Below, piece after piece: positions 1 to 64,000 of a stretch of DNA of 64,000 bases. The number at the start of each line of letters is the position of its first letter. Position 1 is the first letter of the stretch. A program made the position numbers and the translations under genes. The notes below the pieces were generated by a model. It did no database searches and was not told the DNA's origin. It saw nothing but the letters and a program-made list of their open reading frames with translations. Source of the DNA: Thermococcus sp. (lineage in GTDB: Archaea; Methanobacteriota_B; Thermococci; Thermococcales; Thermococcaceae); NCBI RefSeq assembly GCF_017656495.1, contig NZ_JACDNS010000002.1, positions 1 to 64,000 of the forward strand, written 5' to 3'.

Positions 1-55
1 AGCATGCGGGACTTTGGATCCCGCGACCGGGGTTCGAATCCCCGCGGGGCTACCA
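1..55 (+). tRNA. tRNA-Gln (UUG), 5' part outside the window
   Basis: This is the 3' portion of a tRNA. An anticodon stem CGGGA/TCCCG closes the seven-base loop CTTTGGA, whose central bases TTG give anticodon UUG (Gln). It is followed by a T arm (CGGGG, loop TTCGAAT, CCCCG), the 3' acceptor strand CGGGGCT, discriminator A and an encoded CCA. The D arm and 5' acceptor strand lie before position 1, so the isoacceptor call rests on the anticodon loop alone. Confidence 0.88.
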
Positions 56-128
56 AATCCCCGGGCTCCAGATTTTATTCCTCTTAATGTTCTTTTGAAA
101 ATCTTTAAGAAAAAGGAAAGGAGCGGGT

Positions 129-1271
129 TCACCACTTCTCAAGCAGGTAGTCTTTTTCCTCTAAGAAAATCTTTGCTCTCTCTTGGATGATCTTCTCTGC
201 TTCCGCTGTTGTTAACTCTTTTGTTTTTTCAACGAAATCAGCAGTCTTTGCAAAGTAGAGCGGAATTAGTGGTTCAGCATTTTTGAGAATTCCGTTCTTG
301 TATGCAACTGCTCCATCAAAGAGAACGTGGCTCCAAAGGACATCATCAAGCTCAAAGGTTTCAAGGACCTTAGTAACTTGAGCAAATGTCTCTTCACTTA
401 GGGCTTTCTTTAAAATTGCTTCATTTTCCTTGAAAAGCTCTCTGGATTTTTGTTTTAAAAGTTCAAGGGTGACTTTAACTTCTTCTGGCTCTTGCCATTT
501 AATGCTCCCGAAGGTTTTTACTTTCTTAATTTTCTTAACTGGCTTCCATTTCTCTTCATATTTCTTCATTAACATGAACAAAGTCCCAACAACTTGATTG
601 AACATCGGGCCGAGAGAAGCAGCTGGGTCCTTTGGATTGTGTATCTTTAGACCTAGAGCTGTTTGGATTACTCTAAATCCCTCGGCTAAGGCAGTTGTAG
701 TTAAAAAGATATCAACACCGAATCTTGCAACATCTGTTTTCCAGATCTCTTCATCCGCCAAATAAACGTCAATTAGGTCCGCACTAATTCCGAAATCTCC
801 TCCAATTGGTTGCCTAACATTGTAGCCATACAGAGATGCTGTCATTGGATAAGCGATGTTGTTTGTTATCGTCCCATCATATCTGTGTCTTATATAGAGT
901 GGGGCAACGAAATCGTAGCCATCTTCAATGGGCTTGGCAAATTTGTAAACCCATTCTGGAGTTATACTTCTTAAATCGCTGTCAACAAAAACAAGAACAT
1001 CAACATCTTTTTCCCTTGCAAGTTCCATGAGCTCTTTCATTGCACTGCCTTTGCCAGGGATTGGCCATTTATAAACGAAGCTTATCACTTCCACTCCTTC
1101 TGGGACTTTGGTTTTCATAACGACTTCTCTCGTTCCATCTTTGCTTCCACCATCAGCATTGGCTATTATTCCTCCACCAAAATATTTTTTCAACCCTTCA
1201 GCAACTTGCTTGACTACAAAGCCTATGGTGTCAGCGTTGTTGTAGCTGGGTATCCCCACCATAACTTTCAT
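129..1271 (-). CDS. GT-A fold glycosyltransferase, glycosylglycerate-synthase-like
   Basis: The protein (380 aa) looks like a nucleotide-sugar-dependent glycosyltransferase of the GT2/GT78/GT81 type. It has an N-terminal GIPSYNN strand-loop, NADGGSKDGT near residues 38-47, a GKGSAM motif near 73-78, and the metal/nucleotide-sugar DSD motif at about 97-99. A PIGGDFG acceptor loop lies near 155-161. Relatives of this pattern make glucosyl- or mannosyl-glycerate compounds; the acceptor here is not determinable. The start is the ATG at 1271, preceded by a GGTGA site with 5-base spacing. An upstream in-frame ATG at 1298 lies inside the shared operator and is unlikely. The gene is divergent from the dehydrogenase/ABC cluster and probably co-regulated with it. 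Confidence 0.75.
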   Translation of the reverse strand: MKVMVGIPSYNNADTIGFVVKQVAEGLKKYFGGGIIANADGGSKDGTREVVMKTKVPEGVEVISFVYKWPIPGKGSAMKELMELAREKDVDVLVFVDSDLRSITPEWVYKFAKPIEDGYDFVAPLYIRHRYDGTITNNIAYPMTASLYGYNVRQPIGGDFGISADLIDVYLADEEIWKTDVARFGVDIFLTTTALAEGFRVIQTALGLKIHNPKDPAASLGPMFNQVVGTLFMLMKKYEEKWKPVKKIKKVKTFGSIKWQEPEEVKVTLELLKQKSRELFKENEAILKKALSEETFAQVTKVLETFELDDVLWSHVLFDGAVAYKNGILKNAEPLIPLYFAKTADFVEKTKELTTAEAEKIIQERAKIFLEEKDYLLEKW

Positions 1272-1293
1272 CTTCATCACCTGAAAAAATACA

Positions 1294-1308
1294 ACCATCT
1301 AAAGTGGT
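1294..1308. promoter_or_regulatory. Candidate TrmB-type operator, divergent promoter
   Basis: The 15-base ACCATCTAAAGTGGT fits an imperfect ACCACT-N3-AGTGGT palindrome, and its near copy lies at 3446-3460. On the plus strand it sits 15 bases upstream of a TATA box (TTATATA, 1324-1330) serving the gene at 1365. On the minus strand it lies between a TATA-like TTATAA (1309-1315) and the glycosyltransferase ATG. By analogy with known TrmB-family sites this predicts activation to the right and repression to the left; that outcome is inferred. Confidence 0.6.
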
Positions 1309-1364
1309 TTATAATGAAAAATGTTATATACTTTTTGTTTGCTTCCCAATATTAGTGATGTCCT

Positions 1365-2396
1365 ATGCCAGAGCGTAAATTGAAAATGGGCATTGTAGGC
1401 TGTGGAAATATATTCAATTTGGCCCATAAGAGCGCCCTTAAGAATCTCGAAACAATAAAAGTTATGGCCTTTATGGATATTAAAGAAAAGAAAGCGAAAG
1501 AAGCCGCAAAAGAGTTTAACGCCAAGTATTTTACAAATTTGGATGAATTTCTTGAGCTTGATTTGGATGTTGTTGAAATCCTAACCCCCACATACACACA
1601 TGCCGAGATTGCAATTAAAGCACTGAAAGCTGGCAAGCATGTAATTGTTGAAAAGCCAATCTCCTTAAGAAGTGAAGAAGCTGAAAAGATGATTAAAGTT
1701 GCAGAAAAAGAAGGTTTGTGGCTTTTGGTTGGACACACGAGGAGATTTGATAAGAGATGGATGCAGATAAAAGAAATCATCAAAAAGAGAAACATCTTGC
1801 CAATGCAAATTAGAAAAGCAGAGGTTCAAAGACTTCCGTTCCCAGAAACTGCATGGTATTGGAAACCTCACAAGGGTGGTGGAGTTGCAATAGACTTGGG
1901 GGTTCATGTCACTGATTTCTTAAGGTGGTTCTTTGAGAGCGAACCTATTAGGGTTCTTGGAATTGGAAAAGCAATAAGGAAGGAAGCAAGGGTTAACAAC
2001 ACATACGATCACTTTGTCATGATGATACAGTTTGAGGGAGGAAAAACGGGAATAGCTGAAGTGAGCTGGGCATATTCATATCCAGCTCGTTATGGTGTGT
2101 TCTATCATCATCTTGATATTCTTGGCAAAAATGGTAGAATTCGCTACACTCCGATGGACACCCCAGTTGTTGGCGTCGTTAAGAGTCACTTTGAAATGCC
2201 TAGATTTTCTCCAATGCTTTCAACGTTTCCTGACGCCTTTGAAAGAGAACTGAGACACTTCATCAACGTGATTCTTGGTAAGGAAGAACCAGTAATCACA
2301 GCAAAGGATGCATTGATAGCACTCCAAATTGCTGAAAAAGCCATTGAATCTGCTCACAAAGAGGAACCTGTTGACCTCAAGGGGGTGATAGTATGA
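1365..2396 (+). CDS. Gfo/Idh/MocA family NAD(P)-dependent oxidoreductase
   Basis: A 343-aa sugar or inositol-type dehydrogenase. The N-terminal Rossmann fold has GIVGCGNIF at residues 9-17. The family motif EKP is at 96-98 and supplies the catalytic lysine. A C-terminal substrate domain has GGG at 171-173, Asp177 and His181. It is the first gene of a rightward operon; its stop overlaps the start of the next gene (ATGA). The two neighbouring dehydrogenases, a glycosyltransferase and a sugar importer suggest catabolism or remodelling of an imported sugar, polyol or glycoside. Family substrates are too diverse to name one. A TATA box lies about 35 bases upstream of the ATG. Confidence 0.88.
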   Translation: MPERKLKMGIVGCGNIFNLAHKSALKNLETIKVMAFMDIKEKKAKEAAKEFNAKYFTNLDEFLELDLDVVEILTPTYTHAEIAIKALKAGKHVIVEKPISLRSEEAEKMIKVAEKEGLWLLVGHTRRFDKRWMQIKEIIKKRNILPMQIRKAEVQRLPFPETAWYWKPHKGGGVAIDLGVHVTDFLRWFFESEPIRVLGIGKAIRKEARVNNTYDHFVMMIQFEGGKTGIAEVSWAYSYPARYGVFYHHLDILGKNGRIRYTPMDTPVVGVVKSHFEMPRFSPMLSTFPDAFERELRHFINVILGKEEPVITAKDALIALQIAEKAIESAHKEEPVDLKGVIV

Positions 2397-3397
2397 AAAT
2401 TAACATTGGGATTATAAGCTATGCTCATCCTCATGCTTTAAGATATGGCTCAACCTTTGCTTCCAATCCAAAAGCTAAGCTGTACGCAATTTCTGGGGAT
2501 GGAGCAAATTCTGATGTTGCTAAAAGAGAAGCCCAGAGACTTAAGGCTAAATTCTACAAAAACTATGAAGAGTTGCTGAGGGATAAAAAAATTGATGCTG
2601 TATATGTTGCAATTGAGACCTACCGCCATAAGGAGGTTGCTCTCAGGGTTATTGAAGAAGGGAAACATCTTCTCTTAGAAAAGCCAATTGCTTTGACTCT
2701 TGAAGATGCAAATGAGATAATCAAAGCAGCTAAGAAGGCTGGAGTTAAGCTAATGATACCTTTCAATCCAAGATTCACAATTCCTCTCAGGAAAGCAAAG
2801 AATATGATTGAAAGTGGAGAAATAGGTGGATTAGAGTATGTTTATGCAATTTCAGAATATGTCAAACCACCAATATTTCTTGAAGGCCTAGACATGACTT
2901 GGTTCCTCGATGTTAGAAAGTCTGGCGGTGGAGGATTCATGGATACAGCACCTCATGGCATTGACTCTCTCCTCTGGTTGACAGAAAGTGATGTTAAGAG
3001 GGTTTATGCAGACATTGGCTCAAAGATTTATGGATTTCCAGTAGATGATATTGGGACAGCAATTTTAGAGTTCAAGAATGGTGTTACTGCAATTCTAAAT
3101 GCTGGTTGGGGTAATCCGAGAGGATATTCCTATGGACTTGAAATAAAGTATTACATTCTTGGAAAAGACGGCTTTTTAGACATAAGGACAGCTTATCCTG
3201 ATTTCACAGTATATCAAGACAGGGCTGAAAAGATATACTGGGAGAGACCTGATGTTGAAGGAATCGTTAAGAGCTTTTTGGAGTCAATAATTGAAGATAA
3301 AGAACCTCCAATAACTGGGGAAGATGCAAAGAAAAACTTAGAGATAGTTTTGGCAGCTTACGAGTCTTCAAGGACTGGAAAGGTTGTGAAGCTCTAA
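2393..3397 (+). CDS. Second Gfo/Idh/MocA family oxidoreductase
   Basis: A 334-aa paralogue of the preceding gene, overlapping it by four bases. The EKP motif is at residues 96-98, and a GGGGFMDTAPHG segment near 178-189 provides the Asp184/His188 pair. The N-terminal nucleotide loop is unusual: GIISYAHPHA replaces the usual GxGxxG glycines, so cofactor binding may be altered. Such pairs often act in successive oxidation and reduction of one sugar or inositol; that is inference here. The gene ends about 130 bases before the substrate-binding protein, which has its own promoter. Confidence 0.86.
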   Translation: MKINIGIISYAHPHALRYGSTFASNPKAKLYAISGDGANSDVAKREAQRLKAKFYKNYEELLRDKKIDAVYVAIETYRHKEVALRVIEEGKHLLLEKPIALTLEDANEIIKAAKKAGVKLMIPFNPRFTIPLRKAKNMIESGEIGGLEYVYAISEYVKPPIFLEGLDMTWFLDVRKSGGGGFMDTAPHGIDSLLWLTESDVKRVYADIGSKIYGFPVDDIGTAILEFKNGVTAILNAGWGNPRGYSYGLEIKYYILGKDGFLDIRTAYPDFTVYQDRAEKIYWERPDVEGIVKSFLESIIEDKEPPITGEDAKKNLEIVLAAYESSRTGKVVKL

Positions 3398-3445
3398 TTT
3401 CACTATTCCTAAAAATTTCTTTTTGTTTCCTCTTTACAAAATACA

Positions 3446-3480
3446 ACAACTAAAAGTGGTTTTATCATAACGTTTATATA
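3446..3480 (+). promoter_or_regulatory. Second copy of the operator plus TATA box, ABC operon
   Basis: ACAACTAAAAGTGGT at 3446-3460 repeats the site at 1294-1308, and the match extends to both sides (TACAAC upstream, TTT downstream). A strong TATA box, TTTATATA, follows at 3473-3480, 12 bases downstream. The next ATG is at 3529. The operator is therefore upstream of TATA, the geometry in which TrmB-like factors activate transcription. Confidence 0.6.
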
Positions 3481-3528
3481 TCCCCTCGAAGTAGATTTTA
3501 GTGACTTACTGCACTGAGGTGAGGGTTA

Positions 3529-4866
3529 ATGAACCGAAAAGCAAAAATTGTAGGGCTTTTGGTTTTTGTTCTTTTAGGAGCGATAGTGAGCGGTTGTATA
3601 GGTGGAGAAAAGACAACAACACCAACAACTTCTGAACAACCAACCACTACTGAGCAACCAAAGGAAGCAGTAAAACTTATTTGGCTTTCAACTCAGTTGA
3701 ATCCACCAGAGGAGAGAGCTTTTGTCCAAGAAGAGCTCCTAAGTGAATTTAAGAAAGAGACAGGAATTGATGTTGATTTCATACCCATAAGCTATTCTGA
3801 TATGGCTACAAGACTTGAAGCTGAAGAGAAGGCTGGAAAGGTCACTATCGATCTCATTGGTGACTTGCACGGTGGTCTAGATTACTTTAACTCAAAAGGC
3901 TGGCTCATGGACTTAAGCGGAATGCCAAAGCTTGAGGGAAGGACTTTCATAACGACCTTTGAGAAGTATGCAACAATTGGAGGAAAGAAGGTTTATGTCC
4001 CATGGATGAGTGCTACGTACGTTATGGTAATCAACAAGAAGGCATTTGATTACTTGCCAGATGGACTCACAAAGGAGGATGTCATTAAGGGAACTGACAA
4101 GTGGACTTATGATGCATTCTTAGCTTGGGCCAAGAAGCTTAAAGAGGCAACAGGAAAGCCACAAGTCGGATTTCCAGCTGGACCAAAAGGACTCTTTGTA
4201 AGATTCCTCCACGGATACATTTATCCATCATTCACTGGTTATCAAGCAAAGGCATTCGACAGCCCAGAGGCAGTTACAATGTGGAACTACCTCAAAGAGC
4301 TCTGGCCATATGTAAATCCAGCAAGTACAACTTGGGATGCAATGGCTGAGCCACTCTTAAGGGGAGAAGTTCTTATTGCTTGGGACCACACTGCAAGAAT
4401 TAAAAACGCAATTGAGACAAGCCCAGACCAATTCGTAGTTGTTCCCGTTCCAAGAGGACCAAAGGGAAGAGGATTCATCTTAGTAGTTGCAGGATTGGCA
4501 ATTCCAAAAGGCGCTCCACACCCAGAAGAGGCATGGAAGTTAATTGACTACCTCACAAGACCAGAGACACAGGTTAAAGTCCTTGAGAAAGTTGGATTCT
4601 TCCCAACAGTCAAAGAAGCAAGTGGTGTGTTACCAGAAGGACCGCTTAAGATTTTGGCTGAAGGTGTTGCTGCACAGTCCGCAACACCAGATGCAGTTGT
4701 TGCAATGATTCCAAACCTTGGAGCAAAAGGTGGTGAATTCAAGGACATTTACAGAACAGCATTTGAGAGAATTGTCCTCAAGGGTGAAGACCCAGCGGCA
4801 GTCACAAAAGAGCTCAAGCCAAAGCTTATTGCACTCTTTGAGGAGCAAGGCGTAGAAGTTCCATGA
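3529..4866 (+). CDS. Sugar ABC transporter substrate-binding lipoprotein (MalE-like)
   Basis: The 445-aa protein starts with a lipoprotein signal: basic residues, a hydrophobic stretch and a lipobox ending at Cys23. A Thr/Pro/Glu-rich linker (about 27-45) typical of archaeal membrane-anchored binding proteins follows, then a family 1 solute-binding fold. It would sit on the outer face of the membrane and deliver ligand to the permeases encoded directly downstream. Overall size matches maltose/trehalose/maltodextrin-type binders. The substrate cannot be read from sequence; the adjoining dehydrogenases argue against plain maltodextrin. A GAGGTGAGGG ribosome site precedes the ATG. Confidence 0.9.
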   Translation: MNRKAKIVGLLVFVLLGAIVSGCIGGEKTTTPTTSEQPTTTEQPKEAVKLIWLSTQLNPPEERAFVQEELLSEFKKETGIDVDFIPISYSDMATRLEAEEKAGKVTIDLIGDLHGGLDYFNSKGWLMDLSGMPKLEGRTFITTFEKYATIGGKKVYVPWMSATYVMVINKKAFDYLPDGLTKEDVIKGTDKWTYDAFLAWAKKLKEATGKPQVGFPAGPKGLFVRFLHGYIYPSFTGYQAKAFDSPEAVTMWNYLKELWPYVNPASTTWDAMAEPLLRGEVLIAWDHTARIKNAIETSPDQFVVVPVPRGPKGRGFILVVAGLAIPKGAPHPEEAWKLIDYLTRPETQVKVLEKVGFFPTVKEASGVLPEGPLKILAEGVAAQSATPDAVVAMIPNLGAKGGEFKDIYRTAFERIVLKGEDPAAVTKELKPKLIALFEEQGVEVP

Positions 4867-4875
4867 GGGAGGGAT

Positions 4876-5730
4876 ATGAAGGTTAAGGCCTCCTATCTTC
4901 CCTATCTTTTAATTTTACCGGCTTTTGCATACCTGATGTTCTTTGTTGGTTATCCCCTTATTCAGGCTCTGTATTTAGCTTTCACTGAGAATGGTGCTTT
5001 TTCTCTTGCAACTGTTAATAGAACGATTAGTGATCCCCGTTTTTGGGATGCTCTTAAATATACTATCGGTTTAGCTGCCGTTATTGTGCCTACTCAGGTT
5101 GGTTTGGCATTAGTTTTAGCCCTGGTTATGAACAGGGCATTTAAAGGTAAAGATTTAGCGCTTTATGCTTTAATAATTCCCCTCACGATTAGCGATGTTG
5201 CCGCAGGTTTGATTTGGTATGCCATGCTTTCTCCGAGCGGATTTTTGAATAAGCTCTTTCTGAACATTGGGTTAATTAACAATCCAGTTTATTTCTTCGG
5301 CTATCAATTTAGACATATGGAATTTTTAGCAATAGTTCTAGCAGAGCTTTGGAGGGCGACTGCAATTGTATTCGTTATTATCCTAGCCGGTTTGCAGATG
5401 ATAAGTCCGGAGTACTTGGAAGCAGCAGAAGTGTTTGGAGCGGATTATTGGACAAAGCTGAGAAAAATAGTTATCCCCCTGCTGAAGCCAAGCATCCAGA
5501 GTGCCCTAATAATAAGAACGCTCTTTGCAATGCAGGTTTTCGGTATCGTCTGGATATTAGCAGGAAGGGACATCCCAATTTTGGCTGGAGAAGGTTTCTA
5601 TCAGCTCACCGAGATCAAGGATTACGGCGTCGCTTCAATTTATGCATTAACAATAGCTGCGCTTTCAATTGTTCTTGGAGCCATGTACATCAAGTTCATG
5701 AAAGCTGAGTATTTGGAGGTGAAAGAATGA
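4876..5730 (+). CDS. Sugar ABC transporter permease, MalF-like
   Basis: A 284-aa integral membrane protein with about six hydrophobic segments and the cytoplasmic EAA loop (EYLEAAEVFGAD, then a basic stretch and PLLKPS) that docks on the ATPase. It lacks the long N-terminal extension of E. coli MalF, as is normal for archaeal UgpA-type permeases. It begins 9 bases after the binding-protein stop and overlaps the next permease by four bases (ATGA), so the genes are co-transcribed and probably translationally coupled. Confidence 0.92.
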   Translation: MKVKASYLPYLLILPAFAYLMFFVGYPLIQALYLAFTENGAFSLATVNRTISDPRFWDALKYTIGLAAVIVPTQVGLALVLALVMNRAFKGKDLALYALIIPLTISDVAAGLIWYAMLSPSGFLNKLFLNIGLINNPVYFFGYQFRHMEFLAIVLAELWRATAIVFVIILAGLQMISPEYLEAAEVFGADYWTKLRKIVIPLLKPSIQSALIIRTLFAMQVFGIVWILAGRDIPILAGEGFYQLTEIKDYGVASIYALTIAALSIVLGAMYIKFMKAEYLEVKE

Positions 5731-6560
5731 ATGAGAAGACAAAGTTCATGCTTAAGCAAATAGCCTTTTACACGTTCGTTTTTACGGTCGTTGCTTGGAT
5801 AGTTGTGCCATTGATAGTGGTGGCCCTTTATGCATTTTCATCAAAGCTTGATTATTATGATCCCAGCAAGATAATTCCCTTCCATTATACAAAGCAGTGG
5901 GTTTATACTTTGCTATTTACACTTAGGGCTCTCGATGCTATTAAAAATAGCATTATCGTGGCAGTTTTGACAATAATTATAAGCTTCGCTCTTGGAATTC
6001 CCGCAGGTTATGCAATAGCAAAGTTCATCTTCCCAGCAAAGGACACCATAAAGCTCTCGATAGTTGCACTAAGGATGTTTCCAATCCCTGTCATGGCAAT
6101 ACCGTTGGTTGTGCTTTATATTAGGCTAAATCTCATAGATACTCTGCTTGGAGTTGCATTAGCTCACACTGCAATGGCTCTCCCATTCGTTGTCCTCATA
6201 ACTTCGAGCATTTTTGCTGGAGTTTCCACTGAGCTTGAAGAGGCTGCAATGGTCTTTGGATTAACGAGACTTGGGGCATTTCTTAGGATAACCCTTCCAT
6301 TGGCCCTTCCAGGATTGGCAGCTGCTGCAATGTTTACTTTCGTCATGTCATGGAACGAGGTCTTTGTTGCATCAGTTTTAACTCTCCAACACAGAACTTT
6401 ACCTGCCCAAATATTATCGATAATGGCAGGAGCCAGTGGTGGAGCTGCACCTGATTATTACAAATTTGCTGCTGCATTTATAATGATGCTTCCAGCTATG
6501 TTATTCATCTTCTTCGCAAGGAAGTACCTAATCACAATGTGGGGTATAACGCTCAAGTGA
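5727..6560 (+). CDS. Sugar ABC transporter permease, MalG-like
   Basis: A 277-aa permease of the binding-protein-dependent transport family with six predicted membrane spans. Its EAA loop (ELEEAAMVFG, with a GAFLRITLPLALPG segment after it) is well preserved. It pairs with the MalF-like subunit immediately upstream to form the translocation pore. The ATG overlaps the upstream TGA, and the ATPase gene starts 9 bases after this stop. Confidence 0.92.
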   Translation: MNEKTKFMLKQIAFYTFVFTVVAWIVVPLIVVALYAFSSKLDYYDPSKIIPFHYTKQWVYTLLFTLRALDAIKNSIIVAVLTIIISFALGIPAGYAIAKFIFPAKDTIKLSIVALRMFPIPVMAIPLVVLYIRLNLIDTLLGVALAHTAMALPFVVLITSSIFAGVSTELEEAAMVFGLTRLGAFLRITLPLALPGLAAAAMFTFVMSWNEVFVASVLTLQHRTLPAQILSIMAGASGGAAPDYYKFAAAFIMMLPAMLFIFFARKYLITMWGITLK

Positions 6561-6569
6561 GGTGTTAAA

Positions 6570-7682
6570 ATGGTTGAGGTTAGACTTGAAAACCTCAAGA
6601 AGTATTTTGACAAGGGAAGGGTAAAAGCAGTTGATGGAATAAACCTAACGATAAAGGACGGTGAATTTTTAGTTCTTTTAGGACCGAGTGGCTGTGGGAA
6701 GACAACAACACTTAGGATGATCTCCGGATTGGAGGTACCAACGGCGGGAAAGATATGGTTTGAAGACAGAGACGTAACGTATCTGCCTCCAAAAGACAGA
6801 AACATTTCGATGGTCTTCCAGAGCTATGCAGTATGGCCTCATATGAAAGTTTACGATAACATAGCGTTTCCATTGAGGATAAAAAAGTATCCTGAGGAGG
6901 AGATTAGAAAGAAAGTCAAATGGGTTGCTGAGCTTTTACAGATAGAGGAGCTTTTAGATAGATATCCTGCCCAGCTGAGCGGTGGTCAGAGGCAGAGAGT
7001 TGCAGTTGCAAGAGCCATTGTTGTTGAGCCTGACGTTCTCTTAATGGACGAACCTCTCTCAAACCTAGATGCAAAGCTCAGAGTTATGATGCGTGCTGAA
7101 ATTAAAAAGCTCCAAGCTCAGCTTAAGGTCACGACAATTTATGTTACCCATGACCAAGTTGAGGCAATGACAATGGGTGATAGAATTGCTGTGATGAGGC
7201 AAGGGAAAGTTCTACAAGTAGGGCCACCAGTTGAAGTTTACTCGAAGCCAAATTCAATCTTCGTTGCAACTTTCATAGGAGCCCCAGAGATGAATATTAT
7301 GGATGTTACAGTTAAAGAAACAGAAAAGGGCATAGTTTTAGAGGGGGAGGGATTTGAAATATCACTTCCCCAAGATTTGGGAGAGCTACTTAGAGATTAC
7401 ATTAACAAAACTGTTGTGTTTGGAATAAGGCCAGAGCATATGACCGTTGAGGGCATCTCTGAATTTTTGCACGTCAAAAGAAAAGCAAAGATTAAAGGCG
7501 TGGTTGATTTCGTAGAAGCGCTGGGAACTGATACAATAATCCATGCAAGAGTGGGGAGTAAAATCATAAAGGTTAAAATACCTGGTCATGTACCAGTAGA
7601 GTTAAAGAAAGAAATTAGCATAATCATAGACCTTGACAATATTCATGTCTTTGATAAGAGCACCGAAAAAGCGATAATCTGA
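6570..7682 (+). CDS. ABC transporter ATP-binding protein, MalK/UgpC type
   Basis: A 370-aa ATPase that powers the importer. Walker A GPSGCGKTT begins near residue 38, the Q-loop is near 84, the signature LSGGQRQR is near 137-144, Walker B LLMDEP near 157-162, and the switch histidine in YVTHDQ is His194. The C-terminal 130 residues form the TOBE/OB domain of the MalK family, which in relatives contacts regulators or carries inducer-exclusion sites. All catalytic motifs are intact. It is the last transport gene, 8 bases before the regulator. Confidence 0.93.
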   Translation: MVEVRLENLKKYFDKGRVKAVDGINLTIKDGEFLVLLGPSGCGKTTTLRMISGLEVPTAGKIWFEDRDVTYLPPKDRNISMVFQSYAVWPHMKVYDNIAFPLRIKKYPEEEIRKKVKWVAELLQIEELLDRYPAQLSGGQRQRVAVARAIVVEPDVLLMDEPLSNLDAKLRVMMRAEIKKLQAQLKVTTIYVTHDQVEAMTMGDRIAVMRQGKVLQVGPPVEVYSKPNSIFVATFIGAPEMNIMDVTVKETEKGIVLEGEGFEISLPQDLGELLRDYINKTVVFGIRPEHMTVEGISEFLHVKRKAKIKGVVDFVEALGTDTIIHARVGSKIIKVKIPGHVPVELKKEISIIIDLDNIHVFDKSTEKAII

Positions 7683-7690
7683 GGGATAAT

Positions 7691-8716
7691 ATGAGCGAAA
7701 AGGAACTTAAAGAACTCCTCAAAGAGTTGGGGTTCAATGAGTATGAGGTTAGTGCGTACCTTACTTTGATCAAGGAGGGTCCTTTAACAGCAGGTGAATT
7801 AGCAACTCTATCAAAAGTCCCTCAGCCAAGGATATACGACGTAATTAGAACCCTTATGGGCAAAGGATTTGTAATAACAATCGGTGGAAGACCTAAAAAG
7901 GTAGTTGCAGTTAATCCAGAAAAAGTCTTCTCTGAAATCGAGCGCAAATATGTCAGAAAAGTTAATCTGGTAAAAGAAATGCTGAAAGAGCTTTACAACC
8001 CGGGAGAAGGTGAGATAGGCAATATAATCGTAGTGAAGAGCAAGATAACCTTTGAAAAATACGTAAAAGATGCCATCAAAAATGCCAAAAGGCACATTTC
8101 TTTGGCTCTCCCTCTTCCTTTCTTAAAGAGAATTCAAGATGACCTTATGAAGAAGAAAAAAATGGGTGTTGAGATAGATTTATTTGTATACGGAACCGGT
8201 GAAGTTACTCCAGTTGCCCATAAAATCAAGGTGAGGGAGGTTCCAGACCCATTTATCTTGATCCAAGATAAGGAGATGGGAATTTATGCACCGAGTGAAG
8301 CCTTAATGTCAAGAACTTCAAGTCTTCACGGCTATGCAATGATAATCAAAGATGAAAATTTACTGTTCATGTTTGATCGATATTTCTATCATGCCCTCTG
8401 GCCTACTGGAAAGACTGTGTATGAAGAGGAAAGGAAGTTAATTCTTCCAAAAGAGTATATTCACATAAGAAAGCTAGTTAGGGATATACGACTCTTTAAC
8501 TTAATGAATTCAAAAGTTAGGGTCATAGGGAAGTTCGTTAAAAGCAAAGAGCCTGTAGAAATTGAGGGTAGAATAGTGGATTACTACGAGGATAAAGCTA
8601 AGGTTATTTCGAATATCACTGTTGAAACTGAAGACGGAAAAAGGTATGTTGTTGGTGGTTGGAATTCTTCTCTTGAAGATATTGAGGCTGATTTGATAGT
8701 TATCGAAGGAGCTTAG
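7691..8716 (+). CDS. TrmB-family sugar-responsive transcriptional regulator
   Basis: A 341-aa protein with an N-terminal winged helix (about residues 5-90, including the recognition region SKVPQPRIYDVIRTL), then a helical linker and a C-terminal sugar-binding domain of the TrmB class. Family members (TrmB, TrmBL1/Tgr) bind palindromes and change affinity with maltose, trehalose or glucose. It ends the ABC operon and is the natural candidate to bind the repeated sites at 1294 and 3446. Whether it uses the transported sugar as inducer is inference from position. Confidence 0.9.
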   Translation: MSEKELKELLKELGFNEYEVSAYLTLIKEGPLTAGELATLSKVPQPRIYDVIRTLMGKGFVITIGGRPKKVVAVNPEKVFSEIERKYVRKVNLVKEMLKELYNPGEGEIGNIIVVKSKITFEKYVKDAIKNAKRHISLALPLPFLKRIQDDLMKKKKMGVEIDLFVYGTGEVTPVAHKIKVREVPDPFILIQDKEMGIYAPSEALMSRTSSLHGYAMIIKDENLLFMFDRYFYHALWPTGKTVYEEERKLILPKEYIHIRKLVRDIRLFNLMNSKVRVIGKFVKSKEPVEIEGRIVDYYEDKAKVISNITVETEDGKRYVVGGWNSSLEDIEADLIVIEGA

Positions 8717-8754
8717 TTTGTTCTCTTATGAAAGTGCAAAAAACAAAAGAACAT

Positions 8755-9456
<702 letters not shown>

Positions 9457-9488
9457 TTAGAGTATGTGGATAAGTAAGAAGGAAAAAT

Positions 9489-11447
9489 TTAAATTGTCCA
9501 ATCAACTCCCAAAATTTCACTGTAAGTGTCAAGTACTCTCTTCAGGTATTCTTTTGCAGTGCCGACTTTGTCCTTCTTGAATCTCTCTGCCCACTTCTCG
9601 TTTCCAAACTCTTTTGCACCTGCAGCAACTAAATCAATCACCCTCATTGAGTCCCAGAATACAGGCTCATAACCAGCTTTCTTTGCATAGCTTATCAATT
9701 TTCTCAATTGCTTCTTGGAGTGCTCTTCCATCTCAACGTTCTCTCCGTAGGCCTCGAGGAAGAGAGCCTTTAGGACAGGTTTCATCCAGCCTCTGTGGAA
9801 TCTGCACCATCCAATGTTGTCGTACCAGAACTCCCATATTGCACTCGCTATAATTTTGTTTGCCAACTCTTCGGGCTCAAGAAAGACTCCAAACTGGTAG
9901 AATGTCCAATATCTTCCTTGAATTGGTAGCGGAATGTAATTTCCTATGGCCCAGTACATGGTTGGGCAGATTTCCCCATCCTCTCCGAGAGGTGTAAAGA
10001 CTGCATAGTCCTTGAAACTCTCGCCGTAGTTCAATCTATCCTTGAACTTTTCATCAAGAATCGTGCTTGCTTTTCTCTTCCCTAGGCCCAGAATCTTGGC
10101 AAGTTCATTTTCAGCAAAGGCTACTCTGTGGGCTAATTCTGCAACAAGTTTTGCATTTCTTTCGCTTGCTTCAACAGGTTTCAGAATCAGGGCATCCTTT
10201 GTGAATTCTGGTTTATCGCTTAAGCCAACTTCTTCTGGCTTGAGCAGGCCACGATAGACAAGCTCGAGAACCCATGCAGCTAGTCCTCCAAACTCAATGG
10301 CATCAAAGCCCATAGCATCAACTGCATGGACGCTTATGTCGCTTGCCCTAAGTGCTATGCTTCCGCTTAATGGTCCATTAGCTTCGTATGGCTCATACTC
10401 GACGTGGTGACCTCTACGGAACTTCTTACATACAACTGGACATGGCTCTCCACAGGTTGTCCAGTTCTTGGTTTCAATTGCTTCCTTATTGAAAGGCTCC
10501 CAGTAGTGCTTCATTATGTTCTCGTGAATCTTAATTCTATCTTCTTTAGATATATACGGCATCTGCCAGTTCAAGATTGGGACGAAGTCGCCTTCAGCTG
10601 GATAATTTCCTCCAAATGTTCCACCAGTTTTTAGCTTTGGATTATAGCGGTACTTAGTTGTTTTCTCTCCAATAACTTGGAACATTGGCTTTTTGTGTAT
10701 TCCTTCAACTATCGGCTTCACAACTTTAATGTTTCCTATATCTTCACCCGGGAACTTCTTCTTAGCTTTTCCACCGAAGATTATTGCAATGACATTGTGA
10801 GCTCTAAGCAGAACACTTCCAGAACCGCCACGAGCGGCCCAGTCCTCTCCTCCTTCAACTCTCTTTCCGTTCTTGAGGACTTGAGAGAAAATTGCACCAA
10901 AGTTTGTGTTGAGAGAAGCAGGACCGACACAGGCAATTCTAAATTCGCTGTCAAATTTGTTCTTGAAGTTATCTATGAGGTATTCAGTTAGGGCATAGAC
11001 TCCCTCTTCACCTTTGTAATCTTTCCAGATCTCCATGACTTTTTCTAGTTCTATCTCATGAAGTTCAACGTTGATGTTTTCTCCATCTCCTTGGAGTAGA
11101 ATTACAGTTGGCTTATCTCTTTTTCCTTCAAGTACAACGAAATCCACTCCAACTCTCTGAAACTGATATGCTGCTCCACCCATTGCTGAAGGAAAAACAA
11201 CTCCGTAGAGCGGTGATCGGAATACAAACATCAATCTGTGTGCTCCTGGGAGAGCTGAACCAGCGAATGGTCCTTTTCCAAAGACTGTAACATTCTTTGG
11301 ATCGTAGGGATCAAGTTCGTAGGTTCTGTAAACTTCGTCGTGAAGGTAAAGAGCATAGTCAATAATTCCGTAGATCCCTTCCTTTTCCACGCTTTCCATT
11401 GTGATCTCTTTGCTGTCCAGTTTAATTTTGAGAACGGTGAATTCCAT
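9489..11447 (-). CDS. gor: Glyceraldehyde-3-phosphate:ferredoxin oxidoreductase (GAPOR, tungsten)
   Basis: A 652-aa member of the tungsten aldehyde ferredoxin oxidoreductase family. It oxidises glyceraldehyde 3-phosphate directly to 3-phosphoglycerate and reduces ferredoxin in the modified Embden-Meyerhof pathway. Its length and opening residues match GAPOR rather than AOR or FOR. The Fe-S ligands are visible as CGEPCPVVC near the middle, with a later Cys in GEICPT. Pterin-contact segments such as MGGAAYQFQRVG are present. A GGAGG site precedes the ATG. A glycolytic motif overlaps the predicted transcription start, consistent with repression when sugar is absent. Confidence 0.95.
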   Translation of the reverse strand: MEFTVLKIKLDSKEITMESVEKEGIYGIIDYALYLHDEVYRTYELDPYDPKNVTVFGKGPFAGSALPGAHRLMFVFRSPLYGVVFPSAMGGAAYQFQRVGVDFVVLEGKRDKPTVILLQGDGENINVELHEIELEKVMEIWKDYKGEEGVYALTEYLIDNFKNKFDSEFRIACVGPASLNTNFGAIFSQVLKNGKRVEGGEDWAARGGSGSVLLRAHNVIAIIFGGKAKKKFPGEDIGNIKVVKPIVEGIHKKPMFQVIGEKTTKYRYNPKLKTGGTFGGNYPAEGDFVPILNWQMPYISKEDRIKIHENIMKHYWEPFNKEAIETKNWTTCGEPCPVVCKKFRRGHHVEYEPYEANGPLSGSIALRASDISVHAVDAMGFDAIEFGGLAAWVLELVYRGLLKPEEVGLSDKPEFTKDALILKPVEASERNAKLVAELAHRVAFAENELAKILGLGKRKASTILDEKFKDRLNYGESFKDYAVFTPLGEDGEICPTMYWAIGNYIPLPIQGRYWTFYQFGVFLEPEELANKIIASAIWEFWYDNIGWCRFHRGWMKPVLKALFLEAYGENVEMEEHSKKQLRKLISYAKKAGYEPVFWDSMRVIDLVAAGAKEFGNEKWAERFKKDKVGTAKEYLKRVLDTYSEILGVDWTI

Positions 11448-11460
11448 ATCACTCCCTCCA

Positions 11461-11477
11461 TATCACTCTGGGTGTTA
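11461..11477. promoter_or_regulatory. Glycolytic motif (TGM) at the gor promoter, repressing position
   Basis: TATCAC-TCTGG-GTGTTA differs by one base from the Thermococcales glycolytic motif TATCAC-N5-GTGATA bound by Tgr/TrmBL1. The gor TATA box (CTTAAATAA on the minus strand, 11492-11500) lies upstream of it, so the motif covers the expected transcription start. This placement represses in characterised cases. Confidence 0.75.
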
Positions 11478-11562
11478 TTTTCGAAGAAGAGTTATTTAAG
11501 GTTTTTGAAAGTCTTATCATGCATAAACTGGGTGCTAAATTATAAAAGAAGAACAAAAGATC

Positions 11563-12687
11563 TCAAAGTGGTTCAAATCTGTCCTTAAGCTTCTTGAGGA
11601 CACCAGGTAAGGTTGTATACTCCATATCTTCAAGTGGCAAACGGTGGGGCTCAAAGGGCCCATGTCTCCTCATGTAATCTGTAATCTCCAGTGCTTTCTG
11701 TCTTGCCCAGTCAAATGCTGGATCATCAAAGAGGTCAACTGGACCTATGAGCTTTCCTTCTGGGCTTATCTGCCATCCTAAGGCTATAACCCTTGGTGGT
11801 CCATCGAATCTTGAGGGAGTTGCGTATTTAAGTGGCACAGGCATTATTGGACCGTTGTGTGAACCTCTCATCCAACCGCTTACCAAGTGTGGGAATGCAA
11901 ACGGCTCAAGAACCTCTCCAAGAGCTGGTAATCCACTCTGCGCTCTCACTATTGCAACAGGATCATCTTTTCCTACATATTCCCCAGCAATTTCATAGAG
12001 CTTTTCTGTAGAAATGACAGCAACAGGTTCGTCCTTTGGTACCTTGTGGCCTTCTTTTGGATAGACACTCTTTATGACGTATCTTGACTTTGCTCCGATT
12101 AATGCTAAGATGTCATAGAGTTCCTCTGGAGAGTTCATTATCACCCTCTTGTGCTCCAATATGTCCCAAATCTCAAAGCGGAACCCCATATGCATGTTGG
12201 GGTCAATTACAAGTCCAGCTGTGTTGAAGGGGTCAGCGAACATTCTGAAGATCGGCAGGTTAAATGCTCCCGGCTCAGTTTTGTCCATGTGGAATGTGAC
12301 TATTGGCTCGCTTTTCCTTAGGGTGATTTCCATTTCAGCAGCTCCTGGACCCATTCCTCTAATATTTCCGCTGAATGCATCTTTAAGCAAATCTTGCCCA
12401 GCTCCATAAAGACCAAGCTCTTTGGCCACTTCAGTTGCCTCTTTGAATGTATTCCAAGCCAAGCCATGAATGTCTGGACTATCAACTCCTTTCTTATGTG
12501 TCATTATCAATTGCAGGTCATCCCCACAATATGTGACGTGGAAGTCAATTATCACTCCTTCCTCTTTTGCCTTTGAGAGAATTTCTTTTGCCTTCTCAAT
12601 TAAAGCTGGGTGAACCTTGTGGTGTCCTGGCCAGCCTCCGATATCTGCTTTTATTACGCTAATTGTTATTTTCTCTCCAACTGCCAT
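11563..12687 (-). CDS. fbp: Bifunctional fructose-1,6-bisphosphate aldolase/phosphatase (class V FBPase)
   Basis: A 374-aa archaeal FBP aldolase/phosphatase. It condenses triose phosphates to fructose 1,6-bisphosphate and then dephosphorylates it, making gluconeogenesis unidirectional. The start carries the family signature ISVIKADIGGWPGHHKVHP, and the metal-binding and active-site region HVTYCGDDLQL lies near 50-60. Length is typical. It lies upstream of gor with over 100 bases between them and has its own promoter. A TATA box (TTTTATAAGG, minus strand, about 12721-12730) has a near-perfect glycolytic motif upstream of it, the activating geometry. Confidence 0.96.
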   Translation of the reverse strand: MAVGEKITISVIKADIGGWPGHHKVHPALIEKAKEILSKAKEEGVIIDFHVTYCGDDLQLIMTHKKGVDSPDIHGLAWNTFKEATEVAKELGLYGAGQDLLKDAFSGNIRGMGPGAAEMEITLRKSEPIVTFHMDKTEPGAFNLPIFRMFADPFNTAGLVIDPNMHMGFRFEIWDILEHKRVIMNSPEELYDILALIGAKSRYVIKSVYPKEGHKVPKDEPVAVISTEKLYEIAGEYVGKDDPVAIVRAQSGLPALGEVLEPFAFPHLVSGWMRGSHNGPIMPVPLKYATPSRFDGPPRVIALGWQISPEGKLIGPVDLFDDPAFDWARQKALEITDYMRRHGPFEPHRLPLEDMEYTTLPGVLKKLKDRFEPL

Positions 12688-12748
12688 TGTTCATCACCAG
12701 CTAACTTTATGTTATTTTAACCTTATAAAATTTTGTTAGGCAAATTTG

Positions 12749-12765
12749 TATCACTACAAATGATA
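12749..12765. promoter_or_regulatory. Glycolytic motif (TGM) at the fbp promoter, activating position
   Basis: TATCAC-TACAA-ATGATA matches the TATCAC-N5-GTGATA consensus with one mismatch, and flanking bases extend the palindrome. It sits about 20 bases upstream of the fbp TATA box relative to minus-strand transcription. Tgr/TrmBL1 activates gluconeogenic genes from this position. Confidence 0.82.
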
Positions 12766-12846
12766 CAAAAATCTGAAAAAGCCCTTGATTATGAAAATAT
12801 TTTGCTTGTAAAATATAAAAGAACAAGCAAAGATTCTTTATGTTTA

Positions 12847-13080
12847 TCACTCGCAGATGTCAGTCCACCCAAACTCTTCTTTGACAACTTTGATTAGGTT
12901 TTTGAGTTCTTCTTTTTTAATGTTTACACTGCTTGTTGCTCCCACAAGTGCTATGACCCCATGGATTTCTTCTTGAACTTGTATGACATCATCGCTGACT
13001 TTTATAACCTTAAGTTCTCTCTTTGCTATCTCATCCTCGCTAATCTTGAATTTGTCTTGTCCAATCATTATGGCAGTCAT
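12847..13080 (-). CDS. Small conserved hypothetical protein (77 aa)
   Basis: I do not recognise a named family. The protein starts at the ATG at 13080, with GGTGAG four bases upstream; the upstream in-frame GTG is part of that ribosome site. It is acidic and lysine/glutamate rich with alternating beta and helix character (VIKVSDDVIQV, then GVIALVGATSS), suggesting a small alpha/beta fold. It ends with a Cys-containing tail. It stands alone between fbp and the tRNA-Trp gene. Confidence 0.7.
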   Translation of the reverse strand: MTAIMIGQDKFKISEDEIAKRELKVIKVSDDVIQVQEEIHGVIALVGATSSVNIKKEELKNLIKVVKEEFGWTDICE

Positions 13081-13180
13081 GGTACTCACCAAATATTTTT
13101 GTAAGTTAAAGTTAATAAAACTTTCCGCAAAATTAGGATAAAGCTTATAAGCTGATCCACACCTAAGGAGTATTGAACGT

Positions 13181-13321
13181 GGGGGCGTGGTGTAGCCTGG
13201 TCCATCATCGCGGGCTCCAGAGGTGTGAAGACAGGCGGGTTTGCTGATTTGGGGATGAGCCTTTGGAGCTCTGACCCGGAGAAACCCGCGGACCGGGGTT
13301 CAAATCCCCGCGCCCCCACCA
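13181..13321 (+). tRNA. tRNA-Trp (CCA) with a 63-nt archaeal intron
   Basis: Exon 1 is 13181-13220 and exon 2 is 13284-13321, with CCA encoded. The acceptor stem is GGGGGCG/CGCCCCC, discriminator A. The spliced anticodon arm is GCGGG-CTCCAGA-CCCGC, anticodon CCA. The intron lies at the canonical 37/38 site: a CTCC/GGAG four-pair helix separates two three-base bulges (AGA and AAA), the bulge-helix-bulge cut by archaeal tRNA endonuclease. A TATA-like GCTTATAAGC lies at 13143-13152. An open reading frame across this region is spurious. Confidence 0.96.
13221..13283 (+). ncRNA. Box C/D guide RNA inside the tRNA-Trp intron
   Basis: The intron has box C GTGAAGA (13225-13231), D' CTGA (13244-13247), C' GGGATGA (13252-13258) and D CTGA (13271-13274). 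The segment before D' (GCGGGTTT) pairs with the 3' side of the anticodon stem, and the N+5 rule points to nucleotide 39. The segment before D (TTGGAGC) pairs with the anticodon loop, pointing to C34. These are the two 2'-O-methylation sites known for archaeal pre-tRNA-Trp introns, so the assignment is strong. Confidence 0.92.
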
Positions 13322-13676
13322 TCCATCGTTTTCTGAAACTCTGGTAAGACTGCTGAGAACTATTAGTAGAGCTGTTTTTTTGAAGCTCTAGAGGATGTTG
13401 TTGGGTTGGTTCATAGGGTAGATTTAATTTCAAGAGAAAATTTCTGCTTGGACAAGCCCATTTATCACATAATTTAAGAATACAAACTTTGTTATCCTGT
13501 TAGCATCATCTAAGAGGATGTAACTTATCTCTGTAAGCGCTCTGTATAGAGGCTGAAAACTCTAGAAGTATCATTTGTAAGGGGAAGTTAATACGAGGAA
13601 GGTTTATCGGGCTCATTCAATTCCTCGCATCATCATAAAAATCAGAAAGGAGAACGGTAATCATCGCCCTAACTAA
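13322..13676. other. Gene-poor gap after tRNA-Trp
   Basis: I see no convincing protein gene on either strand here. Features are a hairpin AGAGCT/AGCTCT at 13368-13389 enclosing a T run, plausibly the tRNA terminator; an inverted repeat CGAGGAA/TTCCTCG (about 13594-13627); and a possible minus-strand C/D RNA near the right end, listed separately. Base composition is the AT-rich background of the window, with no integrase or transposase remnant recognisable next to the tRNA. Confidence 0.6.
13609..13669 (-). ncRNA. Possible box C/D guide RNA
   Basis: Read on the minus strand: stem GGGC, box C-like ATGATTA, a 12-base guide, D' CTGA, a T5 spacer, a perfect C' ATGATGA, a 13-base guide, D-like ATGA, and closing GCCC that pairs with the opening GGGC. 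The C and D boxes each deviate by one base, and part of the element overlaps a separate inverted repeat. This is only a candidate; no target was identified. Confidence 0.35.
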
Positions 13677-14129
13677 TTAAACATCTTCTTTCACAGTAAC
13701 AAATGAAACCATTGTTACAGTTTGATCAATACCTTTTATTTCCCGTAACTTGTCAATGACGATCTTTCCAATATCTTCGGCTGAGGGGGCTCTAACTTTT
13801 ATAAGTAGATCCCACTCTCCAGCTATAATGTGTACCTCATAGACACCATTAATACTGGCTACTTTTTCTGCAACTTCCCTCTGAGTTAGTCCCGAATCTG
13901 GATCATAACGGGCCAAAATGAATGCTGTTGTCCCTAAGTTAAGCTTTTTATAATTTGGTTTTATAGTGAATTTCTCGATGATGCCTTCTTCGACGAGTTT
14001 CTTTATACGATAGTGGACAGTTGTCCTGGGTATGCCTAATTTTTTGCTAAGTGTTGCTATATTCTCTCTCGCATTTTCTTTCAGCTCTTCTAAGAGTTTT
14101 AAATCAATCCTATCTAGAACCTCTCCCAT
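13677..14129 (-). CDS. Lrp/AsnC family transcriptional regulator
   Basis: A 150-aa feast/famine regulator. The N-terminal helix-turn-helix occupies about residues 8-55 (LSKKLGIPRTTVHYRIKKL). A C-terminal RAM/effector domain (about 70-145) has the usual beta-alpha-beta-beta-alpha-beta pattern including GEWDLLIKVRA. Such proteins form dimers to octamers and often bind an amino acid; the ligand is not apparent. It is divergent from nothing nearby and separated from the NTP pyrophosphatase gene by 64 bases, so its targets are unknown. Confidence 0.9.
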   Translation of the reverse strand: MGEVLDRIDLKLLEELKENARENIATLSKKLGIPRTTVHYRIKKLVEEGIIEKFTIKPNYKKLNLGTTAFILARYDPDSGLTQREVAEKVASINGVYEVHIIAGEWDLLIKVRAPSAEDIGKIVIDKLREIKGIDQTVTMVSFVTVKEDV

Positions 14130-14193
14130 TCTAGGTCCCTCACATTGTTGTCATTTCTCCAACTCATGACCTACCATTTTTGTCGTTTAACCA

Positions 14194-14748
14194 TTATATA
14201 AGGTTTTCCTTTAGCCATTTTGAAAATGACATTAGTGCCTTACCCCTATGTGATATTTTATTCTTTTCTTCAGTTGTCATTTCGGCAAAGGTTTTGTTAA
14301 ATCCTTCAGGAATGAATATCGGATCGAATCCAAAACCTCGAGCCCCTCTTTTTTCGTATCCAATTCGCCCGTTAACTATTCCTTTAAAAATGTGTATCTC
14401 CCCATCATAGTACCCAATAACACTCTTAAAATATGCCTTTCTGTTTTCAACTCCCTCCATAAGCTTTAGAATACCTTCATTTCCTAGAGTTTTGAAAACA
14501 TATGCAGAATAAACTCCTGGAAACCCATTTAGTGCTTCAATGAATAGCCCTGAGTCATCTATAAAAAAGGGCTTGTTAAGTTTATCTTTGAGCCATTTAA
14601 TTGCAAATTCAACAACTTCTTCTAACTCCTTTGCTTGAATTTCTGGATATTCGATTTCTTGTTGGGTAATTTTAACCCCCATGGGGGCAAAATACTTCTG
14701 TGCCTCTTTGACTTTTCCTTTATTTGAGGTTATGAATATTATTTCCAT
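14194..14748 (-). CDS. XTP/dITP diphosphatase (HAM1/RdgB family)
   Basis: A 184-aa house-cleaning pyrophosphatase that hydrolyses ITP, dITP and XTP to monophosphates. The N-terminal signature ITSNKGK (residues 5-11), the active-site FIDDSGL with GFPGVYSA after it, and the C-terminal GFGFDPIF and SHRGKA motifs are all present. The ATG at 14748 has GGTGAT at good spacing; the in-frame GTG at 14757 is within the ribosome site. Length is usual for archaeal members. Confidence 0.95.
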
Positions 14749-14807
14749 ATTTATCACCGATAACGATTAAATACAATAACTGCAAGATAAAAGTTTGGGT
14801 AGCTAAA

Positions 14808-15707
14808 ATGAGAAGGGTAGTAATGATACTTGCCTTGTTATTATTGATATTCTTTGGTATGTATCATAAAACTGGAGAGTATATAAGCTCAGTTTATGTA
14901 TCAGAAGCTAAATTGGGGCTTGTTGGGGTTTCTAAAGATTCCTTGACATTTATACTAACTCTAGTTGTTCCTAATCCCATAACTTTAGATCTCAAATACA
15001 CTTCGCATAACTTTAGTGTGTATTATGATGACAATATCTTAGCTATTGTCAACACATCTTCAGGAATGTTGATTGGAGGTTCTAAAAATACAATTATCTA
15101 TACTGGACAGCTTCCTATTGAAGCCTTAAAAGAATGGTTTTATTATCATGCATCTCATAATTGGCACTCCACATTCTATGCAAAAGGTAAGATTGTTGTA
15201 GAATTTGGTCCAATAAAAGCTCCCATTTATGTTCATTCAAAAATAGAGGAACTGCACTCAAATCCATTTGTTGAAATTGTTAATAAGGAGTTTTTGGGAC
15301 AAAGGAAGGACGTTGGATATTACAAGCTCCAGTATCCCTCAGTAAAGTTTTCAAAAGTTACATGGGATGGAAAAACACTTAGAATGAAAATCACTTATAT
15401 TAACAACTCCACATCTCCAATTTTAATTCAATTCCCGACCTATGAATTTAGAGCAAATAATATACTCCTTGGGACAACTATCACAGACTCGATTTTAATC
15501 CCTGGTGAGAGTACAGTTGAAAGTGAGATAATCATAGATACAGATACCCAAAATATTGGGAAGTTTTTACTTTCTCATTTTTCAAATGGTGAAAAAACGG
15601 TATTTGAATTATCAATGGAGGGAACAATAAAATACCTGGGAATAACAAAGAGAGGAAAAATATTTGACATCAAATTTGAATATAAAACACATATCTTTAG
15701 TCAATAG
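14808..15707 (+). CDS. Membrane-anchored LEA14-like protein of unknown function
   Basis: A 299-aa protein with one N-terminal hydrophobic segment (about residues 2-18) and an otherwise beta-rich extracytoplasmic part. Phrases such as TLVVPNPITLDLKYTSHNFSVYYDD recall the NPN motif and strand pattern of LEA14/WHy domains, and a second copy may follow in the C-terminal half. A protein of similar length and layout lies at 29321-30208. Function is unknown; surface or periplasm-like location is inferred. Its 3' end overlaps the convergent adenosine-binding gene by 11 bases. Confidence 0.65.
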   Translation: MRRVVMILALLLLIFFGMYHKTGEYISSVYVSEAKLGLVGVSKDSLTFILTLVVPNPITLDLKYTSHNFSVYYDDNILAIVNTSSGMLIGGSKNTIIYTGQLPIEALKEWFYYHASHNWHSTFYAKGKIVVEFGPIKAPIYVHSKIEELHSNPFVEIVNKEFLGQRKDVGYYKLQYPSVKFSKVTWDGKTLRMKITYINNSTSPILIQFPTYEFRANNILLGTTITDSILIPGESTVESEIIIDTDTQNIGKFLLSHFSNGEKTVFELSMEGTIKYLGITKRGKIFDIKFEYKTHIFSQ

Positions 15708-16185
15708 TGTAGCCAATCTTTTCAACAAGTTCTCTTCTTTCTTTCTTCTGTTCTTCTGTCTCAATTTTGTTCGCTGCCTTACCATCAACTATTCCAAGTA
15801 CAGCTCTTCCTAACTCTGTTTCTGCAACGATAACTTGCATTGGGTTTTCACTTGCTCCATAGACCATAGCAACTGCTGGATGGTTTTTGATTGTGTTAAG
15901 AACATTTATTGGAAATGCGTTTTTCATTAAGATTACAAAGACATGCCCGGCCCCAATTTTTACGGCATTCTTTGCTGCAAGCTCTTCAAGCTGCTTGTCG
16001 TTTCCTGTATACCTTGTTAGCTGTGGTTTTGCTTCATTCATAGCTATTCCAAATTTAATCCCGGGAACAGTAGTTAATAATGCTCTTGCTAAATCATCAA
16101 CTGTGAAGATCGAGAAATTGCCTTGTCCAATAATACATTCAATACCTTCTGGTTTTTCAATATCAACAACCTCAATCTTAACCAT
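15697..16185 (-). CDS. Adenosine-specific kinase family (DUF355)
   Basis: A 162-aa protein matching the archaeal family annotated as adenosine-specific kinase, structurally known to bind adenosine or AMP-like ligands. Characteristic stretches are IGQGNFSIFTVDDLARAL near residues 19-36, GAGHVFVILM, and NPMQVIVAETELGRAVLG. The enzymatic label comes from structural genomics and is weakly supported biochemically. The ATG at 16185 has GGTGAT five bases upstream. It is divergent from the Lrp-like regulator at 16246. Confidence 0.85.
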   Translation of the reverse strand: MVKIEVVDIEKPEGIECIIGQGNFSIFTVDDLARALLTTVPGIKFGIAMNEAKPQLTRYTGNDKQLEELAAKNAVKIGAGHVFVILMKNAFPINVLNTIKNHPAVAMVYGASENPMQVIVAETELGRAVLGIVDGKAANKIETEEQKKERRELVEKIGYTID

Positions 16186-16245
16186 AAACCATCACCAAAA
16201 ATAATTTAATTCTGATGGCATAAAACTTTTTCTTAGTGAGGTCAG

Positions 16246-17148
16246 ATGAGTGAGATAAAAATCGAGGAAGTTGAATATCTTGCTGAAATCTTAGAGAAGT
16301 ATCCAAGAGAGAGTCTTTTGAAGATAGCAAAGAAAGAGGACATAGATTATTACAAACTCAAAAGGCTTTATGACAAGTATTATGGCAAATATGTTCATGT
16401 TTCTGCTATCTATGATATTGCAAAGCTTGGGTTAAAGAGCTATATAGCGTTTTTATCTGTTCCAAGAGAGGAAATAAGGAGAGTTGCACTTCAAATGGCA
16501 AGAAATCCCTTTATTCCTTCAATAGCAGCAATATTTGGATTTAAAAACGGCATTTCTGCTGTCCTACATATTCCAAAAGAGCAAACAAACTTAATTGATG
16601 AACTCCTCTCAAGGTATTCTGATGATTACGAATATTATGAAGTGAGGGCTTATCCAGAGAAGCCTAAAGAGTTTGGAGATTGGAATTTAAGCTATGACTA
16701 TGCTGTTCTGATGGACATATTAAAATATGATGCCAGAACTAGTCCAACAAAAATGTCAGAAATTTTAGGAAAATCTAGGCCCACGATTAGTTATATGATT
16801 AAAAAGCTTGAAGAAACGGGGATAATTCGAAAGTACTCTGCTCTGATTGACATAACTGCATATGACAGAGGCTTCTGTGGTATAACTGATGAACTCTCTG
16901 AAAAGCTTCTTGAGAAGTTCAGAAATTACGAAATTCTAATTGGAGTCTTAAAACCCCGGGGGTACACCATTGAGTGGTTCTTCTCATCAAAGGAGGATAT
17001 CGGTGCTAAAATATTTGAGTTCAGTAGGTATGTCAAAAAGTTTGCAATCTACTATTTTGACCTATTGGAGGGAATTGAGCCAAATTATAAGTTTGCAGAG
17101 AGAGTAAAAAAGGATGGCAGTGGATATAGGTCAATTTTAGAGTTCTAA
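16246..17148 (+). CDS. Lrp/AsnC-like regulator with duplicated architecture
   Basis: A 300-aa predicted transcription factor, about twice the length of a simple Lrp protein. The N-terminal 60 residues resemble a helical DNA-binding domain (LLKIAKKEDIDYYKLKRLYDKY), followed by a ligand-type alpha/beta domain. A clear second helix-turn-helix follows at about 160-205 (KMSEILGKSRPTISYMIKKLEE), then another alpha/beta domain. No regulon is evident from context. Its 3' end overlaps the convergent SPASM gene by 12 bases. Confidence 0.75.
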   Translation: MSEIKIEEVEYLAEILEKYPRESLLKIAKKEDIDYYKLKRLYDKYYGKYVHVSAIYDIAKLGLKSYIAFLSVPREEIRRVALQMARNPFIPSIAAIFGFKNGISAVLHIPKEQTNLIDELLSRYSDDYEYYEVRAYPEKPKEFGDWNLSYDYAVLMDILKYDARTSPTKMSEILGKSRPTISYMIKKLEETGIIRKYSALIDITAYDRGFCGITDELSEKLLEKFRNYEILIGVLKPRGYTIEWFFSSKEDIGAKIFEFSRYVKKFAIYYFDLLEGIEPNYKFAERVKKDGSGYRSILEF

Positions 17149-18069
17149 GTTACAGTATTCAATTCCAAATATGTCGCCACTTGCTTGGTATTCAAGAGCT
17201 CTGCAGTCGTGGCAGAGATACTTGAATGGACAGGTATTACAACCCTCAATGTTATCTTTAGTTAGTTTCCAGAATCTTTTGAGTCTCTTTTTTCTTAAAA
17301 GCTGCTTTATGCTTTCAGTTCTAGCATCTCCAACGATAAAATTTCTTAATAATGGGCAAGGTAGAGCATATCCGTCAGCAGTTATTGCAAGGGTTCCAGC
17401 AAGGCAATCATGGTAAGTATTGCTTGTTAAAGAGTGAACTCTTTTCATCTCTATCACATTGAAATTGAGGTACCTCAACGAGCCAGGATAAAGCAGGTCA
17501 ATATAAATTTCTCCGTTAAAATCAGTATTATCCTTTATTAGGTCATTATACTGCTCTGGGGTCACCATTATTAGTGCACCATAAACCCAGTTGAGCTTTT
17601 TAAGTTTGTTCATATTTTCTTTAGAGTATTCAAACTCAACAATTACGTTGACATTTTCCTCTGGAGCTATCTTTTCAATGTCTTCCATTCTAACAATTGC
17701 ATAAACTTCTTTAATTCCAAGTGCAGCCCCATATCTAGCAATCCTGATTAGATACTCGGGACTGTCATAGTTAGTCAGATAGAGCTCTCTGCCTCCAGCA
17801 AAATAAAACTCTTTGATAATTTCTTTAACCCTTTCAACACTTAACGGCTCCCTTCTAAGTATGAATTCATTATTTCCAATACATCCAATAGACCTTGGAA
17901 TACCTGTAATTTCGGAAAATTTACCCTTTCCCTGCCCTAGCTGTAATATTAATCTTTCAAGTTTCCCTGAATGTGAATAGTTACTCCATGGAGGTTTTGC
18001 TATAGTTGCAATGTTCCATGTTTTCTTAATATCAGCTTGGGAAAGATTAGCGCTTATTATCTTCTCCAT
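17137..18069 (-). CDS. SPASM-domain protein lacking the radical-SAM cysteine motif
   Basis: A 310-aa protein whose C-terminal 85 residues carry a cysteine-rich SPASM/twitch cluster: Cys in DCLAG, CPLL, CNTCPFKYLCHDC and a final YC. The central part has the strand-helix rhythm of a radical-SAM barrel, but the expected CxxxCxxC near the start is absent; only a lone Cys in RSIGCIG is seen. It may be a degenerate radical-SAM protein keeping auxiliary Fe-S clusters. The ATG at 18069 follows GGTGGAG, and a TATA box lies at 18103-18110, ruling out the longer in-frame start at 18180. It sits directly after moaE. Confidence 0.7.
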   Translation of the reverse strand: MEKIISANLSQADIKKTWNIATIAKPPWSNYSHSGKLERLILQLGQGKGKFSEITGIPRSIGCIGNNEFILRREPLSVERVKEIIKEFYFAGGRELYLTNYDSPEYLIRIARYGAALGIKEVYAIVRMEDIEKIAPEENVNVIVEFEYSKENMNKLKKLNWVYGALIMVTPEQYNDLIKDNTDFNGEIYIDLLYPGSLRYLNFNVIEMKRVHSLTSNTYHDCLAGTLAITADGYALPCPLLRNFIVGDARTESIKQLLRKKRLKRFWKLTKDNIEGCNTCPFKYLCHDCRALEYQASGDIFGIEYCNLEL

Positions 18070-18102
18070 TAGCTCCACCAAGGAATAAATAAGAAAAGGA
18101 GC

Positions 18103-18110
18103 TATATATA
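18103..18110 (-). promoter_or_regulatory. TATA box for the SPASM-domain gene
   Basis: TATATATA on the minus strand sits 34-41 bases upstream of the ATG at 18069, the usual distance for an archaeal core promoter with a short leader. It shows that this gene has its own promoter and is not simply read from moaE. Confidence 0.65.
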
Positions 18111-18184
18111 CTTTTTCTATTCGGATTTTTCTTACCACAGGTCTTAGTTTGCAAAAAATGAAGAGTACATAAATGTACATTAAA

Positions 18185-18619
18185 TTAATCTGCTGGTATT
18201 ACCTTATCCCCTTCTATCCAGAATTCGCCCTCATCAGTTACCTCTCTCTTCCAAATGGGGACTCTTTTTTTGACTTCGTCAACTGCCCACATGCAGGCTT
18301 CAAATGCTTCTTTTCTGTGCTTTCCGGCTGTGACTATTAATATTGTATTTTCCCCGACTTCGAGCTCCCCATAGCGATGCCATATCAAGATTTCCTCAAT
18401 TGGAAACTTTTCCTTTGCTTCTTGCCTTATTTTTTCCATCTCCTTGAGTGCCATTTCCTCGTAGGCTTCGTAGATAAGCTTTTTCACTTTTCGCCCATGG
18501 CTTTCCTCTCTGACCTTACCCAAGAAGATTACAATACCTCCAGCTTTTCTTGAAGAAACCAGTTCAATAGCTTTATTAACATCAAAATCCTCTGGCTTTT
18601 TGAATAGTTTTGCAAACAT
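18185..18619 (-). CDS. moaE: Molybdopterin synthase catalytic subunit MoaE
   Basis: A 144-aa large subunit of molybdopterin synthase, which transfers sulfur from thiocarboxylated MoaD to precursor Z. The core VSSRKAGGIVIFLGKVR near residues 21-37, the motif IWHRYGELEVGE, HRKEAFEA near 100-107, and the catalytic Lys region VKKRVPIWKRE near 115-125 are intact. In this organism the product serves tungsten enzymes such as GAPOR. It lies 3 bases after a methyltransferase gene on the same strand. MoaD and MoeB are encoded about 3 kb to the right. Confidence 0.94.
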   Translation of the reverse strand: MFAKLFKKPEDFDVNKAIELVSSRKAGGIVIFLGKVREESHGRKVKKLIYEAYEEMALKEMEKIRQEAKEKFPIEEILIWHRYGELEVGENTILIVTAGKHRKEAFEACMWAVDEVKKRVPIWKREVTDEGEFWIEGDKVIPAD

Positions 18620-18622
18620 TTT

Positions 18623-19444
18623 TTAACCCTCCAGAAATTCGTTAAGCGGCAGATTTTTCCTTGGATTTTTGAAGACCAAAACATCTGAAACTCCCAAAAC
18701 CCCATGTTGCCCTTTGGTTATTAATTTGAATTCCTTAAAGAAAATGCTCCCTATCCCCAGTATTCCAGCTATGTCCCACAGTCTGTGTTCTTCCTCAGCA
18801 ATTTTTTCAAACCCAGGTAGTTTGTAATATGTTCTCTTGAACATGCCTCTCTTTAGGTTGTAGCCTTCATGAACTGAAATCAGAGTGTAATCCTCTGTCT
18901 TGGTTTCAACAAGGAAATCTTTATAGCCTGTCCTATAGAGGATGTTAAACACTCTGTCTGATTCCTCCACTAGGAAAAATCCATCTTCCTTGAGAACGTA
19001 AGAGACGTTTGCAAAAATTTTCACTGTATCAAAGGGGTCAAAGTGCGGCATTGTCAATCCCCAGAGTATGGCGATATCATAGCGAGATTCTTCAAAATAT
19101 CTGTGGAGCTCTCTGATATCTGCTACTACAGTATTTGTCCTTATGTTCTTAACTCCATATGCCCTAATCCACTCGTTAACGAAATGCAGGTCTTTTTCTC
19201 TAAGATCAACAGCCGTCAACTCAACTTTGACTCCTTCATCACTAAAGGCCTGGGATAGTGCAACACCAGCAATTCCGGTTCCAGCCGCTAAGTCCAGAAT
19301 TGCGATTTTCTCTTTGCTCTCGATAATTCCATCTTCAATTAAACTGCTAAAAACTCTCACAATTTTCTCAAATCTTCTTCTTGCATTTTCATCATCTGGA
19401 TGCATAGACCAATGGAGAAACTCATAGAGTTTTTCAAGACTCAT
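18623..19444 (-). CDS. Class I SAM-dependent methyltransferase, substrate unknown
   Basis: A 273-aa Rossmann-fold methyltransferase. Motif I is LDLAAGTGIAGVALS near residues 49-63, an acidic AVDLRE follows at strand beta2, and post-motif I VADIREL and motif IV IAILWGL are visible. A C-terminal domain of about 90 residues is not recognised. It is likely co-transcribed with moaE, but a role in cofactor synthesis is only suggested by the adjacency. Substrate could be RNA, protein or a small molecule. Confidence 0.8.
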   Translation of the reverse strand: MSLEKLYEFLHWSMHPDDENARRRFEKIVRVFSSLIEDGIIESKEKIAILDLAAGTGIAGVALSQAFSDEGVKVELTAVDLREKDLHFVNEWIRAYGVKNIRTNTVVADIRELHRYFEESRYDIAILWGLTMPHFDPFDTVKIFANVSYVLKEDGFFLVEESDRVFNILYRTGYKDFLVETKTEDYTLISVHEGYNLKRGMFKRTYYKLPGFEKIAEEEHRLWDIAGILGIGSIFFKEFKLITKGQHGVLGVSDVLVFKNPRKNLPLNEFLEG

Positions 19445-19600
19445 CTTAATCCCTCAACAGCTATTTCTTAGTGCGGGACTTTAAACCTTACCACTCGTGT
19501 CAAAAGTTTTAAGTCGACAAGGTTTACACACATGAATTTTAGCTGAAATGCAAAAATAGGACAGGAGGTAAAAAGAGCTTACTTTTTCTATGTTCCAAAA

Positions 19601-19723
19601 ATGGGGGTTAGAGCATTCTTTGAAGATTCAGAATTCCCAGAATATTTACTTAAACATGCATTGGAGCTTGGATTAGCGAAAAATTTAAATAAAGAGGAGC
19701 TCCTCCAGAGATTGAAGGAGTAA
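19601..19723 (+). CDS. Small reading frame, possible decayed gene
   Basis: From an ATG at 19601 the frame encodes 40 residues with coding-like composition, ending in a charged helix (LNKEELLQRLKE). The same frame stays open upstream to about 19549, reading YFFYVPKMGVRAFFE across the ATG, but has no start codon. A strong AGGAGGT lies at 19563-19569, about 32 bases before the ATG, with no usable start codon after it. The stop precedes the M48 gene by two bases. Either the start has been lost, or this is a remnant serving as leader for the protease gene. Confidence 0.4.
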   Translation: MGVRAFFEDSEFPEYLLKHALELGLAKNLNKEELLQRLKE

Positions 19724-19725
19724 AT

Positions 19726-20883
19726 ATGAAAGAAATTTTGATGATATTAGTTTCATGTGTTACGATCGTAGTTCCACCTTTAATCATGAGGTATTGGGGA
19801 AGAAAAATTCTCACAGAAGAGCTACCAAAGAAGGAGAGAAACTACAAGCTGATGAAGACTGAGGTCATCTGTATCGTTGGAGCTTTCATTTTTTACCTTC
19901 CTTTAATGATAGCCCTTGGAGCTCTCGATTGGACATCTAATTTAGTTGATGCGCTCCCACTACCTGATATAATTAAGGTGTTTGCGTTTGTGGCAATCTT
20001 CATCTTCCCAATTCTTTTGTCAATTTTCCTCATCATCTACGAGACCGTTAAAATTGGAATAAATATTACAGAAGAAAAGATTGAAAATCCAAAAAAGGAA
20101 GTTTTAAAGGCCTTAGCACTTATTTTGGGCCCTATCTTCGGTTTTGCATTTATCTGGCTATTGCTAATGATTTATCTGCCAGAGAGCCTGACATCAAAAT
20201 GGTGGTTTGACTTAATCCTTTACGCCTTTTTGATACTCATGTTCTTCGCACTCTTCCCGCTTATCTTAGTCAGAATTGGGTCAAAGGGTGAGCTTGACCC
20301 AGAATTCAAGGCTGAGCTCATGAAGTTCTGCGAGGAACAGGGAATTAGAGTCAGGGATATTATAGTTAAAGGGAAACCAGGACAAAGGCTCGCAAATGCA
20401 ATGGTGACAGGAATAATTCCTGGCTATCGCTACATAGTTCTAACCCGTGGTCTCGTCGAGAACTTCGAAAAAGACGAGATTAAAGCCATTCTGGCACATG
20501 AGATTGGGCATATAAAAGGAAAACATCTCTGGATAAACGCGGCTTTGAGTATCGGTTGGTTCATTTTCTGGATTGGAATTGTTTGTGTCCTTCACAAGTT
20601 CGGCATTAAGCTCTTTTCCTCACCATGGGTCTTCTTCGGCATCTATTTCTTTGCATTCTTCCTCTGGCTCTTTGGAATCGAATCATGGATAATCCAAAGG
20701 AACGAGTTCAGGGCGGATGAGTTCGCCGCAAAAGTTAGTGGGAAAGACACGGTGATTAGAGCTTTAAGGAAGCTGGCCGACCTCAACCTTACGCCCGAGA
20801 GGACGGGCAAATGGTTTAATATTTTAAGCTTCCATCCTTCCATTGAAGAACGAATAAGACATCTTGAGGAGGTAAAGGAATGA
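19726..20883 (+). CDS. M48 family membrane metalloprotease (HtpX/Ste24-like)
   Basis: A 385-aa membrane protein with several hydrophobic segments in the N-terminal half (about 2-20, 45-65, 80-105, 125-150, 160-180). The zinc motif HEIGH lies near residue 260, followed by two more membrane helices and a third-ligand region RNEFRADEFA. It would degrade or process membrane or secreted proteins. The gene overlaps the downstream lipoprotein by four bases (ATGA), pointing to a joint function at the cell surface. Confidence 0.9.
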   Translation: MKEILMILVSCVTIVVPPLIMRYWGRKILTEELPKKERNYKLMKTEVICIVGAFIFYLPLMIALGALDWTSNLVDALPLPDIIKVFAFVAIFIFPILLSIFLIIYETVKIGINITEEKIENPKKEVLKALALILGPIFGFAFIWLLLMIYLPESLTSKWWFDLILYAFLILMFFALFPLILVRIGSKGELDPEFKAELMKFCEEQGIRVRDIIVKGKPGQRLANAMVTGIIPGYRYIVLTRGLVENFEKDEIKAILAHEIGHIKGKHLWINAALSIGWFIFWIGIVCVLHKFGIKLFSSPWVFFGIYFFAFFLWLFGIESWIIQRNEFRADEFAAKVSGKDTVIRALRKLADLNLTPERTGKWFNILSFHPSIEERIRHLEEVKE

Positions 20884-21839
20884 GAAAGTTGGGAGTTTTG
20901 TTGGTTGGAATACTCGTAGTTGGTTTAGTTGCTGGCTGTATTGGTGGTAAATCCACTTCCACAACCTCGACGGTTGCTCAAACTTCAACCCAAGCAACTT
21001 CAACACCTCAGTCCCGGACAATGACATCTTCAACAACATCTAGCATCACAAAAATATCAACAACTACAACATCACCTCTCTCGGAAACAATGACTCCAAC
21101 TAAAACACAGACAGAACCAAAGATTTATTCTCGTGAAGAGCTGTTAAAGAACTTAAGGAAAATTAAACAGTTTACGTATCTTGAAAATGTAAGCGTAACT
21201 CTTGATATTAAAATTAAGCAGGGAAATCTCACGTTTAATGCTGGTGAGGTTAGCATAACCTCAAAGAAGGTAGGCTATGTGGATTTAGTAAATAAGGAAG
21301 CTGATATAAACACAACTACAACAACTTTTCCTGGTGGTGCAACGACATTTACAAGGGAGATTATCAAGGATGGAGAGATTTATTTATACTCAAACGGTGT
21401 ATGGGAAAAGCTTACAAATGAGAGTTTTGTTCTTCCTCCCGATGCTGTCTTAAACTTAACTTGGGAATACAACGTGGTAAGCTTTGTTGAAAAATATCTT
21501 CAAAAAGAGCCATTTAATAAAACTATTGAGAACGGCACTCAGATCTTTTATTATAACATAACAACAGAGGACTTAAATCAACTGGCGAGGTTTTTCATTG
21601 GCTTCAAAGATACAAACATGACATTTAACGTCAGTAATGGGATTTTAGAGGTCAAATTTAGAGATGGACATCTCATTGGTGGGAGAATAGCGTACAACAT
21701 GCGAATTAAAATCTTAACAAAAGGTCCGCAAGGAGAGATAATTGAAGTCATTGAGGCTGGTAGAGAGTATGAAGAGTTTATTGTTAAGGACATAAATGTG
21801 AAAAAGAACGTGAAAAAGCCTATATCATATAAAGCCTAA
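20880..21839 (+). CDS. Secreted lipoprotein, unknown function
   Basis: A 319-aa protein with a lipoprotein signal (hydrophobic segment then GCIGG, Cys near residue 21), a long Ser/Thr-rich linker to about residue 80 that is probably glycosylated, and a beta-rich C-terminal domain. That domain has repeated aromatic-Thr strands resembling LolA/LppX-like lipid-carrying folds; this is a weak impression. It is translationally coupled to the M48 protease. The 3' end overlaps the convergent moeB-like gene by four bases. Confidence 0.78.
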   Translation: MRKLGVLLVGILVVGLVAGCIGGKSTSTTSTVAQTSTQATSTPQSRTMTSSTTSSITKISTTTTSPLSETMTPTKTQTEPKIYSREELLKNLRKIKQFTYLENVSVTLDIKIKQGNLTFNAGEVSITSKKVGYVDLVNKEADINTTTTTFPGGATTFTREIIKDGEIYLYSNGVWEKLTNESFVLPPDAVLNLTWEYNVVSFVEKYLQKEPFNKTIENGTQIFYYNITTEDLNQLARFFIGFKDTNMTFNVSNGILEVKFRDGHLIGGRIAYNMRIKILTKGPQGEIIEVIEAGREYEEFIVKDINVKKNVKKPISYKA

Positions 21840-22534
21840 CCTAAGCTGACAATCTCAAAAGAACCATGGGCTAAATCAACTATCAATAGCTTGTTTGCTA
21901 GCACTTCCCCATAACCCGTAATCAGCTTAATGACTTCAGCTGCTTGGATGGTTCCAACAACTCCAGCAGTTGCTCCTAAAATTGGGAACTTTTCTTTTTT
22001 CTTTGGCGGCTTTGGGAATATCTCCCTCATACATTTTGTCTTTCCGGGGATTATGGTTGTAACTTGCCCGAACATTCCCTCAACTGCCCCATGAACCAAT
22101 GGAATTCCCCTTTTGTTTGCAAACTCATCTAAGAGATATCTAGTTTCAAAATTATCTAGGCAGTCAACAATAACGTCAACATCAGCCAAAATTTCTTCAA
22201 TGTTCTCTCTTGTGAGCTTTCCTATAAATGTTTCAATTCTTATGTCTGAATTAAAGCGCTCAAGCTTCCACTTGGCTGAGAGGGGCTTAGGATTTTTATC
22301 TATATCCTCTTCCCAGTGAAGTATCTGCCTATTTAAGTTGCTCAGCTCTGGTGTTTGCTCATCAATTAGAAGTAAGGTTCCAACGCCCGCTGCAGCTAAA
22401 TAATAAGCAACTGGGCTTCCAAGTCCGCCAACCCCAACGACAGCTACTTTAGCCTTTTTGAGCTTTTCTTGACCCTCTACTCCAAAAATTCTGATTTGTC
22501 TATCATACCTCTCAAGTTCTCTCTCAGTTAGCAT
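21836..22534 (-). CDS. moeB: E1-like adenylyltransferase MoeB/ThiF/UbaA
   Basis: A 232-aa ubiquitin-activating-like enzyme that adenylates the C-terminal glycine of MoaD-type proteins. It begins LTERELERYDRQI, then VVGVGGLGSPVAYYLAAAG (ATP-binding glycine loop, near residues 28-46), the Asp/Arg active-site strand DEQTPELSNLNRQ, and DCLDNFETRYLLD. The usual zinc CxxC pairs are missing: only one Cys is seen in TKCMRE. It begins one base after the moaD stop, so the pair forms a sulfur-carrier module. The longer in-frame start at 22579 would run inside moaD. Confidence 0.9.
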   Translation of the reverse strand: MLTERELERYDRQIRIFGVEGQEKLKKAKVAVVGVGGLGSPVAYYLAAAGVGTLLLIDEQTPELSNLNRQILHWEEDIDKNPKPLSAKWKLERFNSDIRIETFIGKLTRENIEEILADVDVIVDCLDNFETRYLLDEFANKRGIPLVHGAVEGMFGQVTTIIPGKTKCMREIFPKPPKKKEKFPILGATAGVVGTIQAAEVIKLITGYGEVLANKLLIVDLAHGSFEIVSLG

Positions 22535-22535
22535 C

Positions 22536-22799
22536 TCAACCACCACTCGCTGGTGGGAAAAGAGCAACAACATCTCCATCTTTTAGTTCTTCATCAAAGC
22601 TCACATAACTTCCATTTCTTGACACATTGACATCAGCATCTTCGCTTTGTTCAAAAACTTCATCTCTGAACTTTGGATGTCTCTCTTTTATGATTTCAAT
22701 GAGGTCTTTAACCTTAGCCCCGATAGGGAGATTTATAATCTCCTCGCTAACCCCAGCCAGCTCTCTAAAGCGGGCAAAATATTTTACCTTAACCTTCAT
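22536..22799 (-). CDS. moaD: MoaD-family ubiquitin-like sulfur carrier
   Basis: An 87-aa beta-grasp protein ending in PPASGG; the terminal Gly-Gly is adenylated and thiocarboxylated by the E1-like enzyme encoded immediately downstream. Typical opening KVKYFARFRELAG and the LKDGDVVALFPP segment fit MoaD. In Archaea such proteins can also act as SAMP protein modifiers, so a dual role is possible. With moaE in this window it would complete molybdopterin synthase for tungstopterin. Confidence 0.92.
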   Translation of the reverse strand: MKVKVKYFARFRELAGVSEEIINLPIGAKVKDLIEIIKERHPKFRDEVFEQSEDADVNVSRNGSYVSFDEELKDGDVVALFPPASGG

Positions 22800-22859
22800 G
22801 TTATCACCAAAGAATTTAACAATCTCACTTTAAAAAAGGTTTGTGCAAAGTGCAAATGT

Positions 22860-23366
22860 TTACCAAGGAACGCTCTTCCATCCCATTTTATATGCAAATA
22901 TGTTGGCAAACCAGTGAATAAAAGGCGTAACTGCCAGCAAAAACAAAACCTGTCCAGTTGAAAGCGTTTTTATGGGATATGCGAGAATTAAAGCTGTAAT
23001 TATAAAACCCCATTGGTCCAATCCCACAGCAGGATAACCTCTCTCCATTCCTACCCTTCTCTTCACAAAACTTCCAATTAGATCACCAAGAAGAGCTCCC
23101 AAAGAAAGAGCAAATCCCAATTTTAATGCCATAGTAAGAGAGCCGTAGAAATTGGGGGTTATATAATATTGAATAACAGCGATAAGAATCCCTGTGAATA
23201 ATCCTCCGAAGAATCCCCTCCAAGTTTTTCCATCTCCCAATAGACGCTTTCCATCAATGAAATTCTTACCAAAGTCCATTGGAGTTTTTCCTTTAAATAT
23301 CACAGGGGATGCATTTGCGAAATATGCTGGAAGAATGTACCAAAGCGCCTCAAACAGAGGATTCAT
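22860..23366 (-). CDS. carS: CDP-2,3-bis-(O-geranylgeranyl)-sn-glycerol synthase CarS
   Basis: A 168-aa integral membrane enzyme that activates digeranylgeranylglyceryl phosphate with CTP, the entry to archaeal phospholipid head-group addition. The family segment GKTPMDFGKNF, then GDGKTWRGFFGG near residues 40-55, is preserved, as is a late GDLIGSFVKRRVG loop. Five hydrophobic segments fit the known topology. It is a single gene with about 30 bases to the regulator gene upstream. Confidence 0.94.
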   Translation of the reverse strand: MNPLFEALWYILPAYFANASPVIFKGKTPMDFGKNFIDGKRLLGDGKTWRGFFGGLFTGILIAVIQYYITPNFYGSLTMALKLGFALSLGALLGDLIGSFVKRRVGMERGYPAVGLDQWGFIITALILAYPIKTLSTGQVLFLLAVTPFIHWFANIFAYKMGWKSVPW

Positions 23367-23399
23367 TTAATCACCTGCATGGTTTTCTCGCTTTCCTTT

Positions 23400-23927
23400 T
23401 TAAGCTCTTTCCTTCTCGAGTTCATGTAGGCAGAGGATTAATTTTTCAAGGAGATTCTCTTCATCACTTTTTATGAGCAATTTTATAATTCTCTCTGTTA
23501 TTTCATTTCTTTTGAGCATAAATTTAAGTTTTTCCCGTATTTTCTTTGCTTCTTCGCTCTTATCGTTCTTAATTTCTTCAAGAGCTTTTTGGACGTTTAT
23601 CCTTGTTTGTCGGACATCTTCAAGAAGTTTGTTATAATACGCCGCTTTTCTCCATTCTTTTAGATTTTTTATTGCTGTAAAGTACGCTTTTTTATCTCCT
23701 GGCTTCTTAATCCTTGTAACTAAACCGACACTTTCGAGGAGCTTTAAAGCAGAACTTACATGAGAAATGGAGTATCCTGTTTTCTCTGCAATCTCGCCTA
23801 AACTTAATGGTTCATCTGTAAAAAACAGAACACCGTAGATATACCCATAAAGCTCGCTTAATCCAAATCTTCTTGCAGCGTTTGCAAAATGCTCCATCAT
23901 AATCCTTCTTGCCTCTTCAATTCCCAA
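23400..23927 (-). CDS. GbsR/MarR-family winged-helix regulator
   Basis: A 175-aa protein with a winged helix at about residues 20-90 (LSLGEIAEKTGYSISHVSSALKLLESVGLV) and a long charged C-terminal coiled helix for dimerisation, the layout of the GbsR family. The TTG at 23927 is chosen because GGTGAT stands four bases upstream; GTG codons at 23930 and 23936 are alternatives. It follows the small RAM-domain gene and is divergent from an RND exporter operon. It is the likely ligand of the 24-bp palindrome at 24202. Confidence 0.82.
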   Translation of the reverse strand: MGIEEARRIMMEHFANAARRFGLSELYGYIYGVLFFTDEPLSLGEIAEKTGYSISHVSSALKLLESVGLVTRIKKPGDKKAYFTAIKNLKEWRKAAYYNKLLEDVRQTRINVQKALEEIKNDKSEEAKKIREKLKFMLKRNEITERIIKLLIKSDEENLLEKLILCLHELEKERA

Positions 23928-23932
23928 CACAA

Positions 23933-24160
23933 TCACCTCGCACAGATTAAAGTTTCGGTATATAAAATGCCTTTATTCTCTTTTAAAATTTCGTTCCTAA
24001 GCTCGTTTAATCTTTCCAAATTTTTAACTTCCACTTTGGCAATGACATCATAATCTCCATAAAGAGTGTATGCCTCTTTAACCTCTGGAATTTTCCTGAG
24101 ATTCTCTGCAATTTCATTTTCTCTTCCATTTTGGATTGTGATTAAGATAAAGGCAATCAT
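23933..24160 (-). CDS. Stand-alone RAM (Lrp ligand-binding) domain protein
   Basis: A 75-aa protein equal to the effector domain of Lrp/AsnC regulators with no DNA-binding part. The order is AFILITIQNG, a helix with IPEVKEAYTLYGDYDVIAKVE, a second helix, then a closing strand ILYTETLI. Such proteins bind amino acids and can hetero-oligomerise with full regulators. It is the first gene of the leftward unit with the GbsR-type regulator. A near-identical layout is encoded at 57978. Confidence 0.88.
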   Translation of the reverse strand: MIAFILITIQNGRENEIAENLRKIPEVKEAYTLYGDYDVIAKVEVKNLERLNELRNEILKENKGILYTETLICAR

Positions 24161-24201
24161 GTCATGATCACCAAAAGATTTTTAAGTTTTTGTACATATA
24201 A

Positions 24202-24225
24202 AACTTTCGGAAATTTCCGAAAGTT
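24202..24225. promoter_or_regulatory. Perfect 24-bp palindrome in a divergent promoter
   Basis: AACTTTCGGAAA is followed directly by its exact reverse complement. On the plus strand it begins at the downstream edge of a TATA box (CATATAAAA, 24195-24203) and covers the expected transcription start of the exporter operon, so a bound factor would block it. On the minus strand it lies just upstream of the shared TATA element. The divergent winged-helix regulator at 23400 is the natural binder. Confidence 0.75.
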
Positions 24226-24235
24226 GGTGAGAGAT

Positions 24236-26494
24236 ATGCTCAAGAAACTTGCAAAAATAATAGTGGAATACAGAGTTGCCTTTGGGTTAGTGGCAATATT
24301 CCTCTTAGTTGTCTCTTTCTATGGAATAGCTCAGCTTAAATTTGAAACTAATCTGGCAAGTCAGCTTCCTGAAAATTTACCCGCTATCCAAGATTATTTC
24401 ACTGTTCAGAATGAGTTTCAAAGCAATGAGGTTTTGATAGTTGTTGTCAAGATTAAGGATATTGAAGAGGGAGGAGTTTATGATATAAGGGATCCACAAG
24501 TTATCCAAGGAATCTATGATCTCGAGCAGAAATTAAGGCAGCATGAGTATATAACTGACACAATGAGCATTGCGGATGTTTACATAAATGTCCTTGGAAG
24601 GTTGCCAAAGAATATGGAGGAATCTAAATTCGTTCTTAACATGCTTCCTGAAGAAGTCAGAAATCAGCTTATAACCTCGGACTACACCACTACTCTGATA
24701 ATCGCTACAATGAACAGAGAGAAGAATACTCAAGCTTTAGTTAGGGTTTACAATGAAATCCAAAATGATATTGACAGTGTTAAATTTCCCCAAAATGTTG
24801 AAGTTGTCCAGACTGGAATGGTTGGGATATTGTATAAATTCCTCCTATTCATGCAGCATGATATGTACTTGACTATGGCGATAGCATTCCTCTTTGTTGC
24901 TTCATTGCTCCTTTATTTCTATCGTTCTCCTGTAAAAGCGGTTATTCCGCTAATACCTTTGATATTTGGGGTTATAATGACCCTTGGATTTATGGGAATT
25001 TTGGGAATTCCTCTTGATATTGAAACCACAACTGTCGGAGCAATGCTAGTTGGTATGGGTATCGATTACGGAGTTCATGTAACTAACAGATATTATGAAG
25101 AAAGGAAAAAAGGAAGGAGTATAGAGGAAGCTGCAGAAGAATCTATAGCTGAGACCGGTAAAGCCCTACTTGGGGCGGCTCTTACAACAATAGCTGGTTT
25201 TTCTGCTCTTAGCATTTCAGTTCTTCCAGGACTTAGGAGACTCAGCTTAGCCCTTATCATGGGTCTTGGGCTTGCGGCACTTAATGCTGTTGTTATAACC
25301 CCGGCAATCATAATCCTTGAGGAAGATCTTAGAAAATTGATTACTGGAAACTATGAAGTACCAGAGACAAGATCTCACTCTGGATTCATAGCAAAGGTCT
25401 TTGAATTGATGGGAAAAACAGTTAGAGATAATCCATGGAAATTTTTAGCTTTAGTCTTTGTTATAACACTGTTCTTTGGTTATGGTCTGACAATGGTAAC
25501 AACAGAAGTGAGATTTGAAAAAATGATACCCCAGAACATTCCAGAAATTCAGGTCATGAATGATGTTAGATATGAATTTGGAGGTGAAGATGAGCTTGAT
25601 GTCCTCGTAAAGGCTGATGATGTTAGGGATCCAAATGTTGTAAAAGCAATCTATATTTTTGAGCAGAGTATTCTCTCGGATTCCTATTATAACAATGCCG
25701 TAGAGGCAGAGAGCATAGCTGATATTGTAATCAAGAAATATGGCTACATTCCAGAGGATAAAGAAAAAATACAACAAGCTCTTGAAGAATATCAAGGAAC
25801 ACCTCTTGTTAGCTCTGATTACTCTATGACATTAATCCGCTTTAAAGGAAACTTCATGGGCGTTAGTCAAGATGAGTTCAGGAAAATTATACGGGCTTTT
25901 GAGGAAGAAATCCAGAATGCAGAATTTCCTCCAGGGGTTGAGGTCTCATTAGCTGGAGATACGTACCTTAATTATGCACTTGATAAGCTTACAAACACTG
26001 AACTTCAAAGAATCTCTACCTATGGAACTCTCCTCGTAGTGCTTATAGTGATACTACTCTTTAGAAGTGCAAAGCTTTCAATTGCAATGGCAACTCCCAT
26101 GTTCCTTGGGGCTTTATGGACAATTGGATTTATGGGTTGGGCTGGAATTCCCTTCAGCCAAGTTCTGGCTGGAACTATTTCAATGATTGTTGGTTTGGGT
26201 GTTGATTATGGGATGCATCTTACTCACAGATTTATGGAGGAGCTCGAGGAAGGCAATCCATACCCAATTGTTACGGCTGTTAAAAGTGTAGGCCCAGGTA
26301 TCTTTATCGGTGCACTAACAACAGCTGGAGGATTTTTGGCTTTACTCTTTGGTGAGCTCACACCTATGCATGATTTTGGAAAAACCCTTGCATTTGGAAT
26401 ATTTGCCTCAATGCTGGCGTCATATCTTGTTACTCCAGCTTTGCTTCAGATATTTTATGGTAAACAAATAAAGAGAAGGGGTGAAGAGAAATGA
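24236..26494 (+). CDS. RND/MMPL-superfamily exporter
   Basis: A 752-aa transporter built of two homologous halves. Each has one N-terminal membrane helix, a large external loop (about 40-210 and 410-590) and a five-helix bundle containing VGMGIDYGVHVTNRYYEE or VGLGVDYGMHLTHRFMEE, the conserved Asp-bearing helix 4 of this family. It is a single-chain HAE3/MmpL-like pump for lipids, hopanoid-like compounds or drugs. The ATG at 24236 follows GGTGAGAG; a longer in-frame start would run through the operator. It overlaps the next gene by four bases. Confidence 0.9.
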   Translation: MLKKLAKIIVEYRVAFGLVAIFLLVVSFYGIAQLKFETNLASQLPENLPAIQDYFTVQNEFQSNEVLIVVVKIKDIEEGGVYDIRDPQVIQGIYDLEQKLRQHEYITDTMSIADVYINVLGRLPKNMEESKFVLNMLPEEVRNQLITSDYTTTLIIATMNREKNTQALVRVYNEIQNDIDSVKFPQNVEVVQTGMVGILYKFLLFMQHDMYLTMAIAFLFVASLLLYFYRSPVKAVIPLIPLIFGVIMTLGFMGILGIPLDIETTTVGAMLVGMGIDYGVHVTNRYYEERKKGRSIEEAAEESIAETGKALLGAALTTIAGFSALSISVLPGLRRLSLALIMGLGLAALNAVVITPAIIILEEDLRKLITGNYEVPETRSHSGFIAKVFELMGKTVRDNPWKFLALVFVITLFFGYGLTMVTTEVRFEKMIPQNIPEIQVMNDVRYEFGGEDELDVLVKADDVRDPNVVKAIYIFEQSILSDSYYNNAVEAESIADIVIKKYGYIPEDKEKIQQALEEYQGTPLVSSDYSMTLIRFKGNFMGVSQDEFRKIIRAFEEEIQNAEFPPGVEVSLAGDTYLNYALDKLTNTELQRISTYGTLLVVLIVILLFRSAKLSIAMATPMFLGALWTIGFMGWAGIPFSQVLAGTISMIVGLGVDYGMHLTHRFMEELEEGNPYPIVTAVKSVGPGIFIGALTTAGGFLALLFGELTPMHDFGKTLAFGIFASMLASYLVTPALLQIFYGKQIKRRGEEK

Positions 26495-29250
26495 AGAAGT
26501 TTGGAATGTTATTGGGTGTAATGATTATCATGGCGACTTTTAATATAGCCTTGGCTCAAGATGCTTTACTCTTTGAGGGATATCTGAATAAGGGGGATAC
26601 AATCTTAGTTGGTCCCCTTATAATCACGCTGAACGATGTTCAAAAGGACTATCTTACGAATCAGTACAAGGCAATGTTCATTATAATGAAAGATGGAAAA
26701 ATAATCAACGCCAACTACACTGTGATTTATATACCAAACCCCAGCAAGATACAGGAACTTTTAACCAATCCAGATTTCCTTAGGGCAATGGCAGAAACTT
26801 TGGGTTACAATCCCGATGACCCACTTTCATACGCTCAGTTTTTGGCTTGGCTAGCTACAGCTTCACCCGAAGAAATTGCAGATGCAGTCTTTGAAACAAT
26901 TAATGAACATCCAGAGTTAGGTATAAACAAAGAAGACCTTCTAATGCCAATACGAGTTCCAGAATTCACGTACATAAGCGAGAATGAGACGATTGAACTT
27001 AATGTTGATGGGCAAAAAGTTACCATAACTGCGCTTGAGATATATCCAAATGGGGTTAGGGTAAGCATAAGCGGTCCTTATGATTGGAAAGTGTCTATGA
27101 TACCTGCGCTTATAACTACAAGTATAGAAGCTCCTAAAAGTGTGAATCCAGGGCAGGAATTTACCGTAAAAGTTCACTTGAAGAATGAAGGTGCGCTGAA
27201 AGCAAAATATATAACTGTCATGGTCTCTCCGGTTATGCTGGATGTTGGAAGTAGTGAGAATCAGGACTCCCAAAGTTCAACTGGACAGGCTTTAGCTCAG
27301 ACTTTGAGCCAAAGTGGAGTTGTACAGTCTGCTTTAATGCCAGTAAACACTTCAATAAAATACATCGAATATCTTGATGGAAAGGAAAGTGCAACACTGG
27401 AATTTAAGTTCAAAGCTAATGAGAATGCCCAGCCGGGTGTTTATCCCCTATATGTAACTGTAATTTATTTCTTCGGTGTAGGGCAAGATGTTCAGCAGAT
27501 GCAGAGCTTCAACTTTGTTGGAATTACGGTTGCTAGAGATAGCGATGCATCGTTCGTAATTGAGAGTATTGAAAAGCCAAAAATAGTTCATCCTGGTGAA
27601 GACTTTGAAGTTAAAATAAAACTTAGGAACATGGGAGGAGATACTGCCAAAGACTTTTTAGCAACCATTGAACCTAAAGGCTCTTTAAATATCGAAGAGC
27701 AGCAGATTCAAAATGCTCAGCTCTCTGGGGACAACGTACCAATCGAGACAAAAACACCAATTCTTGTGGCTAATAAGACTGACCAATACTATAGGGCGAT
27801 TGTTAGGCCAAATGACGAGGTTGAACTTACTTTTAGGCTTCATGTGAGCGAAGATGCGAAGACTGGAAGCTATCCTGTAACCCTAAAGCTCACCTACTAC
27901 AGCGGTGATACAAAGGAGTCAAAGAGCCAAAGTTTTGAGTTCTCAGTTCAAGTGCTTAGAAAAAGGGAGGCATTCATAGAAATTGAAAGCATTGATATGG
28001 AGCCAAAGAAAATTGAACCTGGAGATGAGTTCACCATTACAATAAAGCTCAGAAACGTTGGAGAAGAAAACGCGAGAGCATTTGCACTGAAAATAATTCC
28101 CACACAAGTTCCAGTTCAAGGAGAAATTAAAAAAGTTGACCTTTCATCGCTCCAAAATCTGCCGATTCAAGGGAGCCAAGCCATAAGTGAGAACCTCCAA
28201 GAGGCATTAAACCAAATATTAAAAGAGCTTGCAAAGAGAAATGTTGATGCGTTCTTACCTATTGGAGAAGACAACGTGAAGTATGTTCCAGAGATTGCTC
28301 CAAATCAAGAGGTAACGTTGACATTTCATCTAAAGGTAAACAATAGACTTGAAAATGGAATTTACCCATTGAGAATAGGTATTGAGTACCTTTCATCTCC
28401 AGACGATTCAAAAATTAGCGATGAGCGCTTGATTGGCATCAATGTTCTCGGAAAGGAGCAGCTCATAATTTCGAAGGTTTCAACTTCACCGAGCAGAGTT
28501 TACCCAGGAACGCACAACGTTGAGATAAGCTTAAGCGTTGAGAACATTGGAAGTGGGGAGGCTAAGTATGTGCTTCTTATTCCGAAGCCCCAAAGCCCGT
28601 TTGAGCTTAGCGACACAAGCGAGCAGATAATAAACCTTGGGACGCTGAGGCAAGGAGATTCAGCAAATGCTGTCTTTAGGATCAACGTTAATGAAGATGC
28701 AAAAGGAGGAAGCTATGAGATTCCCGTAGAAATTCAGTATAAAGACTCTCTTGGAAATACTCAGAAAATCATGCTGAATGTTCCAATAATAATTCACGAA
28801 AAGCCAAAACTTATTGTTGAAAGTGTTCGCTTTGACAAGACCCCAATGCAAGGTGAAGAGGTGAAAGTTTATATCACTGTGAAAAACGTTGGTGGAGAGA
28901 AAGCAAACAGTGTGATGATTGAAGGTATCGTGAAGTCTTCGCAACCTTTCACATTAACAAAGAGGACTGATTACATTGGAAATCTAAAACCTGGACAAAG
29001 CGGAGAGGGAGTTATAGAGCTCAGCATAGATAAAGATGCAGTGCCAAAGACTTATGTCATCCAGATAAGGATGAGAGCAGTTGGAGATAAAGAAAGCGGA
29101 GACGATAACGTTTATGTTTTTGAGGATAGTATAAAAATACCAGTTCAGGAAAACACAAAGCAGGCACACACACTGAAGTACGTTGGGATTGGTGTAGGAA
29201 TACTAGTGATTTTGGCAGTTATTGTTACTTATACGAAAAGACACAAGTGA
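26491..29250 (+). CDS. Exported CARDB/COG1361-type repeat protein, exporter partner
   Basis: A 919-aa surface protein with an N-terminal signal peptide (about 1-23), a novel domain to about 200, then five related Ig-like repeats beginning near 205, 350, 495, 655 and 770. Each has a PG-E-F/V then LRN-G-E-A pattern (for example KVHLKNEGALKAKY, KIKLRNMGGDTAKD, TIKLRNVGEENARA). A C-terminal membrane anchor spans about 895-916, followed by basic residues. Such proteins commonly accompany MMPL exporters in Archaea and may guide exported substrate through the S-layer. The ATGA overlap with the pump supports joint function. Confidence 0.85.
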   Translation: MKKFGMLLGVMIIMATFNIALAQDALLFEGYLNKGDTILVGPLIITLNDVQKDYLTNQYKAMFIIMKDGKIINANYTVIYIPNPSKIQELLTNPDFLRAMAETLGYNPDDPLSYAQFLAWLATASPEEIADAVFETINEHPELGINKEDLLMPIRVPEFTYISENETIELNVDGQKVTITALEIYPNGVRVSISGPYDWKVSMIPALITTSIEAPKSVNPGQEFTVKVHLKNEGALKAKYITVMVSPVMLDVGSSENQDSQSSTGQALAQTLSQSGVVQSALMPVNTSIKYIEYLDGKESATLEFKFKANENAQPGVYPLYVTVIYFFGVGQDVQQMQSFNFVGITVARDSDASFVIESIEKPKIVHPGEDFEVKIKLRNMGGDTAKDFLATIEPKGSLNIEEQQIQNAQLSGDNVPIETKTPILVANKTDQYYRAIVRPNDEVELTFRLHVSEDAKTGSYPVTLKLTYYSGDTKESKSQSFEFSVQVLRKREAFIEIESIDMEPKKIEPGDEFTITIKLRNVGEENARAFALKIIPTQVPVQGEIKKVDLSSLQNLPIQGSQAISENLQEALNQILKELAKRNVDAFLPIGEDNVKYVPEIAPNQEVTLTFHLKVNNRLENGIYPLRIGIEYLSSPDDSKISDERLIGINVLGKEQLIISKVSTSPSRVYPGTHNVEISLSVENIGSGEAKYVLLIPKPQSPFELSDTSEQIINLGTLRQGDSANAVFRINVNEDAKGGSYEIPVEIQYKDSLGNTQKIMLNVPIIIHEKPKLIVESVRFDKTPMQGEEVKVYITVKNVGGEKANSVMIEGIVKSSQPFTLTKRTDYIGNLKPGQSGEGVIELSIDKDAVPKTYVIQIRMRAVGDKESGDDNVYVFEDSIKIPVQENTKQAHTLKYVGIGVGILVILAVIVTYTKRHK

Positions 29251-29320
29251 GTTTTTCTTTTTTTCTTTTTTAGAAAACTTTAAACGGTCTTAGTGGTGAT
29301 TATTTCTTTAGGTGAGGGCA

Positions 29321-30208
29321 ATGAAGATTGTTAAAATAATAATTGCAGTGTTGCTTGTTTTGATAATATGGCTTGGATACCTAGGGTATGCCGTTATGAG
29401 TTTGAAGCCCAAAATAACTGCTGAATGGGGATATGTGGACGACAAAACAACTGAACTAGGGCTTCATATATACTTGGGTAAAAAACTGCCAATTTCTATA
29501 AATGTAAAAGATGTTACAATAGAATGGGCCGGAGTTAAAATTGGAAAAATTGAAAACATGAGGCTTGGCTTTATGCAGGATAGGATAGATGGAGTCTTAG
29601 TCCTTGACAACTATAAAGCAATTGAAGCCTTAAAAAATCACATAAAGAACGGAGAGAAAAGTTATGCAAAGATAAGTGTTCAAGCATCAATCTTTGGAAT
29701 AAGCGTGTTCAAAAAGGAGTTTACCCAAGAAGTTGAGACAGATATTTTGTCCTATTTTGATATAAAAACTGAGAGTAGTGGTGATTTAATAAAGAGTCCT
29801 GCAGTTGAAGGAATTTCCTCAAGATGGGGTCCAATAACTGATGATTATATCACAGTATATAGCGATGTCAAGCTCTACAATCCAAATAGCTTTCCAATTC
29901 CCGTGTCTGGGGTACAGTTTAATGTTAACATAAATGAAAATCAAGTGGCCTCTGGAGAACTCATTGAGAATACGGTTATTCCAGCAAATGGCTATGGAGT
30001 TATAAAAGTTAAAACCCTTATTGATACTGCGGTTCTACCAAAAGTTTGGGCTGAGCACATAAAACGTGGAGAAGAAAGCGATTTGTCAATTGTAATCTAT
30101 TTGAAGGTTAACATCTTAAACAAAGAGCTTAAGATTAAAGTAGCAGATGTTCATGAGAAAATTAAAACAGATATCATTGACCAGATTAATTCTATGCTTC
30201 AAGGTTAA
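29321..30208 (+). CDS. LEA14/WHy-domain membrane-anchored protein
   Basis: A 295-aa protein with an N-terminal membrane helix (about 3-25) and two LEA14-like beta domains. The second has a clear WHy-type motif: DVKLYNPNSFPIPVSGVQF, then NENQVASGELIE. Related plant and bacterial proteins are linked to desiccation or stress, but molecular function is unknown. The start at 29321 has GGTGAGGGCA upstream. It may continue the exporter transcription unit, 70 bases after its last gene, though an AT-rich T run (29255-29270) suggests termination between them. Confidence 0.75.
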   Translation: MKIVKIIIAVLLVLIIWLGYLGYAVMSLKPKITAEWGYVDDKTTELGLHIYLGKKLPISINVKDVTIEWAGVKIGKIENMRLGFMQDRIDGVLVLDNYKAIEALKNHIKNGEKSYAKISVQASIFGISVFKKEFTQEVETDILSYFDIKTESSGDLIKSPAVEGISSRWGPITDDYITVYSDVKLYNPNSFPIPVSGVQFNVNINENQVASGELIENTVIPANGYGVIKVKTLIDTAVLPKVWAEHIKRGEESDLSIVIYLKVNILNKELKIKVADVHEKIKTDIIDQINSMLQG

Positions 30209-30259
30209 AAGCTAAACTTTAAATTTCCTTTACCTTTTTCTTTTCTGGAGGTGAAAATT

Positions 30260-30772
30260 GTGAATTTACTTGATGTTCACAACTTACTCAACTTTATCTG
30301 GGGTGAGACTTTCAGGCTTAATGAAGAGCTCAGGGAGAAGCTTAAACCTCTCGGGTTTAAAGTTGAGCCGGTTGAGGAAGTTTTCAACGCTTACATTTAC
30401 CTTGATGGAGAATGGAGAGAGATGCTGTATCCTCATCCAGCATTTGAGATCAAGCCTGGGGGGGAAGTTGGAGCTACTTTGCAGGGATTTTACTTTGTGT
30501 TTGGCGTTCTTAAAGAGAAGATAACCGAGGAGTTTGTGGAGGAGTTTATCCAAAAATTCAAAAAATCCTACATCTATGGAAGCGAGAATTTCCTTGAAGA
30601 TTTTTACAACTACCAGCATCTAAAAGAGCCAAATGAAGTGTTTAAGGAAATAAAAGAGAGTGAAGAAGAGCTTATAAACTTCGAAGTTGGTGAGCTGACC
30701 GTTGAAGAACTAGAAAGGTATCTCTTTGATTTTATTGAGCTCATCAAAAAATACGGTCTCTTTGACCTTTAA
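30260..30772 (+). CDS. Thermococcales conserved protein, DUF3201-like
   Basis: A 170-aa acidic protein with no membrane segment and no motif I can tie to a reaction. It resembles the DUF3201 proteins of Pyrococcus. The start is the GTG at 30260, six bases after GGAGGTG; an in-frame GTG at 30251 is part of that site. The second half is strongly helical and Glu-rich (KEIKESEEELI). It lies 9 bases before the RNA methyltransferase gene, so it may be expressed with it. Confidence 0.72.
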   Translation: MNLLDVHNLLNFIWGETFRLNEELREKLKPLGFKVEPVEEVFNAYIYLDGEWREMLYPHPAFEIKPGGEVGATLQGFYFVFGVLKEKITEEFVEEFIQKFKKSYIYGSENFLEDFYNYQHLKEPNEVFKEIKESEEELINFEVGELTVEELERYLFDFIELIKKYGLFDL

Positions 30773-30781
30773 GGTGATATC

Positions 30782-31936
30782 ATGTATCTTGAGGCATTTC
30801 CAGAAGAACTCCAAGAGTATTACAGAAAGCTCTTTGGAGAAGAAGCTGAGATAATAATGAAGAAGCTCAGAGAACCTGTGGAAAAATATTACATAAGGGT
30901 TAATACACTTAAGATCAGCAGGGACAAGCTAATTGAGGAGCTTAGAAAAGAGGGACTTAAGCCTAAGAGAAGCCCCTATCTTGAAGAGGGCATCTATTTC
31001 GACCGGGAAGGCCCAAATTTCTCTGATGACTACAATCCAAACCTTCCAACCGTTGTTGCAAACAAATATGCCGCTGAAAGTGTGTATCAAGGTGCTATGC
31101 TCTATGCTCCTGGTGTTCTCAAAGCAGATAAGAGTATTAAAGAAGGTGATGAAGTCCAGATAAGAGACCCAAAGGGCCTTTTGGTTGGAATTGGAACAGC
31201 AAAGATGAGTGCAAAGGAAATGATAAAAGCTACCAGAGGGGTTGCTGTTGAAGTTACTTTGCCGAAGTTCAAGCTTCCAAGCTTGAGTGAGCTTAAAAGC
31301 TTTGAGAAAGGTTATTTCTATCCTCAAAGCTTGCCATCTATGGTAACTGCCAGAATCCTCGAACCCAATGAGGAGGATTTAATCATTGACATGACAGCTG
31401 CTCCTGGAGGCAAAACTACTCACCTAGCTCAGCTCATGCAGAATAGAGGAGAAATCATCGCAATTGATAAATCCAAAAATAGGCTCAAGAAAATGGAGGA
31501 AACCTTAAAGCGTTTGGGGGTTAAAAATGTTAAATTAGTTCATATGGACTCAAGAAATTTGCCGGACCTCGGTCTAAAAGCTGACAAGATTCTGCTCGAT
31601 GCTCCATGTACAGCTTTGGGGGTTAGGCCCAAGCTCTGGGAGAGCAGAACGCCGAAAGATATAATGGCAACAGCCCGCTATCAGAGGCACTTTATAAATG
31701 CTGCAATAAAGAGCTTAAGGAAGGGTGGAGTTTTAGTATATTCAACATGCACTCTCAGCTATGAGGAAAATGAAGGGAACGTCAAATACATGATTAAAAA
31801 GGGATTGAAGCTTGAAAAGCAATCAATCTTTATATGCTCTCCTGGGATAGGAATCAAGGAAGTGCAGCGCTTTTATCCTCACAAACATTTAACGCAGGGG
31901 TTTTTCATAGCAAAGCTGAGGAAGGTGAGAGAATGA
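30782..31936 (+). CDS. RNA m5C methyltransferase with PUA domain (NSUN6-like)
   Basis: A 384-aa RsmB/Nop2-family enzyme. After an N-terminal RNA-binding section, a PUA domain covers about 95-170 (VYQGAMLYAPGVLKADKSIKEGDEV fits this fold in pieces). The catalytic domain follows, with DMTAAPGGKTTHLAQLM as motif I near 204, the first catalytic Cys in DAPCTALG (motif IV) and the nucleophile in YSTCTLS (motif VI). This layout matches the archaeal homologue of NSUN6, which methylates C72 of tRNAs; that target is inferred from family. Confidence 0.88.
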   Translation: MYLEAFPEELQEYYRKLFGEEAEIIMKKLREPVEKYYIRVNTLKISRDKLIEELRKEGLKPKRSPYLEEGIYFDREGPNFSDDYNPNLPTVVANKYAAESVYQGAMLYAPGVLKADKSIKEGDEVQIRDPKGLLVGIGTAKMSAKEMIKATRGVAVEVTLPKFKLPSLSELKSFEKGYFYPQSLPSMVTARILEPNEEDLIIDMTAAPGGKTTHLAQLMQNRGEIIAIDKSKNRLKKMEETLKRLGVKNVKLVHMDSRNLPDLGLKADKILLDAPCTALGVRPKLWESRTPKDIMATARYQRHFINAAIKSLRKGGVLVYSTCTLSYEENEGNVKYMIKKGLKLEKQSIFICSPGIGIKEVQRFYPHKHLTQGFFIAKLRKVRE

Positions 31937-32958
31937 AGAAAAAAAGAATTCCGATGATAGTTCTCGGAATTTTGCTGATATTTGGGCTTATCTGGTGGGC
32001 AGGGATAGATGAAACTATAAGGTTAGTGAGGAGTGCTGATATTAACTACCTTCTCATAGCTTTAGTGATGCAACTCTTGGCTACTCTAGCATGGGCCTTA
32101 AGATGGAGGGTGTTCCTCAAGAAAGCGGGCGTTGAAATTGGATTTGGTCAGATAATTACGGCCACTTTTATTGGAGTGTTTTTCAACAACATAACCCCCG
32201 GAGCGAGAGCTGGTGGAGAACCTGCGAGGATGGTTGTTATTAGCAAAAAAGCTAAATCTAAAAGCGGTTATGGGCAAGTTTTTGCAACCATAATGGCAGA
32301 CAGAATTCTTGATGTCATTCCAGTCATGGTGTTTACGTTTATAGCTTTTAAATATGCCTTAAGCTTGAAGATACACATCTTGCTTTTAGTTCTTTCAATC
32401 TCGACAGTTTCATTGATGATAATTCTAACTGTCTCAATTCTCCTGTCTTTCAATGAGAAGCTTGCTATGAAGTTCCTTAAGTGGATCATAGGCATTTTAA
32501 AGAGAGTTTTTCCCAAGAAATTTGAGGGCATAGAGGAAAAGCTTGAGGAGAAGCTTAAAAAGTCAATATTTGAATTCAGGGAAACATTAATGGAGCTATC
32601 AAAGGATAAAGCAGTTTTGATAAAAACACTATTTTACTCATTTGCTCTCTGGGGCTTCATGATTCTCAGGACGTATTTTGTCTTTGAGAGCATAGGATAT
32701 CCTCTTGAGCTTTATAAGATTTTAATGGTTCAGATGGCTGGAATAGCATTGGGGATGATAAGCATTCTTCCTGGAGGGATTGGTATAACGGAGACAGTAA
32801 ATTCAGCTCTTTACTTAAGCTTGAGCATAAATAAGAGCTTAGCTGTTACTGCAACAGTAATTGATAGGTTTATTTCCTTCTGGCTTCCAAGCATAGTGGG
32901 TGGAGCTTTGAGCATTTATTTGGGTGTTAAAAGTGGAGGAATTAAAGAAAAATCTTGA
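31933..32958 (+). CDS. Flippase-like membrane protein (UPF0104/LPG synthase TM domain family)
   Basis: A 341-aa polytopic protein with about eight hydrophobic segments. It carries the UPF0104 hallmarks: ARAGGEPARM following NNITPG near residues 80-90, and SILPGGIGITETVNSALY near 275. In other archaea and bacteria the family is linked to lipid-linked glycan or lipid translocation. The ATG overlaps the upstream TGA, with AAGGTGAGAG as ribosome site. The last 26 bases overlap the small zinc protein gene. Confidence 0.85.
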   Translation: MKKKRIPMIVLGILLIFGLIWWAGIDETIRLVRSADINYLLIALVMQLLATLAWALRWRVFLKKAGVEIGFGQIITATFIGVFFNNITPGARAGGEPARMVVISKKAKSKSGYGQVFATIMADRILDVIPVMVFTFIAFKYALSLKIHILLLVLSISTVSLMIILTVSILLSFNEKLAMKFLKWIIGILKRVFPKKFEGIEEKLEEKLKKSIFEFRETLMELSKDKAVLIKTLFYSFALWGFMILRTYFVFESIGYPLELYKILMVQMAGIALGMISILPGGIGITETVNSALYLSLSINKSLAVTATVIDRFISFWLPSIVGGALSIYLGVKSGGIKEKS

Positions 32959-33112
32959 CATCTTAGCCTGTCCTTGCTGTGGGGGTGAGCTAGAGCTTAA
33001 GGAAAACTATTTATTTTGTAAACGCTGTAATTTAAAATATCCTATCATTGACGGCATTCCTCAGCTTGTGGTGAGTGTTAATGAAGTTCGGCGTGGTAGC
33101 GAGAAGAGATAA
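32933..33112 (+). CDS. Trm112-like small zinc-binding protein
   Basis: A protein of about 59 aa with the Trm112/UPF0434 pattern: [15 protein letters not shown], then [19 protein letters not shown], which gives four zinc ligands as CPCC and CKRC. Eukaryotic and archaeal Trm112 activates several RNA and protein methyltransferases as an obligate partner. Start choice is uncertain: GTG at 32933 has GGTG upstream at proper spacing, GTG at 32924 is the alternative. The gene overlaps both neighbours, so it is surely co-transcribed. Confidence 0.83.
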
Positions 33113-33917
33113 GGAGGCTGCATTAAAGCTGGCATACAGGGTTTATGATTTTCTCAAGGTTAGTGGATTTGAGGTTTTTGTGGATACTGAAACTCATAAA
33201 CACTTTCCCTATTTTAATGAAGAAGACGTTATTCCGCTTGAAACTATGGATGTTGATTTTATAATAGCAATTGGCGGTGATGGAACTATTTTAAGGATTG
33301 AGCACCGTACCAAAAAGGACATCCCAATTTTAGGTATTAACATGGGAACATTGGGATTTCTAACCGAGGTTGAGCCCAATGAAGCATTTTTTGCTATAAA
33401 TAAGTTAATTGAAGGTGATTATCATATTGATGAAAGAATAAAGCTTAGAACTTATTTAAATGGAGAGAACACAGTTCCTGACGCTTTAAATGAAGTTGCG
33501 ATTTTGACTGGAATTCCAGGTAAGATAGTACACTTAAAATACTATGTTGATGAGGGGCTTGCAGATGAAGTTCGTTCTGATGGTTTAATAATTTCAACTC
33601 CTACTGGATCAACTGGCTATGCAATGTCTGCAGGTGGGCCTTTCTTAGACCCACGAATTGATGGCGTTGTTATAGCTCCATTAGCGCCTATAGCGTTAAG
33701 TTCTCGTCCAATGGTCGTTCCAGCGACTTCTAAAATTGACATCAAGATAATGACATTGACCAGAAATGTTATTTTGGCAGTTGATGGTCAATTTTATACC
33801 TACCTAAGCCCAGAAGTTGAAATTACTATTAAAAAGTCCCCTAGGAAAACAAAATTTGTTCGTTTTTCCAAGGAAATATATCCGAAATATACTTTAAAAA
33901 TTAAGAAGAAGTTTTGA
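33081..33917 (+). CDS. ppnK: NAD kinase
   Basis: A 278-aa NAD(P) kinase that phosphorylates NAD to NADP. The diagnostic GGDGT motif (in [11 protein letters not shown]) lies near residue 65, followed by [12 protein letters not shown] and [22 protein letters not shown], which form the NAD site. Archaeal members may use polyphosphate or ATP. The ATG at 33081 overlaps the end of the zinc-protein gene and has GGTG upstream. Length is typical. Confidence 0.95.
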
Positions 33918-33925
33918 AAAATGTT

Positions 33926-35640
<1,715 letters not shown>

Positions 35641-35807
35641 TTAATGTAAAGTTGCAACATGGAGATTAAAAATCTTATGTTTTTCTTGCAGTTGAAATTA
35701 TGAGTGAAGTCAATGTATCACATTTGTTGGCAGATTAGCAAATCAAAAGACATTTATACAATCTGTTAATTATTAGTTCATGAGGCGTCTAACAGGCGGT
35801 GAGAAAG

Positions 35808-36485
35808 TTGGGAGAGAATGTAGGTATAATAGATGTTGAGCGCATGCTTGAAAGGATGATTCCGAGAGACACAATCTTGATAAAGTATTCAAGCTATTCC
35901 CATCCAGGGATAGTATTTTGCAGTTTCATAAAAGTCCTGAAGGAGCAGTATGGTGATAAGGTTGGGATAATTGTAGTTGACATCCTTGATAACCTGAGCA
36001 TAATTCAATATCAGGCAGAGGCTTTTGGAATAAACCTGGAGGAGCTTTTGGGTGATGAGGTTGCCGTGCTGAAGCTCGGTGGCTCAATAGATGTGGGAAA
36101 CGTAATGGAGAGGTTAAAAGTAAGTCCTTCTTATCTTATTCACAGAGAAAAGTTCAAGGAGAGGATTGAGTTACTTACAGAACATTTCAAGGACAAGGAG
36201 TTTATCATTAAGATAACCTTTGGATTTGACAAGTTTTTAATGTTGCTCGATGAGAGGGAAAGACTGCTGCAGATACACGATATGATAAGGTGTCTCACAA
36301 CGAAGCCTTCTGATGTAAGGGATATAATTTGCATAAACATGGATCTATGGAAACATCTCAAGCCCTATGTTCCAGAGTACTTTGAGGAGGCAGTCCTTTT
36401 TATAGGAGAGATAATTGACCCGCATCATGTGAAGGTGCTGAAGAGCATTGCTCCAGATTTCAAAGGGAAGATAATCGAGTTTTGA
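35808..36485 (+). CDS. DUF257 protein (first of a tandem pair)
   Basis: A 225-aa member of DUF257, a family nearly confined to Thermococcales. The sequence has a RecA/KaiC-like rhythm (SYSHPGIVFCSFIKVLKE, then VGIIVVDILDNL) but no Walker A lysine motif, so ATP hydrolysis is doubtful. A TTG at 35808 has GGTGAG four bases upstream; the GTG at 35799 is the alternative. It ends four bases before the next copy's reading frame. No function is known. Confidence 0.78.
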   Translation: MGENVGIIDVERMLERMIPRDTILIKYSSYSHPGIVFCSFIKVLKEQYGDKVGIIVVDILDNLSIIQYQAEAFGINLEELLGDEVAVLKLGGSIDVGNVMERLKVSPSYLIHREKFKERIELLTEHFKDKEFIIKITFGFDKFLMLLDERERLLQIHDMIRCLTTKPSDVRDIICINMDLWKHLKPYVPEYFEEAVLFIGEIIDPHHVKVLKSIAPDFKGKIIEF

Positions 36486-36496
36486 AGGTGGAGCTT

Positions 36497-37144
36497 ATGA
36501 AGACATTTCAGGAGATGAGAATTGAAGATGTATTGAAGTTCTTCGTGCCAAGAAGTAGCGGGATAGTGTTCTATGATTCAACACTTCATCCTGGATCTAT
36601 TCTTTTCAGATTTATACACGCCCTTATCTCAGAAGGATATTCTGTTCTCATATTAGATTACTTTGATACCTTAGCTTTAATGAAATACCAAGCGAAGATT
36701 CTGAATTTAGAGATCCCAGAAAAAATAAAGGTTGTAAAGATAGGCGGGGAAATTGAAGTTGGGGACATAGTGGAAAAGATATCTCCTTCAAAGACATATC
36801 AGATTGACCTCAGGAAGATATGTGAAGTAATAAACCGCATTGCAGCATCGGAAAATAAAGGCGTCTTTGTTATTCCCGTAGGAATTGAGAAGTATTTTGC
36901 AATTCTTGATTTAAATGAGCGTATCAGAGCAGCCCTCTTCTTAACGAAATGTATAACCTTGAGTTATGAAAATATACGAAAAGTGTGGTTTGTGAACAAG
37001 GAAGTGTGGAGGGAGTTGAAGCCTTTTGTGCCCGGCTTTATTGAGGAATCAATGCTCTTTATAGCTGAGCTCGTGGGACAAAAGAGAGTTAGAATTAGAA
37101 AAACAATATATTCAGAGCTGAGGGAAGCGGATGTCATCTTCTGA
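36497..37144 (+). CDS. DUF257 protein (second of a tandem pair)
   Basis: A 215-aa paralogue of the upstream gene with matching landmarks: STLHPGSILFRFIHALI, then VLILDYFDTLALMKYQAK, and KPFVPGFIEESMLFIAE near the end. The two copies are clearly diverged, suggesting an old duplication and perhaps a heterodimer. The ATG at 36497 follows AAGGTGGAGC. It converges on the flavin-reductase gene with 3 bases between stops. Confidence 0.78.
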   Translation: MKTFQEMRIEDVLKFFVPRSSGIVFYDSTLHPGSILFRFIHALISEGYSVLILDYFDTLALMKYQAKILNLEIPEKIKVVKIGGEIEVGDIVEKISPSKTYQIDLRKICEVINRIAASENKGVFVIPVGIEKYFAILDLNERIRAALFLTKCITLSYENIRKVWFVNKEVWRELKPFVPGFIEESMLFIAELVGQKRVRIRKTIYSELREADVIF

Positions 37145-37147
37145 ATT

Positions 37148-37696
<549 letters not shown>

Positions 37697-39028
37697 TTAA
37701 ATCTTTTCCCTTAAGCTGAGCCAATACAGTGCTTTTGCTGCTCTTTCAGGTGTTGGAAAGTTTTTAATCCCTTTCTCAGCCAGGAGCTTAACTCCTTCTC
37801 TAACAAGCTCTCCAGCCATGAAGTTCACTATTATTGGCTTATCACACTTTGCATCAATTACAGCTTTTGCCATCTCTTCACTTGGGATGAAAATTGGAGG
37901 CACACAGATTACAAGCAAGGCGTCAACGTTTTCATCTTTTCCAACGATCTCAATTGTTCTCTTGTATCTCTCATAATCGGCATCTGCAATTAGGTCTATG
38001 GGATTTTTAATAGAACACTGGGGAGGTAGAAATTTCCTGAGAGCTTTTATAGTTTCCTCACTAAGATTTGCAATCTCCAAGCCTAAGCGTTCAGCTTTGT
38101 CTGTTGCCAAAACTCCAGGTCCGCCGGAATTTGTTATAATTGCTATTCTCTTTCCAGCTTTATCGTACATCTCAAAGACCTTAGCAGCGTCAAAAAGTTC
38201 TTCCATCTCTTCAACTTCTATTGCACCAAACTGGGTAAATGCCGCTTTATAAATTTCATAGCTGCCAGCCAATGAACCAGTATGGCTCTGAGCAGCTCTT
38301 GAACCACTCTTGCTCTTCCCAGCTTTTAAAATTATCACCGGTTTCCTTGATGTGGCATATTTCAAAGCTTCAATGAACTTTCTTCCATCTTTGACTCCTT
38401 CGATATACAGAGCTATTACTTTAGTATTCCTGTCATCTGCAAAGTATCTTAGGAAATCGCTCTCTGTTAAATCTGCGGCGTTCCCATAAGATACAAAAGC
38501 AGAGAAACCTATCTTTTCATCATTTCCCATTGCTAAAGCGGCTCCACCAAAGGCCCCGCTTTGAGAAATTAAAGCTAAGCCTCCTTTTTCAACTCTAACC
38601 TCAAAGGAGCCGAAGAATTTGCCATGAACTCCAAAGATTCCAGCACAGTTGGGCCCAATAATTCTAACTCCCTTTTCTCTCGCTTTTTTAACTAATTCTC
38701 TCTCAAGTTCAACATTTCCGATCTCACTAAAACCAGCAGAAATAATAACGGCACCCTTAATTTTGTCTCCAATTTCCTCAATTAATCCAGGAACAAACTT
38801 AGCTGGAATCGCTATTATGGCAACATCTACTTCTTCGTCGAGCTTCTTCTTTATCTCGAATCTTTTTCTAGAAATTTCTACTTCTCCTCCTTTTGGATTG
38901 ATGGGAATTATCTTTCCTTCAAAACCTCCCTCAACAATGTTCTTCAGAATTTCGTATGCTATCGCTCCTTTTTTGAAAGAACCAAATATTGCAACAGAAG
39001 AAGGATAAAAGAAAAAGTCCAAATTCAT
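37697..39028 (-). CDS. ADP-forming acyl-CoA synthetase, alpha subunit
   Basis: A 443-aa alpha subunit of the archaeal NDP-forming acetyl/aryl-acetyl-CoA synthetase family, which conserves energy as ATP while releasing organic acids from CoA esters. The CoA-binding Rossmann domain (FYPSSVAIFGSF start) is followed by GPNCAGIFG and the phosphohistidine region SHTGSLAGS near residue 235. Thermococcales have several alpha paralogues with different acyl specificity; which one this is cannot be told. No beta (ATP-grasp) subunit is encoded nearby. Confidence 0.9.
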   Translation of the reverse strand: MNLDFFFYPSSVAIFGSFKKGAIAYEILKNIVEGGFEGKIIPINPKGGEVEISRKRFEIKKKLDEEVDVAIIAIPAKFVPGLIEEIGDKIKGAVIISAGFSEIGNVELERELVKKAREKGVRIIGPNCAGIFGVHGKFFGSFEVRVEKGGLALISQSGAFGGAALAMGNDEKIGFSAFVSYGNAADLTESDFLRYFADDRNTKVIALYIEGVKDGRKFIEALKYATSRKPVIILKAGKSKSGSRAAQSHTGSLAGSYEIYKAAFTQFGAIEVEEMEELFDAAKVFEMYDKAGKRIAIITNSGGPGVLATDKAERLGLEIANLSEETIKALRKFLPPQCSIKNPIDLIADADYERYKRTIEIVGKDENVDALLVICVPPIFIPSEEMAKAVIDAKCDKPIIVNFMAGELVREGVKLLAEKGIKNFPTPERAAKALYWLSLREKI

Positions 39029-39032
39029 TACT

Positions 39033-40130
39033 TCACCTCCTGCGCTTTCTCAGAAGCAGTGGAAGTAAAGCTAATCCCACAATAATTCCAGGTCCGCAGA
39101 TTTTCTTTTCCTCAAACACCATGTTTACAACGGTTCCATCGGTTTTGCTATATATCATTTCAACATTCTGATCCTTTGGCGATTCAATATTAACTTTGTC
39201 AAATCTGAATGGCAGTTTTATTGTAACGTTCCATGTCTTTTTTGTCAGTGTTTCTTTATACTGAAGCATTGGCTTTGCTTCTCCCGAGAAAGTTACGCCG
39301 TTTTCATTGCTCTTTATGTCAAATTTTATTAGATCCATAGTTCTGTTGAACTCATCAATAATTTTTGCAATGTGGTACTGCTCTGGTTTTACTCCACTAA
39401 TGCTTCCGTTAAATGTTACAGTTCCAGCAAATGGGTCATATTTTAAGTCTATGACTTTAGTGCTGTTGTTCAGGAATTCTTCGAATGGAATTATCTTAGT
39501 CCTTTTTACCCTCTCTTGCTGGAAAACTGTCTCGTTAAATGTGAGCACGATTATTGGGAGATAATCCCCATTTTCCCAAACTGCAACATTGTCAGTTAGC
39601 TCTTTTGGAGCTGGAGCTAGGTTTACAACATACATGTCCTTTGGAAATACAAGCGTTAGCTTTTTCCATGTATATGCAAAGACGTGATTTTTGAATAAGA
39701 AACGCATTGGACCATATACAGAGCTCTGTAGCGTCTGATTTTTCTCAACGAGGAAGTTATATATCTTAAAATTCACGACTGCAGTCCAGTTTTTGCCAAT
39801 CTTAATAAAACCTGTTTCTGGGATAACAATCATGGCATCTTTAGATTTTTCTTCTACTTCTCTTTTGAAGTTTCCATAAATGAGAGAGTAAACCATTTTT
39901 TGGAACCCATTGTTGGCACTTTGGGGATTTGAAATGCTCAAATTGGTGAAGTATGCAATAAATGCAGGGTCTATTAGCTTAGCGTTTATTTTAACCAGTG
40001 CAGTCCCGCTGGGATAAACTGTTATGTACATTTCTATGTCAAAAAGCTTTTGGGGTTCATAGGCAAAAGCCTGATTTGCAAAACTCAGTGCAGTGATGAA
40101 CATTAGAACAAGCACAATGCTCTTTCTCAT
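39033..40130 (-). CDS. Secreted protein with CGP-CTERM anchor
   Basis: A 365-aa exported protein with a signal peptide (about 1-24) and beta-rich body. The C terminus reads KKICGPG, a hydrophobic stretch and RKRRR: the CGP-CTERM signal peculiar to Thermococcales, in which the Cys is thought to be lipid-modified after cleavage. The body is not a family I recognise; several strand pairs with Asn-Thr sequons suggest glycosylation. The ATG at 40130 follows GGAGGTGAG; the in-frame GTG at 40139 is part of that site. Confidence 0.82.
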   Translation of the reverse strand: MRKSIVLVLMFITALSFANQAFAYEPQKLFDIEMYITVYPSGTALVKINAKLIDPAFIAYFTNLSISNPQSANNGFQKMVYSLIYGNFKREVEEKSKDAMIVIPETGFIKIGKNWTAVVNFKIYNFLVEKNQTLQSSVYGPMRFLFKNHVFAYTWKKLTLVFPKDMYVVNLAPAPKELTDNVAVWENGDYLPIIVLTFNETVFQQERVKRTKIIPFEEFLNNSTKVIDLKYDPFAGTVTFNGSISGVKPEQYHIAKIIDEFNRTMDLIKFDIKSNENGVTFSGEAKPMLQYKETLTKKTWNVTIKLPFRFDKVNIESPKDQNVEMIYSKTDGTVVNMVFEEKKICGPGIIVGLALLPLLLRKRRR

Positions 40131-40201
40131 TTTTCTCACCTCCCTAAACTTTTTGTAAGTGGATACAAAAATTTATTGGTGCAAGTGTTGAAGGGATAAC
40201 C

Positions 40202-40669
40202 ATGAAGAAATACAAAAAAGTCGTGGTTGGTGGAACTTTTGATAGACTACATTTAGGGCATAAGGCGTTATTGAGAAAAGCATTTGAAGTAGGAAAATAT
40301 GTCTACATTGGTTTAACATCTGATGAAATGATTAAAAACAAGCCTTATGCTGAAAAAATTCTCTCTTATGAAGTCCGCTTGAGGGACTTAGTAAAGTTCT
40401 TTGAAGTTAACGGATACAAAAATTACCGCATAATAAAAATTCACAATGCAATAGGCTTTGCTGACAAGTTAAAGAGTTTAGAAGCAATTGTTGTTAGTGA
40501 AGAAACATATAAGGGCGCACTGATAGTTAATAAGGCAAGAGAGGAAAGAGGATTAAAGCCCTTGGCAATCGTAAAAATAGGGATAGTTAAGAGCCGATTA
40601 GGATGCAAGATAAGCTCATCCCTCATAAGGGCCGGTCTCATTGACCCATTTGGAAATCCTAAGAGGTGA
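40202..40669 (+). CDS. coaD: Phosphopantetheine adenylyltransferase, archaeal type
   Basis: A 155-aa nucleotidyltransferase that converts 4'-phosphopantetheine to dephospho-CoA. The HxGH-type ATP site appears as GGTFDRLHLGHKALL near residues 9-23, and the second ATP motif as GCKISSSLIR, the archaeal variant of the KMSKS-like ISSTxIR. Length is normal. The FAD oxidoreductase gene begins four bases after the stop. Confidence 0.94.
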   Translation: MKKYKKVVVGGTFDRLHLGHKALLRKAFEVGKYVYIGLTSDEMIKNKPYAEKILSYEVRLRDLVKFFEVNGYKNYRIIKIHNAIGFADKLKSLEAIVVSEETYKGALIVNKAREERGLKPLAIVKIGIVKSRLGCKISSSLIRAGLIDPFGNPKR

Positions 40670-40673
40670 TAAA

Positions 40674-41933
40674 ATGAGAGTTGTAACAATTGGCGCTGGT
40701 CTTGGGGGCCTCTTAACCTCAGCATTTTTAGCAAAAGCTGGGCATGAAGTAGTTGTCCTAGAGAAATCATCTTTCATTGGGGGTAGATTCACGAACTTGC
40801 CGTACAAGGGTTTTCAGCTCTCAACTGGAGCTTTGCATATGGTTCCTCACGGTGAGGACGGACCGTTAGCTTATCTCCTCAAACTCCTCAATGCCAATGT
40901 GAAGATAGTAAACTCAAACCCGAAAGGGAAATTCTTCATTGATGGAAAGCTTTATCACTACAGGGAGGGGTGGAAGTATCTCAGCCTGAGGGAGAAAGCC
41001 AAGGCAATGAAGCTTTTGGCAGAAATAAAAGCAAACCGCTTACCAAAAGGTGAAGAAGCTCAAATGAATGCTTGGGAGTGGCTGAGCGATAAAATTGGAG
41101 AGAATGAATTTGCTTATCTCTTCATAAAAAGCTTTCTTGGCTGGGCTGTGAGCTTAACTCCTGAAGAAGTTCCAGCGATTGAATTGGCTAAAGAAATCAA
41201 AGCGACGCTCAAATGGGGAGGACCGGGGCTAATAAGAGGGGGCTGTAAAGCTGTAACAGATGAGTTAGCGAGTATTGTTAGAGAAAACGGCGGAGAAATA
41301 ATAACGAGAAAAAAGGTTGTTGAGGCTGAAGAGGGAAAAGTTGTTACAGCTGATGGCGAGGAATACTCCTATGATGTTTTGATTTCAAACATTGGAATTA
41401 AAGAGACGGTTGAACTCTTTGGAAGAGAGAACTTTGACAGGGAATACCTCAAAAAGCTCGATTCTTTAAAACCTGCTGAAGGAATCAAAATTAACGTTGC
41501 GCTGAAAGGAAAGCCAAGGATTGGAAACACTGTTGTTTTTGCTCTTGACACCAAGAGGATAAACGGCTACAACGAGCCTTCAGCTTTAAGTCCAGAATTA
41601 GGTAAGGAAGGTTATACGTTAATCATGACCCACCAAGCTCTGAAGAGCAGAAACATAAAGAAGGAGCAGAGATTGGGCGTTGAAGACTTATATTACCTTT
41701 TCCCCGAACTCGACGGAAATGGAGAGATTTTACTCATACAGACTTACCTTGATGGAAATCCTGTCAACAGAGTAGCCTCCGGTCAGCATTTGGACTTTCC
41801 AATGGAAAATGTTTACATCGTTGGAGATGCCAACAAGGGCGAAGGTGGAATAGAGGTCGAAGGAATTGCTCTTGGAGTTATGAAAGTCCTTCAAGCTCTA
41901 GGACTTGGAAGATTTGATGAGTGGTATCTATGA
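40674..41933 (+). CDS. FAD-dependent oxidoreductase, phytoene-desaturase-like
   Basis: A 419-aa flavoprotein with an N-terminal dinucleotide-binding fold (VVTIGAGLGGLLTSAFLAKAGHEVVVLEK, in the GxGxxG arrangement) and a C-terminal closing motif VYIVGDANKGEGGIEVEGIALG that binds FAD ribityl phosphate. It belongs to the COG1233/protoporphyrinogen-phytoene dehydrogenase group. In Archaea relatives reduce geranylgeranyl chains or act on unknown lipids. The start follows GAGGTGAT. It is likely co-transcribed with coaD, but no functional link is evident. Confidence 0.85.
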   Translation: MRVVTIGAGLGGLLTSAFLAKAGHEVVVLEKSSFIGGRFTNLPYKGFQLSTGALHMVPHGEDGPLAYLLKLLNANVKIVNSNPKGKFFIDGKLYHYREGWKYLSLREKAKAMKLLAEIKANRLPKGEEAQMNAWEWLSDKIGENEFAYLFIKSFLGWAVSLTPEEVPAIELAKEIKATLKWGGPGLIRGGCKAVTDELASIVRENGGEIITRKKVVEAEEGKVVTADGEEYSYDVLISNIGIKETVELFGRENFDREYLKKLDSLKPAEGIKINVALKGKPRIGNTVVFALDTKRINGYNEPSALSPELGKEGYTLIMTHQALKSRNIKKEQRLGVEDLYYLFPELDGNGEILLIQTYLDGNPVNRVASGQHLDFPMENVYIVGDANKGEGGIEVEGIALGVMKVLQALGLGRFDEWYL

Positions 41934-42053
41934 GTTTTCTTACCTTTGTAAAGCTTTCTGCAAATTTTTCGAACTTTTTTCTATATGAAACATTTTATCG
42001 CTAACAAACCCTTTTATCAAATATTTGTGTAAATCAATTCAGAGGTGAGTGTC

Positions 42054-43004
42054 ATGAGGAAGAGAGTCGTCATTGCATTGGGGGGAAACGCTATTCTTCA
42101 GAGAGGGCAAAAGGGGAGTTATGAGGAGCAGATGGAAAATGTTAGGAAAACAGCAAAGCAAATTGTTGATATAATTCTTGACAACGATTATGAGGTTATA
42201 ATCACTCATGGAAACGGTCCTCAAGTTGGAGCTTTGCTTCTCCACATGGATGCTGGGCAGCAACTCTATGGAATCCCAGCTCAGCCAATGGATGTTGCTG
42301 GAGCAATGACCCAAGGTCAGATAGGCTATATGATACAGCAGGCTATAACAAACGAGCTTAAGCGGAGAGGAATTTACAAACCTGTTGCAACAGTTGTGAC
42401 CCAAGTTCTTGTTGATAAAGATGATCCAGCTTTTCAGAATCCTTCTAAGCCGGTTGGACCATTCTATGATGAGGAAACAGCCAAAAAGCTCGCCAAAGAG
42501 AAGGGGTGGGTTGTTATAGAAGACTCTGGTAGAGGATGGCGTAGAGTTGTTCCATCCCCAGATCCCAAGGATATAATTGAGAAGGACGTAATCAGAGATT
42601 TGGTTGAGAAAGGCTTTATTGTGATTGCTTCTGGCGGTGGTGGGATTCCTGTTATAGAGGAAAATGGACAGCTCAAAGGCGTTGAAGCTGTTATTGACAA
42701 GGATCTGGCTGGAGAAAAGTTGGCTGAGGTTGTTAATGCCGATATCTTCATGATCCTCACAGATGTGAATGGAGCGGCGATAAACTATGGAAAGCCGAAT
42801 GAAAAATGGCTCCATAAAGTTACTGTTGAGGAGCTCAAGAAGTATTATGAAGAAGGACACTTCAAGAAAGGTAGCATGGGGCCTAAGGTTCTTGCAGCAA
42901 TAAGATTTGTAGAATGGGGCGGTGAAAGAGCTGTTATTGCTGCACTTGATAAAGCAGTTGAGGCATTGGAGGGCAAAACTGGAACTCAAGTTGTCAAAGA
43001 GTGA
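42054..43004 (+). CDS. cpkA: Carbamate kinase
   Basis: A 316-aa amino-acid-kinase-fold enzyme that is very close to the well-studied Pyrococcus carbamate kinase, which can make carbamoyl phosphate from carbamate and ATP in vivo. Signatures are [16 protein letters not shown] at the start, THGNGPQVG near residue 50, VVPSPDPK near 167, and ASGGGGIPV near 200. The ATG at 42054 follows GAGGTGAG. A 200-base gap with a T-rich terminator follows. Confidence 0.96.
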
Positions 43005-43205
43005 GCTTCTTAGCGCTTTTACTTTTTTAGAACATTACTTCTGCTTATTCTTTAACAATGGAAAGCTCAGCATAAATAACGTAAAATAAACATTACTCTG
43101 GCAGTTTTGGATTAACAAAAATTTATGGGCTCCCTATTTAGAGCCAAAAAGTTTTTATTTACTTCTTACTTTTCACATAAGCGAGGCTTAAATAAGGGTG
43201 AGAGA

Positions 43206-44147
43206 ATGGGTAACTATTCTAAAATTGAGGAAGGGGAAGATACCATGCAAGTAAAAGTAGATCCAGAAGAAATTAAGAGGATAAAAGCAGAGATTGAAGC
43301 TCTTGAAAAGGAGAAGAGAGAAATTCAAGCCAAGCTTGAGGAGCTTCAAAAGGAGTTGAATATTTGGATACAGAAAAGGGATGAGAAAAATAATGAGGTT
43401 AAACGGCTTAGACAGAAGGCTAGAGAATACAAGCAAAAGAGAGATGAAGTAAACAAGCAAATACAAGAACTCAAAAAGAATAGGGAAGAGATTAATGCAA
43501 AGCTTGACCTTCTGTATCAAGAGATTCTTGAGTATAGAACTAAGAGAGATGAATATAATCAGCTGAGAAGGCTTAGAATGCCCAAGGAGAAGATTGAAGA
43601 GAGAATTGAGAAGCTTGAATGGGAGTTACAGACCAATCCTAACATAACCCCTGAGAGAGAAAAGCAGATTGTTGATCAGATTCAGGTTCTTGCAACAGAG
43701 CTTGAGATAATTCAGCAAGCTGAAAGGTTCCACCAGAAGCTCCAAGAGACCAGAAAGAAAGTTGAGAGCTTGAAGAAAGCTAGGAGAGCTATAAGCTTGG
43801 AGATTCAAAAGCTCGCAAACCAGAGCCAACAGTTCCACGAGCAGATGATTAAAGCATACCAGCAGGCAGATGAGATAAAGAAGGAGGCAGATGAGTATCA
43901 CCAGAAGGTTGTTGAGCTTAGAGAGAAGATAAGAGAAGTCAGGAGACAGCTCCGTGAGATTGAGAGGAAGATAATGGAGTATGACGAGAAGCACAAGGAA
44001 TTAATTGCTTATAAACTCGTTGCAAGAATGAGAGCAAAGAGAGACGCAACATTTGAGAAAGCCGTTGAGGCATTGGAGAAGTTCAAGCGCGGTGAAAAGC
44101 TTACACTGGATGAAATTCTGCTGTTGCAGAGATACAACTTGGTGTGA
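43206..44147 (+). CDS. Archaeal coiled-coil protein (COG1340-like)
   Basis: A 313-aa, almost wholly helical protein, dominated by heptad-like Glu/Lys/Gln/Arg repeats from about residue 20 to 290. It lacks a nucleotide-binding site or membrane segment. Homologues in Thermococcales are often labelled phosphoserine phosphatase, which the sequence does not support. The ATG at 43206 follows GGGTGAGAG; another ATG at 43245 is possible. A small hairpin GGCTC/GAGCC (43128-43145) lies upstream. It ends 3 bases before arcS. Confidence 0.8.
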   Translation: MGNYSKIEEGEDTMQVKVDPEEIKRIKAEIEALEKEKREIQAKLEELQKELNIWIQKRDEKNNEVKRLRQKAREYKQKRDEVNKQIQELKKNREEINAKLDLLYQEILEYRTKRDEYNQLRRLRMPKEKIEERIEKLEWELQTNPNITPEREKQIVDQIQVLATELEIIQQAERFHQKLQETRKKVESLKKARRAISLEIQKLANQSQQFHEQMIKAYQQADEIKKEADEYHQKVVELREKIREVRRQLREIERKIMEYDEKHKELIAYKLVARMRAKRDATFEKAVEALEKFKRGEKLTLDEILLLQRYNLV

Positions 44148-44150
44148 TTC

Positions 44151-45860
44151 ATGGAGATACTCAAACACGAAGGCCCTGGGAGGTTAGGGTTAGTTAGGTT
44201 AAAGGATAAGTCTTTCAGAACACCTGCTTTGGTAAATGTGGACTTTACCTTATCTCCCTTTAATTCCTACTTCTATCCAAAGGACTTTTCTGAATATGAT
44301 TTTAATTTGGCACCTTCCATACCGATAAGCTTCTACACGCCGAGCGAGATTGTGGAAAAAGCGTTTTCCCGTTTAACTAATATTGATTACTCAAACTTCA
44401 ACGCTTTTTATCTCCCAGCGATTAGAGATGTTGAAAGGCTTGAGAAGTTTTTGGATGAAATTCTAGCTAACAATAGCTTTGAGGCCCTTTATTTAGGCAA
44501 TTCAAAGGTTTTGGTTAAAGACTACCGCAGATTTGTGCAGACCTTGAGAATGATTAGGGAAAAAGACCCCAATTTAATGATAATCACTGATTTGGAACCT
44601 TTCTTTTATCCTTTGGCAGTTTATCTTGGTGTTGATGCCTTTGATACCCGTTCTCTAAAGTTGTATGATTTTCACAAAAAAGCTTTCACTATGTATTCAC
44701 CTCTGCTCTGGGAGGAGGGAGAGAATTCTTTGGAGTTTGCTGAGAAAGTTATCTTCCTCGTGAGGAAAGCCCTTGAAGAGGGCAAGCTGAGGTATTTAGT
44801 TGAGAACTTCTTCTACACCCAGAGCCATGCGGGAATTTTAAGGATAGCCGATAAAGAGCATGGCGACTATCTTGAAAAGTACACGCCAATTCAGAAAGAT
44901 ACTATCTATTTCATCAGTGATGTTTCTCAAAACAGACCCGAAGTTAAAAGGTGGCACCAGAGAGTAATAGAAAGGTTTGTTCCCCCAAAAGCTGAGCTTT
45001 TGCTTTTGTTCCCATGCTCGGCTAAAAAGCCTTATTCAAGATCAAGGAGCCACACTCTCTATAGAAAAGCTCTGCAAGAAGCTTTAGGCTCTGGGATTTA
45101 TAAGATTCACGAACTTATTCTAACCTCTCCTTTCGGCGTTGTTCCAAGGGAGTGGGAGTGGCTGGCTAAGTATGATATCGTAGTCACTGGGCATTGGAGT
45201 GAGGAAGAGATAAGCTCAGCAGCAGAGCTTTTGGCGAAAACCCTTGAAAAGTATCCAGATATCCCAATAGTTGCTCACCTCGATGAGGCTTACGTTGAGA
45301 TTGCAAAAAGAGCAAGCGAAATGAGCGGAAAGGAAATAATTTTTGTCCCCGTTAAAAATGGCACAACGTCAAGAGAAAGTCTAAATGCTTTGAAGAAAAC
45401 CCTTGAAGAACTCGGCTTAGATTTAAAGGCTGGAAAAGAGGATAGAACTTATTGCTTCTATGAGAACATTAGGAAAATCTTTGACTTCTACTTCGGTATT
45501 GGAGCCGGAGATGCTGTTCTTCCAAATGATGCTCAAATTAAAGGCTCAAGGATGCTGAGGATTTTCGTCGAAGGAAAGCAAACCGGAACTTTCCAAGATG
45601 GCGTGATAAGCGTAACTCCTTATGGAATGCAGCGCATTTACGAGGCGACAAAGAGCTATTACGTTAGGATTGACTTCGATTTAAGGGGAGATGTGTTTGC
45701 TGTTGGTGTGAATGATGCCGATAGTAAAATAAGGCCGGATGATCTGGTTGCTGTCGTGAGAGATGAGCAGGTTGTTGCCGTTGGAAAAGCTGTTCTAAGC
45801 GGGGAAGAGATGATTAAAGCTAAGCGTGGAGTTGCCGTTAAAGTTAAGAAGAGGGCTTAG
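44151..45860 (+). CDS. arcS: Archaeosine synthase ArcS (TgtA2)
   Basis: A 569-aa TGT-related protein that acts after tRNA-guanine transglycosylase in making archaeosine at position 15 of tRNA. The N-terminal half is a degenerate TGT barrel. The central motif PCSAKKPYSRSRSH, near residues 287-300, is the ArcS hallmark. The C-terminal 80 residues form a PUA domain (RPDDLVAVVRDEQVVAVGKAVLSGEEM region). In Thermococcales it works with the radical-SAM partner RaSEA, which is not in this window. Confidence 0.92.
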   Translation: MEILKHEGPGRLGLVRLKDKSFRTPALVNVDFTLSPFNSYFYPKDFSEYDFNLAPSIPISFYTPSEIVEKAFSRLTNIDYSNFNAFYLPAIRDVERLEKFLDEILANNSFEALYLGNSKVLVKDYRRFVQTLRMIREKDPNLMIITDLEPFFYPLAVYLGVDAFDTRSLKLYDFHKKAFTMYSPLLWEEGENSLEFAEKVIFLVRKALEEGKLRYLVENFFYTQSHAGILRIADKEHGDYLEKYTPIQKDTIYFISDVSQNRPEVKRWHQRVIERFVPPKAELLLLFPCSAKKPYSRSRSHTLYRKALQEALGSGIYKIHELILTSPFGVVPREWEWLAKYDIVVTGHWSEEEISSAAELLAKTLEKYPDIPIVAHLDEAYVEIAKRASEMSGKEIIFVPVKNGTTSRESLNALKKTLEELGLDLKAGKEDRTYCFYENIRKIFDFYFGIGAGDAVLPNDAQIKGSRMLRIFVEGKQTGTFQDGVISVTPYGMQRIYEATKSYYVRIDFDLRGDVFAVGVNDADSKIRPDDLVAVVRDEQVVAVGKAVLSGEEMIKAKRGVAVKVKKRA

Positions 45861-45862
45861 AG

Positions 45863-46162
45863 ATGCCTAAACACATCAAAAAAGGCGTCAAGCTTGAACA
45901 TCATCTCCTAAAAGGCATTCTGGCGGCTCTTGAAGAGATTGCGGAGATAAAGAGGGTTAAGAAAGTAATTCCGGGGAGGATTTATGCCAGCGATTCTCGA
46001 GGCTTTGAGATTAAGGTTGTCAGAGAAACGCTGACGGGATTAAAGCTTTTAGCGAAGAGCAACGGCAGTGTTCAGGAAATCTTCTTGGTTGTTGATAAAG
46101 CTGATAGGGAGCGGGTTAGGAGAGAGATAGAGAGGATTAGTGAGAAGTGGAAGAAATCTTAA
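45863..46162 (+). CDS. DUF2103-like small protein
   Basis: A 99-aa basic protein with an N-terminal His-containing helix (KLEHHLLKGILAALEEI), a beta strand VIPGRIYAS, and a C-terminal alpha-beta unit. It fits the archaeal DUF2103 family, sometimes described as metal-binding. It begins three bases after arcS, so it is co-transcribed; a role in tRNA modification is only a guess from position. It overlaps the convergent methyltransferase by four bases. Confidence 0.7.
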   Translation: MPKHIKKGVKLEHHLLKGILAALEEIAEIKRVKKVIPGRIYASDSRGFEIKVVRETLTGLKLLAKSNGSVQEIFLVVDKADRERVRREIERISEKWKKS

Positions 46163-46785
46163 AGTTCTCTCTTTCCTTCAAAGAACTTAATTAGCTCTTC
46201 ATCTTCATTAGAATCAAAATATCCAAGCTCCTTCTTCTGCAGCTCTATCAACCCCGGCGTAAGCAAAAGCTTTCCATTCAGCTTTGGGACGGCATAATGC
46301 AGAGTGATTTCACTGAAATCATCGAGCTTTATCGTTGGATTTTCTTCATACTCTATTTCTTCCAAGTGTTTGCCGTCAGCAATTAGCTTTGCAACTATCG
46401 CTGCACCGTCTATAGAGTACTGCGGCTTTCCAATGTGCCTAACTTTTACACCTTCCATCTTCGAAGTTATGAACTCTTTTGTCCTTCCTCTCGGCACTGC
46501 ATCTCCTAGAATTCCTCCGACAACAATTATTGTATCCTCTTCTATATCTTCGGGCTTAAGCTCTTCCTCAGCTTGCAGGTCAAGGACTATTATCTTTGAC
46601 CTATCAAAAGGGAACTTTGTGACGCTCTCCGTTAGGACGCTTCCCAATTTTGCGAGCTTTTCTCTTTCATCTTCTCTAACATTGGTGAAAATCAGCCTAT
46701 CTTTCCACCACTCGCTTACGTGTTTATATTCAAGCCAGAGCCACTCGCTTATCTCCTCAAGGTGTTCAATGACTAGGTAAGGCAT
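46159..46785 (-). CDS. SPOUT methyltransferase, Sfm1/DUF431 family
   Basis: A 208-aa SPOUT-fold protein. The opening YLVIEHLEEISEWLWLEYKHVS matches the Sfm1 signature, and IIVVGGILGDAVPRGRTKEF followed by a conserved GLIELQKKELGYF region forms the knotted SAM site. Yeast Sfm1 methylates an arginine of ribosomal protein S3; archaeal homologues are uncharacterised and were once listed as RNA methyltransferases. The ATG at 46785 follows GGAGGTG, six bases away. It starts 12 bases after the radical-SAM gene. Confidence 0.82.
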   Translation of the reverse strand: MPYLVIEHLEEISEWLWLEYKHVSEWWKDRLIFTNVREDEREKLAKLGSVLTESVTKFPFDRSKIIVLDLQAEEELKPEDIEEDTIIVVGGILGDAVPRGRTKEFITSKMEGVKVRHIGKPQYSIDGAAIVAKLIADGKHLEEIEYEENPTIKLDDFSEITLHYAVPKLNGKLLLTPGLIELQKKELGYFDSNEDEELIKFFEGKREL

Positions 46786-46797
46786 GTTTTCCACCTC

Positions 46798-47625
46798 CTA
46801 CATCACACAGCATTCGTAGATTATTTCAACATCTCTTATGGTTTTGGCCCATTCAATGACTTTTCTCGGCGGATTTGTTATTCTATCTACTCCAGCTAAA
46901 ATTGCACCTTTGTCGAACTCTAAACGCCATTTTCCAAGGGGGCGCATACACCCAATGCTCAGCTCTCCGTCAAACCTTTCTCTTGCGTATCTGACAACTT
47001 CCAAGCTCTCTTCAACGCTTGGCTTTTCAACATTTTCCATCTCAGTTCCCTTTGTTGGAATCAGCACGTCCAAAACGAGGACATCTATTGGATACTCAAC
47101 GAGCATGTCTATTGCTTTATACTCCCACCAAATTTTTCCAAAGTCGAGTCCGATGGTTATATGCGGTGCAACTCTAACGCCGTTTTCTGTTAAAATATCC
47201 AAAATTTTAAGATAATCTTTGACAGTCTTGTCAATTTTGTATACCCTTTTTATTACTTCATCAGCCCCGACGAAATCAAGGGAGACTGCATCAACGTATT
47301 TAAGCCACTCCAAGTCTTTCTCATCAATAAAACCAACGTGAGCATTAATCTTCAGCTTGGTTTCTCTCTTAATAGCTTTTATTTCTTCAACAAACTTGTC
47401 AAGTGGAACTTTTAATCTGCTGTCAAGTCCTCCGCTGAGAAGACAACCTACATAGCCTTCTCTTTCAAGGCTTTTGCAGTATTCAACTAAAGATGAGCGG
47501 GTAACCTTCAGCATTCCCTCTAAGTAATGTCTCCCGCAGTGAGCACAGTTCAATGAGCAATAGTTTCCGGTGAGTGAAATTGAAGGAAATTTAATGCCCG
47601 GAATGTAAATTTTGAGCTTTTTCAT
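46798..47625 (-). CDS. Radical SAM protein, candidate lipoyl synthase subunit (LipS type)
   Basis: A 275-aa radical-SAM enzyme with the cluster motif CSLNCAHC (Cys23, Cys27, Cys30). The SAM-contact GG appears in LLSGGLDSR. Two Cys in the C-terminal YECCVM and one in GCMRP could hold an auxiliary cluster. It lies 13 bases after the lipoate-ligase-like gene on the same strand. Archaeal lipoyl synthesis in Thermococcus uses two small radical-SAM proteins (LipS1 and LipS2); size, family and partner gene fit one of these, though the assignment is inference. Confidence 0.72.
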   Translation of the reverse strand: MKKLKIYIPGIKFPSISLTGNYCSLNCAHCGRHYLEGMLKVTRSSLVEYCKSLEREGYVGCLLSGGLDSRLKVPLDKFVEEIKAIKRETKLKINAHVGFIDEKDLEWLKYVDAVSLDFVGADEVIKRVYKIDKTVKDYLKILDILTENGVRVAPHITIGLDFGKIWWEYKAIDMLVEYPIDVLVLDVLIPTKGTEMENVEKPSVEESLEVVRYARERFDGELSIGCMRPLGKWRLEFDKGAILAGVDRITNPPRKVIEWAKTIRDVEIIYECCVM

Positions 47626-47638
47626 GCAGCATACCTCT

Positions 47639-48388
47639 TTATTTCATAAAGTTCCACTCGTCTCTTCCATAACGCTCCTCAATGAGCTTTTCAGCTAATT
47701 CAAGCTCGTAATCAGTAAGTTGACCTTCTTCAAGTGGAAACTCTTCGAAAAACTTCTCTCTCAACAATTCATATGCTTCGTTTCTGCTGAGCTTTATACC
47801 TTCTCTCTCAAGTGTTGTAACTCTCTCCCAGATGCTCTTCACTCCTTTATCGGCGAGCTTTTTCTTTGAGACCTTCAGCACTGAGGCCAGAATATCAAGC
47901 CTCGTTGCATACATAAAAGTTCCATGCTGTAGAATTACCCCCTTTCTTCTCGTCTGTGCAGAGCCACTGATTTTCTTTCCATTTGCTGTTATGTCATTCA
48001 GTCCAGAAAACTCGGCCTTAATGCTGAGTTCCTTCAAAGCTTCAACCAAGGGGGAAGCTAGCAAGCGATAGCTTTTGTATATATCTCTTAAATCTGGATG
48101 CAAATTCTCCCCAACTACAACGCTGTAAGTTATTTCCCCGTAGGCATCATGGAAAACACTTCCTCCACCGGTTATCCTTCTCACAACTGGAATGCTAAGC
48201 TCCTGACATTTTTCTAAGTTAACGTCATGCTCAATGCTTTGAAATCTCCCGATGGTTATTGAGCTTGGCTTGAAGACATACAATCTAACTGTATCTTCGA
48301 CTTTACCCTCTATGCGAGCCGTCATTATTGCTTCGTCAATTGCCATTTGAACTTCAGGACGGGCAATAATCAGTGGAATGAATCTCAT
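47639..48388 (-). CDS. lplA: Lipoate-protein ligase/octanoyltransferase (LplA/LipM family)
   Basis: A 249-aa cofactor transferase of the BPL/LplA/LipB fold. Visible motifs are RRITGGGSVFHDAYGEITYS (lipoyl-AMP loop, near residues 69-88) and NDITANGKKISGSAQTRRKG, with the catalytic Lys, near 124-143. It attaches lipoate or octanoate to lipoyl domains such as GcvH. The ATG at 48388 is three bases after GGTGAT; a tandem ATG at 48391 touches that site. Coupling with the radical-SAM gene suggests a complete lipoate-making unit. Confidence 0.86.
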   Translation of the reverse strand: MRFIPLIIARPEVQMAIDEAIMTARIEGKVEDTVRLYVFKPSSITIGRFQSIEHDVNLEKCQELSIPVVRRITGGGSVFHDAYGEITYSVVVGENLHPDLRDIYKSYRLLASPLVEALKELSIKAEFSGLNDITANGKKISGSAQTRRKGVILQHGTFMYATRLDILASVLKVSKKKLADKGVKSIWERVTTLEREGIKLSRNEAYELLREKFFEEFPLEEGQLTDYELELAEKLIEERYGRDEWNFMK

Positions 48389-48432
48389 CATATCACCAAA
48401 ATTAAAAAGAATTGAGAGCTTAAAAAGATGTG

Positions 48433-48486
48433 CGATGATGATGCCTAAGCCCTTCTGAAGGGTGATGAAAGCGGTCACCACTGAGC
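48433..48486 (+). ncRNA. Box C/D guide RNA A
   Basis: All four boxes are perfect: C ATGATGA (48435-48441), D' CTGA (48455-48458), C' GTGATGA (48462-48468), D CTGA (48481-48484). The guides are 13 bases (48442-48454) and 12 bases (48469-48480), separated by a three-base D'-C' spacer. This is the compact double-guide geometry of Thermococcales. Predicted target cores are AGGGCTTAGG and TGGTGACCGC; I could not assign them to rRNA or tRNA positions. Its 3' tail is antisense to the tail of RNA B. Confidence 0.9.
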
Positions 48487-48541
48487 GGTCAGGGGCCGAT
48501 TAGGTCATCACAGCTCAGCTACCTACCCTTACATCATCCCG
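48487..48541 (-). ncRNA. Box C/D guide RNA B, convergent with A
   Basis: Read on the minus strand: C ATGATGT (48531-48537, one mismatch), D' CTGA (48515-48518), C' GTGATGA (48505-48511), D CTGA (48489-48492). Both guides are exactly 12 bases with a three-base spacer, the canonical archaeal layout. GGG before box C and CC after box D can form the terminal stem. The D boxes of A and B are only four bases apart on opposite strands. Confidence 0.87.
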
Positions 48542-48547
48542 AAATAT

Positions 48548-49021
48548 TCAAGTTAGGCCTAGTCTTTCCCTGATTTCCAGTGGAATCAGGCCAATTTTTG
48601 GAAAGACGAGCAGAGCTTTTGCCTCAATAGCTTCTTGAGGAACACATGGTAGAATTTCTCCGCCGTATGGATACGGATCAGGTGCAGGGTTGTTGTCTCC
48701 CCAAGTAACGAAGCAGAGTTCTTCTTTACCGTTCAGAACAAGCTTTTCAATTGCCCTAACTCTATGAATTATTGGATATTTAGTATATGGCCTTTTGTAA
48801 ACAACTACATCGCCTATTTTTATGTCCTCCGGCTTGACACCTTTGAGAAGCACGACGTCACCCCTATAGAACACAGGCTCCATTGAACCACTTACAACAA
48901 TGACGAGGGGTGAATCAGTGTGCAAGGCTATTTTTAATCCATTATGAATTGCAAATATGACAATTAGTGAGATTACAATGAACACAAGGTCATTTTTCCA
49001 GTTTTTTATCTTTTCATCCAT
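48548..49021 (-). CDS. Signal peptidase I, archaeal Sec11-type
   Basis: A 157-aa membrane-anchored peptidase that removes Sec signal peptides. An N-terminal membrane helix (about 10-30) is followed by VVSGSMEPVFYRGD with the catalytic Ser, GDVVVYKRP, and YPIIHRVRAIE, where His replaces the bacterial Lys as in ER/archaeal enzymes. WGDNNPAPD near residue 110 is the last family motif. The 5' end overlaps the DUF531 gene by 16 bases, so the two are translated from one mRNA. Confidence 0.93.
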   Translation of the reverse strand: MDEKIKNWKNDLVFIVISLIVIFAIHNGLKIALHTDSPLVIVVSGSMEPVFYRGDVVLLKGVKPEDIKIGDVVVYKRPYTKYPIIHRVRAIEKLVLNGKEELCFVTWGDNNPAPDPYPYGGEILPCVPQEAIEAKALLVFPKIGLIPLEIRERLGLT

Positions 49022-49548
49022 TTTAGCGCCTCCATTAAGGTTCTAATTTTAGTGGGTATTGCCCCTATGGCAGTGCATGTTTCTAAACTTATTCTTTTGC
49101 CATCCGTTATGTCCAAGTGGTACTCAGCTAACTTAAAGATTTCCTTTGGAAGTCCATGCCTCCCTAAGCCGACAATCAACATAAAGCTCTCCCCTTTTAA
49201 CGCTCTTTTGGCAACTTCTATGGCCGTTATTTCTTTATCTTTATTGGGCTTCCTGGTTGTTGCTATTATATGTCCAAACTGGGGTGGAAATCCTCTTTTT
49301 GGAAATTCCAACAGATGAAACTTGTTTTTCTTAGCAAGCTCGAGGAGGTATTTTCCTCCTTCTCCGATTGTTGTATTTTCAGATATTCTTTCTGCCAAAT
49401 CGAGAGGTTTCTCATTAAACGGAAATCCGATAAGTGCTAAGTGGAAATCAAATGCATAGCAAATAGGAGCGGCTCTAGCAATTGCCCTCAAATGAGCTTC
49501 ATGAATTTTTTTAGGATCGTATGAGTTGTATAATGACAAAGTAAGCAT
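49006..49548 (-). CDS. DUF531 archaeal protein
   Basis: A 180-aa protein matching DUF531, found broadly in Euryarchaeota. The alternating pattern with FMLIVGLGRHGLPKEIF and ETCTAIGAIPTKIRTLMEAL near the C terminus resembles a SPOUT-like knot, so an RNA methyltransferase activity is possible but unproven. The ATG at 49548 has GGTGAT four bases upstream. It is co-transcribed with the signal peptidase gene. Confidence 0.83.
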   Translation of the reverse strand: MLTLSLYNSYDPKKIHEAHLRAIARAAPICYAFDFHLALIGFPFNEKPLDLAERISENTTIGEGGKYLLELAKKNKFHLLEFPKRGFPPQFGHIIATTRKPNKDKEITAIEVAKRALKGESFMLIVGLGRHGLPKEIFKLAEYHLDITDGKRISLETCTAIGAIPTKIRTLMEALKWMKR

Positions 49549-49629
49549 TTTTATCACCGTTTATCTAATTAGCACCAATAAGACTATTAAACAAAGGTTT
49601 TATAAGGATTTAGGGAGAATTTAAAATGT

Positions 49630-50709
49630 ATGACGGCAATAGAGGACATTTTACTTCTTGTAGAAAAGGGACTGTATGAGGATGCTTTGATTAAAGTTAG
49701 TGAGTTAGAAGACAATTTAGATAAAGTTCGTGCGGTTAGTTTAATTGCCCTTGATATTTATGAAAAATTCTCAGACGTTTCTCTTGCTTCGGAACTCATG
49801 AAAGATGCTGAGTACTTTGCAAAGAAAATTAAAGATCCACTCAAGAAGGTTGTCGCTCTAAGCAATGTTGCCTCTACTTATTTGACAATTGGGGATAGGG
49901 AGAGGGGACTTAAGCTTTTTGAGAAAGCTCTTGATGAGGCATTGGATATAGAAGACAGCAGAAAAAGGGTTATTGCTCTTGGAAAGGCCTCGTATTATAT
50001 GGGCATATCTGGGCTTGTAGATAGTGCGTTAGAGACCTTTGAGGTTGCTTTTGACACATTAATTAGGTCTAAGATGGATTATACTCAAAAGACAGATTAC
50101 TTAATTAAGCTGGGTGAATTATTAGAAGAAACAGGGGATTCCTTGTACTCTAATGAAGCTCTGCTCTTTTATGAGAGAGCTCATGACTTATTTGATAAAC
50201 TTCATGTGAACTTTAAAGCAGCCATGCTTGAAAAGAAAATTGCTCTTGTGAAGACTATAAAGAAAACAGGAAGTCTTGAACTGCGCAAGGCTTTGTTGGA
50301 GGGGAGATATAACTATGTGATTGCCAAAATTACAAGCTCATTTAGAGGTGAAGAGCAAGTCATTGGGCTTTTAGAAGTTGCCCTTTGGATGAAGAGAGTT
50401 GAAGCTTCTGAATATAGACGGCTGGTTAGGGAAGTTTTGGAAAACATGGATGCTGTTAATTTTTCTCAAGAAGGTATAACATATATTGCAACTCTGCTCA
50501 CGGAATTGGGAAGCATTAGAGAGGCTCTTGTATTTGCAAGTAAGATTACAGACATTAAAAAGAAAAGTGAGGCATTGAAAGCAATCGCTCTTGAGCTTGC
50601 CAGAGAGAAGGAACTGGGAGACGCATATATGGTGATTGAAGTAATTCCGGATGAGAAAGTTAAGGAGAAAGCTCTTCAAGAGCTTATTGAGATTGAGAGT
50701 ACATTGTAA
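49630..50709 (+). CDS. Alpha-solenoid (TPR-like) repeat protein
   Basis: A 359-aa protein made almost wholly of paired helices in TPR-like units (for example SNVASTYLTIGDRERGLKLF). It has no enzyme motif, signal or membrane segment, so it is probably a scaffolding or adaptor protein. A TATA-like TTTTATAAGG lies at about 49597-49606 and would start transcription at or just before the ATG, and there is no ribosome site. Leaderless translation is therefore likely. Confidence 0.75.
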   Translation: MTAIEDILLLVEKGLYEDALIKVSELEDNLDKVRAVSLIALDIYEKFSDVSLASELMKDAEYFAKKIKDPLKKVVALSNVASTYLTIGDRERGLKLFEKALDEALDIEDSRKRVIALGKASYYMGISGLVDSALETFEVAFDTLIRSKMDYTQKTDYLIKLGELLEETGDSLYSNEALLFYERAHDLFDKLHVNFKAAMLEKKIALVKTIKKTGSLELRKALLEGRYNYVIAKITSSFRGEEQVIGLLEVALWMKRVEASEYRRLVREVLENMDAVNFSQEGITYIATLLTELGSIREALVFASKITDIKKKSEALKAIALELAREKELGDAYMVIEVIPDEKVKEKALQELIEIESTL

Positions 50710-50750
50710 ATGTTAAATACCCTAAACTTATTCTTCTTTTTGGTGATAAT

Positions 50751-51686
50751 ATGATCTTTGACGCCCATTCTGATCTGCCCACTTATGTCTATGATATGCG
50801 AAAAGAAGGAAAGAATAGAGTTCTTGATAGTGAATTCGAGAAGTTCTTTGGAGACTACATAAAAGCTCGTGTCATGGCAGTTTGGACAAGGCCAGATAAA
50901 AGGTGTCAAGCTTTGAGGTATGGGCTTGAGGTTATAAACCAGCTCTACAAAGATGTCCTTGAAAGCGAGAAGTTTGCAGTTGTGACAACTGTTGAAGAGA
51001 TGAGAGAGGCGATTAAAAACGGTAGGGTTGCTCTATGGCTCGGCTTGGAGGGTGGAGAGCCAATAGAGGACAGCTTGGACTTGCTTGAAGTATTTTATGA
51101 GCTTGGATTAAGGATTCTAACATTAACATGGAGCTTAAGGAATGCAATAGGGGATGGCGTCTTTGAGAGAACTAACGGTGGCTTGACTAACTTTGGAGTT
51201 GAAGTTCTTGGAAAAGCCGAGGAGCTTGGAATAGTGATCGATTTAAGCCACATAAACGAGAAGGGCTTCTGGGATGCCCTTGAAACGACAGCCTTTCCAG
51301 TTATAGCTTCGCATTCAAATGCAAAAGCTCTCTGTAACAATAAGAGGAATTTAACAGATGAGCAGATTAAAGCAATAGCTGAGAGGGATGGCGTTATCGG
51401 AGCTGTGGCGATTCCAAGCTTTGTTGACAAAGAAAAGCCGACGCTTGATAAATATATTGAGCACATTGCTTACATGGTTGATTTAGCCGGATACAAGCAT
51501 GTTGGCCTGGGCTTTGACTTTGTGTATTATCTGAAAGGCTGGAAAGGAGACACCATTGAAAGATTTGAGGATGAGAGTAAAATCCCAGCACTTTTAGAAA
51601 AGCTGAATGAGAGGTTCAGCAAAAAGGAAGTTGAAGCAATAGCTTTCAAGAACTTCGAGAGAGTTTTTGAAAGGGTTGTTGGTTAG
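50751..51686 (+). CDS. Membrane-dipeptidase family (M19) metallopeptidase
   Basis: A 311-aa zinc amidohydrolase of the renal-dipeptidase family that cleaves dipeptides, often tolerating D-residues. Metal ligands are visible as DAHSDLP (His6/Asp8), the bridging Glu in GLEGGEP near residue 103, His in DLSHINEKG, and SHSNAKALC. Bacterial and archaeal members usually lack the signal peptide, as here. A poorly translated T-rich stretch and GGTGAT precede the ATG. Its stop lies 23 bases from the convergent TnpB-like gene. Confidence 0.93.
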   Translation: MIFDAHSDLPTYVYDMRKEGKNRVLDSEFEKFFGDYIKARVMAVWTRPDKRCQALRYGLEVINQLYKDVLESEKFAVVTTVEEMREAIKNGRVALWLGLEGGEPIEDSLDLLEVFYELGLRILTLTWSLRNAIGDGVFERTNGGLTNFGVEVLGKAEELGIVIDLSHINEKGFWDALETTAFPVIASHSNAKALCNNKRNLTDEQIKAIAERDGVIGAVAIPSFVDKEKPTLDKYIEHIAYMVDLAGYKHVGLGFDFVYYLKGWKGDTIERFEDESKIPALLEKLNERFSKKEVEAIAFKNFERVFERVVG

Positions 51687-51709
51687 GGGCGGAATTTATT
51701 GTTTGTGTG

Positions 51710-52825
51710 TTATTTTGTTTTCTTTTGCTTCAGTCCTCTGAGGGCTATGAGGTATGCTGATGTTGTGTGCTTGTCTAGTCCTAATTTCCTCTGCAAAGCT
51801 TTTGTTCCGGTAGAAGTTCCAGCGGGATTCACGAAGACAACATTAAGCCCATACAGGGGGGCTTTGTACGCAATCCTCTCAATTACTGAATTCCTGAATG
51901 TGGCAACCTTGTAATTATAATCCTTCCCACACCGTTCACCGTTCCTAATCCAGTAATACTTCAAGTAGCCAAGCACTTTTGGATTTTCAAGAGCAATGGT
52001 TGAAACACCGTGATAATACGCATAACTCAAAACATCGCGAATCCCCTCGCCAAGCAAACTCCATGCCTTTTTCTTCGGAAAACCTCTTGCCGTAATTTCA
52101 GAAAACCAGACCATGTACGTGTCGAGGAGTTCACCACTCCTGTTCACGACAGCAAGGTTTATTCTATCAGTATTTACATCAATTCCACCAACGTTATCAC
52201 CCAAAGGGCTCTCGAATCGCTTCATGACTTCATGGTAAAAGTCAAGACGAATCATGACTTGAATTTCTCCAAAAACATGCATGCTGTGAGGGTAAAAGTT
52301 TGCTTCTTTCACAATAACTCTTGCCGGGTACGCAAACTCCCCACTCACCGAAAGCTCCACAACCCTATCAAGAACCTTCCTGTACCCTCTCGAAAACTTC
52401 ACGTCAAGCATTATCCTCTTAGAATTCTTGGAGTAATCAAAAGTGAGTATTTCCACCTTGTCCTTGTAAAGGCGAATGTTTTGATTCCCCTTCTTGTCCT
52501 TCTCACCCTCGCACTGGAATAAAAGCCAATCCGAAAGCTCAAGCTTTTGAATATCCACCCCAAGCTTTTTCGCTGACTGAAGTGTAGAGTAAACGAGCTT
52601 CGCCATTCCATCAATATACCTCCTGTTGGGGATGAGATCTCTCGCCTGTTTTCTTGCAATAGTTTGAAACTTTCTCTCGTGAAAATCCACAAGGGATGGG
52701 TTCTGTTTTACAAGACTTAAAAGCCGGTGGGCAACTAATTTTGATAACCAAGCTGTAAAGTAAATTCTCCTCGCTTTTTCACCACTTGCTGAGAGAGGAA
52801 TCGTGAGGGTTATGTATTCGGGCAT
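51710..52825 (-). CDS. TnpB-like RuvC nuclease without zinc finger (IS200/IS605 OrfB-related)
   Basis: A 371-aa protein with the three RuvC motifs of the TnpB/OrfB family: GGIDVNTDRINLAVV (Asp, near 216), TIALENPKVLG (Glu, near 287) and LDKHTTSAYLIAL (Asp, near 352). The four-Cys zinc ribbon that usually sits between motifs II and III is absent; only about 20 residues (NPAGTSTGTKALQRK) remain. No TnpA partner or transposon end is visible, and only 23 bases separate its 3' end from the next gene. It could be an immobile or domesticated nuclease. AGGTGA precedes the ATG. Confidence 0.82.
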   Translation of the reverse strand: MPEYITLTIPLSASGEKARRIYFTAWLSKLVAHRLLSLVKQNPSLVDFHERKFQTIARKQARDLIPNRRYIDGMAKLVYSTLQSAKKLGVDIQKLELSDWLLFQCEGEKDKKGNQNIRLYKDKVEILTFDYSKNSKRIMLDVKFSRGYRKVLDRVVELSVSGEFAYPARVIVKEANFYPHSMHVFGEIQVMIRLDFYHEVMKRFESPLGDNVGGIDVNTDRINLAVVNRSGELLDTYMVWFSEITARGFPKKKAWSLLGEGIRDVLSYAYYHGVSTIALENPKVLGYLKYYWIRNGERCGKDYNYKVATFRNSVIERIAYKAPLYGLNVVFVNPAGTSTGTKALQRKLGLDKHTTSAYLIALRGLKQKKTK

Positions 52826-52838
52826 CCTTTCACCTATG

Positions 52839-52866
52839 GGGGTATATACCCCGAAAAGTTTATTAA
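52839..52866. promoter_or_regulatory. Bidirectional promoter and palindrome between tnpB-like gene and ncRNA
   Basis: GGGGTATATACCCC (52839-52852) is a perfect 14-base palindrome. Next to it TTTATTAA (52859-52866) can act as a TATA box both ways. To the left it gives a start near 52836, ten bases before the ATG with AGGTGA in the leader. To the right it gives a start near 52888, where the GC-rich RNA begins. The palindrome would then overlap the leftward transcription start, like an operator. Confidence 0.5.
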
Positions 52867-52886
52867 GTTTTCTGGAGTATCAAATG

Positions 52887-53040
52887 CTGGTGGGCTTGGG
52901 TTTCCGAGAACCGTAGGGTGATGATGCCCCTGGCAACGGGGGTTGAGCTTCTGCGGTGAGGGGGCTCAAGCGTCGCCGTGATGACCCGCCCTGTGTTGGA
53001 GTGATATACTCCGATACAGGACGGGAGAACGGTGGATTTT
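52887..53040 (+). ncRNA. GC-rich structured ncRNA with predicted pseudoknot
   Basis: A GC-rich island in AT-rich DNA. Predicted elements are hairpin CTTGG/CCGAG (52895-52908), CCCC/GGGG (52927-52941), stem TTGAGC/GCTCAA (52943-52969) whose loop GGTGA (52955-52959) pairs with TCGCC (52973-52977) as an H-type pseudoknot, and a 17-pair hairpin at 52985-53025. ACCGT (52910) and ACGGT (53029) close the whole. Wobble pairs work as G-U only on the plus strand, setting the direction. It ends in a T run (53036-53041). It may be one of the known high-GC Thermococcales RNAs, or a TnpB-associated RNA. Confidence 0.7.
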
Positions 53041-53077
53041 TAAACTTCCTCTCTTTTGTTTTTCTAAGGTGACTGAC

Positions 53078-53947
53078 TTGAAGCCTGAGTTTCAAGTTTA
53101 TTTTCTAACCTTTCGAGAGGCACGTAGGGTTCTGCTCTCAAAGGGTGAGGTTAGGTTAAACCTCGATTTGAGGAAAACAAACAGAACTTTTGTTGTAAAA
53201 GTTGAAGAAGACAAGATAATTTTTCCCGATGGGAGTGAAGTTGAGAAGGAAATTATCGAGAAGATAGCAAAAGACGATGGCACAGTTTATTTTGTGAGGG
53301 ATGGGCACGTTTTTAAAGCTGCCATTGCTGGTGAGCACTTCTACAAGCTTGTTCCAACGATCCCGCCAACGATAGAAATTAACGGGATAAGAATGCACCG
53401 AACCAAGGATACGAATCCTCTCTGGGACACGAGAGCTAAGATTAAAGCTGTTGAGCCAAAGGAAGGCGAATTTGTTCTTGACACCTGCATGGGATTGGGC
53501 TACACAGCAATAGAGAGTGCGAAGAGGGGAGCTTATGTGATAACTGTAGAAAAAGACCCAAATGTCATTGAGCTGGCTAGGTTAAATCCTTGGAGCTATG
53601 AGGTCTTTCACTCTCAGAACATTCAAGTAATTCAAGGTGATGTTTTTGAGGTTATCAGGAAGTTTAAGGATGAGACGTTTGATGTGATTATCCATGATCC
53701 TCCAAGGTTTTCACTGGCTGGTGAGCTTTACAGTGAGGAGTTTTATGCTGAACTCTTTAGAATCCTTAAGCCCGGAGGAAGGATCTTCCACTATGTCGGC
53801 AACCCCGGAAAGAAATTTAGGAGAAAAGACCTGCAAAGAGGGGTTATGGAAAGGTTAAGAAAAGTTGGCTTCAAAAATGTGAAGAGGGTAGAGGAAGCAC
53901 TCGGAGTGGTGGCAAGAAAACCGAAAAAGGAGAGTGGAAGGGGCTAA
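53078..53947 (+). CDS. SAM-dependent methyltransferase (COG2521-like)
   Basis: A 289-aa archaeal methyltransferase with an N-terminal domain of about 120 residues and a Rossmann domain. Motif I reads VLDTCMGLGYTAIESA near 137, the acidic strand VEKDPN follows, and the catalytic-loop motif IV is IHDPPRF, the (D/N)PP type found in enzymes methylating nucleobase or protein amino groups. The substrate is unknown. The TTG at 53078, five bases after AAGGTGA, is the likely start; an in-frame GTG at 53069 lies within the ribosome site. Confidence 0.82.
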   Translation: MKPEFQVYFLTFREARRVLLSKGEVRLNLDLRKTNRTFVVKVEEDKIIFPDGSEVEKEIIEKIAKDDGTVYFVRDGHVFKAAIAGEHFYKLVPTIPPTIEINGIRMHRTKDTNPLWDTRAKIKAVEPKEGEFVLDTCMGLGYTAIESAKRGAYVITVEKDPNVIELARLNPWSYEVFHSQNIQVIQGDVFEVIRKFKDETFDVIIHDPPRFSLAGELYSEEFYAELFRILKPGGRIFHYVGNPGKKFRRKDLQRGVMERLRKVGFKNVKRVEEALGVVARKPKKESGRG

Positions 53948-53982
53948 ATCCCTTCCAGCGGTAGAGTCGTTGAGGTGGAAAA

Positions 53983-54816
53983 ATGAATGTAGTAACTGAA
54001 GTCAAATATGCTCGCTATGGAATGAGTTGCGTTCTGATTGCCTTCGCTTTAAACATTGGTTTTCTAATCTCGCCATTTCCAATAGAAACCCTGCCCACAT
54101 ATCCACTGGTCCTACTTGCACGATACTTCGAACCCTTAGATGCCCCTCTCAGCGCAACACTTCACTTTCTTGCTTTCACTTGGGGCCGATTTATCTGGCT
54201 GATAGTGATATTCGTGGGGGCAATTTGCGGATTGCGTGCAAAAGACGTAGGAATAAGATGGAGCCAATGGAAAAAGGGCGTTCTCGTCACTCTAATTATG
54301 TGGATGATCATCGAAGTGATGCTTGTGGGAAGCGTTTTATTATTGAAGCGCCCCCTATCCTGGAATCCTCTGTGGGGTAAATTAACTCCGGCAGCGGTAA
54401 CAGCCATAGTGATTTACTATTTCTTGGGGGTAGCGCTGTTTGAGGAGGTATTCTACAGGGGCTTTATGGTACCGCAGTTCTTTCACGCATTTCAAAACCG
54501 CTTTTCAAAACAGAGTCTCGTTTTAGCCGTGTTAGTATCCCAACTCCTGTTTGCATTGAGCCATATCCCCCACTACCAGATGCCATTCCCCCTACCGATA
54601 GGATTGGGAATACTATGGCTTTCAGGCGTCCTTTTGGCTTGGATGTGGCTACGTACAGGCAATCTGGTCATAGCCATTGGCTGGCATGGGCTGATGGATT
54701 TTCCACTTCACCTTGTAGCGGCTCCTCCAAACGTACCTGAAGGGATCACTTTCTTGGTTGGAATTCTACTATTGATTGTGTGGCCCTTCCTCGATAGACA
54801 TTTGCCGCAAACCTAA
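53983..54816 (+). CDS. CPBP family intramembrane metalloprotease
   Basis: A 277-aa polytopic membrane protein of the Rce1/CPBP (Abi) family. The conserved motif EEVFYRGF lies near residue 155, and a His-bearing helix ALSHIPHYQ near 190 and WHGLMDFP near 232 complete the likely metal site. Homologues cleave prenylated proteins, process peptides or give bacteriocin immunity. Of ten Arg codons seven are CGN, unlike the AGA/AGG preference of most neighbours, hinting at horizontal acquisition. Its 5' region follows the methyltransferase stop by 35 bases. Confidence 0.86.
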   Translation: MNVVTEVKYARYGMSCVLIAFALNIGFLISPFPIETLPTYPLVLLARYFEPLDAPLSATLHFLAFTWGRFIWLIVIFVGAICGLRAKDVGIRWSQWKKGVLVTLIMWMIIEVMLVGSVLLLKRPLSWNPLWGKLTPAAVTAIVIYYFLGVALFEEVFYRGFMVPQFFHAFQNRFSKQSLVLAVLVSQLLFALSHIPHYQMPFPLPIGLGILWLSGVLLAWMWLRTGNLVIAIGWHGLMDFPLHLVAAPPNVPEGITFLVGILLLIVWPFLDRHLPQT

Positions 54817-54898
54817 CTCCGCAATCAGTGTTTTGGTTTCTTGGGAATGTAGTATGACAGAGAGAGTAAAATACATTGAAAAACAAGTCAAAGCAGCA

Positions 54899-56794
54899 TT
54901 ACTCTCCCTTCTCTTCCTTCAGTATCTTCTCGACGTCAAAGCCCTCCTCATATCTCTTCAGCTTTCTTTCGAAGAACTCCATGAAAAGCTTGTAGCGCTT
55001 TGCCCTGTGCCTTGGTGAACCCCTTATGCTGTGTCCATGTGCTCCTTTCTTGAAGATTGCAATGTAAGCCTCTTTTCCTAAATCCTTAAGCACATGATAG
55101 AACATAACGCTCTGATCGAGCGGACAGCGGTAATCTTCAAGGCTGTGGATGATAAGTATTGGGGCTTTAACATTCTCTGCATAGAATAGTGGGCTTAGCT
55201 TTTTGTAATTCTCGTTCTCAAGTGGATTGTCGCCGATAACTTCCTTGTCGAACCATAAGCCTATATCTGAGAAGGCATAGCTTGTCAACCAGTAGCTTAT
55301 GCCATTCTCACTTATTCCAGCTTTGAACAAGTCGCTCTGTGTTAGTGCCCAGTTCGTCATAAAGCCTCCATAGCTTATGCCTGTTATCCCAACTCTTTCG
55401 CAGTCGGCTTGAGGTTCAAGTTTAAAGAATTCTTCGATTCCGTTCATTATGTCTTGGAAGTCTTCTAAGCCCGTTCTCTCAAGAACTCTCAAGGCAAAAT
55501 CTTCATCGTAACCATTGCTTCCTCTTGGGTTGACGAAAACTATGTAGTATCCTTTGTCAGCCATTAGTTGCATTTCGTATTTGAAGTAATAGCCGTACAT
55601 CCCCTTTGGACCGCCATGAACAAACACTATAACGGGAGCTTTTTCGTCCTCTTTGATGTCAGGCTTGATGTACCAGCCGTCAAGCTCCAAATCAAGGGAC
55701 TTAAAGCGGAAGTGCTTTATTGGTCTCGTTTTGAGCTTCGCTAAAATTGGACCATTGTAATCAGTTATTTGCTTGAGCTCTCCGTCCCAGAGGAACACTT
55801 CGCTGAGCTTTGTGTCTGTCTGCTTTAGAAGAACAACTTTTCCATCGTTGCTCACATCAAATCCCATGATCCAAGCGTTCTCATCAACTATTGGAATCAG
55901 ATCATCTCCACTAAGCTTATACAATGAAACTTTTCCCTCTCTTGGACTCAAGAAGTAGAGGTTTCCTTCAGCATCGAGCTTTCCCTCCCAGTTGTTGTAA
56001 ATGAAGCGCTCTGTCAATGGCTTAACTTCTTTGCCATCCCAAAGGTAGAGGTAATCATGCTCGCTAATTTTTTCCTTTTTTGGCTTTCCTATGAGCAGAA
56101 CATTCTTTCCATTGGAGTCAATTGCTGCAAATGACACTTTTTCGAATACCTTCTCGCTCTCTCCATCTTTATAGCGGTATATGTCGTAGAACTTGAAGAA
56201 CTGAGGCTTGTTGTCTTCTCTGTGAGGAACGTTGTAGATTATCTCATCTCCATGCCAAATTCCAGAGGAAAATTTATCAGTTGTGAACTCGTCTAAAATC
56301 TCCTCTCCTTCGGTGTCATAAATCCAAAAAGTTGTTTTTTCGCCATCGAAGAAGCCCTTGTTGTCAAACCACACCGGAACATCGTCTTCAAATATAAAGT
56401 CCTCATCTTCTCTTCTCTTAAAGCCAGTAATTAGCAAACGTCTGTCATCGTCGTTCCAGCTCACATTGAGGATATTCTTAGTCTCCATGAGCTTCTTGGC
56501 ACTCATTGACCTTAAATCCACGAGCCATAGCTCGCTTGTCTTTTTCTCTTCATTGGGTCTTACAAAGCTCATCTTTGTTCCGCTTGGAGAGAATCGAGGT
56601 ATTGAGGCATTCTCTATAAACTTTCTAACTCCACTTTCAAGCTCTTCAATGACGATTGTGTTTTCATATTTGTTATCTTTGAGGTTTGCTTTTGTCAGAA
56701 CATAGGCTATCTGTTTTCCATTCTTAGAAATCCTTACATCGCTCAAATAAGAGAACTTGACAAAAGTTTTCTCATTCCATTCGATTTTGTTCAT
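54899..56794 (-). CDS. Acylaminoacyl peptidase/S9 prolyl-oligopeptidase family
   Basis: A 631-aa cytosolic serine peptidase, very close to the characterised Pyrococcus acylaminoacyl peptidase. An N-terminal seven-blade beta-propeller (about 1-370) gates the active site. The alpha/beta-hydrolase domain carries the nucleophile in GISYGG, the Asp in SLEDYRCPLDQ and the His in GAHGHS. HGGPKGMYG forms the oxyanion region. It removes N-acylated residues or degrades short peptides. Full length, with all catalytic residues intact. Confidence 0.95.
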   Translation of the reverse strand: MNKIEWNEKTFVKFSYLSDVRISKNGKQIAYVLTKANLKDNKYENTIVIEELESGVRKFIENASIPRFSPSGTKMSFVRPNEEKKTSELWLVDLRSMSAKKLMETKNILNVSWNDDDRRLLITGFKRREDEDFIFEDDVPVWFDNKGFFDGEKTTFWIYDTEGEEILDEFTTDKFSSGIWHGDEIIYNVPHREDNKPQFFKFYDIYRYKDGESEKVFEKVSFAAIDSNGKNVLLIGKPKKEKISEHDYLYLWDGKEVKPLTERFIYNNWEGKLDAEGNLYFLSPREGKVSLYKLSGDDLIPIVDENAWIMGFDVSNDGKVVLLKQTDTKLSEVFLWDGELKQITDYNGPILAKLKTRPIKHFRFKSLDLELDGWYIKPDIKEDEKAPVIVFVHGGPKGMYGYYFKYEMQLMADKGYYIVFVNPRGSNGYDEDFALRVLERTGLEDFQDIMNGIEEFFKLEPQADCERVGITGISYGGFMTNWALTQSDLFKAGISENGISYWLTSYAFSDIGLWFDKEVIGDNPLENENYKKLSPLFYAENVKAPILIIHSLEDYRCPLDQSVMFYHVLKDLGKEAYIAIFKKGAHGHSIRGSPRHRAKRYKLFMEFFERKLKRYEEGFDVEKILKEEKGE

Positions 56795-56867
56795 AACGCT
56801 ACCACCTATATTTAGGGAATCTTTAAAAGTATTTAAAATTTAACCATTTTTTGCGGGGTGAAAAAAT

Positions 56868-57185
56868 ATGAAGGTAGAATACAGAATTGGTTTAATTCTA
56901 TTCATTGGTCTTATAGTTTCGGTAATCTTGAGAACATATGCTGGAATTGTCATCGCAGCATTGGGGATTCCATTTTACCTCGCATACATAGCAAGAGAAC
57001 AGAACATTTTGGCCAAATCAAGGCTGTTTGACAAGGATTTATTCTTAATGATGGGATTAACGGTTCTTGTGATATTGGCTTTTGAGTATTTTGCAGATCC
57101 CAGAATAGGTTTGATTGCAATGGCTGTTGTTATTCCCCTAGCAATATACGGTGTTGACAGATTAAAGGCTGGAAATAAGAGTTAA
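56868..57185 (+). CDS. Small membrane protein, unknown function
   Basis: A 105-aa protein composed of about four hydrophobic segments (approximately 8-24, 26-42, 58-76, 80-95) with short charged loops (YIAREQNILAKSRLFDKD). I recognise no family. It has its own upstream TATA-like AAGTATTTAAA (56826-56836) and a ribosome-site-like GGGGTG. The 3' end overlaps the convergent kinase gene by 24 bases. Confidence 0.72.
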   Translation: MKVEYRIGLILFIGLIVSVILRTYAGIVIAALGIPFYLAYIAREQNILAKSRLFDKDLFLMMGLTVLVILAFEYFADPRIGLIAMAVVIPLAIYGVDRLKAGNKS

Positions 57186-57812
57186 AATCTTTTTGACATT
57201 TTTGCTTTCTTTATATTCCCTTAGAGCTTTTCTCAATTCTGCTAAGAATTCCTTATTTATCCCAAATTTCTTCCGAATCCTCTTTGATATGGCATTTTCA
57301 TTCAAAAACAGCATTGCCATGGCAGATGTTAAGTTCTTGGGCTTTCTCCTCGTGCTGGCTTTTTCAAAGTCAATTATCCATACGGTTTTCCCAATTATAA
57401 TATGCTTTCCCCCTTGAATCTGCCCATGATCTATACCAAGAACATCGAGTTTATGAGTCTTTTTTGCAATTTCGATTAAATGGTGCTTTTCAATATCTGC
57501 ATACAGCAGAGGTTCTCCCTCAGCAAACTCTCTCACCAAGTACTCCTTTCCTTCGAAAGTTCCGTAGTCTATAAGTTCTGGGGCTATGTCGTGTCCTTCG
57601 AGTAGCTTTAGGATTTCTGCCTCTCTTTTGAAATTTTTGCGTGGAGTATCTTCTCTCTCAAGCTTCACAATGACCTTCTTCTCTCCTATTTTTCCAAGAA
57701 AAACTAGACTTGTGGTTCCCTTTGAATAAAAGGTTAGCTCTTCTATGCCTTTTTCTCTCATAAACTTTTTGAATCGTTCTATTCTTTCTCTGCTAATTAG
57801 ACACTCAATCAT
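57162..57812 (-). CDS. RIO/Bud32-like serine/threonine protein kinase (COG2112)
   Basis: A 216-aa minimal kinase. The N lobe has a glycine-poor loop followed by KKVIVKLERED with the ATP-binding Lys near residue 47. The catalytic loop reads LGIDHGQIQGGKHI in place of HxDxxxxN, and VWIIDFEKAS supplies the metal-binding DFE. This pattern fits the predicted archaeal kinase family COG2112, related to RIO and Bud32. Its substrates are not known. It is full length for the family, with no partner gene beside it. Confidence 0.85.
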   Translation of the reverse strand: MIECLISRERIERFKKFMREKGIEELTFYSKGTTSLVFLGKIGEKKVIVKLEREDTPRKNFKREAEILKLLEGHDIAPELIDYGTFEGKEYLVREFAEGEPLLYADIEKHHLIEIAKKTHKLDVLGIDHGQIQGGKHIIIGKTVWIIDFEKASTRRKPKNLTSAMAMLFLNENAISKRIRKKFGINKEFLAELRKALREYKESKNVKKILTLISSL

Positions 57813-57977
57813 GGCACTTCTAAATTCTTATAGCTGGGTTTAAAATATATATCTTTGGACTTAAGTTAGCTCTGTTTTTAAAGAGTTCAGCTGAATTTTG
57901 ACACGATTCATTAATTTGTATTCACCTTTCCGATAGTCTTAAATATCTCAGAAACAAACTATAAATTGGTGGTAAAC

Positions 57978-58205
57978 ATGGTGACAGCATTTATTTTGAT
58001 GGTGACAGCCGCTGGAAAGGAAAGAGAAGTTATGGAGAAACTTTTGGCCATGCCCGAAGTTAAAGAAGCTTATGTGGTTTATGGAGAGTACGATTTAATC
58101 GTTAAAGTTGAGACAGACACACTCAAGGACCTAGACCAGTTCATAACAGAAAAAATAAGAAAAATGCCTGAAATACAAATGACATCAACAATGATTGCAA
58201 TTTGA
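57978..58205 (+). CDS. Stand-alone RAM (Lrp ligand-binding) domain protein
   Basis: A 75-aa SARD-type protein equal to the effector domain of Lrp/AsnC regulators, without a helix-turn-helix. Segments MPEVKEAYVVYGEYDLIVKVE and a final TSTMIAI strand fit the RAM fold. It is a paralogue of the protein at 23933, with the same length and matching landmarks. The ATG at 57978 follows GGTGG. It converges on the PhoU-like gene, 12 bases from its stop. Confidence 0.88.
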   Translation: MVTAFILMVTAAGKEREVMEKLLAMPEVKEAYVVYGEYDLIVKVETDTLKDLDQFITEKIRKMPEIQMTSTMIAI

Positions 58206-58217
58206 TGCTTTCCTTCT

Positions 58218-58892
58218 TCATTTGTTCATCATGAGCCTTATTCTCTCTGCTGAGTCCTTGGCTTTATCTGAGATATTACTAAGTGTTCTTGCTATGTTTA
58301 GGATGTAAAATCCATCTCCCCAGCTGAGTTTATCTTCGTTTTCAAAAACGAGTTTCATGAGCTTCGTGTCAAGCCCATCTATTTTGTTCTCAACACTTTC
58401 TATCTCCTTTATCAGCTCATATTCCTTCTCAATTTCTTTTTCACTGAAGCCGCTCTCAATTACAGTATCCATCTGGACTATTGCTTTGTGAACGAGCTTC
58501 GCAGCTTTAATGCTTTCCTTCCCCATCTTTAAGATAATTTCTTTGATTTCTTCTGGAATCTCTTTGGGCCTCTTTATGAGCAGCCATTTTGCAGTGTCTT
58601 CAGCAGCATCTGCTATCTTATCCTGCATGTGGAGGTACTCAAGAATGTCATTTCTGTTTACTGGCATGAAGAGCTTTGTCGTTAAGCTGTCTCTAATTTC
58701 TTCCTTAATTCTATCAGCAATATCTTCCAAGTTGTCAACTTCAATCGCTACTTTTTCCATTTCGTCATATTTTTTATCATACCACAGCTCAAGGGCTCTC
58801 TCAAGAGTTTCCACAGTATCTAACACGACTTCAGCATGCTTTATTAAAGGCTTAAATGGGCTTTTCGCAAAGAGCTTAGTCCAAACTTGCAT
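58218..58892 (-). CDS. PhoU-like phosphate regulator (DUF47)
   Basis: A 224-aa all-helical protein of the DUF47/TIGR00153 family, distant relatives of PhoU that accompany PiT phosphate transporters. Charged residues in ELWYDKKYDEMEK and HMQDKIADAAEDTAKW form the conserved metal-binding helices. It begins one base after the transporter stop, so the two genes form one unit. The likely role is to regulate uptake according to phosphate status. Confidence 0.9.
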   Translation of the reverse strand: MQVWTKLFAKSPFKPLIKHAEVVLDTVETLERALELWYDKKYDEMEKVAIEVDNLEDIADRIKEEIRDSLTTKLFMPVNRNDILEYLHMQDKIADAAEDTAKWLLIKRPKEIPEEIKEIILKMGKESIKAAKLVHKAIVQMDTVIESGFSEKEIEKEYELIKEIESVENKIDGLDTKLMKLVFENEDKLSWGDGFYILNIARTLSNISDKAKDSAERIRLMMNK

Positions 58893-58893
58893 C

Positions 58894-60120
58894 TCATCCC
58901 ACCACCATCAAAATCTTAAATATTATTCCGCTGACAATAGCAGCTATTGGCACGGTTACAAACCATGAAATTATTATATCTTTAACAATGTCCTTGTTTA
59001 TTGCTTTTACCCCCCTTGCCAATCCTACACCAATGACCGCTCCAACTACTGTGTGTGTAGTTGAAATTGGGAGTCCAAGCCATGAGGCAATTAAAACAAC
59101 GGTTGCTGCTGAGAAGTCAATGCTAAAGCCTCTTGTGTTTGTCAGCTCTGTGATTTTCTTCCCAACAGTTTCCATGACCTTGTAACCGTATGTGGCGACA
59201 CCAACTGCAATTCCCAAACCACCCATTGCCAAAATCCATCTTGGCACAGGAACCTTCATTCCAGCAAGCCCCATTGTGGCGACGGCATAAACCGCTGCCA
59301 CTGGGCCGATTGCGTTGGCAACGTCATTGGCTCCGTGGGATAGAGCAACATAAGCTGATGTTAGAACTTGAACTTTCTTAAATATTGCTTCTGCGCCAAG
59401 ATAAGGATCTGCAATTCTGAAATTCCTTCTTAAAACCACAAGACTTATGAGAAATGCAGCAAATCCGGATGGAACTCCGAACTTTACGATTGCTGTCAGC
59501 AGGGATTTCCCATGAAGGACTTTTATATAGAACATTGAGCCAATTACAACAAATGCTAGTCCAATCCAGACTGGAGAGTAGTTTTTAGCACTTTTTACTG
59601 GATCTCCACTTTGCAAAATTGTCTTTGAGATTGCTTTAAAGATGACAAATGCCATTATTGCTCCAAAGACTGGTGAGAGAATCCAGCTAGCAATCACTTG
59701 AGCCATCTTGCCCCAGTTGACTATTCCCATACCTGCATAGACAATTCCATATCCAACTATCCCACCAATAATGGAATGTGTTGTGGATACTGGCAACCCG
59801 AATTTTGTCGCTATGAGAAGCCACAAAGCAGCGGCAAGTAAAGCTGCTATCGAACCGTAGATTAGAACAGTTGGTTCTGTTATTTGAGATAGGTCGATTA
59901 TGCCTTTTCTTATAGTTTCTGTAACGCTCTTTCCAAAGAAATAAGCTCCAGTGAACTCTAAAATCCCGGCAATTATAACTGCCTGCTTTGGAGTTATTGC
60001 TCCAGCTCCAACAGCAGTGCTCATGGAATTTGCAGCATCATTTGCTCCTATTGCCCAAGCCATGAAAAGACCAACAGCAATTGTGATGAAGAGCCATGGA
60101 TCTGTGAGGGCTTCGATCAC
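58894..60120 (-). CDS. pitA: Inorganic phosphate transporter, PiT family
   Basis: A 408-aa cation-coupled phosphate permease with about ten membrane segments. The two inverted PD001131 signatures are present: GANDAANSMSTAVGAGAI near residue 25 and HGANDVANAIGPVAAVY near 265, with PVSTTHSI and PISTTHTV as paired motifs. The start is the GTG at 60120 with GGTGATAA just upstream. TATA-like TATATAG/TTTATATAG sequences lie around 60196-60215. It is coupled to the PhoU-like gene downstream. Confidence 0.94.
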   Translation of the reverse strand: MIEALTDPWLFITIAVGLFMAWAIGANDAANSMSTAVGAGAITPKQAVIIAGILEFTGAYFFGKSVTETIRKGIIDLSQITEPTVLIYGSIAALLAAALWLLIATKFGLPVSTTHSIIGGIVGYGIVYAGMGIVNWGKMAQVIASWILSPVFGAIMAFVIFKAISKTILQSGDPVKSAKNYSPVWIGLAFVVIGSMFYIKVLHGKSLLTAIVKFGVPSGFAAFLISLVVLRRNFRIADPYLGAEAIFKKVQVLTSAYVALSHGANDVANAIGPVAAVYAVATMGLAGMKVPVPRWILAMGGLGIAVGVATYGYKVMETVGKKITELTNTRGFSIDFSAATVVLIASWLGLPISTTHTVVGAVIGVGLARGVKAINKDIVKDIIISWFVTVPIAAIVSGIIFKILMVVG

Positions 60121-60234
60121 TTATCACCACCAAGAAACCGTCAGCTGGAGAATATAAATAGCTTGTCGAAATAGAATATAGCCGAATACCATCATCTATA
60201 TAAACTATATAGAAAAGATGCAAAAATAAAAAGT

Positions 60235-60396
60235 TCACCATTCCTCTTCTTCCCACTCTTCCTCCTCTTCCCAGTCCTCCTCCCATTCTTCCTCTTCCCA
60301 CTCTTCTTCCCAATCCTCTTCCCAGTCTTCAAATTCCTCTTCTTCAAAGAACTCCTCTTCTATCTCTTCAACTTTCTTTTTCTTTGGAGGTTGCAT
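60235..60396 (-). CDS. 53-residue Glu/Trp-repeat acidic micro-protein
   Basis: This small gene has a strong GAGGAGGTGAG ribosome site five bases from its ATG. It encodes MQPPKKKKVEEIEEE, then only acidic and aromatic residues, with tryptophans spaced every four to six positions (EDWEEDWEEEW and so on) until the stop. Net charge is about minus 30, with eight Trp and a short basic head. No known family is apparent to me. The repeat could form an acidic, Trp-studded helix or a disordered binder of a basic or glycan surface. A glycine/arginine-rich frame on the same bases is its shadow. Confidence 0.75.
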   Translation of the reverse strand: MQPPKKKKVEEIEEEFFEEEEFEDWEEDWEEEWEEEEWEEDWEEEEEWEEEEW

Positions 60397-60482
60397 GTTC
60401 TCACCTCCTCAATTGTCTTTCTGCATTATGACTTTAAGAACTTTTCGTTAATAAAAGAATAGTATAAAGAATAAAAGAAGGG

Positions 60483-62147
60483 TTAGCTGACCTTTATAGG
60501 CTCAACTTGGATTCCTCCATCCACGGAAATCTTGACGTAGTGGTAGAATCCTCCTTCCTCGGGCTTAGCATATAACGGAGCTCCTCCTCCACCGGTTACT
60601 ACAAAGTAGACTCCGTTCTTTTCTCCGTACCAGTAGATGTGGATGTGGCTGAATATTCCAAAGGCGTTGTATTCTTTCATTAGGTTGAGCAGTTTCTCTC
60701 CCTCGCTGGACTTCATTGAATGATCTCCTCCGGGTCTTGGATCAACTGGAGGTGTATGCATAACAATTATTGGCTTTTTGTGGAGTTTCTTTGCTTTCTC
60801 AAGTTCATTTTCAAGCCATTTCCACTGAGAAGCACTTAATGAGTATCCATTTTCAACGTTGTTCATGAAAATGAAGTAGTAGTTTCCAAGTATAAAGGAA
60901 TAATCTGTTGGTCCAAAGTATTTATGGTATACATTAATTCCTTCTCCCTGGTACTCGTGATTGCCTACTGCTATGAAAACGGGTTTATTGAACTTCCAGG
61001 CTTTAAGTAACTCTCCCCACTCCTCGACTTTTCCGGAATAAACCAAATCTCCCCCGTCAATTATGAAGGCTCCACTATCATTGTTCATAGCATCTCTAAC
61101 TTTTAAGAATGCCTCCGGAACTTTTTTTCCACTTCCAGGCCTGTGATCACCAAAAGCTAAGAAAGTGAAGTTTTCAAGATTCTTTGCCTGGATTACAAAG
61201 TGTTCCTCATTTGTTGTAAGCTTAATCCAAGTGTCTCCAGTCTCTGCATTCTCTGGAATCTCCATAATGCTTGGATTTATATTTTCGATAACGTAAGTTA
61301 TCTTCGCTCCGTTTCCGTTTTTAACCTCAACACTCACATTAAAGCTCAAAGCATAGATATAAACCCTTGAGCCGTTGACATATCTGATGAATCCTCCACT
61401 GACTGTTATATTCTCTCCATCAACAATGCGCCAGTTGTAAATAAACGGCTCCCTAAAGTAAATCTCGTTAATTGTCCAGTATTCGCCATTTTCTGGAATT
61501 CCATTCCAGTTGTTGTCCCCTATTTCCTTCAGCACAATACCTTCAAAATCTCCTCTTCTCAGAATATATGTTACTTTTGGCTTTCTCTTTCCTTCTTTAA
61601 TTTCTAAAGCGTATTCCAATGCAGCACCTATTCCAGCTTTTCCATTACCGGTAAAGATTAGTCTATCGTTGTTATCCTCTTTGTAGGCCACAATCATGCC
61701 AATATCTTGGCCGACGAACTTATAGCCAACTTTGTAAAGGACATAGCCGAAATAGTCGTTGATTGTAATCAGCATTGGCTTTCCTCTCAAAAGCTCTCGG
61801 GCATCTTTTGGGCTTAAAATTGCAATTCCACTCTCAAACTCACTTGCAGGTTTTATTTGAGCATTTGGGAAGTAATGCTTTGCTAAATCCTCATATCCCT
61901 TGCTAACATAAACTACACTTGTATCAAAAAGCTTCCACCAATTTCCGATTATCTCGCCACGCTTGTATTCCTTGAAGTTAATTCCTTGAGCTTGAGTCTG
62001 TGTTGGTGTGGAAGTTGTTATTTGTGTCTCACTTGGCTTTTCTTGAGTTGCAATTTGAGTAGTTTCTGTTGAAGTTGTTCCTTTCTGGGTACATCCTGCT
62101 GAGAAGATAATCAGTCCTATTAAAAGCAACACGAAAAGCTTTCTCAT
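60483..62147 (-). CDS. Secreted lipoprotein metallophosphoesterase
   Basis: A 554-aa surface protein. The lipoprotein signal ends at Cys20 (SAGC), followed by a Thr/Gln-rich linker to about residue 60. A novel N-terminal region of about 230 residues follows, then a calcineurin-type phosphoesterase domain: FGDHRPG near 335, DGGDLVYSG near 370, GNHEYQG near 398, and IVMHTPP and FSHIHIYWYG near the end supply the dinuclear metal ligands. Substrate could be phosphate esters or nucleotides outside the cell. The ATG at 62147 follows GGTGA; 9 bases of upstream in-frame alternatives are less likely. Confidence 0.88.
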   Translation of the reverse strand: MRKLFVLLLIGLIIFSAGCTQKGTTSTETTQIATQEKPSETQITTSTPTQTQAQGINFKEYKRGEIIGNWWKLFDTSVVYVSKGYEDLAKHYFPNAQIKPASEFESGIAILSPKDARELLRGKPMLITINDYFGYVLYKVGYKFVGQDIGMIVAYKEDNNDRLIFTGNGKAGIGAALEYALEIKEGKRKPKVTYILRRGDFEGIVLKEIGDNNWNGIPENGEYWTINEIYFREPFIYNWRIVDGENITVSGGFIRYVNGSRVYIYALSFNVSVEVKNGNGAKITYVIENINPSIMEIPENAETGDTWIKLTTNEEHFVIQAKNLENFTFLAFGDHRPGSGKKVPEAFLKVRDAMNNDSGAFIIDGGDLVYSGKVEEWGELLKAWKFNKPVFIAVGNHEYQGEGINVYHKYFGPTDYSFILGNYYFIFMNNVENGYSLSASQWKWLENELEKAKKLHKKPIIVMHTPPVDPRPGGDHSMKSSEGEKLLNLMKEYNAFGIFSHIHIYWYGEKNGVYFVVTGGGGAPLYAKPEEGGFYHYVKISVDGGIQVEPIKVS

Positions 62148-62203
62148 GTTTTTCACCAAAAACCCTAAGTAGTTCAAAACTTAAAGACCTTTGGGTGACA
62201 GAA

Positions 62204-62575
62204 ATGTTCGTTGGGCATTATCTTGATGTTGAAGAAAAGGAAGTTACAATAGAAGGGGTTGAGAAAACAACAATAAGATGGCTTGTTTCCCCAAAAGTTG
62301 GGGCAAAGAATTTTGCGATGAGATATTTTGTTATTAAGAAAGGAGGGAAAATCCCTACACATCAGCATCCATGGGAGCATGAAATATTTGTAGTCAAGGG
62401 GGAGGGGTACATAACAAATGGGAGAAAGATGGTAAAAGTTGTTCCGGGCAGCTTTCTGTATATACCTCCAAATGAACCCCATGGATATGAGAATCCAGAT
62501 TCGGAGACCTTTGAGTTCCTTTGTATAATACCTGTAACTGAGAAGAGTGTTCCTCCGGAGGAGAGGGGAGATTAA
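62204..62575 (+). CDS. Cupin-domain protein
   Basis: A 123-aa single-domain cupin. The metal-binding motifs are HQHPWEHEIFVVKGEG (motif 1, near residues 50-65) and PPNEPHGYENP (motif 2, near 88-98). Small cupins bind a metal and act as isomerases, dioxygenases or sugar/auxin-like sensors; nothing narrows this. The ATG at 62204 follows GGGTGA. It is divergent from the phosphoesterase lipoprotein, 56 bases away. Confidence 0.88.
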   Translation: MFVGHYLDVEEKEVTIEGVEKTTIRWLVSPKVGAKNFAMRYFVIKKGGKIPTHQHPWEHEIFVVKGEGYITNGRKMVKVVPGSFLYIPPNEPHGYENPDSETFEFLCIIPVTEKSVPPEERGD

Positions 62576-62650
62576 CATTTCCTTTTAAACTTTTTCTTCT
62601 CTTCCGCAACATTTTTAAATAGCTTTTTCTAAACTCAAGGCGGGCTTTTA

Positions 62651-63328
62651 ATGATAGCTGATGAGAGATGGAAAGGTGTTTATTCCTTTGAGGACTCACC
62701 ATTTTTGATGGAGATTCTTACAGAGCTCAGAGATAAGAATACGGGTGCAATAGAGTTCAGAAAAGGCTTAGTAAAGCTTGGCAGATATATGGGTTATGAG
62801 CTAACAAAAACAATGGACGTTGAAACTGTTGAAATTGAAACACCGTTGGAGAAGACAGAGGGCATAGTTGTTAAAGACAGGAAGAATGTAGTAATTGTTA
62901 CAGTTCTCAGAGCAGCAATTCCATTGATGGAGGGCTTGATAAAAGTTCTCGAGCATGCAAGGGTTGGTATAGTTTCTGCATCAAGAGGCAAAGCGCCAAA
63001 GTTTGAGATAGAAATGAATTACATTAAGATTCCAGAAATTAAGCCTGAAGACACTGTAATAATTGCAGACCCCATGATTGCGACTGGGTCAACATTACTA
63101 AAGGTCATTGAGGAAGTTAGGAAGTATGGAACCCCAAAGAGGATTATAGTTCTCGGAGTTTTGGCAGCACCAGAAGGGATAAGCAAAATTAAGGCAACAT
63201 ACCCAGAAGTTGAAATCTTTGTAGCAAAGATTGATAGAGAACTGAATGATCACGGCTACATTCTTCCGGGACTGGGAGATGCTGGAGATAGAGCTTTTGG
63301 TGCACCAATTAAAATAGCGAAAAAATAA
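62651..63328 (+). CDS. upp: Uracil phosphoribosyltransferase
   Basis: A 225-aa salvage enzyme forming UMP from uracil and PRPP. The PRPP loop is [11 protein letters not shown] near residues 140-150, [10 protein letters not shown] near 87-96 and the uracil-contact region [16 protein letters not shown] near the C terminus are diagnostic. A core promoter TTTTTAAATAGC lies at about 62612-62622. The following Lrp gene starts 33 bases after its stop. Confidence 0.95.
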
Positions 63329-63361
63329 TAACCTTTCTCTTTCTATTTCCTTTGAGTGAAA

Positions 63362-63853
63362 ATGGTGGGCATAGATGAAAAAGATGAAGAAATTCTCAGA
63401 GAGCTTAGGAAGAATGGCAGGGCTACTCTGACAGAGTTGGGAAGAAAAGTAGGGCTTTCACCAGCAAGTATAAAGAACAGAATTGAAAAGCTGGAAAGCT
63501 TAGGTGCTATCAAAGGGTACTCTGCAATAGTTGATCCAACTTTTCTAAATGAGTTTGTTCAGGCAATAATTGAGGTTGAGCTTCTTAATGATAATGAGGA
63601 AGTCGACAAACTGCTTTATAACATAAGCCAGCTTGACAATGTTATTGGCGTTTACCGGAAGACGGGAGAGTTTCAAGTTTTAATAAGGGCAAACTTTAAA
63701 GATATCTCCCAGCTTAAGGAATTTGTAAGAAATCTTTCTTCCAAATATCTTAAAAAGAGTATGAAAAGGGCTAGGGTATCAGTTATCATAGATGCTTTTA
63801 AGGAGAATGGGGTTGTTCTGTATAGGGAAAGGCGTTCAAGAAGGAGAAGGTAG
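63362..63853 (+). CDS. Lrp/AsnC family transcriptional regulator
   Basis: A protein of about 163 aa with a typical N-terminal helix-turn-helix (LTELGRKVGLSPASIKNRIEKLESLG, about 18-45) and C-terminal RAM domain (about 65-145). The C terminus is unusually basic (YRERRSRRRR), which may add DNA contact. The ATG at 63362 is the preferred start; GTG at 63356 or 63365 are alternatives. It is the fourth Lrp-like factor of full size in the window when the double-domain protein is counted with the two classical ones. Confidence 0.88.
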   Translation: MVGIDEKDEEILRELRKNGRATLTELGRKVGLSPASIKNRIEKLESLGAIKGYSAIVDPTFLNEFVQAIIEVELLNDNEEVDKLLYNISQLDNVIGVYRKTGEFQVLIRANFKDISQLKEFVRNLSSKYLKKSMKRARVSVIIDAFKENGVVLYRERRSRRRR

Positions 63854-63876
63854 TGCAATAAGTTCAGGTGATTTCA

Positions 63877-64000
63877 ATGCTGTTTGTAATCAGAAAAGGC
63901 AGGAAAAAGAATGAGCTTGAGGCATATTACATTGAGAAAGAACCTGAAAAGCTTTCTCAGATGCAGAATTTGAAGGCTGATAGGATTTATCGCTTAATTA
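63877..64000 (+). CDS. Partial gene at the right edge, unknown
   Basis: A reading frame opens at the ATG at 63877 with AGGTGAT four bases upstream, and runs off the window after 41 codons. The visible part is LFVIRKGRKKNELEAYYIEKE, then a basic helix containing KADRIYRLI. It is too short to identify. The ribosome site and spacing from the Lrp gene suggest a real protein in the same transcription unit. Confidence 0.6.
   Translation, partial: MLFVIRKGRKKNELEAYYIEKEPEKLSQMQNLKADRIYRLI

What the first reader, a model, noticed from the sequence alone, without database searches (positions are those of the whole stretch)
52887..53040. Pseudoknotted GC-rich RNA divergent from the TnpB-like gene
A hairpin of 17 pairs, an H-type pseudoknot and a long-range closing helix are all predicted, with G-U pairs valid only on the plus strand and a terminal T run. 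Its 5' end coincides with the expected start from a promoter shared with the nuclease-like gene. Usual TnpB guide RNAs lie at the 3' end of tnpB on the same strand, so a divergent RNA would be a new arrangement. Two GTGATGA segments may allow L7Ae binding.
Basis: partly seen in the sequence, partly recalled or inferred. Interest (0 to 1): 0.68.

Follow-up and report, generated by a model that had tools for sequence, protein, structure and literature searches.

The report
Divergent guide-type RNA of inverted TnpB
In heat-loving archaea, a small mobile DNA element carries a TnpB-like (Cas12-ancestor) gene turned backwards, and a conserved structured RNA at the element's other end is read in the opposite direction with the hallmarks of the usual TnpB guide RNA, so guide and protein are here two separate, divergently read genes.

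Summary
The RNA is real: 52889-53032 (+), fold z = -7.4, plus-strand specific, supported by compensatory changes (18 of 44 pairs, 0/500 shuffles), no Rfam match. It is one end of a mobile element (51690-53032). Empty sites in relatives show clean insertion after GGGG without target duplication, and show that the 'terminal T run' is host DNA. The other end is the 3' side of the TnpB-like gene, so the gene is inverted and the RNA sits at the right end, pointing out, where omegaRNA lies in ordinary IS200/IS605 elements. All intact close relatives of the protein found (46-93% identity, two in another archaeal family) have this RNA divergently. A second subfamily (12 of 13 RNA copies) has its own divergent RNA at its element end, with a GCC target motif. 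True HgcC RNAs (Rfam RF00062) at three loci are also divergent from a zinc-finger TnpB; HgcC-like RNA elsewhere is the ordinary sense omegaRNA. Solo RNA copies look like internally deleted elements. Best reading: a divergently transcribed omegaRNA whose guide is the right flank, with a 3'-terminal kink-turn (probable L7Ae site). Not shown: expression, binding, cleavage (RuvC-III reads DxH). The pseudoknot is not supported.

The parts
51686..51689 (+). GGGG target / TAM-like motif abutting the left end (host DNA)
   Evidence: Empty site TTAGGGG|TGGATTTTTAAAC in G002; GGGG at 8 of 10 distinct insertion sites, background 0.0038
51690..53032 (.). Mobile element, 1343 bp: left end, inverted TnpB-like gene, divergent promoter region, RNA ending at the right end
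   Evidence: Precise insertion relative to G002 and G004, no target duplication, no loss; same unit in G003
51690..51709 (.). Left end (LE), 3' side of the TnpB-like gene
   Evidence: 'CGGAATTTATTG...' resembles the LE of solo copies ('CAGAAACCTTTATTAG', 'CAGAAATTTTTATTGG') and of L131 ('GGGG|CAGAAACG')
51710..52825 (-). TnpB-like protein, 371 aa; RuvC residues D216, E280, D351-x-H353; no zinc finger
   Evidence: TIGR01766 E 5e-5, TNB domain E 0.003, Cas12f models E 1e-4; Foldseek best hits Cas12f/Cas12k, E 1e-5 to 1e-6, on a low-confidence model; dN/dS about 0.3 against G003
52839..52852 (.). Palindrome GGGGTATATACCCC in the divergent promoter region; contains a TATA-like core for the TnpB-like gene
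   Evidence: Seen directly; conserved in L131 (GGGTATATACCC), nearly so in G003; role inferred
52859..52866 (+). TATA-like box TTTATTAA, about 26 nt before the RNA 5' end
   Evidence: Seen directly; TTTATAA at the same place in G003, L131 and L019
52889..53032 (+). Divergent structured RNA (proposed omegaRNA scaffold)
   Evidence: Model R1 hit 145.7 bits; covariation; one difference in 144 nt to G003, where the protein gene differs at 52 of 1116 sites
52894..52971 (+). Helix P1 (52894-52905 with 52960-52971) enclosing P2 and P3
   Evidence: 7 of 12 pairs change on both sides
52926..52943 (+). P3 hairpin with GNRA tetraloop GCAA at 52933-52936
   Evidence: Loop is GCAA/GCGA/GUAA/GUGA in the copies that have P3
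52976..53032 (+). 3'-terminal hairpin with kink-turn: CCGU-GAU-GA ... A-GA-ACGG; RNA and element end here
   Evidence: Sequence reading; copies L012-L015 give the textbook form CCGU-GAU-GA-CC..GG-GA-ACGG; stem covaries
53033..53052 (+). Right flank (host), proposed guide: TGGATTTTTAAACTTCCTCT
   Evidence: Homology between copies stops at GAACGG; lies next to GGGG in the G002 empty site; guide role inferred
53069..53947 (+).
   Evidence: Pfam methyltransferase domains; motif present in empty sites

Best explanation
The feature is the omegaRNA (reRNA-type guide RNA) of an IS200/IS605-like element whose tnpB-like gene is inverted. A shared promoter region drives the TnpB-like protein toward the left end and, divergently, a ~144-nt RNA toward the right end. 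The RNA folds into P1, P2, P3 with a GNRA loop, and a 3'-terminal kink-turn hairpin whose last bases are the last bases of the element. Transcription runs past the right end, so about 16-20 nt of flanking DNA become the guide. The protein, probably with L7Ae on the kink-turn, uses it to find the empty site (GGGG then the guide match) and cleaves or marks it, so the element is kept. Shown: element limits, clean insertion after GGGG, RNA structure and covariation, conserved linkage, inverted gene, no stable structure at the usual sense position. Inferred: transcription, binding, guide use, L7Ae binding. Open: whether the protein cuts, since RuvC-III reads DxH.
For: (1) Covariation: 18 of 44 pairs changed on both sides, 0/500 shuffles, 88% paired against 38-45% when slid (the alignment was fitted to the model). 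(2) Linkage: a model built without them finds the RNA divergent from the gene in L019 (46% identity, E 1.6e-4) and L131 (E 5e-13), and weakly at L135, a second-subfamily protein (E 0.004). (3) Geometry: three empty sites show insertion without duplication; GGGG precedes LE at 8 of 10 sites. (4) Second subfamily: 12 of 13 RNA copies lie divergent from a TnpB-like gene; in five empty sites the element falls after GCC (ACC once), no duplication. (5) Both arrangements in one RNA family: true HgcC is divergent from a zinc-finger TnpB in L038-L040, HgcC-like RNA is sense at tnpB 3' ends in L047, L048, L051. (6) The sense 3' end of the window gene is unstructured, z +0.59. (7) Precedent: the ISDra2 reRNA ends in ~16 nt of flank and works next to a TAM (PMC8612924).
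Against: No expression data for this RNA. The protein lacks the zinc finger, and the residue aligned with the canonical third aspartate is His (D351 lies two before it), so it may not cut. No Y1 transposase gene in G000, G003, G026 or G035, so mobility is unexplained and may be past. Many solo copies (L011-L015 type) have lost P1 and fold poorly, so the RNA is not under strong selection there; ends alone may explain their spread. Guide length and processing are unknown. AF2 confidence is low (pLDDT 57.5).
Confidence: 0.72

Rival explanations
1. The RNA is an omegaRNA-type scaffold, but the protein is a nuclease-inactive or weakened TnpB: the particle binds guide-matching DNA and represses transcription (as nuclease-dead TnpB-derived or Cas12m-like proteins do), for example at its own insertion site or promoter. 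This is a variant of the best explanation, not exclusive of it.
For: RuvC-III DxH and no zinc finger; D351 is Ala in L133. Cas12m2 with a non-canonical RuvC triad binds but does not cut (PMC10442227). The gene is under selection (dN/dS about 0.3) although no TnpA is in the genome.
Against: D216, E280 and D351 are conserved in both main subfamilies, so an alternative triad is possible; TnpBs with rearranged sites are known (own knowledge). Empty sites show real mobility, which fits ordinary TnpB maintenance.
Confidence: 0.3
2. The RNA-like segment is only the structured right end of a transposon, recognised as single-stranded DNA by a transposase in trans; RNA folding is incidental and the solo copies are plain MITEs.
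For: Solo copies spread with both ends; several have broken P1; subterminal hairpins are normal in IS200/IS605 (own knowledge).
Against: TnpB-linked copies keep a 120+ nt multi-helix fold with a kink-turn, a strong strand preference (RNA + -81 against - -50), and only one difference in 144 nt between G003 and the window while the gene differs by 4.7%. An own TATA-like box sits at the right distance.
Confidence: 0.13
3. A housekeeping or L7Ae-binding non-coding RNA (Hgc/SscA, H/ACA or C/D type) that lies next to the gene by accident.
For: GC-rich, kink-turn-like, archaeal; solo copies in Pyrococcus-like genomes.
Against: No Rfam match at E < 5 at the RNA beyond chance hits; absent from 89 of 94 genomes of the family; inside a mobile element with empty sites; linked at all four intact loci.
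Confidence: 0.03
4. A regulatory RNA that controls TnpB-like expression from the shared promoter region without acting as a guide.
For: Shared divergent promoter region with a conserved palindrome GGGGTATATACCCC.
Against: The RNA does not overlap the gene, and the palindrome lies outside it; regulation alone does not explain an RNA 3' end exactly at the element end or the GGGG/GCC target motifs.
Confidence: 0.07

Closest known systems
IS200/IS605 TnpB with omegaRNA/reRNA (ISDra2; PMC8612924)
   Same: RNA at the right end pointing outward, conserved motif 5' of the left end, insertion without duplication, flank in guide position, TnpB/Cas12f-related protein
   Different: tnpB-like gene inverted, RNA transcribed divergently from its own promoter and not part of the tnpB mRNA, no zinc finger, DxH in RuvC-III, no TnpA in the genome
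HgcC RNA (Rfam RF00062) of Thermococcales
   Same: Multicopy GC-rich RNA of TnpB elements; found here divergent from a zinc-finger TnpB in L038-L040; P. furiosus HgcC reported antisense to a transposase gene, T. kodakarensis HgcC1-3 sense (PMC4247193)
   Different: Different RNA family: the HgcC model does not match the window RNA and model R1 does not match HgcC; different end (GGTCAG) and a distant TnpB clade
RAGATH-18 reRNA with IS607 TnpB (PMC11061315)
   Same: Independent structured RNA with a kink-turn paired with a TnpB, RNA separate from the coding sequence
   Different: The RNA lies downstream of tnpB; mostly Firmicutes, IS607; different sequence
P. abyssi sRkB/sRkC/sRk52 transposase-related RNAs (PMC3124441)
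   Same: L7Ae-binding kink-turn RNAs of orphan OrfB elements, repeated in the genome
   Different: They match the sense 3' end of the orfB gene
Cas12f / Cas12m effectors
   Same: Predicted fold and weak sequence match; Cas12m shows that non-canonical RuvC sites can bind without cutting (PMC10442227)
   Different: No CRISPR array found in the element; a single linked RNA; Cas12m2 has an HDD site, not D-E-DxH

Membership tests
TnpB-omegaRNA (OMEGA) system of IS200/IS605 | TnpB-family protein (RuvC-type, WED/REC) | tested here: met
   Weak but consistent matches: TIGR01766, TNB domain, Cas12f, all below curated cut-offs; Foldseek Cas12f/Cas12k
TnpB-omegaRNA (OMEGA) system of IS200/IS605 | Canonical D-E-D RuvC site and zinc-finger TNB | tested here: not met
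   D216, E280 present; canonical third D aligns with H353 (D351 two before); no CxxC motifs
TnpB-omegaRNA (OMEGA) system of IS200/IS605 | Structured RNA ending at the right end of the element | tested here: met
   RNA 3' end equals element end at 53032 and in other copies
TnpB-omegaRNA (OMEGA) system of IS200/IS605 | omegaRNA sense to, and overlapping, the tnpB 3' end | tested here: not met
   RNA is divergent; sense 3' end has z +0.59
TnpB-omegaRNA (OMEGA) system of IS200/IS605 | Conserved TAM-like motif 5' of the left end, no target duplication | tested here: met
   GGGG 8 of 10 sites; empty sites; GCC in subfamily 2
TnpB-omegaRNA (OMEGA) system of IS200/IS605 | Y1 transposase TnpA of the family | tested here: not met
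   PF01797 absent from G000, G003, G026, G035; many archaeal tnpB elements also lack it (own knowledge)
TnpB-omegaRNA (OMEGA) system of IS200/IS605 | RNA-protein particle with flank-derived guide, TAM-dependent DNA targeting | not testable with these tools
   Needs biochemistry
HgcC (RF00062) | Match to the Rfam covariance model | tested here: not met
   No hit in the window, even at E < 5 near the RNA; none in G000
Hgc/SscA, H/ACA, C/D RNAs | Match to an Rfam model | tested here: not met
   Only chance hits (SNORA61, MIR173) far below their thresholds
L7Ae-binding kink-turn RNA | 3-nt bulge followed by tandem G-A pairs between two stems | tested here: met
   By sequence reading: CCGU-GAU-GA..GA-ACGG, textbook in L012-L015; the long form (window) has an extra A. 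Binding itself not tested

The most novel reading that the evidence does not exclude
An OMEGA architecture has arisen at least twice in archaea (HgcC/zinc-finger TnpB, and the DxH TnpB-like clade) in which the guide RNA is an autonomous gene divergent from an inverted tnpB. This frees the guide from the tnpB mRNA, so that deleted solo elements become trans-acting guide RNA loci served by one protein: a layout resembling a nuclease with dispersed guide genes, a conceivable step toward CRISPR-like organisation.
Probability: 0.3. Interest if true: 0.87.

Novelty: new variant of a known kind. Interest (0 to 1): 0.73.

Why it matters
Every TnpB guide RNA I know of is sense to and downstream of tnpB. 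A conserved divergent arrangement in three archaeal lineages means that surveys looking only at tnpB 3' ends miss such guides. It also suggests what HgcC, an RNA with no assigned role, is. Because guide and protein are already separate genes with separate promoters, the system is a natural two-component, heat-stable test case for how TnpB and omegaRNA became uncoupled, as in CRISPR-Cas12. The DxH RuvC site makes it a further test of whether such TnpBs cut or only bind.

Tried and rejected
Housekeeping RNA: no Rfam match. Identity with HgcC: rejected by both models. T run as terminator: host DNA by empty sites. Sense omegaRNA at the tnpB 3' end: no structure. First kink-turn (first GTGATGA): not conserved. 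Pseudoknot UUGAGC/GCUCAA: not kept in L003 (inspection only). PDB profile search with the proteins: no hit. Viral contigs: no relatives; genome contigs returned only one locus, an Archaeoglobaceae MAG that carries the same protein as L019. AF2 on two sequences gave a weak model (pLDDT 57.5), so I draw no active-site geometry from it. The sigma-70 scan is irrelevant in archaea. Tree of TnpB types: clades clear, but long branches meet, so the number of inversions is not settled by it. No paper found describes a divergent omegaRNA; most subscription papers are not covered.

Full report
Observation. The region was refolded and compared. Window 52887-53040 folds at -83.5 kcal/mol, z -7.4, no shuffle as good. 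The + strand is far more stable than the - strand (-81.3 against -50.2). Rfam gives nothing at gathering level and only chance hits at E < 5. A covariance model from five copies sets the limits at 52889-53032.

What the RNA looks like. Conserved parts are P1 (52894-52905 with 52960-52971), P2, P3 with a GNRA loop (GCAA, GCGA, GUAA or GUGA in copies that have P3), and a 3' hairpin with a kink-turn (CCGU-GAU-GA ... GA-ACGG). On 16 sequences 88% of cells pair, 18 of 44 pairs change on both sides, no shuffle of 500 reaches the observed values, and slid structures pair only 38-45%. This alignment was fitted to the model, which leans toward the structure.

It is one end of a mobile element. In G002 and G004 the dipeptidase end is followed directly by TGGATTTTTAAAC. 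The window therefore carries an insertion, 51690-53032, placed after GGGG with no duplication and no loss. The 'T run' belongs to the host side and probably serves as the TATA box of the methyltransferase gene. G003 has the same element at the same place.

Solo copies. G026, G035 and G007 carry further RNA copies without a TnpB-like gene within about 1.5 kb, or as far as the contig reaches. Those with a readable left end begin with CAGAAACCTTTATTAG or the like, resembling the window's left end at the 3' side of the gene, and end with GAACGG (GAACTG in L100). They look like internally deleted elements. Empty sites for two of them (L012 in G029; L013 in G007 and G029) again show clean insertion. 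GGGG precedes the left end in 8 of 10 distinct sites, against 0.4% by background.

The linked protein. The 371-aa protein gives weak but consistent TnpB/Cas12f matches, and Foldseek of a low-confidence model puts Cas12f and Cas12k first. D216 and E280 fit RuvC-I and -II. RuvC-III reads D351-K-H353, and there is no zinc finger. Against G003 dN/dS is about 0.3.

Conserved linkage. The model, built without them, finds the RNA divergent from the gene in two genomes of one genus in another archaeal family (L019, protein 46% identical, E 1.6e-4; L131, E 5e-13); the named record with the L019 protein is an Archaeoglobaceae MAG. L131 also has the left end GGGG|CAGAAACG. A second subfamily (25-30% identity, in several loci with a small RHH-like gene in front) has its own divergent ~220-270-nt RNA in 12 of 94 genomes of the window's family, counting a 59-nt remnant in G029; 12 of the 13 full copies lie next to the gene, the other at a contig end. 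Its RNA ends at the element end with a kink-turn GGGG-AAU-GA..A-GA-CCCC. Five empty sites show insertion after GCC (ACC in one relative) without duplication. L135, a second-subfamily-like protein in G183, has an RNA that model R1 recognises weakly (E 0.004), a bridge between the two.

A decisive comparison. HgcC (RF00062) loci were checked. In L038, L039 and L040 HgcC is divergent from an intact zinc-finger TnpB with DRD in RuvC-III. In L047, L048 and L051 an HgcC-like RNA is sense at the tnpB 3' end, the ordinary omegaRNA place. So one RNA family occurs in both arrangements. HgcC expression is published: T. kodakarensis HgcC1-3 sense, P. furiosus HgcC antisense to a transposase gene (PMC4247193).

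Mechanism. In ISDra2 the guide RNA ends in about 16 nt of flanking DNA and the TAM lies 5' of the left end (PMC8612924). The geometry here is the same at both ends; only the gene is turned round. The sense 3' end of the gene is unstructured (z +0.59). I conclude that the RNA is a divergently transcribed omegaRNA with the right flank as guide. Transcription, binding and targeting are inferred. Cutting is uncertain because of the DxH site. L7Ae binding is likely by analogy with P. abyssi sRkB/sRkC/sRk52 (PMC3124441) but untested.

Limits. No transposase TnpA is in G000, G003, G026 or G035. The paper library lacks most subscription papers, so earlier description of a divergent omegaRNA cannot be excluded.

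Noticed in passing
L038, L039, L040 (HgcC at about 1500-1628 in HgcC orientation): True HgcC RNA (Rfam RF00062) starts about 60 nt from the start codon of an intact zinc-finger TnpB on the opposite strand; in other loci of the family an HgcC-like RNA is sense at the tnpB 3' end. HgcC is thus probably an omegaRNA family in two arrangements.
   Followed up: partly
G000:C8:33300-34954 (own genome, outside the window; L029, L077): A second-subfamily TnpB-like element with RHH-like gene and divergent ~220-nt RNA in the same genome.
   Followed up: partly
window 52839-52852: Palindrome GGGGTATATACCCC in the divergent promoter region, conserved in L131 (another archaeal family); possible operator or TATA element of the TnpB-like gene.
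   Followed up: no
L003-L016, L100: Solo RNA copies come in mosaic forms (different 3' hairpin stems, P1 intact or broken), as if copies recombine; L014 and L100 share CACTTCAT just past the right end.
   Followed up: no
window 48487-48541 (-): Rfam sR36 C/D box RNA just downstream of a gene whose product looks like a signal peptidase (48548-49021, by eye).
   Followed up: no
window 53033-53069: The element inserted directly before the TATA-like box of the methyltransferase gene, so RNA read-through would enter that gene; effect on its expression unknown.
   Followed up: no
window 53983-54816: CAAX-protease (Rce1-like) membrane protein next to the methyltransferase gene.
   Followed up: no
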